From Magnetococcales bacterium (GTDB lineage: Bacteria > Pseudomonadota > Magnetococcia > Magnetococcales > UBA8363): 41,553 nt of DNA. Below are positions 1 to 41,553 of the stretch, in pieces. The DNA is taken from assembly GCA_015228925.1 (NCBI GenBank), contig JADGCQ010000001.1:9116-50668 (forward strand). Reading direction: 5' to 3'. The translations under genes and the position numbers were made by a program. Within the stretch, counting starts at the first letter, position 1. Each line of letters begins with the position of its first letter. The notes under the pieces are model-generated. The model did not search any database and had not been told where the DNA came from. It was given only the letters and a program-made list of their open reading frames with translations.

Positions 1-490
1 AACGGTAGCATCGATGGCAGTTGCAGCACCCCCTTCCGTATAGGACAGGGTAGACCCGGCAGTGGCGATGGGGACATCCACAGTGGCAGTCAGGTTGATG
101 GTAGAAGTCACGCCGGCACTGGTTTGCGCACCAACACCGGCAACATTGGCGTCGCTGACCGCCCAGGTCACGGTGCGGCTGGCGGCTGTGGCCGTGGGAT
201 CATCGCTGGTACTGGCAAAAGTCACGGAGCGTAAAGCCGTCTGGTAGTTAGCCAGGGAGGCGGTACCAGAGAGAGTTAAAACACCCGTAGCACTGTTGTA
301 GGAACCAGAAATACCATTCTGAGTCGTCACTGCCAATACGTCGCCACTCGTCAGGCCACTAGAGATTGTGACGGTCGCTCCAGACAATTGCGTATCGTCC
401 ACATCGCTCACAGTAATGGTGGCATCGATGGCCGTCGCAGTGCCCCCTTCCGTATAAGACAGGGTAGACCCAGCAGTGGCGATGGGGGTG
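1..490 (-). repeat. Start marks of 414-bp (138-residue) cadherin/Ig-like tandem repeats
   Basis: The coding-strand segment for GSTLSYTEGG and AIDAT occurs near 11-60 and again near 425-475, offset by exactly 414 bp (138 codons). Near-identity at the DNA level suggests recent duplication. One full unit and part of the next are visible; the array probably continues past the left edge. Confidence 0.75.
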
Positions 491-2346
491 TCGTTGACGG
501 GGGTAATGGTTAACGTTGAGGTGGCGGTTCCTGTGGTATTGGCATTATTTTTCGCGGTGACGGTCAAAGTACGCGAAGCACTGGGAGTGTCTGATATATT
601 GGAATATTTGACCTTTTGGGCAATCGTAGAAAGGGAGGTGTCATTGACGATGCCAGCCGGGTTGGCCTGGGTGACGGTTACGTCATCAATGTACAGCTGC
701 GCCCCCGCAGCCCGACCGCCAGAAAAGTCATAGGTTCCCGATACGAAAACAAAGCGGTACTGGCCCGCCTGGGCGACAGTGGTTGTTACAGTGGCCCAGG
801 TTGTCGATGCGCCACCGCTGCTCCCAGTTTGGTTCAGCAATGTTTGAATGGTCGAATTGTTGACATCGACGATATAGCAATAGACATCGTAAGCATCGGA
901 GCCACCCTGAGCCTGCCATTGAAAAGAAACCGTGTCGTTGGCTTGCAATGCCACGGAATTGTTGCTGTAGATGTAGGGACCGCGCACAATGTCATAGCCC
1001 GCCTGGGTAGTCATCCCGGTACTTTTCAATATGACGGAATAGCCTGTGCCATCATCCTGCACAGCACTCAGGGTCGTCGTCAAGGTACCCAGAGTTGTTG
1101 GCGTACTTTGATCAGTGTAAACATTTCCCGGTTTGTTGGTCGGCCAGACCGTGTCGGTGGGGGTATTGAGACCGGCGATGGTATTGGTGCCAAATTTGAC
1201 CTGCTGGTTCACAGCGGTCCAGCCATCAAACGAAGTGCTACCCGCTGACCCCGTATTGAAACTGCCATTATCAAACGATGATCCCGCAACAAAATTGATC
1301 CGAAGATTATTCCCATTCTGGCCATTCAAGGTCGAATCGATACTGCCAACGACACTGGCCGTAGTACCATTACCCAGATAAACCGAGTTACCGACAATAG
1401 ATATCTGACCATTGGTTGTAGAGGCACTGCCATCGCTAGTCAGGCTCAATGTTTCGGTAGCGGTGATGGTATCCAGACTAAAATCCAGATAACCACCCTG
1501 ATAATTGGTGCCACCCGAAACAGTGACGCTGCCACCCAATGCCGTGGCGGAGTTTTGTTCGATGTAGGTTACGCCGGAAAGACCGGCGATACTGGGCGTT
1601 CCCAACAGACCGTGAAAGTCGGTGATACGAAGGGGATCGGTATCGGTAAAACCGATGGTTGTTTCCAGATCCCAATCACCACCCAAAGTCTGTGAACCGG
1701 TAGGATCATCGGAAGCCGCCACGTCCGCGCGTGTCAGGCGGGCCACTTCCTTGACCAATTCCACACTATCGCCATCCTGGGCAACTAGGCAGCCATAGAG
1801 CAACAGGTCACCGCTGTCTGTCAGACTGCGACCGATTTTGGCTAATTCTGTCGCAATCGAAGGTTCGGACAACTTTGCCGTATCCAACCGATCATTACCC
1901 AAACGCAACATCCCGACTTCGCCGTGGCTTAAGACGTGGATGGCATCATAACCGGAATGTGTCTCTGCCCATTTGGCCATCTGCGCCAGACCACTTCGGT
2001 GACCATCAAGCAACACGACCTCCACACCATCGCAGACACCGGCAACTAACGTTTGGTAATCAGCTACGCCAGTATCAACGAAGGCCACCTCTTTTCGACC
2101 ATTATTTCTCTCCCAATGACCCTCGCGCACCACGGCTGGAGGTGGTGTATCGGCAACGGCGGGGTGAGAATCGACGGCGGGATGATCGGTAACCAAGTGG
2201 TCCAGAATAGCATCCACAACCACCTCCGCCCCCGCGCCATCAAACATGATACGGGGTTCCAGGACCATGGCAAAAACTCCAAACCGAGTGCCATAAGTTC
2301 CAGACGTCATTGGCATTTTATTCTGTTTTCTATCGGACAGTCCCAT
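1..2346 (-). CDS. Giant DUF4347 surface/secreted repeat protein, N-terminal part (runs off left edge)
   Basis: The minus strand stays open from an ATG at 2346 to the window edge, so about 780 N-terminal residues are visible and the C-terminus is missing. The start is fixed by an in-frame TAA two codons upstream, with a purine-rich AGAAAGAG ribosome-binding stretch before it. Residues 29-38 read LEPRIMFDGA, the N-terminal motif typical of very large bacterial adhesin-like proteins. Residues about 75-235 match the DUF4347 pattern (AFVDTGVADYQ, VVLLDGHRSG, IHVLSHGEVG, LLLYGCLVAQDG). A Ser/Thr/Gly-rich beta-repeat region follows, with a jelly-roll-like segment and then cadherin/Ig-like repeats of 138 residues carrying STLSYTEGG. 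Family knowledge suggests type I secretion and cell-surface or extracellular location; no transporter gene is in view. Function is inferred from architecture only. Confidence 0.85.
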   Translation of the reverse strand, partial: MGLSDRKQNKMPMTSGTYGTRFGVFAMVLEPRIMFDGAGAEVVVDAILDHLVTDHPAVDSHPAVADTPPPAVVREGHWERNNGRKEVAFVDTGVADYQTLVAGVCDGVEVVLLDGHRSGLAQMAKWAETHSGYDAIHVLSHGEVGMLRLGNDRLDTAKLSEPSIATELAKIGRSLTDSGDLLLYGCLVAQDGDSVELVKEVARLTRADVAASDDPTGSQTLGGDWDLETTIGFTDTDPLRITDFHGLLGTPSIAGLSGVTYIEQNSATALGGSVTVSGGTNYQGGYLDFSLDTITATETLSLTSDGSASTTNGQISIVGNSVYLGNGTTASVVGSIDSTLNGQNGNNLRINFVAGSSFDNGSFNTGSAGSTSFDGWTAVNQQVKFGTNTIAGLNTPTDTVWPTNKPGNVYTDQSTPTTLGTLTTTLSAVQDDGTGYSVILKSTGMTTQAGYDIVRGPYIYSNNSVALQANDTVSFQWQAQGGSDAYDVYCYIVDVNNSTIQTLLNQTGSSGGASTTWATVTTTVAQAGQYRFVFVSGTYDFSGGRAAGAQLYIDDVTVTQANPAGIVNDTSLSTIAQKVKYSNISDTPSASRTLTVTAKNNANTTGTATSTLTITPVNDTPIATAGSTLSYTEGGTATAIDATITVSDVDDTQLSGATVTISSGLTSGDVLAVTTQNGISGSYNSATGVLTLSGTASLANYQTALRSVTFASTSDDPTATAASRTVTWAVSDANVAGVGAQTSAGVTSTINLTATVDVPIATAGSTLSYTEGGAATAIDATV

Positions 2347-2647
2347 GAGTTACTCTTTCTTAAGCACTAAGGTTAAAAAACACTCAAAAACAACGCTCAG
2401 ACAAAAGGCACTCCTGTTCCAATATTTTACAGATTAATTCGCCATATCCACCAGAGTTATATAGTTATTTCCAGTAGATAATAAACGAGTAGTCATCTCA
2501 CGTTTTGTTCTCTCACACAAGTAAATTGATTCCGTGACCACAAAGAATGGTTGCTGTTGAAGAAAATGCCCCCGGAAGGGCGTCATGGAGGAAGTCAAGA
2601 TAAGCCAAGACCACCGGTACCAACATCAAGCCATAGATTTTTCTATT
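2347..2647. other. Intergenic region between the DUF4347 gene and lpd
   Basis: No convincing gene is seen in these 301 bases, which are visibly more AT-rich than the flanking genes. The region should hold the promoter of the DUF4347 gene and the end of the aceE-aceF-lpd transcript. A weak hairpin near 2559-2582 is listed separately. No clear -35/-10 pair stood out. Confidence 0.5.
2559..2582 (-). terminator. Weak candidate terminator after lpd
   Basis: On the minus strand, GCCC and GGGC can pair around a short loop (2568-2581), followed by ATTTTCTT. It lies about 65 bases beyond the lpd stop, in the right direction. The stem is only 4-5 bp, so the call is weak. Confidence 0.3.
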
Positions 2648-4060
2648 CTACCGTTTGGGGACGTAATAATGGGTACAGTGGCCGAGAAACACGTCGGCGG
2701 CTTCCATGAGTGTTTCCGATAATGTCGGGTGAGGGTGAATGGTCGCGGCCAGGTCATAAGCGGTCGCCCCCATCTCCAACGCCAATACCCCCTCGGCAAT
2801 CAATTCTCCCGCACCACTCCCGACGATCCCGACACCCAATATCCTTTCGGTCTCCGGGTCGATGATCAACTTGGTGGATCCCTCGGCATGGCTCAATGTT
2901 TGCGCACGACCCGACGCCGCCCACGGAAAGCGGACCGCCTTTACCGCGATTCCCTGCTTCTGAGCTTCCGTCTCCGTCAACCCCACCCACGCCAGTTCAG
3001 GATCGGTAAAAGCGACCCCAGGGATCCCCCTCGGATCAAATTCCCCCTTCTTGCCCGACAACACCTCGACCGCCACCCGCGCCTCATGGGAAGCCTTGTG
3101 CGCCAACATCGGACCGCCGACCAAATCTCCAATCGCCCATATCCGCGAATCCCCGGTACGCATACTCCGATCCACCTTCACAAAACCACGATCCAGTTCC
3201 ACCTGGGTGTTTTCCAACCCCAACCCCTCCGAATTGGGGATCCGCCCCACACTCACCAAGACTCGGTCAAATACCTCCGTCAGACTAGCCCCCACCTTGT
3301 CGGCAAAGGTCACCCGAACCCCGGCATCCTCCATGACCACCTGGGTCATCCGGGTCTCCACCATCACCTTCTCCGCCCAACCATCGATCCGTTTGGCCAG
3401 CACCCGCACCAAATCCCGATCCGCCCCCGGTAGTAACCCCGGCGTCATCTCCATGATGGTCACCCGGCTGCCCAAGGCGGCATAGACCGAACCCAACTCC
3501 AACCCGATGACACCACCACCGATCACCAACAATCGCTCAGGAATCTCTTCCAAGGCCAAGGCGCGGGTGGAATCCATGACCCGTGGCATATCCCATCCCA
3601 ATTCCGCCAGGGGACGTGGTTTGGACCCCGTGGCCAAAATGCAATGATCATAAGTCATCTCAACCCGCTCACCATCCACCTTCTGAATGGCGATGCGATC
3701 AGAAGCGAGGAATTGCCCCTCCCCCTGAATAAACGTCACCCCGCGTTTTTGACATTGCGCCCCCAGACCCGATGTCAATGAACCCACAACCTTATCCTTC
3801 CAGGCGCGAATCGCCGCGAGGTCAATCTCAGGCTCCGCAAACCGAATGCCGATAGCCGCAGCCCCTTTGGCTTCAGTGATCACCTTGGCTGCATGTAACA
3901 ATGCCTTGCTGGGGATACAACCCCAATGCAAACACACCCCGCCCGGATGGGCTTGTTTATCCACAAGGGTGGTGCGGAAGCCATAATCCGCCGCCAAAAA
4001 AGCAGCCGCATAGCCCCCGGGACCTCCACCGATAACCACAACATGTTTGGCTTCGTTCAT
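2648..4060 (-). CDS. lpd: Dihydrolipoyl dehydrogenase (E3)
   Basis: This is the FAD-dependent E3 subunit, which reoxidises dihydrolipoamide on E2 and passes electrons to NAD+. The 470-residue product has an N-terminal FAD dinucleotide-binding motif (VVVIGGGPGGYAAA), the redox-active pair in GGVCLHWGCIPSK, a second nucleotide-binding motif (LLVIGGGVIGLELG), an FAD motif near IWAIGDLVGGPMLAHKA, and the C-terminal catalytic HPHPTLSE. The start is the ATG at 4060 (MNEAKHVVV). It has AGAGAGG nine bases upstream and lies just outside aceF; a longer frame would run back into aceF. It is the last gene of the aceE-aceF-lpd operon, 25 nt after aceF, so it most likely serves pyruvate dehydrogenase, though E3 can be shared with other 2-oxoacid complexes. 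Confidence 0.95.
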   Translation of the reverse strand: MNEAKHVVVIGGGPGGYAAAFLAADYGFRTTLVDKQAHPGGVCLHWGCIPSKALLHAAKVITEAKGAAAIGIRFAEPEIDLAAIRAWKDKVVGSLTSGLGAQCQKRGVTFIQGEGQFLASDRIAIQKVDGERVEMTYDHCILATGSKPRPLAELGWDMPRVMDSTRALALEEIPERLLVIGGGVIGLELGSVYAALGSRVTIMEMTPGLLPGADRDLVRVLAKRIDGWAEKVMVETRMTQVVMEDAGVRVTFADKVGASLTEVFDRVLVSVGRIPNSEGLGLENTQVELDRGFVKVDRSMRTGDSRIWAIGDLVGGPMLAHKASHEARVAVEVLSGKKGEFDPRGIPGVAFTDPELAWVGLTETEAQKQGIAVKAVRFPWAASGRAQTLSHAEGSTKLIIDPETERILGVGIVGSGAGELIAEGVLALEMGATAYDLAATIHPHPTLSETLMEAADVFLGHCTHYYVPKR

Positions 4061-4085
4061 GATAAATTGCCTCTCTATTGAAACT

Positions 4086-5405
4086 CTATCCTTCCAACGA
4101 CAAAAGCATAGGTTCTTCCAAAGCTTCGCAAAGCCATCGGAGAAACCGGGCACCATCTGCCCCATCGACAACCCGATGGTCAAACGAAAGGGATAGCGGC
4201 AGCATTAACCGGGGTTGAAACGTCCCTTCCACATGAACCGCCTCCACCACACTCCGCGACATCCCCAAAATCGCCACCTCTGGATAATTGACGATGGGCG
4301 AAAACCCTATTCCGCCAATCCCCCCAAGGTTGGAAATGGTAAAACATCCACCACGCATCTCCTCCAACGGCGTTTTTCCCCCCCGTGCCGTCTCCGATAA
4401 CGCGGTCAACGCCGCCGACAACTGAGTCATGTTTTTTTGGTCCACATCCCGAATCACCGGGACAATCAGCCCACGCGGGGTATCGACCGCCACCCCAACA
4501 TGCACATAGTGTTTCAAGATGATTTCATCATGCGCCATGTCCACCGACACGTTAAACTGGGGAAACACCTTGAGTGCCGTGGCAACGATTTTCAACATGA
4601 TCGCCGTCATGGAAAGCTTGCCACCCCCCCCCTTCAACACCCTGGGGGCAAAACGGTGACGCACCGCTTCCAATCGGGTTACATCCGCCTTGTCATAACA
4701 GGTCACCTGAGGCACCGTATTCCAGGTCGCCGCCATGTGGACCGCCGTGGCACGACGTACATTTTTCATCTTTTCCCGTTTGATCTGACCCCATTGGCCA
4801 AAATCGGGCAATTGGGTGTGCATGGGAACCCGTGCGTCCCCAACCCCAGACCCCGTTGGCACCACACCCGAACGGTTGCGCTCCTTAACAAAAGCCCGGA
4901 CATCTCCAATGCTGATACGTCCCCCAACCCCCGACCCCACAACCTCACGAATATCCACCCCCAATTCCCGCGCCTCCCGCCGCACCGACGGTGCCGCAGG
5001 GACCGGAACGGTGGAACGGACCGGTAATGGCGGGGGGGGGGCAACGGGTTTCTCAGGAGGTGGCGCAGCAACGGCCTCGCGGGGAGGGGTTGCCACAGAA
5101 ACGGCAACCTGGGCCTGGGGAGGTGGCACAGCGACGGGTTCCGACGGTACCGAAACGGTTCCCCCAACCCCTGCGGCCACAACAAACAACGTCTGGCCCA
5201 CAGTGATATGATCCCCCGGCTTGACCTGTACTGTTTCAATGGTCATGTCGCCATCCGCCGGAACTTCGACCACCGCTTTTTCGGTCTCCACCTCCAACAA
5301 AACCGCCCCCTGTTTGACGAACATTCCCGGGGTCACCAAAACATGGACACAATCGCCCCCCGCAATGTTTTCCCCCAGATTGGGCAATTTAAATTCTGTA
5401 CTCAT
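4086..5405 (-). CDS. aceF: Pyruvate dehydrogenase complex E2, dihydrolipoamide acetyltransferase
   Basis: This E2 core subunit transfers the acetyl group from lipoamide to CoA. The 439-residue product has one N-terminal lipoyl domain (about 3-78) with lipoyl lysine K43 in VETEKAVVEVP. An Ala/Pro-rich linker leads to a peripheral-subunit-binding domain (PSVRREARELGVDIREVVGSG...), and then a catalytic domain ending in the DHRVVDG active-site motif. A single lipoyl domain is fewer than in E. coli AceF. The ATG at 5405 is preceded by AGGAGA at good distance; a TTG at 5408 directly abuts it and is less likely. The gene lies between aceE (41 nt gap) and lpd. Two long mononucleotide tracts occur in the coding sequence: a C10/G10 tract in the linker (5032-5041) and a nine-base tract at 4624-4632. 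Confidence 0.95.
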   Translation of the reverse strand: MSTEFKLPNLGENIAGGDCVHVLVTPGMFVKQGAVLLEVETEKAVVEVPADGDMTIETVQVKPGDHITVGQTLFVVAAGVGGTVSVPSEPVAVPPPQAQVAVSVATPPREAVAAPPPEKPVAPPPPLPVRSTVPVPAAPSVRREARELGVDIREVVGSGVGGRISIGDVRAFVKERNRSGVVPTGSGVGDARVPMHTQLPDFGQWGQIKREKMKNVRRATAVHMAATWNTVPQVTCYDKADVTRLEAVRHRFAPRVLKGGGGKLSMTAIMLKIVATALKVFPQFNVSVDMAHDEIILKHYVHVGVAVDTPRGLIVPVIRDVDQKNMTQLSAALTALSETARGGKTPLEEMRGGCFTISNLGGIGGIGFSPIVNYPEVAILGMSRSVVEAVHVEGTFQPRLMLPLSLSFDHRVVDGADGARFLRWLCEALEEPMLLSLEG

Positions 5406-5446
5406 CAACGCTTCTCCTCGCCTTGCCAGTGGATGGTCACCAGGGT

Positions 5447-8122
<2,676 letters not shown>

Positions 8123-8304
8123 CCAAACACCCCTTTTGCCTGTCGGAAAACCATAAAGATGCCTTCTTATAGACCCCAGCACGGGGAGTCTACCACGCTT
8201 TCCATCCATTCTACCACACGTAAGAACTGTGATAACCTTTGAGAACATGCTAGCCTCATCTTGAAAGACCAGAGGCCACACTCAAACAATTGAGAGGAAA
8301 TGCC

Positions 8305-8880
8305 ATGAAGAAGAAAATTGCATCCCTGTTCGCCATCATGCTTTTGTCCGCAGGATCGGTCCAGGCCGGAGAGGAGGCCAATGCGTTGGTTACCGAAAGC
8401 CAGAAACTGACCAAAACCTTCATGGAGCAACTGAAGGGGCACTTGGTGGAGGCGATGAAATCTGGAGGGCCGATCCAGGCGATCGAAGCCTGCCATCTGA
8501 TGGCACCGCAGGTCACTGCGGACTTGACGAAGCAAAGTGGATGGACCATCGGGCGCACCAGTTTGAAACCGCGAAATCAGGCCAACACCCCCGATGACTG
8601 GGAACGTGTCGTTCTGGAGGATTTTGAAAAGCGCATACAGACGGGTGAGGGGCCAGAAAAACTGGAACACCACGCCATCGTCACGGAAAATGGCAAACAG
8701 GTCTTTCGCTACATGAAAGCCATCATGACCGCCGAAAAACCTTGCCTGACCTGTCACGGGGGCGATCTTGACGCCGGTGTCGCCAAAAAAATTGCGGAAC
8801 TCTATCCCAACGACCAAGCCAAAGGTTACAAGGCTGGCACTGTCCGTGGTGCTTTCACGTTCAGGAAAATGATGGACTGA
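8305..8880 (+). CDS. Periplasmic c-type heme protein, Tll0287-like (DUF3365)
   Basis: The 191-residue product begins with a signal peptide (MKKKIASLFAIMLLSAGSVQA, cleavage after VQA), so it should be exported. One c-type heme site, CLTCH, lies at residues 147-151. The flanking features fit the Tll0287-like/DUF3365 family: an EACHLMAP helix, TSLKPRNQANTPDDWE and a C-terminal KGYKAGTVRGAFT. These domains are known as stand-alone periplasmic sensors or as sensory modules fused to signalling proteins. This copy is stand-alone, so a redox or gas-sensing role is only inference. The ATG at 8305 has AGAGGAAA four to five bases upstream; an in-frame TTG at 8290 is less likely. It is divergent from aceE. 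Confidence 0.85.
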   Translation: MKKKIASLFAIMLLSAGSVQAGEEANALVTESQKLTKTFMEQLKGHLVEAMKSGGPIQAIEACHLMAPQVTADLTKQSGWTIGRTSLKPRNQANTPDDWERVVLEDFEKRIQTGEGPEKLEHHAIVTENGKQVFRYMKAIMTAEKPCLTCHGGDLDAGVAKKIAELYPNDQAKGYKAGTVRGAFTFRKMMD

Positions 8881-8930
8881 TCCATTTCCGTTCGTTACCA
8901 AAGGTCACGAGGCAGGTCGGGGAATGCGTG

Positions 8931-10211
8931 ATGGCCAGAATTGAAGGTCTCAGGGTCAAGAATTATCGTGCCTTGCATGACATAACCCTGGGTAGGCTAT
9001 GGAATTTGCAGCAGGAAGCCCCTCTGACGGCCATGACGGTTGTTATTGGAAAAAATGGGGTCGGAAAAAGCACCCTGTTTGATGCCTTTGGCTTCTTGGC
9101 GGATTGTTTAAAACTTGGGATTGAAGAGGCGTGTGATGCGAATGGACGCGGTGGTTTTGATAAAATCCGCTCCCTGGGCCAGGGAGGTCCTATCGAATTT
9201 GAAGTTTATTACAAAGAAGACGGCAATGCGCGTCCGATCACTTATGAACTTGCCATCGATCAAGATAAGGAGGGGCGTCCCCACATCCTCACAGAACGGC
9301 TGCGACAGAGGCGAAAAGGGCAAAAACATGGAAGGCCTTTTTCGTTTCTCTATTTGACCCAGGGAAAAGGGCTGGTATGGACCGGTGAAGAAAGCTGGGC
9401 GAATGATGATCTTGAAGAAATTTTGTCCCAAGAAGATGGTATTGGTGTCTACCTTAGACAGGAGTATCTAAACACCGTACCGATAGAGTTGACCGATACA
9501 CGCCATTTGGGGATTGTCACCCTTGGAAAACTCAAGGAATATCCGCGCATTTCAAGGTTTATACAATTTCTTTCTGGATGGTATCTGAGCTATTTCTCCC
9601 CGGATGCTGCCCGGACGGTTCCGTTGGCAGGGCCGCAAAAACGTCTTAATCGGCATGGTGACAATCTGGGTAACGTCGTGCAGTTCATGTATCGGGATCA
9701 CAAGAGTAGGTTTAAAAAAATCCTGGAAAATATAGCCTCAAAAATTCCTGGCATAGAAAAGATAACCCCTTACAAGGAAGAAGTTTCGGGAAATCTTTAT
9801 CTGCTTTTTGAAGACAAAGGATTTTCAAAACCACTGACCCATCTGCAAATGTCCGATGGTACACTGAAGGTGTTTGCCTATCTGTTGCTTTTGGAAGATC
9901 CTGATCCACCACCTTTTTTGTGCATAGAAGAACCGGAAAACGGCCTGTACCACAAACTTTTGGAAGTATTGGCCCAAGAGTTTCGGGAGCATGCCACGGT
10001 CCGCAAAGGGGGATCACAGCTTTTTATCACCACGCATCAACCCTACTTCGTGGATGCATTAAATCCCGATGAAGTGTGGGTATTGGAAAAGGGCGATGAC
10101 GGCTTTTCAAAGATTACACGCGCGGATCGATTCGACTACGTGCAAAGCATGGTTGCGGAGGGTCAGCCTTTGGGTGCTTTGTGGTACAGCGATTATCTGG
10201 ATACGAGGTAA
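8931..10211 (+). CDS. RecF/OLD-like AAA (ABC-type) ATPase of a putative defence module
   Basis: The 426-residue cytosolic ATPase has Walker A GKNGVGKST at residues 40-48, an ABC-signature-like LQMSDGT near 306, Walker B CIEEPENGL near 331-339 and a switch histidine in LFITTHQPYF near 364. The N-terminal IEGLRVKNYRALHDITL is the opening strand typical of RecF/SMC/OLD-type ATPases (AAA_21/AAA_15). It lacks the C-terminal TOPRIM nuclease domain of OLD proteins. The next gene begins two bases after its stop and carries TOPRIM-like motifs, so the pair looks like an OLD nuclease split into two chains. ATG 8931 follows GGGGAA; a GTG at 8928 is an equal alternative. It is the first gene of a three-gene operon. 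Confidence 0.85.
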   Translation: MARIEGLRVKNYRALHDITLGRLWNLQQEAPLTAMTVVIGKNGVGKSTLFDAFGFLADCLKLGIEEACDANGRGGFDKIRSLGQGGPIEFEVYYKEDGNARPITYELAIDQDKEGRPHILTERLRQRRKGQKHGRPFSFLYLTQGKGLVWTGEESWANDDLEEILSQEDGIGVYLRQEYLNTVPIELTDTRHLGIVTLGKLKEYPRISRFIQFLSGWYLSYFSPDAARTVPLAGPQKRLNRHGDNLGNVVQFMYRDHKSRFKKILENIASKIPGIEKITPYKEEVSGNLYLLFEDKGFSKPLTHLQMSDGTLKVFAYLLLLEDPDPPPFLCIEEPENGLYHKLLEVLAQEFREHATVRKGGSQLFITTHQPYFVDALNPDEVWVLEKGDDGFSKITRADRFDYVQSMVAEGQPLGALWYSDYLDTR

Positions 10212-10213
10212 TC

Positions 10214-10903
10214 ATGCGTTTTGAAATCCTCGTCGAAGGTCAGGCAGATCAAACAATGCTGTCGATTCTCATGGAAAGAATTCTTGGACCCTTTGAGCAG
10301 CCGCATCGCTGGTATTTTCACAAACATCGGGGTATCGGCAAAATACAGGAGGATCCCACCCAACCACCCAACAAACACGATCCAACGCTCCTCCACAATC
10401 TTCCATCCAAGCTGAGGGCATATGGCAAAGATATGGGAGAAAACGAGGCTGTCGTCGTCCTTGTCGATTTGGATGATCGCCCGGATTGCAGGGTTTTCAA
10501 GTCGGAATTGACCAAGCTCTTGAATACCTGTCCAAAACCACCCCAAACCTTGTTGCGCATTGCCACCGAAGAGACGGAGGCTTGGTTTTTCGGTGATAAA
10601 AAAGCCTTGCTTGCTGCCTATCCCGAGGCCAACACCCAAGTTATTGATCACTATGTTCAAGACAGCCAATGTGGCACATGGGAGAAATTAGCAGACGCTA
10701 TTTATCCAGGAGGAAGTGCATCGTTGATTGCCCTTGGCAAAAGATCACCACGGGTTATGGAGCAAAAACGTGTATGGGCCAAAAAAATTGCACCTGAAAT
10801 GAACGTTGAACGAAATCAATCCCCAAGTTTTCGGCAATTCAGAGACGGTCTGAGGCGTTTCATCGGCGGGAAGAAAAAAGGGGGGGTGCATGACCGATCA
10901 TGA
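10214..10903 (+). CDS. DUF4276 family protein with TOPRIM-like acidic motifs
   Basis: The 229-residue product starts with MRFEILVEGQAD, where E8-G9 matches the first TOPRIM motif (strand then VEG). VVVLVDLDDRPD at about 81-91 supplies the DxD motif (D85, D87). IATEETEAWFFGDKKAL is the conserved centre of DUF4276 proteins. TOPRIM folds use these acidic residues to bind Mg2+ for nicking or cleavage, so a nuclease role with the upstream ATPase is a reasoned inference. The ATG at 10214 follows the ATPase stop by 2 nt and has GAGG six bases upstream. The C-terminal tail is rich in Arg and Lys. The end overlaps the next gene by 14 nt, which points to translational coupling. Confidence 0.8.
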   Translation: MRFEILVEGQADQTMLSILMERILGPFEQPHRWYFHKHRGIGKIQEDPTQPPNKHDPTLLHNLPSKLRAYGKDMGENEAVVVLVDLDDRPDCRVFKSELTKLLNTCPKPPQTLLRIATEETEAWFFGDKKALLAAYPEANTQVIDHYVQDSQCGTWEKLADAIYPGGSASLIALGKRSPRVMEQKRVWAKKIAPEMNVERNQSPSFRQFRDGLRRFIGGKKKGGVHDRS

Positions 10904-11837
10904 CAGTCAAAGCCAACCAACCGAGTATGACTCACCGTGGAAGGAGATCCTGAAGGGATACTTCAAGGATTTTCTGGCCTTCTTCCTTCCGGCAGCGCAT
11001 GACGGTATCGATTGGCAGCGTACCCCTGAGTTCCTCGACAAGGAGTTGGATCGAATTACGAAGGAAGCGAAGGCCAAAAATCGTCGTGTGGATTTGCTGG
11101 TCAAAGTATGGCTGATCACCGGCGATGAACTCTGGGTGCTGAATCATGTCGAAGTACAAGGAGACCGTGATTCAGAATTTGCGGAAAGGATGTACACCTG
11201 CCAGCATCGGGCACATGACCTCCACCGCAAACCGGTAGTCGGCTTGGCAATTCTGGCGGACGAGGAACCAAACTGGCGGGTTTCGGAATATCGTCAGGCA
11301 CTGTGGGGGTCCGAAGTGATTTATCGGTTCAACACAGTAAAATTATTGGATTATGTGGATCAGCTATCTGATCTGAAGGAATCCGACAATCCTTTTGCCA
11401 TCATCACCCTCGTACACCTGACTGCTAAACGGACCAAGAACCATCCAAATGAACGCTTCCAAGAAAAGAAGAACATTACACGCAGTCTGTACAAACAGGG
11501 ACTGAGTCGTCAGAAAATCATTGACTTATACCGATTCATCGATTGGATACTCAGTCTGCCGGAAAAACTTGATGCCCTGTTTTGGGAAGATCTGTCTCGC
11601 TTTGAGGAGAGCCAAAAAATGCCTTATGTCACGAGTGTAGAACGGATTGGGATACGGAAGGGTGAACAGATCGGTGAGGCCAAAATCTTAACGCGCCTGT
11701 TACAACGTCGTTTTGGCATTGTGCCTGAGTGGGCCAGTGAAAAAATTGCCAAGGCCGAGCCGTCTTCTTTGGAAGAGTGGGCCGACCGCGTATTGGATAC
11801 CCCAACGCTGGACGAAATATTCGCGGACAAGTTATGA
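10890..11837 (+). CDS. Rpn-type PD-(D/E)XK nuclease-like protein with DUF4351 tail
   Basis: The 315-residue protein resembles the Rpn/PDDEXK-transposase-like family. D68 in RRVDLLVKV and the E88-V-Q90 triad in LNHVEVQG form a D...ExQ active-site pattern, with Gln replacing the usual Lys. The C-terminal ILTRLLQRRFG...DTPTLDEIF fits DUF4351, common at the end of these proteins. Rpn proteins are known as recombination-promoting nucleases and have been linked to phage defence and toxin-antitoxin-like behaviour. The start overlaps the DUF4276 gene by 14 nt, with a run of G residues before the ATG as ribosome-binding site, so it belongs to the same operon. Similar genes are often present in many copies per genome, so its place in this operon may be by chance. 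Confidence 0.8.
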   Translation: MTDHDSQSQPTEYDSPWKEILKGYFKDFLAFFLPAAHDGIDWQRTPEFLDKELDRITKEAKAKNRRVDLLVKVWLITGDELWVLNHVEVQGDRDSEFAERMYTCQHRAHDLHRKPVVGLAILADEEPNWRVSEYRQALWGSEVIYRFNTVKLLDYVDQLSDLKESDNPFAIITLVHLTAKRTKNHPNERFQEKKNITRSLYKQGLSRQKIIDLYRFIDWILSLPEKLDALFWEDLSRFEESQKMPYVTSVERIGIRKGEQIGEAKILTRLLQRRFGIVPEWASEKIAKAEPSSLEEWADRVLDTPTLDEIFADKL

Positions 11838-11883
11838 CGAGCATTCTCCAGAATGGCCACCGCCACCCATGCTGGGATTCTTG

Positions 11884-11909
11884 ACCCCACGCATCTGCGC
11901 CATGGCCAA
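11884..11909. repeat. 26-bp exact copy of lnt coding sequence in non-coding DNA
   Basis: These 26 bases are identical to 12833-12858, inside lnt, where they encode the LAMAQMRGV segment on the minus strand. Partial similarity continues for several bases to one side. The copy lies in the gap between the converging Rpn and brnA genes and is not part of a supported gene. An exact 26-mer by chance in a window this size is very unlikely, so it is a remnant of lnt or a member of a dispersed repeat. Confidence 0.7.
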
Positions 11910-11929
11910 CGCCCCAAACCGTACCAAGA

Positions 11930-12268
11930 TCATGCGGGAGAGTGGGCCTTGAGCCAATCGCGCAGGACATCGTTCATTCGCGTTTGCCAACCTTTACCTG
12001 TGGCGCGAAAAGAATCGATCACCTCGGCATCAAAACGGACCGTGGTGGAAACCTTCGTGCCGCTGCCCGCAGGGCGACCACGGCGCAGGGCTTGGCGAAA
12101 GGCAGCCATCCCTTCTCCCGGAGAGACTGGACGGTCACCGATTTTCCAAACCCCCCGTTCAAAATCGGCATCCGTCATCTCCGGAATTTCCTCATATTCT
12201 TCGGGCGTGATGATGTGGGCGTCAACCTTCGCCAAGTCACTCCCGATAACGTGCTTGCTCCCGCTCAT
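11930..12268 (-). CDS. brnA: BrnA-type antitoxin
   Basis: The 112-residue protein fits the BrnA antitoxin family (PF14384 type). It has an acidic N-terminal half (IITPEEYEEIPEMTDADFE), RGRPAGSGTKVSTTVRFDAEVIDSFRATG in the middle, and a C-terminal helix RMNDVLRDWLKAH. The VSTTVRFDAEVIDSF part forms the ribbon-helix-helix DNA-binding region. BrnA neutralises BrnT and represses their shared promoter. The ATG at 12268 lies inside brnT, giving a 32-nt overlap and probable translational coupling. It converges with the Rpn gene across a 92-bp gap. Confidence 0.85.
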   Translation of the reverse strand: MSGSKHVIGSDLAKVDAHIITPEEYEEIPEMTDADFERGVWKIGDRPVSPGEGMAAFRQALRRGRPAGSGTKVSTTVRFDAEVIDSFRATGKGWQTRMNDVLRDWLKAHSPA

Positions 12269-12500
12269 TGGCTTTCCTCATCGTGAAAACGTGACGGGTT
12301 TCCCCGCGAGCAACATACCCAACCACGACCAAACGACCGTCCAGGACTCCATAACAGATCATCCTCCGTTCCCCATAGTCGCGCCGAGTGTCCGCAAATT
12401 GATGGACTTGACCTGCAAATACCAGGGGGGCATCCAAAAAGTCGAGTCCGCGCTCCTTCAGAGTTTCCTCGCGTTTGGCCGGGTCGTAGGTGATTTTCAT
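12237..12500 (-). CDS. brnT: BrnT-type ribonuclease toxin
   Basis: The 87-residue product shows the BrnT family pattern (PF04365): ITYDPAKREETLKERGLDF at the start, RRDYGERRMICYGVLDGRLVVVGYVARG in the beta-sheet core and FTMRKANEREQARY at the end. BrnT is a RelE-fold endoribonuclease that arrests translation and is neutralised by BrnA. The toxin gene comes first and the antitoxin second, as in known brnTA operons. ATG at 12500 has only a weak ribosome-binding sequence. It is on the same strand as lnt, 91 bases beyond the lnt stop, and has a promoter-like sequence just upstream. Confidence 0.9.
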   Translation of the reverse strand: MKITYDPAKREETLKERGLDFLDAPLVFAGQVHQFADTRRDYGERRMICYGVLDGRLVVVGYVARGETRHVFTMRKANEREQARYRE

Positions 12501-12507
12501 CGTCTCT

Positions 12508-12537
12508 ATTGTAGTAACATTTATTCTTAAGTTGCAA
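12508..12537 (-). promoter_or_regulatory. Candidate brnTA promoter
   Basis: On the minus strand, TTGCAA (12532-12537) and TACAAT (12508-12513) are separated by 18 bases, close to the sigma-70 consensus. The -35 element lies in the short palindrome GTTGCAAC, a possible BrnA operator half. Transcription would begin at or near the brnT ATG, implying a leaderless or very short leader. That would fit the weak ribosome-binding site but is untested. Confidence 0.4.
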
Positions 12538-12591
12538 CCATGGAATCAAGACAATCGCATTTGAGATCTTGACACCAAAGCGTGCTGACAT

Positions 12592-14172
12592 TCAATAGTT
12601 CTGTCCACGATGCATTATTCCCAGAAGCCATGCAGTTAAACACATATAAAGCCACAAACCAATCCACCACGGTTCGGTTTTTTGGAAAAAACTATGCCCC
12701 TCTCCGGGAGGAACCTTGATGACCAAGCTCCCCGCAACGTTGGGGGCTATGCGGCCTAGTTCATGTCCCATTTGATCGAACGCCGCAGAAATCCCGGTGT
12801 TGGCCACGCGGATCATCGGCAGTCGATTTTCAACCCCACGCATCTGCGCCATGGCCAAATGCTGCGGTTTGGCCAATTCCCCAAACCAGGCATCGTTGGT
12901 AACATTCACCAACCAACGGGCAGACGCCCGCCCCAATTGTGCCACCTCCTGGGGAAATATAGTCTCATAACAAACCAATACCCCGATGGCCCCCCGCTCC
13001 CAAGGGAGTGGTATCGGACCCAACCCGCGCGAAAAATCCTCGGTACCATAGGTCAGCTTCTTGATAAACGTCGGCATGACGGATCGAAATGGGACAAACT
13101 CGCCAAACGGAACCAAGTGATGCTTATCATAACGCCGCGCCATGGTCCCGGTCTCATCCAACAATAACACGCTGTTATAGTACAACCATTGCCCATGTTC
13201 ATCCTTGTCGGCCACCGGGACACCGGTTAGAACGGGTGCCCCCAGTTTTTGGCTCAACACAACAATCCGTTTTTGCGCCTCAGGAGAGGCTTGGAGAAAA
13301 AAAGCGATGGCGGTCTCCGGCCAAAGGACAAGATCCACCGATTCGTTCATCGCGCCGCTCAACTGTACATATTGGGTCAATCCCACCTCGCGATATTTGG
13401 GATCCCATTTATGGACTTGCGCAACATTGCCCTGTACCAAACCCACCTTCAAAGGGGGTGCCACAACGGCATCCTGCCCTGGAGAAAGCACGTCAATACG
13501 CCATGCACCGTAGCCCACCGCCACCAGCACAACGCCCAACACCAACCCACCCCCCCCCATCATGGTCCCCCGATGAAACCCCCGAATCCAGATCAACGCC
13601 AACATGGCCGCTGGAAATACCATGAACCACGACAATAAAAAAACACCCCCCAAATCGGCCATCTGGAGGATGTAAATCTGATCACTCCAACCATACCCCA
13701 CCAGATTCCAGGGAAAACCAGAAAAAAGAGTACTGCGTAACCATTCACTCACGACCCACAAAGACGGGGCTGCCAGCGGTAACAATCCGGGCCTCGGAGC
13801 CAAGTGTCGCAACAAACCGCCAAACACGGCACTATAGATCGCCATGGTCGCCGCCAGCAGGGCCAGAATCAACACGGCAAAGCCCATCCAAATGCCACCG
13901 TGCTGGTTCAAGCTGGTCAAAAGCCAGGAAAAACCCAACAGGTGATGACCCAATCCAAAAAGAAAACCAAGCCGCGCACCCCGTTTCCAGGTTACCAGCG
14001 TGAGGGATCGAATCAGAACGGCCAAACCCACAATCATGACGATTTGTTCATGATAGGGGGGCAATCCGCGCACAGAAACCATACCGGCCAAAAATACCGT
14101 CAGTTCCAGCCGCCACGTCTGCAAAAACACGGCAAGTGCGGGGTATCGGGCAAAAATAGTCAACCTACGCAT
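12592..14172 (-). CDS. lnt: Apolipoprotein N-acyltransferase
   Basis: Lnt adds the third acyl chain to the N-terminal cysteine of lipoproteins at the inner membrane, the last step of lipoprotein maturation. The 526-residue protein has about six hydrophobic segments in the first 230 residues, then a carbon-nitrogen hydrolase domain. The catalytic triad is visible: Glu in LVLWPETAI, Lys in YDKHHLVPFGEF and Cys in GVLVCYETIFP. The start is ATG at 14172 (MRRLTIFARY), overlapping the ybeY stop by 8 nt. A longer reading upstream would cover ybeY and is rejected. Position 12833-12858 is duplicated in the gap at 11884-11909. It is the last gene of the phoH-pgpH-ybeY-lnt cluster. Confidence 0.95.
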   Translation of the reverse strand: MRRLTIFARYPALAVFLQTWRLELTVFLAGMVSVRGLPPYHEQIVMIVGLAVLIRSLTLVTWKRGARLGFLFGLGHHLLGFSWLLTSLNQHGGIWMGFAVLILALLAATMAIYSAVFGGLLRHLAPRPGLLPLAAPSLWVVSEWLRSTLFSGFPWNLVGYGWSDQIYILQMADLGGVFLLSWFMVFPAAMLALIWIRGFHRGTMMGGGGLVLGVVLVAVGYGAWRIDVLSPGQDAVVAPPLKVGLVQGNVAQVHKWDPKYREVGLTQYVQLSGAMNESVDLVLWPETAIAFFLQASPEAQKRIVVLSQKLGAPVLTGVPVADKDEHGQWLYYNSVLLLDETGTMARRYDKHHLVPFGEFVPFRSVMPTFIKKLTYGTEDFSRGLGPIPLPWERGAIGVLVCYETIFPQEVAQLGRASARWLVNVTNDAWFGELAKPQHLAMAQMRGVENRLPMIRVANTGISAAFDQMGHELGRIAPNVAGSLVIKVPPGEGHSFFQKTEPWWIGLWLYMCLTAWLLGIMHRGQNY

Positions 14173-14653
14173 ACGGATTGGCAATTCCCAGGCGGGAGAG
14201 TATGGCGATTTCAGCGGTCTCCTGACGCAATGCCGCCTCAGGTGACTGCTCATGGTCATAACCCGTCAGGTGCAGGATTCCATGGGCCACCAGATGGGCC
14301 AGATGATCTTCAAACCTTTTTCCCTGCTCCTCGGCCTCCCGAACGACCGTCTCATAGGCAATCACCAAATCCCCAAGGAGCCGTGGTTGGCCTGGGTGCG
14401 GCCACTCCTCCCCATCATCCATCATGGCAAAAGAAAGAACATTGGTCGGTTTGTCCTGGCCACGATAACGATGATTGAGTTCCCGAACCTCGGCATCGTC
14501 CGTGAGCCGGATGCCTACTTCGCATGTATCCTCGCATCCCCCCGCAACGCACATATCCCCATACGCCAACGCAACCCGTGCCACCTTCGTCACCTGTTTT
14601 TTAACCTTTGGCCACCGCGACTTGTCCCGTTCGACCCGAATTGTTCCCTTCAC
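14165..14653 (-). CDS. ybeY: Endoribonuclease YbeY (16S rRNA maturation)
   Basis: YbeY is a zinc metallo-endoribonuclease acting in 16S rRNA 3'-end processing and ribosome quality control. The zinc motif HGILHLTGYDHE (H-x3-H-x5-H) is complete, as is the family strand VLSFAMMD...LLGDLVIAYETV. The chosen start is GTG at 14653, since a strong AAGGAGG lies nine bases upstream; this gives 162 residues, normal for the family. A longer ATG reading from 14698 adds 15 residues without family resemblance. The start lies inside pgpH (53-nt overlap) and the end overlaps lnt by 8 nt, consistent with tight translational coupling. Confidence 0.95.
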   Translation of the reverse strand: MKGTIRVERDKSRWPKVKKQVTKVARVALAYGDMCVAGGCEDTCEVGIRLTDDAEVRELNHRYRGQDKPTNVLSFAMMDDGEEWPHPGQPRLLGDLVIAYETVVREAEEQGKRFEDHLAHLVAHGILHLTGYDHEQSPEAALRQETAEIAILSRLGIANPYA

Positions 14654-16934
14654 GACGCACCCCCTCCTTGCGAGCCTTGTTCTGGTCTGGATACTCAATC
14701 CGGTGGTGATAAAACCCCAACGTCAGCACGCGAATAAAAGCCTCTTCGATCAGGGCAACTTCTTTGAGAGTCAGACCACACGCATCCAGTTGATCATCGG
14801 CGATCTTGCTGGCAACAATCCGTTTGACAATCGCCTGAATCTGGGATGAGGACGGGGTTCGCAACGTCCGGGCAGCCGCTTCCACCGAGTCGGCCAGCAT
14901 GAGGATACCCGCCTCTTTGGATTGGGGCTTGGGACCAGGATAGCGAAATTCCTCAGGGTTGATGTGTTCCCCCCGTTTTGCCGCTTGGTTCACCGCCTTG
15001 TTGTAAAAATATTGAATTAACGAAGTCCCATGATGCGTCGAAATCGCCTCGTAGATCGGTCCTACAAGATTTTCCTTTCGGGCCAACTCCTGGCCATCCT
15101 TGACATGCGCCATGATGACCTTGGCCGACATGGAGGGCAAAAGATTATCGTGTCTGTTCTCTCCCGACTGATTTTCAACAAAATAAACCGGCTTAGTCAT
15201 CTTGCCGATATCGTGATACAAGGCCATCACCCGCGCCATCAGCGGGTTGGCGTCGATGTTTTCCGCCGCCGCCTCGGCCAGATTGCTCATCATCACCGAA
15301 TGGTGATAGGTTCCCGGACTGCGTAATGACAACTCCCGAAGCAAAGGATGATCGCCCGAAGCCAGTTCCAACAACCGTGAATCGGTGGAAACGTTGAATA
15401 CAGACTCCAACAGGGGAATCAACGCCAATGCCCACAAACCAAGCAACAAACCGCTGGTGAGTGCCATCAACATGCCGAGAATCCATTCCAAATTGGGTTT
15501 GTTACCACTCAAAAGCTCGACAACCGGCATGGTGGCCATTTGCGCCACACCAACCCAAACCCCCGCAATCAGGGCATCAAAGCGACGGCGGCAGGTACGA
15601 AGCCGGACCCCACCCACCAGCGACCCCACCATGTAATAACAAAACAGTGGCAAACCGCCATTGGCCGACAACGCCTCCACAAATGAAAGAATGATCCCCA
15701 AAATCAACGCGCCACCCGGAATACCCGCCCTGGCACCCACCGTCAGGGAGGCCAGGGAAGAGGCCAAGGCAACATGCGGCAGATAGACCATCATCGGCGT
15801 CGGCAGTGCCAACACCTCCGCAATTCCTTGCCCCATCGCAAGCGTTACCGTACTGATGAATGAGGTCACCAAGAGAATGGAACTCAACATGGCGACTGTC
15901 TTCATATCCCTTGGAAACGCCTGAGAGGTAATGGTCAGAAACCAATAACCCAAATAAAGCATGATCCCCAAAATGACGGCCAAACCCAGAAATCGCATCA
16001 CTTTGGCCCCAGTCCACTGGCTTCGGTTGATGGATTCAATTTTCAGACGTGCCGCTTCGGTAACCAACTCCCCTTCCCGAACCAACATCTGCCCCCTTTT
16101 GGCCTGAAAAAATACGCTGTCAACCTTATCAAAGGCCTGCTGCTGCCGCAGACGGGTTTCCGCCAGATTCAATACCAGATTGGGCCGGACCAACGCCCGA
16201 CTTTCCCGCAACAACCATTCCTGGATTTCCCGGGGATACTGATCCAGATGCTTGCGCATAGACTCCCCAAGAAGCCAACGCATCCCGTTGAGATCAATTG
16301 GTTTTTCCCACTCTTTCCCTTTGCGCTCTTTGCCATCGGCAATGGAATTGATGACCGATGGTGCATCCCGAAGATCCTTGAGCGTTTCTGGACCACTGAC
16401 AACCGTTTGGTTACGCAATTCCCCAAGCCACTCGGAAACTTTGATCCCCAGGGTGGGCAATGAGTCCAGATTCAGCAGGGATTGCACCACCCGAGGAGAG
16501 ACCTCCTCCTCCAATCTTTGGGCAAATTCATCGGTCAAGACCGTAAGATTAGGCTGCGTCCCCAGTGGCTCACGCATGGTTTGCAACCATTCCAAGGCTT
16601 CGTTAATCTGGCGAACGACGGGATCGATCATGCCACCGTCCCAATCATAAACGGTCGCAACCCCCGCCGCCGCTTCCTGGCGAAGCTTTTGGGTCGTCTC
16701 TTTGTCTTCCACCAACAGATCACGATCCGCTTTGATATTTTTCTGGGCGATTTCTCCCACCGCCGGAAGATACTGTGGTTTTAAAACGACGGGAGAGTTG
16801 ATGATGGTCAGAGCCAAAACGTATGCCGAGAAAATCACGGCGACAACGACGGTCTGACGGGTCACCAGATGTTTGATTTCCTTCTGAGGTTTGGGAAATA
16901 GTTTGACAAGTATCTTCCCCCTGTTCTCAGCCAT
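14601..16934 (-). CDS. pgpH: 7TM-HD family phosphohydrolase (PgpH/YqfF type)
   Basis: The 777-residue membrane protein has an N-terminal transmembrane helix (VVVAVIFSAYVLALTII), a large extracytoplasmic 7TMR-HDED domain (about 55-310), a block of about seven hydrophobic segments (about 315-550) and a cytoplasmic HD domain with HHSVMMSNL, ALYHDIGKM and STHHGTSLIQYF. Characterised relatives hydrolyse cyclic di-AMP; substrate here is inferred from the family. The ATG at 16934 overlaps the phoH stop by 8 nt, and the 3' end overlaps ybeY. The phoH-pgpH-ybeY order is known from Firmicutes and some deep-branching proteobacteria, whereas many proteobacteria have corC next to lnt instead. No corC is seen here. 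Confidence 0.9.
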   Translation of the reverse strand: MAENRGKILVKLFPKPQKEIKHLVTRQTVVVAVIFSAYVLALTIINSPVVLKPQYLPAVGEIAQKNIKADRDLLVEDKETTQKLRQEAAAGVATVYDWDGGMIDPVVRQINEALEWLQTMREPLGTQPNLTVLTDEFAQRLEEEVSPRVVQSLLNLDSLPTLGIKVSEWLGELRNQTVVSGPETLKDLRDAPSVINSIADGKERKGKEWEKPIDLNGMRWLLGESMRKHLDQYPREIQEWLLRESRALVRPNLVLNLAETRLRQQQAFDKVDSVFFQAKRGQMLVREGELVTEAARLKIESINRSQWTGAKVMRFLGLAVILGIMLYLGYWFLTITSQAFPRDMKTVAMLSSILLVTSFISTVTLAMGQGIAEVLALPTPMMVYLPHVALASSLASLTVGARAGIPGGALILGIILSFVEALSANGGLPLFCYYMVGSLVGGVRLRTCRRRFDALIAGVWVGVAQMATMPVVELLSGNKPNLEWILGMLMALTSGLLLGLWALALIPLLESVFNVSTDSRLLELASGDHPLLRELSLRSPGTYHHSVMMSNLAEAAAENIDANPLMARVMALYHDIGKMTKPVYFVENQSGENRHDNLLPSMSAKVIMAHVKDGQELARKENLVGPIYEAISTHHGTSLIQYFYNKAVNQAAKRGEHINPEEFRYPGPKPQSKEAGILMLADSVEAAARTLRTPSSSQIQAIVKRIVASKIADDQLDACGLTLKEVALIEEAFIRVLTLGFYHHRIEYPDQNKARKEGVRREGNNSGRTGQVAVAKG

Positions 16935-17934
16935 GGCTCATTCCGACCCTCTGCTTTGCCATCGATGTCTGCTGGGCATGATCATAGGCCGCAACGATAC
17001 TGCGGACCAGTGGGTGACGCACGACATCCCTGTCAGAAAAGTGTACCCATTCGATCCCCTTGACATGTTTCAAGATATCCGAGGCATCCATCAACCCGGA
17101 CCGTGTTCCCCTGGGGAGGTCCACCTGGGTGGCATCACCACACACCACAGTATGGGAACCCGGTCCCAAGCGCGTCAAAAACATTTTCATCTGCTCTGGC
17201 GTCACATTCTGCGCCTCATCCAAAATGATGAACGCCTCATTCAGGGTACGCCCCCGCATATAGGCCAGCGGTGCCATTTCCAACACGTTGCGACTGAGCA
17301 TCTTTTCAATCCGTTCGCCACCCAGCATATCCCCAAGCGCATCAAACAGGGGACGCAGATAAGGATCGATCTTCGCATGGAGATCCCCTGGCAAAAACCC
17401 CAACCTTTCGCCCGCCTCCACCGCCGGCCTGGTCAGGATGATACGGGATACCCCACCTTCCAGATAACCGGCCACGGCACACGCCACCGCCAAATAAGTC
17501 TTCCCAGTCCCCGCAGGCCCGATGGCAAAGGTCAACTCGGACCGCTTAAGCGTTTGAATGTATTCAGCTTGCCGGGTTGTCCGGGGGTATATCGTCTTCT
17601 TGGGGGTCTTAAAACTGTTTTCCTCGGAGAACACACCCTCCAGCACACCCTTCTCGCTCAGGGCGGTGATCCCGGCTTGCACGCGGTGTAGGTCCACCTG
17701 TTGGCCTTTTTTCAACGCATCATAGAGGGTTTCCAAAAGCGTTCTGACCTTCTCTCCCTGAACCGCCGCTGCGGTGATGACCACACGATTGCCCAGCGAA
17801 TGCAATGCCACATCGAGATGATCCTCGATCAACCTTAAATGGGCATCCAACTCCCCGAACAAAATGGCAGCGAGGTGATTGTCGGGAAACTCAATGACCT
17901 GGGGGGGGAGATCCGGTACTTGGCTATCGTCCAT
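16927..17934 (-). CDS. phoH: PhoH family ATPase (YbeZ-like)
   Basis: The 335-residue cytosolic protein has a KH-like N-terminal part (about 15-105) and a PhoH ATPase domain with Walker A GPAGTGKT at 139-146 and Walker B FIILDEAQNVTPEQMK near 235-250. PhoH/YbeZ works with YbeY in RNA metabolism, which fits its place two genes upstream of ybeY. It starts 57 bases after the miaB stop, and the ATG at 17934 has only a weak upstream purine tract. Its stop overlaps the pgpH start by 8 nt. Confidence 0.93.
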   Translation of the reverse strand: MDDSQVPDLPPQVIEFPDNHLAAILFGELDAHLRLIEDHLDVALHSLGNRVVITAAAVQGEKVRTLLETLYDALKKGQQVDLHRVQAGITALSEKGVLEGVFSEENSFKTPKKTIYPRTTRQAEYIQTLKRSELTFAIGPAGTGKTYLAVACAVAGYLEGGVSRIILTRPAVEAGERLGFLPGDLHAKIDPYLRPLFDALGDMLGGERIEKMLSRNVLEMAPLAYMRGRTLNEAFIILDEAQNVTPEQMKMFLTRLGPGSHTVVCGDATQVDLPRGTRSGLMDASDILKHVKGIEWVHFSDRDVVRHPLVRSIVAAYDHAQQTSMAKQRVGMSHG

Positions 17935-17991
17935 GTTTTAAGACCATGTTTCCATACTTACCATTACGGCTGATCATCCCATCTACTTCAA

Positions 17992-19341
17992 TCAATTCTG
18001 CACGCATCCGTCCCCCACTAGACACCCTTTCAGAGAATTGGGAAGCCCTTCGACAATATCAACCTGTACCCTTTGCCCGACCATTTCGGGAGATCCCTGA
18101 AAATTTACCATTCTATTTCCTCGCGTCCGGCCACTCATCATGCCGTCTCCCAACCGAGAAGGTCGTTCAACCAAGATCTCTTCTCGTTTACCAACCTGGT
18201 TTTGATTACTCTGCCGTTGTATCTGGTTGAGTCTTTCCTGAAGAATCGCCAAACGCCGACGTCCAACGTCCAAAGGGACCATAGGTTCCATCAACGCCGC
18301 CGGTGTTCCCGGTCTGGAGGAAAACAAAAATGAATAGGCGTGATCAAAGCGGATCTCTTCGATAAGATTCAGGGTATCCTGAAAATCATCGTCGGTTTCG
18401 CCAGGAAAACCGACGATAAAATCGGAAGCCAAGGCCATATCAGGATGTGCCTGCCGCAGTTTTCTGGCCCATTCCCGATAATCTGCGACCGAGTGTCCCC
18501 GTTGCATCGCGTGCAGGATGGCATCGGAGCCGGATTGGATGGGGAGGTGCATGTAAGGGCACAAGGTGTCCACCTCGGAAAAAACTGCGACCAAATCATC
18601 GTTCATATCCGCCGGATGTGAGGTCACAAAACGGATCCTGCCAACCCCATCCAGCAAGGCCACCTGCCGAATCAGCAAGGCCAGGTCGTGAGGAACGCCC
18701 GCAGCATCCGCACCGCTGTAGGCATTGACATTTTGCCCAAGGAGCTGCACCTCGAACGCCCCATGGGCCAAGCAAACAGAGATTTCCGCAAGGATATCCG
18801 CAACGGGCCGACTCCACTCCCGACCGCGCGTATGCGGAACGACGCAATAGGTACAAAAACGGTTGCATCCTTCCTGAATGGTTACCGAAGCGACCGGTCC
18901 GGTCTGTCCCGTTTCGGGGAGGTGATCAAATTTATCGGTTGCCGTCGCCTGGACGGCATAAATTTTTTGCTCCCCGTAAAGCAACCGGTTCAGCATCATG
19001 GGCAGTTCGTGATAATTTTGTGGGCCAAAGACCAAATCGACATAAGGGGCACGCCGGAAAATTTCCTCCCCTTCGGCCTGACCGACACACCCACCCACGG
19101 CAAAGATCACCCTGCGCCCCGCATCATGCCCACCCACTAGTTTGCGCATCCGTCCTAGTTCGGAAAATAGTTTTTCTTCGGCTTTTTCACGGATATGACA
19201 CGTATTAAAAATGATCAGATCAGCCGTCTCCGGGGTTGAAACCGGCGTCAAACCGTGGCTTTTTCCCAAAAGATCGGCAATGCGTCCGGCGTCATACAGA
19301 TTCATCTGACAACCGAAATTTTTGATGAAAAGGTTTTTCAA
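17992..19341 (-). CDS. miaB: tRNA-2-methylthio-N6-dimethylallyladenosine synthase
   Basis: MiaB is a radical-SAM enzyme that methylthiolates i6A37 in tRNAs reading UNN codons. The three N-terminal cluster cysteines sit in FGCQMN, FNTCHIREKA and VGGCVGQ, and the radical-SAM motif is CNRFCTYC. A TRAM domain closes the protein (REEILVERPS to the end). The chosen start is TTG at 19341, giving 449 residues with an N-terminus (LKNLFIKNFGCQMN) that aligns with the family. GGAG lies five bases upstream and the start overlaps the coaD stop as TTGA. A longer reading from 19392 would cover coaD and adds non-conserved residues. Confidence 0.93.
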   Translation of the reverse strand: MKNLFIKNFGCQMNLYDAGRIADLLGKSHGLTPVSTPETADLIIFNTCHIREKAEEKLFSELGRMRKLVGGHDAGRRVIFAVGGCVGQAEGEEIFRRAPYVDLVFGPQNYHELPMMLNRLLYGEQKIYAVQATATDKFDHLPETGQTGPVASVTIQEGCNRFCTYCVVPHTRGREWSRPVADILAEISVCLAHGAFEVQLLGQNVNAYSGADAAGVPHDLALLIRQVALLDGVGRIRFVTSHPADMNDDLVAVFSEVDTLCPYMHLPIQSGSDAILHAMQRGHSVADYREWARKLRQAHPDMALASDFIVGFPGETDDDFQDTLNLIEEIRFDHAYSFLFSSRPGTPAALMEPMVPLDVGRRRLAILQERLNQIQRQSNQNQVGKREEILVERPSRLGDGMMSGRTRGNRMVNFQGSPEMVGQRVQVDIVEGLPNSLKGCLVGDGCVQN

Positions 19342-19841
19342 GCCGTCTCCGTTGGTTTGTTCGACGAAAACCGTTCTCCAAGGGCCGACCAAACGGTTGG
19401 CGGGACAAAGGGGGCGACATTTCCCCCCATCTTGGCGATTTCCTTGACCAAGCGCGAGGAAATATACGTCGTCGATTCGCTGGCCATCAGAAACACGGTC
19501 TCCACCAGGGGGTTCAGCTTACGGTTCATGGCCGCCATTTGAAACTCATATTCAAAATCAGACACCGCCCGCAAACCACGCAGGATGGTGCAAGCTCCCA
19601 TTTCCGCAACAAAGTGGATCAGCAATCCATCCATCTTGCAACTGCGCACACTCGGCCACTCCCGGGTTGCTTCCCGAAGAAATGCCATCCGTTCAGGGAC
19701 TGAAAAAAGGGCGGTCTTCGCCGTATTATCGGCGATGGCCACGATCACCTCGTCAAACAGCAGACTACCCCGGGCAATGACATCCAGGTGGCCCAGAGTG
19801 ACGGGATCAAAGGTTCCAGGGTAAACGGCAATTTTTTTCAT
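19338..19841 (-). CDS. coaD: Phosphopantetheine adenylyltransferase
   Basis: CoaD makes dephospho-CoA from ATP and 4'-phosphopantetheine, the penultimate step of CoA synthesis. The 167-residue protein has the nucleotidyltransferase motif YPGTFDPVTLGHLD, TILRGLRAVSDFEYEFQMA and the late motif STTYISSRLVKEIAKMGGNV. Length and start (MKKIAVYPG) are typical. It abuts rsmD with no intergenic base and overlaps miaB by 4 nt. The rsmD-coaD pairing is common in bacteria. Confidence 0.96.
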   Translation of the reverse strand: MKKIAVYPGTFDPVTLGHLDVIARGSLLFDEVIVAIADNTAKTALFSVPERMAFLREATREWPSVRSCKMDGLLIHFVAEMGACTILRGLRAVSDFEYEFQMAAMNRKLNPLVETVFLMASESTTYISSRLVKEIAKMGGNVAPFVPPTVWSALGERFSSNKPTETA

Positions 19842-20441
19842 TTACGTCGTGTCTTTCCCACCGATCATTGAAAAAATGGAGATACGGGTATCACCGTAGC
19901 GTCGGTATTGCAATGGCTCCCATGATGTACAATCTTTTAATGATGCCCCCGCTTCATGTTCCGCGACCGCCAGAGTCCCTGGACTAACAAATATAAATTT
20001 TCCAATATTCGACAACACTTCCGGTACAAGTCCACGACCATAAGGGGGGTCGAGAAAGATAAGACCCAGCCGTTTGTCCGATTGTTGATATTTTTGTTGG
20101 AGCAGGGCTTGAAGTTTTGTCCACGTTGCGGTCTGGGGGAGTGCCCCTTGGATCACGGCTGTTTGGTGTGTACAACGCAGCCGATCACAGTTTTGCCGGA
20201 TGGTTGCGCAGGCCGAAGGGTTGGAATCGACAAAAACGGCAAATTCCGCCCCCCGACTGAGGGCTTCCAAGCCCAACAACCCGCTCCCGGCAAACAGATC
20301 CAGAACCCACGCTCCCGAGAGTTGCCCCCCCAGGATGTTAAACACCGCTTCCCGAACCCGTCCCGTCGTTGGTCGCACATCGGGGTCGTCTGGGACGTAA
20401 ATCCGTTGTCCCCGATGGATTCCACCACTCACGCGAATCAT
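19842..20441 (-). CDS. rsmD: 16S rRNA (guanine(966)-N(2))-methyltransferase
   Basis: RsmD methylates G966 of 16S rRNA. The 199-residue protein shows the family N-terminus (MIRVSGGIHRGQRI, RPTTGRVREAVFNIL), the SAM-binding motif VLDLFAGSGLLGLEALSRGA and the catalytic DPPYGRG near residue 137. It lies immediately before coaD and 28 bases after the cyclic-nucleotide-binding gene, likely in the same transcript. Confidence 0.95.
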   Translation of the reverse strand: MIRVSGGIHRGQRIYVPDDPDVRPTTGRVREAVFNILGGQLSGAWVLDLFAGSGLLGLEALSRGAEFAVFVDSNPSACATIRQNCDRLRCTHQTAVIQGALPQTATWTKLQALLQQKYQQSDKRLGLIFLDPPYGRGLVPEVLSNIGKFIFVSPGTLAVAEHEAGASLKDCTSWEPLQYRRYGDTRISIFSMIGGKDTT

Positions 20442-20469
20442 GGATCATGCGCCGTGGCCATGGCGATCA

Positions 20470-21165
20470 TCAATAAACTTCCGTCAGTTGCCGATTGAGT
20501 CGGTCGATCCATTCGGCGATGTAGTTGATGATGACATCGCGCCCCGGTTCCGAGTCTATCGACAAGCCAACATGTCTCTGCGCCACTTTTTCCAGTTCCT
20601 TAGCCATATCCAGTTCCATGAAGGTTCCTTGCATGGCCCTTACTTTGTCAACCATCTCCGCGATCCGCGCCATGAGTTGGTCGATCACCTTGTTTTTGAG
20701 CATAAGCCGCTGGGATGGACTGAAATAGTGAAGAATTTGACCATCCAGGCGCAACACCACCGCCACTTTTTTTTGTTTCTTGAAGATAGCCTGAAGGATA
20801 TGGTCTCCCAGTTGCGGTCGCTCCGGGCGTATTGGGGCCAAGGATGGCGGCTGAACGACGACATTGGTTAACCGCTTACGACCTGTCAAAAACCCCACCT
20901 CACCGAAGAAATCTCCCGGTTTCATGTTGGCCATGGAAATACCCGCCCCTTCCTTGACGACGCTGGCAAACCCGTGCAGGAGTACGAACAAAACCCGGTC
21001 CGATCCCCCTTCCTGAATCAGGGATTCCCCGGCATCATAGCCTAGAACCTGAATGTATTCCTGCGGAAGCTCTGCAAGATCGGCGGCGTTCAAAGATTCA
21101 AAAAGAACCAAGGACCGCAAGATTTCCCCAAGATAATCCAAACCAAGATGGTCATACGTGATCAC
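20470..21165 (-). CDS. Cyclic-nucleotide-binding domain protein without DNA-binding domain
   Basis: The 231-residue protein has an N-terminal cNMP-binding beta-barrel (about 12-115) with a phosphate-binding cassette FFGEVGFLTGRKRLTNV. The second half is predicted mostly helical (KNKVIDQLMARIAEMVDKVRAMQ and following) and shows no helix-turn-helix. It is therefore not a Crp/Fnr-type activator, and its output is unknown. The start is GTG at 21165 (MITYDHLG) with a GGAG sequence upstream. It may be the first gene of the rsmD-coaD-miaB operon. Confidence 0.8.
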   Translation of the reverse strand: MITYDHLGLDYLGEILRSLVLFESLNAADLAELPQEYIQVLGYDAGESLIQEGGSDRVLFVLLHGFASVVKEGAGISMANMKPGDFFGEVGFLTGRKRLTNVVVQPPSLAPIRPERPQLGDHILQAIFKKQKKVAVVLRLDGQILHYFSPSQRLMLKNKVIDQLMARIAEMVDKVRAMQGTFMELDMAKELEKVAQRHVGLSIDSEPGRDVIINYIAEWIDRLNRQLTEVY

Positions 21166-21332
21166 AGATCCACTCCACCCCCATTAGGCAAGGCTTTTAA
21201 AAACACCCGCAAGAAGAAAACCCAATAAACCAGCCTCAACAACCCGCATGGTATAACACATGCGCGGACAAAAATCGACTCTATATGGTTCAACGGCTTT
21301 CGTTCAGGGGGCAGCCCAACTCTCCGAAGGCT

Positions 21333-21356
21333 AAAAAATAGAGGCGGTATCCTCTG
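21333..21356 (-). terminator. Rho-independent terminator after the DUF1640 gene
   Basis: On the minus strand, AGAGG (21351-21355) pairs with CCTCT (21340-21344) around a six-base loop, followed directly by a T run (21333-21338). It lies a dozen bases past the stop at 21368 in the correct orientation. Confidence 0.6.
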
Positions 21357-21367
21357 ATTGTGATTGA

Positions 21368-21769
21368 TTACGGACGGATAAGGTTTTGAGGCGGGACAGG
21401 TATCGATGGTGCCGGGATATATTTTTCCTGGGCGACCAGTGGGGGGACATATTGCACGGGTAAAGGCCACGCACGCATCAGTCCAAACAGAAGGCCAATC
21501 CCCCCCAGGATCATCGCACCCATTTTAATCACCATGCGGAGTTCAAGTTCCTTGAGTTCCCTTTCCAAGCGGAGAATATCGCCCTTGAAAGCCCCTTCCA
21601 AGCGAAGAATATCGCCCTTGGTGGCCACATCTTGAAGTCTGGACTCTTCCACCTTCTGTAAAACGCCAGAAAGTGCCTTTGCCTGAGCTTCCGCTTGTAC
21701 TGACGGAACGCCAGCACTTTCCAGTTCCCTTGCAAAGGCCATGGTATCGAACGGTACGGCTGCACTCAT
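21368..21769 (-). CDS. DUF1640/CCDC90-like coiled-coil membrane protein
   Basis: The 133-residue protein starts PFDTMAFARELESAGVPSVQAEAQAKAL, the usual N-terminus of bacterial DUF1640/CCDC90 relatives. A coiled coil with two copies of GDILRLE (KGDILRLEGAF, KGDILRLEREL) follows, then one transmembrane segment (IKMGAMILGGIGLLFGLM, about 83-100). The C-terminal tail is Pro-rich (PAPSIPVPPQ) and unusual for the family. The ATG at 21769 has AAAGGAA five bases upstream. Function is unknown. Confidence 0.75.
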   Translation of the reverse strand: MSAAVPFDTMAFARELESAGVPSVQAEAQAKALSGVLQKVEESRLQDVATKGDILRLEGAFKGDILRLERELKELELRMVIKMGAMILGGIGLLFGLMRAWPLPVQYVPPLVAQEKYIPAPSIPVPPQNLIRP

Positions 21770-21983
21770 GGTGGTTCCTTTCCCAAGGTGAACGCAAACG
21801 ATCCTCGCGGATATACTACTCTATATCGTCCGACACCGTCCAACTCTATTTTGGTCGCAGTATCCCACTTTCAACGACAAACCTAAACCCCGATTGAAGA
21901 CTGGTTTAACTGTTGGGAAGAGCGTGTTATCTTGGTACACATCATTTTTGTTCCAACAACCCACCTGCTGAGAGGTTGCCACC

Positions 21984-22601
21984 ATGCTGATCGATCTTGG
22001 TACCATGTCGCCCAATCAGGTATATCATACGGTGACACAAACCCTGATCCCGCGCCCCATCGCCTGGGTTTTGACAGAAAATCAGTCAAAATCCTTCAAT
22101 ATTGCCCCATTCTCCTATTTTAACGCCATTGCCAGCGAACCCCCTTTGCTGATGCTCTCCATTGGCCTGAAAAAGGATGGCTCCCCCAAGGATACCCGGC
22201 GCAATATTCTTGAAAGAAAACATTTTATCGTCCATATCGCATCCACAAATGTTTTGGATGCCCTCAACAACTCGTCTGCCGAACTCCCCGATGACGTATC
22301 GGAAGTGGAAAAAGAAAAACTGACTTTGGCCGAATTTCCCGGTTTCAGCCTCCCCCGGATTGCCGATTGCAAAGTCGCGTTTGCCTGCCGGTTTCACGAA
22401 GTGATGGAAATTGGAAAAGTTCGCCAAGCCCTTATTTTTGGAGAGATCCAGACCATTTTCGTCGATGATTCCGTAGTGACCCACGATGCCAAAGGGAGGA
22501 TGCGGATCAACACCACCGGCATCGCCCCCCTTTCCAGACTGGGGCCGGGAGAATATGCCGAATTTGGAAAAATTGTCAGGATTCCCATCCCCACGGTCTA
22601 G
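21984..22601 (+). CDS. Flavin reductase-like, FMN-binding split-barrel protein
   Basis: The 205-residue protein matches the flavin_reduct domain family: LIPRPIAWVLTEN, NIAPFSYFNAIASEPPLLMLSIG, DTRRNILERKHFIVHIAS and a C-terminal RLGPGEYAEFGKIVRIPIP. Family members bind FMN in a split beta-barrel and act as NAD(P)H:flavin oxidoreductases or FMN-dependent enzymes. The exact substrate cannot be told from sequence. GAGAGG lies about eight bases before the ATG. It is followed after 85 bases by the membrane-protein gene on the same strand and is divergent from DUF1640. Confidence 0.85.
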   Translation: MLIDLGTMSPNQVYHTVTQTLIPRPIAWVLTENQSKSFNIAPFSYFNAIASEPPLLMLSIGLKKDGSPKDTRRNILERKHFIVHIASTNVLDALNNSSAELPDDVSEVEKEKLTLAEFPGFSLPRIADCKVAFACRFHEVMEIGKVRQALIFGEIQTIFVDDSVVTHDAKGRMRINTTGIAPLSRLGPGEYAEFGKIVRIPIPTV

Positions 22602-22686
22602 TCAAAATTCAACAACCTTTGATCTCCCAAAGAATACGCTATGCCCATGCAACCCCATCCATTGCCATGATTCCGAGACACGGTTG

Positions 22687-24441
22687 ATGGAAAAAGAATC
22701 ACACCTCCCCTCTTCGGACATCCTCCTGAGGATCACGGGGATCCTGTTGTTGGCGTTATACGCCATTTTTGGAAAATTCCTCCCCGACAGTCAGGGATTG
22801 TTGGGGCGGGATTTTGCCGTCACCCTGCCGCAACTGCTGGATGGAAGATTTTGGCACCAACACAACAGCTTTTTTTCCCTCCCTTGGTTCACCCCCTCGT
22901 TTTGTGCCGGTCTCCCCGCGTTTCCCAACCCTGGAAACCTGTTTTATTCCATCCCCCAACTGCTCGCCTTTTTTATGGATCCTCTCAGGAGCGTCCAGGC
23001 CACCTTTTATCTTTTTGCCCTTTTGGGAGCTTTTGGTTTTTATATTTTGTTACAGCGGAACTTTAAAATTTCGCGTGCTACCGCTTGGCTAGGTGCCGTA
23101 TTGTTCCTGTTCAATGACTATTACAGTCAGCATATGCTCAACGGACAAATCGCCTGCCATGCCATCATGCTCACCCCCTGGATTGCTTGGTTTTTGACCC
23201 GCCCCGCGACAACCCATCTGGCTTCCATCGCCTTCGCCGCATTGCTTCTGGCGTATGTCGTTTGGAGCGGGGCTGTTTTCCTGGCGTTGCCCATGGTCAT
23301 CGCCTTAATGATCATCGGCATTACCCACCAATACGCCCACCCCGACGCCAACAACCGTTTTTGGCTGCGGTTTGCCACCGCTCTCCCCCTCGCCACCGCA
23401 CTGTCGGCAGCCAAATGGTGGTCGGGAGTGCAACTGCTCCACCACCTTGGACCCGCACCGACCTCTCTGGCCCGTGTCCGAGAGATCGATGAAGCGATTG
23501 TTCTCCTGTTTCAAAGCCTGTTTTTCCCCTACCGCGAACAGGGGGTGGCCTTGGGCATTACCATCATCCCGCTGATCATGCTGGTGACCGCATTGGGCAT
23601 GGCCTTGGTTCGGCACCGGACCATCAAACAACCCTATCGCATCCCCCGCGAACAATTAACGCAACTTTTCATCATTCTGATCCTCGTCCTCATCCCCCTG
23701 TCTTTGACCATCGCCTCACCCATGTGGGATCCCATACTCCGCCAAGCCCCTATTTTTTCCGAGGGTTTGCCGCTCACGCACAGTTGGTCCGCCTTTATCA
23801 GCGTGGTGATCCTCTGGGGTTGTCTCGCCCATGACCGCATTCCCTGGACCCGAAGCCATCGCAATGAGCAAATTTTTGCCGCCCTCATCCTGATCCTGAT
23901 CCTTCAAGGTTTCGCCCATCGCCCCCCCCTACAGCCAGAACGCTATGATCCGACACCGATTCTGAATGGCTACTCTGGGGAAAAACGGGCAGGATGGTCA
24001 CCGCAGATTCTGCAATTGACCGCAACGACAGACGACCAAGCCAAAACGATCACCCAACCTCTTGATCGCAATAATGTCATGGTCAATGGCTATTCGGTTG
24101 TATTTTGCAACGAACCGCTGTTTGGTTCCTCCTTTGACCGTTTTCCCTACAAACCACTCATCATCGGTTCGGTGTATGCCTTGCTGGAATCTGGCTTCAA
24201 CATGAAAAATCCCGCCTGTTATCTGGCCCCCAAAGAAAATCATTGCCAGGTGGGTGACCATTTTCAAGAAAACCAAAGAGAAGCACTGGATCATTTTGCC
24301 CACTATCGCCCGTTTTCCTTCAACAAACCCCGTGGACAACAGACCGCCGAATGGATCAGCTTAGCCAGTTTGATCCTGCTGCTCCTTGGGCTGGGTTGGC
24401 ATTACACCACCAGGGGGCAAGAGGCCGAGGCGACATCATGA
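22687..24441 (+). CDS. Polytopic membrane protein, YfhO-like
   Basis: The 584-residue protein has about twelve hydrophobic segments. The first is near 14-32 (ITGILLLALYAIFGKF) and the last at the C-terminus (WISLASLILLLLGLGWHY). The region ARATAWLGAVLFLFNDYYSQHMLNGQ...LTPWIAWFL resembles the YfhO/GT-C-like membrane family, which acts in lipid-linked glycosylation; this match is by eye and moderate. A large extracytoplasmic loop precedes the last segment. ATG 22687 has only GAGA upstream; a longer frame from 22486 overlaps the flavin-reductase gene and is unlikely. The 3' end overlaps the converging TPR gene by 40 bp. Confidence 0.7.
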   Translation: MEKESHLPSSDILLRITGILLLALYAIFGKFLPDSQGLLGRDFAVTLPQLLDGRFWHQHNSFFSLPWFTPSFCAGLPAFPNPGNLFYSIPQLLAFFMDPLRSVQATFYLFALLGAFGFYILLQRNFKISRATAWLGAVLFLFNDYYSQHMLNGQIACHAIMLTPWIAWFLTRPATTHLASIAFAALLLAYVVWSGAVFLALPMVIALMIIGITHQYAHPDANNRFWLRFATALPLATALSAAKWWSGVQLLHHLGPAPTSLARVREIDEAIVLLFQSLFFPYREQGVALGITIIPLIMLVTALGMALVRHRTIKQPYRIPREQLTQLFIILILVLIPLSLTIASPMWDPILRQAPIFSEGLPLTHSWSAFISVVILWGCLAHDRIPWTRSHRNEQIFAALILILILQGFAHRPPLQPERYDPTPILNGYSGEKRAGWSPQILQLTATTDDQAKTITQPLDRNNVMVNGYSVVFCNEPLFGSSFDRFPYKPLIIGSVYALLESGFNMKNPACYLAPKENHCQVGDHFQENQREALDHFAHYRPFSFNKPRGQQTAEWISLASLILLLLGLGWHYTTRGQEAEATS

Positions 24442-26519
24442 AGTTTATCGTTTTTCTCCGATAAAGCGGCTTTGATTGCCCCAATCACCGGATCCCAATC
24501 TCCCCGTTGTCTCTGACGAAACAACCGTACCGTGGGATACCACGGGGTCTCCTCGCCATGGCGCATCCAACGCCAATCGGGGACCAACGGCAACATGGCC
24601 CAGGTCAATCGTCCCAAAGCCCCGGCGAGATGCAGTAAAGCGGTATCGACCGTCACAATCACATCGAGCCGCGCCAAAGCCGCCGCCGTATCGGAAAAAT
24701 CCCCCAGGCGGGTACTGAGATCAACAACATTTTCCCGCCCAGAAAAAACCGCCAGTTCCTCTTTGCGAATATCCCGTTGCAACAGGAAAAAACAACACCC
24801 AGCGACATCCAGCAGCGACCCCAGATGTTCCACAGGAAGGGATCGGTTACGATCATTCTTATGGTTTGGATTGCCCCGCCAAACCAGACCGACCTTGACC
24901 CCCCTACGCTGCCCAATATCTTCAAAACGCTGCATACGGATCGGATCGGCAAACAGATAGGGGGCCGTGGTCGGCAACGCCGTGGGGATGATCCCCAAAA
25001 GACCTGGCAGACTCAACAGAGGGCTTTGGCAAACACACGGGGGGAGGTGCTGTGGGACACTGGTGAGGAAATCAATCCCTGCCACCCCGCGAAACAACGC
25101 CTCCAACGGTTCGGGACATAAAAATGCGATGCGGCCACCACGCTGTCGTACCCAAGGGACAAAACGGATGCCCAATAGACTGTCTCCAAAACCCTGTTCA
25201 CAATGCAACAGAATCATCTCTCCGTGCAGATCCCCCCCATCCCACAACGGTTCCGGGCGCAAATGCGGTGAAAAATCCTTGGTCTTCCAACGCCATTCAT
25301 AGCCACGCCAGCCCATTTCAAACGCACCATGGAGCAGATGGGCCAAACTTTTGCCAAAGTGGGCTTCGGCACACGACGGATCTTGCAGGATAGCCTTGTC
25401 ATACCAGACCACAGCGGATTCGATATCACCCAACTCCTGATAAACAAAGCCCAACGTTGCCATAGCGACCGTATCTGCGGGATCGATCTGCAAGGCATGT
25501 TGCAAGATTTCCAACGCCTCTTCGTGGCGTCCCAACTTTTGCAGCGCAGATCCCCAATAACCCAAAGCGGCCCCCAGGCTGGGTTGCAGTGATGCCGCTT
25601 TTTGCAAACAATCCACCGACTGATCCAGATGTCCCTGTTCCTGAAGGATAATCCCCAAATTGAGCCACGCCTGGGGATGGTCTCCATCTCCCTGGAGTAT
25701 TTTCTTGAATAACGCTTGCGCCTCATCCCACCGTTTCAATGCCATCAATAACAACCCGGCATGGTGAAGAAATTCGCGATTTTCAGGTTGCAGATGCAAC
25801 GCCATCCCCCAATATTTCAGGGATTCCTCCCACCGCTGCAAACGGTAAAAAAGTTCTCCCAAACTGGCGTAGGCCTCAGGCCATTGGGGTTGGAGTTGGA
25901 TCAGAGTGAGATAATAAGGGATGGCCCGCTCCAAGCATCCATTTTGATGAAAAGCGTTACCCAGATTGCGATAAGCTGGGGCAAAATCGGGTTTCAAGGT
26001 CATGGCTTGTTCATACTGCGCCACCGCCGCCTCCCACTGACCCAGATCCAGGAGGGCAATACCCAGGTTGTTATAGGCTTGAAAATAATTGGGATTGAGC
26101 GCAATCGCCGTGCGTAGGGATGTTACGGCTTCCTCGCATTGCCCCATTTCCCGCAACACATTGCCCAGATTATTATGGGTTTCGCTTGACCTGGGCTGAA
26201 TGGCCAATGCGCGGCGATAACTCTCTGCCGCTTCAGGCCACCGCCCCAACGCATGATAGGCCAACCCAAGATTATTATAGGCTTCGACAAAACCGGGCCG
26301 TTGCGCTACCGCTTTGGATATCCAAGAGACAGCCTCCCCCCACTGTCCCCTCTGATAGGCGATAACTCCCAAAAGGTGCAGGGCGTCGGCATGGTTGGGA
26401 GAAGTCTGTAACACATTCCGAACGATCGTTTCGGCCTCGTCGAGCCGCCCCTGGAGCAGATATTCCACGGCCCGGTCAAAACCCGGGCCAACTTGGCGTC
26501 GCTTGCTGGCTTTGCTCAT
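24402..26519 (-). CDS. TPR protein with C-terminal glycosyltransferase-like domain
   Basis: The 705-residue protein opens with about eleven tetratricopeptide repeats (about 10-395), seen as recurring AYNNLGLAYHALGRWPEAAESYRRAL-type units. The C-terminal third carries motifs of the TPR-glycosyltransferase (GT9/GT41-like) proteins: LHCEQGFGDSLLGIRFVPWV, VGLVWRGNPNHKNDRNRSLP, and VDTALLHLAGALGRLTWAMLPLVPDWRW. A role in glycosylating a surface protein or glycan is plausible but not shown. It starts at ATG 26519 (MSKASKRRQ). Its neighbours are a giant surface protein upstream on the same strand and a membrane protein converging from the left. Confidence 0.85.
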   Translation of the reverse strand: MSKASKRRQVGPGFDRAVEYLLQGRLDEAETIVRNVLQTSPNHADALHLLGVIAYQRGQWGEAVSWISKAVAQRPGFVEAYNNLGLAYHALGRWPEAAESYRRALAIQPRSSETHNNLGNVLREMGQCEEAVTSLRTAIALNPNYFQAYNNLGIALLDLGQWEAAVAQYEQAMTLKPDFAPAYRNLGNAFHQNGCLERAIPYYLTLIQLQPQWPEAYASLGELFYRLQRWEESLKYWGMALHLQPENREFLHHAGLLLMALKRWDEAQALFKKILQGDGDHPQAWLNLGIILQEQGHLDQSVDCLQKAASLQPSLGAALGYWGSALQKLGRHEEALEILQHALQIDPADTVAMATLGFVYQELGDIESAVVWYDKAILQDPSCAEAHFGKSLAHLLHGAFEMGWRGYEWRWKTKDFSPHLRPEPLWDGGDLHGEMILLHCEQGFGDSLLGIRFVPWVRQRGGRIAFLCPEPLEALFRGVAGIDFLTSVPQHLPPCVCQSPLLSLPGLLGIIPTALPTTAPYLFADPIRMQRFEDIGQRRGVKVGLVWRGNPNHKNDRNRSLPVEHLGSLLDVAGCCFFLLQRDIRKEELAVFSGRENVVDLSTRLGDFSDTAAALARLDVIVTVDTALLHLAGALGRLTWAMLPLVPDWRWMRHGEETPWYPTVRLFRQRQRGDWDPVIGAIKAALSEKNDKLHDVASASCPLVV

Positions 26520-26640
26520 GGTTTCGACCTGTTAAAAAATTTGCGCGACAATCACGGATGTCTGGAGAGAATGGTCAATCCCTAACCTCCACAATCGCTT
26601 TGCTAAACCACAGACCCCAAAATGACATTGGCCAAACCAT

Positions 26641-29600
26641 TCACGACGTCGGGAGGGGATGATTCCAATCAGCCATGCCTGAAGCATCAAAAAAATCGTT
26701 CAACAATGAAAGAGGGGGGGATCCTTGTATGGCACCATCCAAGTGGGCACCATCACCTCCTAAATCATTCTGGGCGGTTATCACATGATGGTAGAACTCT
26801 ACCAAGTCGCCGTAGATCGATTGCACGCTCGGTTGTCCCTGTTGCATATCCATCACATGGAGTTGATCGATCTGTTCCTGGCTCATGGTTCCGGCTGATT
26901 GGGTTTCCATGACCCAATGCATCACATTGACAAACTGCTCCTCAAAGGAAATGTTAGGGTTCAACGATTCATCCCCCTGGGTTTCCACCCCACTATGAGC
27001 AGTGCCAACAGGTTGTTCTGGATGAGTCAAAGCATTCATGAAGTCTATAAACTGTTTTTCAAACGTCGCATCGAACGGATCGACCAAAGTGGTTGCCGCA
27101 GGATCATCAGCATCAGGTGTCCCCGTGCCCGACGCATAGGACATGTTCACGTCCACCATAAGACCCGTCGTCCCATCGGCCTTTTCAAAACGCGCCAGTT
27201 CCGCTATGAAATTGTCGGCCACTTCCGTTGGATGCGGTACCGTTTGTGATGTCAATGTCAAGGCGGTGATACCCAGACGGTCAAGCCCAACCAATGCACC
27301 GTCCGCCGCCCAAACTTGCAGATTGCCGAAGGCCGCATCCTGCATGTCGATACGGTGGTCATGATTGCCATCCAAAGAGGCCAGGGCCGTCAGGCCATTG
27401 GTGCTTTCTGGGGCAAAATATTCGGAAAATACCTCTCGAATATCGTCAATAACCCCATTGCCATTACGATCCATGACCAGGAGACCATCTCCGCCAGCGA
27501 CCCAACCCGTCTGATCCAACACACCATCGGCGTTCATATCGAAAGAAAAAGGATCGGATTGTCTGGACGAAAGTTCAATGCCATTGCCATTCAGGTCCAG
27601 TACCAGAGGATCACCACCCCAGGCGTTGATACCAGCAAGGGCAGTGCCAACATCACGATTGTCCAAGCTGGTATAATACGTGAAAGTGGCCGATGCCCCA
27701 GGAGCAAGCGACCCAACATCAAAGGCGATCGAAATTCCCTGGTCTACAGTATACGTTGTCCCCGCTGCGGGAGCCGACTCATAAACCCCGGGATCATAAA
27801 TATTTTGTATGATGAAACCATCGTTACCATAACCATCAATATACGGACCATAGTAAGAATAGGGAAAGGTCGCAACCTGGGCACGTGCGTCATCCGAATA
27901 GAAAAATATGGAAGCCTGAGTCCCGGTCAGAGTTTGATAAGCATCGCTGGGGAGACTCGTAGCCTGAACCAAAGAACGACCGCTTTCCTGATAGACTATG
28001 GTGTTGATGGTCTCGAAATCTCCCCCCTGGTCAACCGTGTTATCAGGATCAAAGCTGCGCATGAAACGAACCGAGTCCAGAGTATCCGATAAACTCAGGT
28101 TGGTCAGCGTAACAACATTGCGAAAAAAGTTTGCATTGACATCAAAGCAAATGGTTTGCGAAATACCCAGGGCATTATCAAGCGTCCCCGCGATTGTAGC
28201 CGACAAATTATTTCCCGCCGAATGATCCGTAATCGAGAGGATGGTGATGTCATTACCGCCCGAAAGCTGAGAATTCGTACCGACGTGGGGGGTTCCTCCC
28301 ACTTTAAAACCGGCAGTCCAACGCTCTTCGGGTGTGCCGGGAAGAAAGAAATCGATGGCTGAATCAATTCCCTGATTGAAACCATCGTGATCAAAGCTCA
28401 TCCCAATATTGGAGTGACTAGAAGTTCCGTAGAAATCTGTTGGTTTTGAACCCCCGGTACCGAAAGAACCACGGGAGGAGATACCCAACTCAATATAATT
28501 TCCCCCCAGAAAAATTTCACTACCTGCCTTGGTGTGATGCGCCCCTGTAAGGGTTACGGAGGGGGCTATCTCAAGGGCGAAACTTTGACCAGAAACGGTA
28601 TCACTGCCATCGCTCAAAGAAAAAAGAAAGCTGTCACTGGTACTTGCGCCACCATCATGGGTATACCACATGATACCGCTATTGATATCGGCCTGGGTAA
28701 AGGTACTGCCCACTTCCAACGTGGTCCCACCCTTGGTCAGAACGCCATGACCCGGCGAGGCGTCCAGAGTATAAACCAAAGACAATGCGGACAGCGTTTC
28801 CACATCGGTGGTCACAAGGGCAGCAGAAGAGATGACGACATCCCCATCATTGAAAAGAGACGCCCCATGATTGGTGATGACTGGCGTATCGTTGGCACCA
28901 GCAATGTTGATATTCAGAGTCGCCGTTTTGGTCAGCGTTCCATCGTCGGCTGTAACCGAAAAACTGTCCACCCCATTAGAGAGTAGGCTGTTGATGGCTT
29001 GGTCGTTCGGTACAAAAGCATAGACACCACTTGCCGCATGAAGATAAAGCGTTCCGTAGATCCCTTCGTTGATCAGATCATAGGAAACACCGCCGATGGT
29101 GGTGTTAAGACTGGTACCGCCAATCACACCGTATGTGATACTGCCCGAAGAAGAATTGGCGAGCAGCAGAGTACCGTCGGTCTGGGTGAACACATCCAAC
29201 CCAGTCGTATCGACATAGCTGATAGCATCCACGGTAAAACTGGGTGATGGAGGATCAATCACGATCCCAACGACAGAATCCGTGGTCTGACTGACAACAC
29301 TTTCCACAACACCAAAGCCATCGGTGTAGGAAGCGACGACACGGATGGTTTTATCGATCAAGGCGTTGCCCAAAATCAAGGTATCGTCCGTAGCCCCTGT
29401 GATATCAATGCCATCTGCCTGCCATTGATAACCGATCGTTCCCAGTCCATCCACATCGGCCAGGGTATTGGTTGCAGTCAAAGTGTGCCCCTGGATGACC
29501 GTGCCGGAAATGGCAACGACCCCGGTGGGCAAGGTATTCACATGAGTAACCGGGTTGGTGGCACCGCTGGTGATACTCTCCACCGTACCATGACCGTCGG

Positions 29601-31731
29601 TATAAGTGGCAATAACCTTGATGGCCTTTCCGACCTGATTGGCGGCCAACACCCACGTATCTTCCGTAGCACCATCAATGTTCTTTCCATCCGCCTGCCA
29701 CTGATAGGTGACGGTACCCAATCCATCGGCATCCGCCAAAGTGTTACCCGCAATCAGTGTCTGTCCCTGAACGGCGTTACCCAGAATAAACACAGCACCA
29801 GTAGGAAGATCATTGATATTGGCGATCAGATCCGTTTTGTTGCTGGAGATTTTTTCCACCTGACCACGGACATCGGTAACGGTGGCCAAAACATCGATGA
29901 CTTTGCCCACCATACTTTCCGTCAAAGTCAAAGAACTCCCGGTTGCATCACGGATCTCCTTGCCATCCGCCTGCCATTGGTAAGTGATGGTACCCAATCC
30001 ATCGATATCGGCTAAAGTGCTGACAATAGACAGAATTTCATTCTGAACGAATATCCCGGAAACAGTAACCGAGCCAGAAACAGGGTAATTGACAACCGGT
30101 ATCGGTTCCGGTTCCGGCGTCGGTTCCGGTATCGGTTCCGGTTCCGGCGTCGGTTCCGGTTCCGGTGTCGGTTCCGGTTCCGGCGTCGGTTCCGGCGTCG
30201 GTTCCGGTTCCGGTTCCGGCGTCGGTTCCGGTTCCGGCGTCGGTTCCGGTGTCGGTTCCGGTTCCGGTGTCGGTTCCGGTGTCGGTTCCGGTTCCGGTGT
30301 TGGCTCAGATGGCTGTACGGATGGTAATTCGTTGGTTTGTTGCTTGGGTATTTTATTGACGACAAGTGCTTCCGAGGTCAGTTTTGGTTTGGCGACATCC
30401 GGCCCCGTGGCCCCAATCAACCCCCCCAGGGAGAGTTGGGCAGGGGCTTGTTTTGCGGATAAGGTAGTTCCGACATCTTGCGTCGCCACATTTTGACCAG
30501 CCAACACCCCTCCGGTTCCGATTAAATCGGCAAGACTGACAGTATCACCAGGTCCGCTTTCTTGATTATCGGGTGTCTCCGTAAGATCTTCATTCACCCC
30601 TTGTGCGTCGGTGGCAGCGTCACCTCCGCTTGCGGGTCTGCCTTCCCCTGGCGTTTCATTCCCTTCGGTTTTTGCTTGCGGTTCGTTGCCTGCGGCAGGA
30701 GATTCCACACCCTGATTACTCTGGGAATCCTGCGCATTCTCCCCCTGACGTTCCTCTTTGGCCTTACCAATGTCCAATTGTTGATTGATATGGTTCAGGA
30801 AGGTGGCAGGTGCTTTGAACACGGGCTGTGGAGCACCGGCACCAAAAGTTACCTGGGTGGCGGTTCCAGGTTCCACAAGGGTGACAGTCCCCTGTCCTTT
30901 GGCATCAGAGATATCCAAAATACCCGATGAATGAACGACGGTGGTTGATCCATCTTCCGTGACCTCTCCCGCGAGCTGACTGCCCCGAATACCAATCACC
31001 GCCGTTGGGGTTTTGATGGTTGAATGGTGTCCCGTATGCAGGCCAGAAATGGCACCACTTTCAAAACTAAAGATACCCCGGGTAATCGTCGCTTCAAAAC
31101 CTCCCAGTTTTTCGCTGGGATTGAAAATATACTTATCCAAAACCGCCTGAGACTGTTCACCCAATTGAAACGTAGTTCCATCAGGAAAAGTCAGTTTGAC
31201 CAATCCCCCTTTTTGTGTTTTCAGCACATCGCCCTTAAAAACGGCATCGCCCTCCTTGAGGGGTCGTTCCACACCATCGGCCCCCTTAGCGATGACCTCA
31301 CCCAACATTTCCGAAATCTTTCCAATGGGGGATCCGTGTGGTTTGGGAGGGGGTGCCTCAGAGGAGGTTGTGTCAGATTGTGCCGGTGAGGTCGTGTTCA
31401 TGGTTGGCCCTGCAACCATGGTGACCGCCGGGTTTGCGTTGACAACCAGGAGTGCGTGGACGGTTTCCGGCATCAGCAAAGCACCATTGGGTGCCATCAG
31501 GACAGGCGGAACCGATGCATCAAAATAGCCTTCAACCCGGAACGTAGCACCATCAGCACCTGTGATAACAAGATCACCATCCTCCCGCATGTAGCTTCCC
31601 TGAAGCAACATGGCCACATCTGGAATCGTAACCTCCGTTTCCAGGCCGGAAAGTTCCACACCACGGTCATGGTCCAATATTTTACCGGAAGAGAGGGTGA
31701 TCTGACCGGGAACAATGGGTTGTATGCTCAT
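26641..31731 (-). CDS. Giant FecR/Ig-like/VCBS surface protein
   Basis: The 1696-residue protein has no Sec signal peptide. Domains in order: N-terminal domain (1-110); FecR-like domain (about 145-285, [31 protein letters not shown]); acidic low-complexity linker; Pro-Glu-Thr repeat (about 476-546); three 92-residue Ig-like repeats with YQWQADG (about 555-825); a VCBS-like repeat ending [25 protein letters not shown]; and a cadherin/CSPG-like repeat. Further on is a beta-rich domain, then calcium-loop-like segments ([33 protein letters not shown]). Family knowledge points to type I secretion and an adhesin-like role. GGAG lies seven bases before the ATG. The 26520-26640 gap to the TPR gene shows no clear terminator. 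Confidence 0.88.
29250..30075 (-). repeat. Three tandem 276-bp (92-residue) Ig-like repeats
   Basis: The codons for YQWQADG recur at about 29972, 29696 and 29420, an exact 276-bp spacing. Each unit also carries a TLADxDGLGTI stretch just before and a TYTDGxGxVES stretch after. The units are homologous but clearly diverged, unlike the neighbouring minisatellite. Confidence 0.85.
30096..30302 (-). repeat. Pro-Glu-Thr minisatellite in the FecR-protein gene
   Basis: About 207 bp of GGTTCCGG-type units with lengths in multiples of 6 bp (mostly 12 and 18) encode about 70 residues of [11 protein letters not shown] on the minus strand. It forms a stiff extended linker between the FecR part and the Ig-like repeats. 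Unit gain or loss would stay in frame and alter linker length. Confidence 0.95.
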
Positions 31732-32102
31732 CGAAAACTCCGAAATTACCGCAATTTTCTTAGAATCAGCAGGATACTCCCATGGCCGAATGTTTCAGGG
31801 CATAATGCCCATTTCAAGGGCGATGGGTACATACCGCGACAGCCCATTGAGCAAAAACAAGGCCATCGCAGAAACAGACGTTTCTCACGAATAAATCAGT
31901 CAATCGTCCCTCGATCATACCAACAGGCCAGCCGATCGACCAGAAAATTCGGTTGAGCCGCATGAATAATCCATTTAAAATATCGCTTATTTGCTACAAA
32001 CACTGTCCTTGCAGTGAGGTTCACCATATTTTTCACGTAATCTCAGCGTAACCCCCCAAAAAAAAGGCCACCCGAAGGTGACCTTTAAGTATTTGTTTTC
32101 AC
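31732..32102. other. Intergenic region between the giant gene and the tRNA fragment
   Basis: No gene is supported in these 371 bases. The region must hold the promoter of the giant FecR gene, but no clear -35/-10 pair was seen. Its right end holds the terminator listed at 32058-32086. Confidence 0.5.
32058..32086 (-). terminator. Rho-independent terminator downstream of tRNA-Arg
   Basis: On the minus strand, AAGGTCACC (32077-32085) pairs with GGTGGCCTT (32064-32072) around a TTCG tetraloop, with one G-T pair, followed by an eight-base T run (32058-32065). It lies 17 bases beyond the CCA end of the tRNA fragment, so it is the original terminator of that tRNA gene. Confidence 0.9.
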
Positions 32103-32149
32103 TGGCGTCCCCGGCGCGATTTGAACGCACGGCCTACGGATTAGGAATC
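32103..32149 (-). tRNA. 3' fragment of tRNA-Arg(CCT); attachment-site half
   Basis: Read on the minus strand, the segment contains the anticodon loop TTCCTAA (anticodon CCT), the 3' anticodon stem TCCGT, a T-arm (GTGCG TTCAAAT CGCGC), the acceptor 3' strand CGGGGAC, a discriminator G and an encoded CCA. The 5' half is absent: no GTCCCCG acceptor strand or D-arm lies in the next 80 bases, and the 5' anticodon stem is imperfect. CGGGGAC is the acceptor strand usual for tRNA-Arg(CCT). The fragment is what site-specific integration into a tRNA 3' half leaves at one junction. It is not a functional tRNA. Confidence 0.85.
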
Positions 32150-34531
<2,382 letters not shown>

Positions 34532-34544
34532 GAGTGAAATTAAA

Positions 34545-35525
34545 ATGAACGAATGCTCTTGCTACTATGACGGGCCAATGCCGTCGTTCTACAGAAGCGA
34601 ACCAGTGACAGCAAGAAAAACACACATTTGCTGCGAGTGTCGCCGTGAGATTAAACGTGGGGAAATATACATGAGTGCTGCTGGTGTGTGGGAGGGCGAC
34701 TTTGAAACTTTCAAAACTTGCCATATCTGCTCCGCTATTATAGAGCAGTTAAACTTATGTATGGGCCATGGTTCAATGAAAGAAGAAATCGAAAACAGTT
34801 TTGATGATCTGGAAGAATTTGTAGGCAGGGAAATGTATCTCTTCATCCAGTTTTGGATTTATAGGAAACCAAAAATTGATTGTGTTCATTGCAATGGAGA
34901 AGGTGGAATAGATTTAGAGGAAGATTGCCTGATGTGCGGTGGGACGGGTAGGTGGCATTATAAAATGGATCATGTGTTGTTTAAGCCGGAAACATATAGA
35001 ATTAAAATGAACTTGGTAGATTTATGCGCAAATTATCCATCTGAATTGGCAAGGTCCATGGTGGCTTATGATGAATTCGGAGCGCATAGGGATTCACTTT
35101 ATGTCATCAGGCACGGAGGGATGAAAAACTTGCGAGGGGCAAATCTAGCTGGGACAAATTTACGTGACGCAGAATTGCATGATGCTGATTTACGATTAGC
35201 CAACTTTTCTATGGCTAATTTAAGATTTGCTAATTTTACCAAAGCGGATGTTCGTGGTGCAGTTTTTGATGGAGCCGATATAACTTATGCCAATTTTACG
35301 GGGACAGTTGGCATAAATTCCGTTTTCCCTGCTGTTCGTATCTCTGGCTGCTGGGTACATATGATCGATCATGGTGCTTACCCAATGTTCCATATTGGTG
35401 ATTTCTGGGGCGATTATGCGTCTGCAATAGATTATGTTTCAGCAGAATTTGCCAAAGAAAAAGAAGTGTACATTGACGCGATCAACACTCTCAATAACTC
35501 TTTCAGGCCGTTGGAGATGCAATGA
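34545..35525 (+). CDS. Zinc-ribbon/pentapeptide-repeat fusion protein
   Basis: The 326-residue protein has three parts. The first (about 10-70) has two CxxC-type pairs in HICCECRREIKRGEIYMSA and FKTCHICSAI, a zinc-ribbon pattern seen in small phage proteins. The second (about 118-150) has DnaJ-like CVHCNGEGG and CLMCGGTGR. The third (about 195-270) is a pentapeptide-repeat block (NLRGANLAGTNLRDAELHDADL...), which forms a right-handed quadrilateral helix. The fusion is not one I recognise and no function can be assigned; pentapeptide proteins include DNA mimics that act on gyrase. ATG 34545 has GGAG upstream, 14 bases after ligA. The sequence is more AT-rich than ligA. It overlaps the next gene as ATGA. 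Confidence 0.75.
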   Translation: MNECSCYYDGPMPSFYRSEPVTARKTHICCECRREIKRGEIYMSAAGVWEGDFETFKTCHICSAIIEQLNLCMGHGSMKEEIENSFDDLEEFVGREMYLFIQFWIYRKPKIDCVHCNGEGGIDLEEDCLMCGGTGRWHYKMDHVLFKPETYRIKMNLVDLCANYPSELARSMVAYDEFGAHRDSLYVIRHGGMKNLRGANLAGTNLRDAELHDADLRLANFSMANLRFANFTKADVRGAVFDGADITYANFTGTVGINSVFPAVRISGCWVHMIDHGAYPMFHIGDFWGDYASAIDYVSAEFAKEKEVYIDAINTLNNSFRPLEMQ

Positions 35526-35872
35526 ACGTAACTATACAAGGGCAAAGGTTTGACACGTCCACGGCCTTACTCATTGGGGAAGCTGAAAGAATCAATGAGT
35601 GTTTTTTTTCTTGGAGTGCCGGGTTGTATAGGACGCCACGGAGCAAAGTGTATTTTTTGGCGGGGAAAGGTGGTCTTCTTACTCGGTGGGCAAATGCTGA
35701 GAGAATTTTACCAATCACAAATGAAGATGCACTAAAGTGGGCCAAGGCTTATTTGAGTGAGAAACAGGTCAAAACGGTTTTTGATCACTTATGGAACTTG
35801 ATGAAGTTGGATTTTGAAAGTAAAATACCAAAAATTCCGCAGGAAGGACAAATAAGATGCGTCAGATCGTAG
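35522..35872 (+). CDS. Hypothetical element protein
   Basis: The 116-residue soluble protein (MNVTIQGQRFDT...) is not recognised. It has an aromatic-rich first half and a helical second half (NEDALKWAKAYLSEKQVKTVFDHLW). It overlaps the pentapeptide gene by 4 nt (ATGA) and the NrdJb-like gene by 16 nt, so these three are likely translationally coupled. AT-rich codon use matches its upstream neighbour. Confidence 0.65.
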   Translation: MNVTIQGQRFDTSTALLIGEAERINECFFSWSAGLYRTPRSKVYFLAGKGGLLTRWANAERILPITNEDALKWAKAYLSEKQVKTVFDHLWNLMKLDFESKIPKIPQEGQIRCVRS

Positions 35873-36474
35873 CATCAAAAATAGTCAAATGTGAAGTTGT
35901 AGACAATGCAAAGCCAGGTACGGAAACCCCATGCGCCGAAATCCATCAGATCCAACCATTACTGAAACGCCCGAAAGACCTTGAAGGCTTCACTTACAAA
36001 GTGAGAACCCCGTTGTCTGAGGCTGCATTGTATATCACGATCAACGACATCATTGTTAATGGCAAAAAACGTCCGTTTGAGATTTTCATCAATTCCAAGA
36101 ATATGGAAAATTTCGCCTGGATTGTCGCTTTGACCCGGATTCTATCGGCTGTTTTCCGGCATGGTGGCGACGCCACTTTTCTTGTTGATGAGTTGCGTTC
36201 GGTCTTTGATCCGAGGGGTGGGTATTTCCAGCCGGGTGGCAAGTACATGCCAAGCCTGGTTGCTGAAATCGGGGAGTGCATCGAAAATCATATGATTAAA
36301 ATTGGTATGATCGAACCCATGGAGGTGACGCCGGAACTGGCCGCTAAACGGGAAGAGGCTAAGACGAAGGGTGTTACGGGGGGCAGTCAATGTCCAAAAT
36401 GCAACCAGATGACGGTCGTGAAGCTGGACGGGTGCGATACCTGCCTGGATTGCGGGTACTCAAAATGCGGCTAA
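35857..36474 (+). CDS. nrdJb: NrdJb-like C-terminal part of class II ribonucleotide reductase
   Basis: The 205-residue protein closely resembles the C-terminal segment of B12-dependent (class II) ribonucleotide reductase, encoded separately as NrdJb in some bacteria. Diagnostic stretches are LEGFTYKVRTPLSEAALY, ITINDIIVNGKKRPFEIFI, SKNMENFAWIVALTRILSAV, RHGGDATFLVDEL, VFDPRGGYFQPGGKYMPS and LVAEIGECIENHM. The tail CPKCNQ...CDTCLDCGYSKCG has the cysteine pairs that recycle the active site or bind zinc. The catalytic NrdJa part is not in the visible part of the element. It may pair with a host or element NrdJa, or act on the host enzyme. The start overlaps the upstream gene by 16 nt. Confidence 0.85.
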   Translation: MRQIVASKIVKCEVVDNAKPGTETPCAEIHQIQPLLKRPKDLEGFTYKVRTPLSEAALYITINDIIVNGKKRPFEIFINSKNMENFAWIVALTRILSAVFRHGGDATFLVDELRSVFDPRGGYFQPGGKYMPSLVAEIGECIENHMIKIGMIEPMEVTPELAAKREEAKTKGVTGGSQCPKCNQMTVVKLDGCDTCLDCGYSKCG

Positions 36475-36513
36475 AAATCGAATGGTGTGGAAGTCAAAAT
36501 AGGATAGGAAATC

Positions 36514-36822
36514 ATGAGAACCAAAAGAAACCCGATCAACGCTTGTGATTGTGATTGGTTCCCACCACTCAATGAATTTTACAATGCACCCCGCTACTTT
36601 TCGCGTAGGGATGCAGAACAGGCAGCAAAGATCATGGGAATTGGGGCGGGCAACGTGCTTAAAATAGCTTTCCGTTTTGAGACCGTCTGGATGGTTGGAC
36701 TTATCCAGTCTCACCCGGAAGTAAATGCCGGAGTTGTCCAGGATGTGCTGCGTCTGCCGATGGAATCGTTCACTGGCGACAAGCGCGATGTCGCCACATT
36801 CAGGAAGGTGAGGCGGGGATAG
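36514..36822 (+). CDS. Hypothetical element protein, tandem paralogue 1
   Basis: The 102-residue protein is not recognised by family. It is a clear paralogue of the next gene: both share WYP/WFP...N, APRY, RRDAEQAAK, a central hydrophobic strand with ETVWMVG/EIVWMVG, and an almost identical C-terminus (AGVVQDVLRLPM...SFTGDKR...VATFRK). The Shine-Dalgarno leader ATAGGAAATC is also shared in modified form. The CDCDW near the N-terminus is unique to this copy. Confidence 0.65.
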   Translation: MRTKRNPINACDCDWFPPLNEFYNAPRYFSRRDAEQAAKIMGIGAGNVLKIAFRFETVWMVGLIQSHPEVNAGVVQDVLRLPMESFTGDKRDVATFRKVRRG

Positions 36823-36832
36823 ATAGGCAATC

Positions 36833-37147
36833 ATGATAACCACAACAAAAATCATCGACTATCTTGAGGATTGGTATCCACGCCTTAACGGGTTCGACGG
36901 CGCACCCCGCTACTCTACACGCCGGGATGCGGAACAGGCAGCTAAGAGCATGGAATTGAGTATATCCAGCGTGGTTCGGATCATTTTCCTGTTTGAAATC
37001 GTCTGGATGGTCGGGACTGTAGATTCTCAACCGAGCGAAATTGCCGGAGTTGTCCAGGATGTGCTGCGTCTGCCGATGTCATCATTCACAGGCGACAAGC
37101 GCAATGTCGCCACATTCAGAAAGTTCAGAGATGTAAGGCTGGGATAG
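36833..37147 (+). CDS. Hypothetical element protein, tandem paralogue 2
   Basis: The 104-residue protein is the second copy of the tandem duplication, starting 319 bases after the first. The N-terminal third differs while the last 35 codons are nearly identical at DNA level. That suggests either a recent duplication with fast change at the front, or gene conversion of the end. Its leader ATAGGCAATC resembles that of copy 1. Confidence 0.65.
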   Translation: MITTTKIIDYLEDWYPRLNGFDGAPRYSTRRDAEQAAKSMELSISSVVRIIFLFEIVWMVGTVDSQPSEIAGVVQDVLRLPMSSFTGDKRNVATFRKFRDVRLG

Positions 37148-37270
37148 CCGGAGTGGTGTGACACCTGCTCAAAATGCGGATGATCGGACGGCAACTCTGG
37201 TTTTTCGTATCGATCCGGATCACCGAATCTCTCCAATAACATCTATCAGGCTTAGGCTCAGGAGTCGAAC

Positions 37271-37549
37271 ATGTACGGAATACGCATCTCAATCATATGG
37301 ACACTCACAGACGGCGACCACGGCTTCACGTTTTGGTATGAAACGCCTGATGCGCCTGGAGCCGACGATATAATGGATGAAGAAATCCGCCAATATCTCG
37401 CCTTAACCAGTGACGATGCCACAGAACCAGAACGAAGCAAGAGCCGGGTGTACGCCATTGATGAGGATGGCAACATGGAAGAATCACAACCTGCCGATGG
37501 CGCAGTCTACGACCTTGAAAAGTTTCTGGTTGGGCATGGCATGTTTTAA
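37271..37549 (+). CDS. Hypothetical element protein (acidic)
   Basis: The 92-residue acidic protein (MYGIRISIIWTLTDGDHG...) begins with a short beta strand and has a Glu/Asp-rich middle (DAPGADDIMDEEI, DEDGNMEES). No family is recognised. A good CAGGAG ribosome-binding site lies eight bases before the ATG, which supports this frame over the overlapping one starting at 37158. Confidence 0.6.
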   Translation: MYGIRISIIWTLTDGDHGFTFWYETPDAPGADDIMDEEIRQYLALTSDDATEPERSKSRVYAIDEDGNMEESQPADGAVYDLEKFLVGHGMF

Positions 37550-37587
37550 ACCCATACTCCAGGCAACCTCCGAAAATCGGTGCCAAA

Positions 37588-37809
37588 ATGAAGATGAAAA
37601 ATACACTTACAGATGAGCAAGTTTATCGTTCGTTGAAAAGGCTGGAGCAAGGGTGGCCATCACATTTATGGCTCTATTCGGCTGACGGCGTGTTACATGT
37701 CATGCGTACAGATGAAGACGGAAAACGGGTGGTTTGCCCTGGTGATGAATTTGATCCTGAATACATCGCACGATCTTTTCGCATTCCATCGGACGGGGGG
37801 GACTGGTGA
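37588..37809 (+). CDS. Small hypothetical element protein
   Basis: The 73-residue protein (MKMKNTLTDEQVYRSLKRL...) has a helical N-terminus and a beta-rich C-terminus (LWLYSADGVLHVMRTDEDGKRVV). It has no clear ribosome-binding site, and no family is recognised. It follows the previous gene by 38 bases on the same strand. Confidence 0.5.
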   Translation: MKMKNTLTDEQVYRSLKRLEQGWPSHLWLYSADGVLHVMRTDEDGKRVVCPGDEFDPEYIARSFRIPSDGGDW

Positions 37810-37895
37810 CGGGGAAGCCTGGGAAACTAAGCAGAGAGTCTGTGATCGGTTGACCGGGAATATGTCGGGAAATTATCGGAGAATGTGGAATAAAA

Positions 37896-38153
37896 ATGAA
37901 TATTCCTGCGCTAAATAGCATCGACACCGGGTATCTGGCAAAGATCCTGGCAACCATGGCCAGAGCCGGGCTGGCTCTGGATGAGAACGCCAAGTGTGAA
38001 GTCAGAGATGACATCTTGGCGGGTATCTATGTCACAGTTTCCGGTGGTTGGACCGTCTTCTGCCGCCGGAGAGATGGTGCCGTCATGTGGAAATGCCCGG
38101 ATGGAAAGGTGCGAAAAACCTGTCCATGGGCGAGGAAAGCAATTTCTTTGTGA
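37896..38153 (+). CDS. Small hypothetical element protein
   Basis: The 85-residue protein (MNIPALNSIDTGYLAKILATM...) pairs an Ala-rich helix with a beta-rich half ending in basic residues (WKCPDGKVRKTCPWARK). GGAGAATG precedes the start at a somewhat long distance. It is the last plus-strand gene before the converging dcd gene, 33 bases away. Confidence 0.55.
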   Translation: MNIPALNSIDTGYLAKILATMARAGLALDENAKCEVRDDILAGIYVTVSGGWTVFCRRRDGAVMWKCPDGKVRKTCPWARKAISL

Positions 38154-38186
38154 GTTGCCGACCCGGTATTAGGTCTCAATCCCCTT

Positions 38187-38813
38187 TCAGGCGGGGCTTG
38201 TAGTCTTCGCCATTTTGCAAAAATCCTGTTCAATCCGGCTCGCCACCGGGGAATCTTGGCCATGGTATTTTGCCCCAGGCTTGGAACCGTAAGGCAGTGA
38301 TGACGGACTTGATAACCCCTCAAACGAGATGGCCCCAATTCTGAGACCGGGTGCCAGGGCAAGCGTCAGTGGTCCAGCGTTGAAAAACTCCAGGGTGATT
38401 TTACCGTTCCAACCCGGATCAATGGCAAAGGCCGTGATGTGGATCATCAATCCGAGCCTTGCCAAGCTGGACCTGCCATCCAGCCAGCCAACCATATCGT
38501 TTGGGATCTTTACTCTCTCCTTGGTGATGCCGAGCGCAAACGCTCCGGGTGGCAAACAGAACCTCCCGTGATCCTCAACAATGGTGGTCTCCATACCATC
38601 CTGTGCGTTGAATGCCGAGTGGTCATGGATTGCATGGCGGTTAAGATCCATAAGGTCGTAATACATCGGATCTTTCTGTCTGATTATTTTGAACGTGTTA
38701 CCTAATGTCAGGTCCACAGAGAAAGATCCAAAGCATTCAATTGCTGGCATTGGATCAATCTCAATCAACCCTGCCGTCATGGCAAACTTAACGTCCTGAT
38801 CTGACAATCTCAT
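38187..38813 (-). CDS. dcd: dCTP deaminase
   Basis: Dcd deaminates dCTP to dUTP, feeding dTTP synthesis. The 208-residue protein has the family motifs SFSVDLTLGN, LPPGAFALGITKERVKIP, the active-site run GRSSLARLGLMIHITAFAID-PGWNGKITLEFFN, and the C-terminal ISFEGLSSPSSLPYG...AKYHGQDSPVASRIEQD. It is slightly longer than usual at the C-terminus. The ATG overlaps the stop of the ParB-like gene by 4 nt (ATGA), so the two are coupled. Phages often carry dcd to shift host dNTP pools or as part of modified-base pathways. Confidence 0.93.
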   Translation of the reverse strand: MRLSDQDVKFAMTAGLIEIDPMPAIECFGSFSVDLTLGNTFKIIRQKDPMYYDLMDLNRHAIHDHSAFNAQDGMETTIVEDHGRFCLPPGAFALGITKERVKIPNDMVGWLDGRSSLARLGLMIHITAFAIDPGWNGKITLEFFNAGPLTLALAPGLRIGAISFEGLSSPSSLPYGSKPGAKYHGQDSPVASRIEQDFCKMAKTTSPA

Positions 38814-39493
38814 GTCGTCACTCGATCAGGAACACGATCATCCGCATGATCAGGAACACGATCAAATGCAGGGTTTGTCCTTTTACGCTGCGTTTGCACG
38901 CCCTCGAAAACAGCATTGAAGTCCCGGAACAACTCTTTGTAATTGTGCGGATTGCGGTATGTTTTCTTCACAAAGTTGTCTGGCAGTTCATCCAACTCAA
39001 CAACGCCATCCCATCCATTTTCCACCGGATGGGCGTAGTATGGGTATTCTGCTGGAACACCAGTGGCCAGGACTATATTGATCTTTTGTCCAAACCGCCT
39101 GGCTGCATAAACCCGGTGCATCCCATCGTTGATCAGCATCACGGGCTTTCCATTTTCAATCGAAACTTCTACCACGGGTGGAATCAGCGGGATCGGACCT
39201 TCATCAACGTCCTGGTTTATGTGATCTTTCTTCCAGAAAAAAAGACCACCATTCAACTGAAAAATGTTGATGCCTCTCTGTCTGAATTGCAGATAAAGAT
39301 TGGAAATCCTCATGAAATTTTCACGGAGGACATACCGCTGCGCCGGGACGAGCAAATTCGTGTCCACCTGTTGGATCAATTCAAGATTGGCTTTTTCGTA
39401 GATCAACGGCTGTGAGTGACCTTTCAACCGAGTTTTACAAAGCCTGGATGAGAGTTCGGCTTCACAAAACAATTTAATATCGGTGATTATCAT
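38810..39493 (-). CDS. ParB/Srx-fold-like hypothetical protein
   Basis: The 227-residue protein has a central stretch LINDGMHRVYAARRFG preceded by a beta strand (VVEVSIENGKPVM). This resembles the DGxHR motif of ParB N-terminal/sulfiredoxin-like domains, which bind nucleotides (CTP or ATP). The match is short and by eye. The C-terminal tail is a charged repeat (DRVPDHADDRVPDRV). GGAGTG lies five bases before ATG 39493. It is coupled to dcd by a 4-nt overlap, so a nucleotide-linked role is possible. Confidence 0.55.
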   Translation of the reverse strand: MIITDIKLFCEAELSSRLCKTRLKGHSQPLIYEKANLELIQQVDTNLLVPAQRYVLRENFMRISNLYLQFRQRGINIFQLNGGLFFWKKDHINQDVDEGPIPLIPPVVEVSIENGKPVMLINDGMHRVYAARRFGQKINIVLATGVPAEYPYYAHPVENGWDGVVELDELPDNFVKKTYRNPHNYKELFRDFNAVFEGVQTQRKRTNPAFDRVPDHADDRVPDRVTT

Positions 39494-39557
39494 TTTTCAC
39501 TCCAATATTTCTTTAGCCAGTATTGATTCAAAAGAACGCCTTCCGAACGGCGTATAA

Positions 39558-39767
39558 TCAAAATTTACCGTCCAACAATCTCCACATAGCAAAGGCCAGC
39601 ACACCCGATAAAAACCCTGATATACAAGTTGGGATCAATGCGAACATTAGATCCACAGCCTTATCTAGGTTGTCTTTTTTTGTCTGACATGCCGTTAAAT
39701 ACAGGCAGCAACGGCATGGATCGTTTTCAGTGGTTGCAGATTCTTTATCGTAACGATTTGTTACCAT
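39558..39767 (-). CDS. Small single-span membrane protein
   Basis: The 69-residue product has a Cys-rich N-terminus (DPCRCCLYLTACQ) and one hydrophobic segment near residues 42-65 (MFALIPTCISGFLSGVLAFAMW). No clear family. The ribosome-binding site is weak (TAGAGA), but a promoter-like sequence lies upstream. Small one-span proteins are common in phage moron and lysis regions, yet nothing else supports lysis here. Confidence 0.4.
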   Translation of the reverse strand: MVTNRYDKESATTENDPCRCCLYLTACQTKKDNLDKAVDLMFALIPTCISGFLSGVLAFAMWRLLDGKF

Positions 39768-39848
39768 TGTTATCTCTAAGTTTGTTTTTGTTTTGTTTGC
39801 TTAACGTGCAAGGCAAAACCACCCCAACCGCTTTGAAAAAGAAACAGC

Positions 39849-39876
39849 ATCGTACCATGTAGATTTTTGGCGTCAA
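39849..39876 (-). promoter_or_regulatory. Candidate promoter for the leftward dcd transcript
   Basis: On the minus strand, TTGACG (39871-39876) and TACGAT (39849-39854) are spaced by 16 bases, close to the sigma-70 consensus. It reads toward the small membrane protein, the ParB-like gene and dcd. The -35 box overlaps the end of a tandem direct repeat, which suggests repressor control. Confidence 0.5.
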
Positions 39877-39906
39877 GGTGGAAAGTCATTCAAGGTGGAA
39901 AGTCAT
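39873..39906. repeat. Tandem 17-bp direct repeat, candidate operator
   Basis: Two perfect adjoining copies of tcaaggtggaaagtcat (39873-39889 and 39890-39906) lie in the gap between xre and the small membrane-protein gene. One copy runs into the -35 box of the candidate promoter. Such tandem sites next to a small Xre regulator fit an operator, though binding is inferred. Confidence 0.7.
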
Positions 39907-39925
39907 GAAACATTTTTTGTGGCAA

Positions 39926-40159
39926 TCAAATCCGCGCTTGATTGATTATTTCTTGTAATTCCTTCTCTGATGTGGGAGATAATTGAAAAAAATCAGTAAT
40001 TTTCTTGCCCCACCCTTCTGGGATTTTTACTCGCCCCATCTCAACAGAACAAATGAAAGCCGGAGTAACTCTCATATGATCAGCCATCTCAGAAAGCCGA
40101 ATTGCTCGGTCAATGCGGATTTTGCGGACCATACGTCCAAATGGTGTCAGTTGATCCAT
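39926..40159 (-). CDS. Small Xre-family helix-turn-helix regulator
   Basis: The 77-residue protein is essentially one HTH_3-type domain: FGRMVRKIRIDRAIRLSEMADHMRVTPAFICSVEMGRVKIPEGW. The ATG at 40159 (MDQLTPFG) is chosen because AAGGAAG lies at proper distance; a longer reading from 40231 would overlap the upstream gene. It likely binds operators in the element, with the tandem repeat about 20 bases past its stop as the best local candidate. Confidence 0.85.
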   Translation of the reverse strand: MDQLTPFGRMVRKIRIDRAIRLSEMADHMRVTPAFICSVEMGRVKIPEGWGKKITDFFQLSPTSEKELQEIINQARI

Positions 40160-40175
40160 GATTACTTCCTTTTGA

Positions 40176-40400
40176 TCAGACGAAACAGACCGGGGCGTTA
40201 TTTGCGGCTTTGACTTTGACGGCTTTCCCATCCTTGATGGTTACGGAGTCCCCAACTTTAATGCTCTGGTCATTCTGGACTTCATACATTCCTTTTTGAG
40301 TGGCGATTTTCATCCGTTCCGGCCCAATGGAAAACACGACACCACGGAGAGCAACCTTTCCCGCGATCAATGCTTGCAATTCTGCCAATGGATTTGCCAT
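40176..40400 (-). CDS. Small beta-barrel-like hypothetical element protein
   Basis: The 74-residue protein (MANPLAELQALIAGKVALRG...) has an N-terminal helix and then beta strands with VGDSVTIKDGKAVKV, similar to small SH3/OB-like barrels encoded beside phage structural genes. The ATG at 40400 has GGGGGA upstream and lies 19 bases after the tail-like gene. No family is named with confidence. Confidence 0.6.
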   Translation of the reverse strand: MANPLAELQALIAGKVALRGVVFSIGPERMKIATQKGMYEVQNDQSIKVGDSVTIKDGKAVKVKAANNAPVCFV

Positions 40401-40419
40401 GCGATCCCCCAACTGGAAA

Positions 40420-41553
40420 TTATATTGAAGCTTCAAACAAAACTATCTGTGATTCGTAATACCTTACAATTTCAAGAGATGTTACGATGTGGGTTTGGTT
40501 CGCATCATGAGTGACGCCCGTGATCTTTCCACGCCATGATTTTCCAAACAATGCGTCATGGACTTCAACAAGCTGCCCAGGCATAAACCCAGGCCGATGG
40601 ATGCAGGTCAGTGATACCTCTTGCAGCGATTCCCCACTGTCAATCTCAGCTTGCCCCCTGGACCGCTTGGCCAATTCGGTCGTCAAAAGCGGATCGGTAA
40701 TATCTTCCCCGGAAAACTCCCCATCCCCGCGCTGGCAAATAAGTTCTCCAGCCCCCAAACCATCCAAGAACGAACCACCGAACCGAGTAAGAATTGGAAA
40801 AACATCTATATCGAAACTTGCATATTCTGCAAATTTCGCCACCGCTTGTGCGGCAGAGGAAACCAACGTAACTCTTGCCTTGGCAATCGGTTTGTAGCTG
40901 TTTTTATAGGTTGGCACAGGCATCCTCTCTGCCAAGATCGTTCTTTTATTCGCTAACAAGGTGAGATTCCCAAGGTTTCCACTTGTCCATGAAAACTGCT
41001 TGATTGAATCTACTGGCCGATCTAGCGTGACAGAATTTGCGTTTGAGAATGTTATCTCATGCACTGTTTCTGAATCAATCATCCGGTAGTCAAATGGCGA
41101 AGTTAACGCCCACACGGTGGCGTGAGAATAATAATTCACACGCGCAATGCCCACGCCAGAATATTCAGCCACCACGGATTTTCTGTCTGCGCTTAAAGAT
41201 AAACTACCAAGGCCGCGCCCTATCCAGATATAATTCTCTATTTGATAGGATTGTTTATTCAATGTGGCGACGTTGGTGTTTGAGAATGTTACATCCTGAG
41301 AGAATTTTATATTTCTTTCACCAACAAAACGCATATTCCCATCAGAGTACATTGGATCTTCAAGATTGACGCCATCATCCTTAAACACCAGTATATAGAC
41401 CGTATCGCCAGGAAAGAAAGTCGTTCGTCCACCATTAAAACCATCGCGCCTTGAATCAACTTCGGCAGAAATGGATTTTGATGCGGATTCGCTTCGGATT
41501 ACAACTTTGTCAACCCTGGACGGAAAAATGTGATTCTCAGTGCATGACAGGTT
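40420..41553 (-). CDS. Phage tail/virion-like protein, C-terminal part (runs off right edge)
   Basis: The minus-strand frame is open from the window edge to a stop at 40420, giving 377 visible residues with no fixed start; the GTG at 41388 is internal because the frame continues upstream (TTFFPGDTVYILVF). Two beta-rich repeats of 79 residues (237 bp) begin with VTFSNTN and ITFSNAN. The C-terminal part (FGGSFLDGLGAGELI, GEFSGEDITDPLLTTELAKRSRGQAEI, FMPGQLVEVHDALFGKSWRGKITGV) looks like tail or baseplate proteins by style and by position. Assignment to a specific virion part is not possible here. Confidence 0.6.
   Translation of the reverse strand, partial: NLSCTENHIFPSRVDKVVIRSESASKSISAEVDSRRDGFNGGRTTFFPGDTVYILVFKDDGVNLEDPMYSDGNMRFVGERNIKFSQDVTFSNTNVATLNKQSYQIENYIWIGRGLGSLSLSADRKSVVAEYSGVGIARVNYYSHATVWALTSPFDYRMIDSETVHEITFSNANSVTLDRPVDSIKQFSWTSGNLGNLTLLANKRTILAERMPVPTYKNSYKPIAKARVTLVSSAAQAVAKFAEYASFDIDVFPILTRFGGSFLDGLGAGELICQRGDGEFSGEDITDPLLTTELAKRSRGQAEIDSGESLQEVSLTCIHRPGFMPGQLVEVHDALFGKSWRGKITGVTHDANQTHIVTSLEIVRYYESQIVLFEASI

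Follow-up and report, generated by a model that had tools for sequence, protein, structure and literature searches.

The class II ribonucleotide reductase of Pseudomonas aeruginosa is split over two chains: NrdJa holds the active site, and a separate NrdJb, required in vivo, performs thiol-disulfide exchange, with a binding Kd of 54-690 nM (PMC4520616). In a fused relative, the CRD and tail of one subunit can serve the active site of another subunit and CRDs participate in oligomerisation, and a CRD of S. nassauensis expressed on its own failed to reconstitute the normally fused enzyme (PMC5704485). Fused NrdJ proteins are also found in Roseobacter, Synechococcus and Haloarcula phages (PMC5704485, PMC3653736), and Thermus phage phiYS40 encodes a split pair with nrdJ-a directly upstream of nrdJ-b. 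Phage ribonucleotide reductases have been counted as whole enzymes. A literature search on 'TSCPD', the domain concerned, found nothing relevant.

We analyzed a stretch of 41,553 nucleotides from a Magnetococcales genome (hereafter the window), in which the forward-strand ORF at 35857-36474 encodes a stand-alone NrdJb of 205 aa, starting with ATG and ending in the tail CDTCLDCGYSKCG. The protein has a Pfam TSCPD match above cut-off (E=3.7e-10), matches the PHROG family 'ribonucleotide reductase' (E=5e-37), aligns with the last ~170 residues of the fused B12-dependent reductase model, and is 78% identical over residues 22-205 to the NrdJb of the host; comparison by sequence with solved structures gave no true match. 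A previous sequence-only reading had seen here only the C-terminal part of a class II enzyme, with its redox/zinc tail. The ORF and its tail are real and the domain match stands, but the gene is not partial: since the host makes its class II enzyme as separate NrdJa and NrdJb chains, this C-terminal part is here an entire gene. The window ORF is therefore a complete NrdJb and not a torn-off tail.

As in P. aeruginosa (PMC4520616), the window protein is a separate small subunit with an IscU-like core and a six-cysteine zinc tail. The TSCPD core (residues 42-153; 35980-36315, + strand), delimited by Pfam, the predicted model and fold comparison, is followed by the zinc/redox tail (C179, C182, C193, C196, C199 and C204; 36391-36471, + strand), whose cysteine order is the one described for S. 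nassauensis (PMC5704485). The predicted monomer (mean pLDDT 84, ~90+ in the core) consists of an IscU-like core, a helix and a zinc-ribbon-like end; most of residues 1-23 fall below pLDDT 50. IscU and SufU recur among the top fold matches of this model at a middling score (Z 5-6); since unrelated proteins also appear among these matches, the fold search agrees with the published IscU-like description (PMC9669993) without proving it. The window protein also shares its domain and tail with the CRD of fused NrdJ, including that of the phages cited above. However, the chain of fused NrdJ includes the catalytic barrel and has no N-terminal decapeptide, whereas the opposite holds for the window NrdJb.

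This decapeptide, found ahead of the core in separate NrdJb proteins, has the form I-[DE]-x-K-I-V-G-Y-x-V and is a signature derived in the present analysis; the window copy reads VASKIVKCEV (35869-35898, + strand). Scored with a weight matrix built from 78 genome-borne split NrdJb, the window decapeptide reaches 12.7 bits, whereas 99% of shuffled sequences stay below 4.1. The signature was found in 39 of 43 other independent split NrdJb and in 12 of 13 orphans with a tail, near-duplicates among them; neither the 21 fused NrdJ nor the 15 true tail-less proteins (duplicates included) contain it. Two candidates for tail-less proteins with a decapeptide (L067 and L185) both have NrdJa beside them, and were therefore discounted as products of a contig end or a disrupted frame. 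As the decapeptide, a disordered stretch of the monomer model, occurs only where two chains must meet, we infer that it serves as a docking strand for NrdJa. If so, tailed orphans, the window copy included, are predicted to bind NrdJa in trans, and the signature would provide a simple test for telling lone TSCPD proteins expected to act on NrdJa from those that are not.

The nrdJb of P. aeruginosa is cotranscribed with a chromosomal nrdJa, whereas the window nrdJb stands alone on a prophage, after a ligase gene, and is a second copy. The single PF02867 match in this 99.4%-complete genome is a 715-aa nrdJa ORF on another contig (C190; E=1e-127), with the host nrdJb 21 bases downstream. The dnaA and dnaN genes come next, directly adjoining this pair (L014:3917-9383), which possibly lies near the replication origin. 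Besides this copy, no PF02867 catalytic partner was found on the prophage, on its contig or in the whole genome, and no NrdD (class III enzyme) was found in the host genome. Adjacency to nrdJa, usual for NrdJb although not required of it, is thus absent, as is the catalytic subunit that a complete phage-encoded ribonucleotide reductase would bring on the element; phiYS40 likewise has a separate phage-encoded NrdJb, but with its own NrdJa directly upstream. The window copy is the second, stand-alone NrdJb of the genome, and, within the limits of the assembly, an element-borne NrdJa partner is excluded. The earlier remark that no catalytic half is nearby was therefore correct. The search of element and host for nrdJa, which had been proposed as a check, returned one host copy and none on the element, so that the suggested pairing with a distant element-borne NrdJa is not supported: the only NrdJa of the genome sits in a normal host nrdJa-nrdJb pair.

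The mobile element on which the gene had been placed is a prophage of ~76 kb (contig 41222-117198) whose ends are marked by a 44-bp exact direct repeat. The left copy (attL, 32107-32150, without strand) exactly matches the 3' part of tRNA-Arg(CCT), and the right copy (C111:117155-117198) lies inside an intact tRNA-Arg and adjoins a tyrosine integrase; terminase and tail genes are present in between. Because the left end is at attL, the gene for an NAD-dependent, LigA-like DNA ligase (32522-34531, + strand) is also prophage-borne; a second LigA, that of the host (contig C77), is 51% identical to it. The ligase heads a tight same-strand run that continues with a pentapeptide-repeat protein with a Cys-rich N-terminal part (34545-35525, + strand; ORF listed from 34497, likely start at 34545) and a 116-aa protein (35522-35872, + strand), and in which nrdJb is fourth, 3.7 kb inward from the prophage end. 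Translational coupling of the upstream genes was correctly recognized from the sequence: an ATGA is common to the 342-aa and 116-aa ORFs, and the latter runs 16 bases into the start of nrdJb. Their description as unrelated to it holds only in part, given the phage DNA ligase at the head of the run and a dCTP deaminase of the prophage (38187-38813, - strand) 1.7 kb beyond nrdJb on the opposite strand. Scans for promoters and terminators gave nothing above shuffled sequences, and no convincing NrdR boxes were found near the operon or upstream of the host nrdJa.

Directly 3' of nrdJb lie two tandem paralogues, of 102 aa (36514-36822, + strand) and 104 aa (36833-37147, + strand), and a phage tail protein gene (40420-41553, - strand) continues past the window end. 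Just outside the prophage, the window also encodes a 1696-aa protein with a long Pro-Glu/Thr repeat (26641-31731, - strand).

Comparison of the window and host nrdJb gave a dN of 0.21 and a saturated dS of about 1.5-2.3, with 47, 28 and 112 differences at codon positions 1, 2 and 3, respectively. Judged by this codon pattern, the window nrdJb is under purifying selection. All six tail cysteines are kept, as are 99 of 105 order-invariant sites, i.e. sites with at most one exception among 30 housekeeping NrdJb of Magnetococcales; H56, otherwise invariant in the housekeeping copies of the order, is replaced by Ala. In a tree of 70 proteins, the window copy and the housekeeping NrdJb of its genus are sisters (support 99/92); the terminal branch leading to the window copy, 0.41, is long compared with its relatives. 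The sister position indicates that the gene was acquired from a host of the same lineage, and the saturated synonymous divergence that the capture is old, not recent.

We searched 48 Magnetococcales genomes and found one housekeeping NrdJb in most, plus more than ten extra copies. PF02867 is matched in all 27 good genomes of the order, in nearly every case once, and two or three matches occur in G007, G025 and G033, which are incomplete or more contaminated. Across 249 sampled genomes of the phylum, Magnetococcales alone yielded extra lone copies, besides possible fragments in G166. Two tailed orphans (L055 and L057) lie near phage genes resembling those of the window prophage. Further tailed orphans occur on viral contigs whose records contain no NrdJa (L071, L079, L080, L081, L085, L093-L096, L099 and L106), although these may be fragments, so that a missing NrdJa there is not proof. 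Several viral orphans adjoin terminase, portal, protease or tail genes, and ThyX lies near that of L079. In each of the six isolate-phage records examined, the domain forms one chain with NrdJa or lies beside it, and the plasmid matches to P0001 that were listed are annotated as ordinary reductases or lack annotation. The tree requires several separate origins both of orphans and of tail loss, with support that is weak in places and long branches. On two viral contigs (L068/L069), split NrdJa and NrdJb lie far apart in the same record.

Tail-less TSCPD proteins were found at L050-L054 and L058-L062, that of L062 being very divergent. They keep the core only, and since both decapeptide and redox tail are missing, their sequences suggest that they probably do not act as NrdJb but do something else. 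Those of the Magnetococcales loci L053, L054 and L058 resemble the window NrdJb in having the same IscU-like core and in standing alone on prophage-like elements, but they lie in a recombinase module and lack the two features that the window copy retains. The module comprises the tail-less protein, a ~67-92-aa protein, a DUF2924 protein and a serine recombinase (L053:687-4463, L054:8996-11832, L058:8794-12504). An S24/LexA-type repressor gene is located just upstream in L053 and L058, and a different gene in L054. The tail-less branch may be mixed, as L070, another such protein, adjoins dUTPase and thymidylate kinase.

Taken with the genomic context and the recurrence of orphans, the features of the window copy make it probable that the prophage nrdJb is a phage auxiliary gene, supplying a complete, host-derived NrdJb in trans to the host NrdJa during infection. 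Once expressed, the protein would bind the only NrdJa of the host through its N-terminal decapeptide and IscU-like core, and its six-cysteine zinc tail would re-reduce the NrdJa active site after each turnover. The host class II enzyme would thereby be kept running, or be put under a phage-controlled NrdJb supply, during phage DNA synthesis. Binding to the host NrdJa and redox activity are expected by analogy with P. aeruginosa and the CRD of the fused relative, and expression timing and benefit to the phage are presumed. Neighbours with roles in DNA and nucleotide metabolism, the ligase and dCTP deaminase here and ThyX near the L079 orphan, argue for such a role; H56A, the long end branch (0.41) and the failure of the separate S. 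nassauensis CRD (PMC5704485) argue against it. Moreover, as the host already produces NrdJb, an extra supply would be useful only if the host protein were limiting, shut off or inactivated during infection. The sequence-only reading is thus confirmed as an observation and partly supported in its interpretation: of the fates it proposed, replacement of or competition with the host's own NrdJb is the best supported, the only NrdJa of the genome being that of the host.

Competition for the same NrdJa site could also serve as a brake, the prophage protein binding NrdJa but working poorly or differently, so as to lower or re-tune the host enzyme, for example in its oligomers or allosteric response. 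The participation of CRDs in oligomerisation (PMC5704485), H56A, the longer branch and the complete loss of the redox tail in related prophage proteins are compatible with this. However, a decoy has no need of a tail, whereas the window copy, under purifying selection, has lost none of its six cysteines and few of the invariant sites, and the tail-less proteins are poor models of an NrdJa decoy because they also lack the decapeptide; we therefore regard a brake as unlikely. Little credence can likewise be given to a function outside ribonucleotide reduction, for instance as a redox- or zinc-dependent regulator or a virion part, even if some viral orphans lie beside head or tail genes and the tail-less relatives in repressor-recombinase modules. 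Repurposing, which had also been suggested, becomes less likely for the window copy in that it keeps every feature of a working NrdJb that can be read from a sequence, redox cysteines, decapeptide and order-invariant sites alike, and that its neighbours are a ligase and a dCTP deaminase and not head genes.

That a host gene was acquired and kept by chance would fit the sister position to the NrdJb of the genus. This is nevertheless very improbable: despite an ancient capture, the reading frame remains intact and under constraint, a codon pattern that largely refutes mere cargo, and orphans arose repeatedly. An ordinary split enzyme with its NrdJa elsewhere on the same element has precedents in the L068/L069 virus, with its distant NrdJa, and in the adjacent pair of Thermus phage YS40, but is scarcely credible here, where the sole NrdJa of a 99.4%-complete genome lies on a different contig, next to an NrdJb of its own.

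The window NrdJb is a protein of a known kind; what is unusual, and recurs, is its arrangement, which varies the theme of the phage ribonucleotide reductase. More tentatively, phages of hosts with a split class II enzyme might repeatedly have gone 'tail-only', carrying just the docking and redox subunit and taking over the host catalytic subunit, with a sister branch cut down to the IscU-like core and moved into lysogeny control modules. A lone NrdJb (about 0.6 kb) would be a cheap means of controlling the host enzyme in trans; it would also go some way towards explaining what the splitting of NrdJ permits. Some stand-alone viral entries in databases carry the plain name 'ribonucleoside-diphosphate reductase', which makes them easy to overlook.

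A further arrangement was observed in two of the tail-less proteins (L050:88-681 and L051:1-575), in which an N-terminal stretch with CxxC...CxxC, possibly zinc-binding, is fused to the TSCPD core, their only Pfam name.
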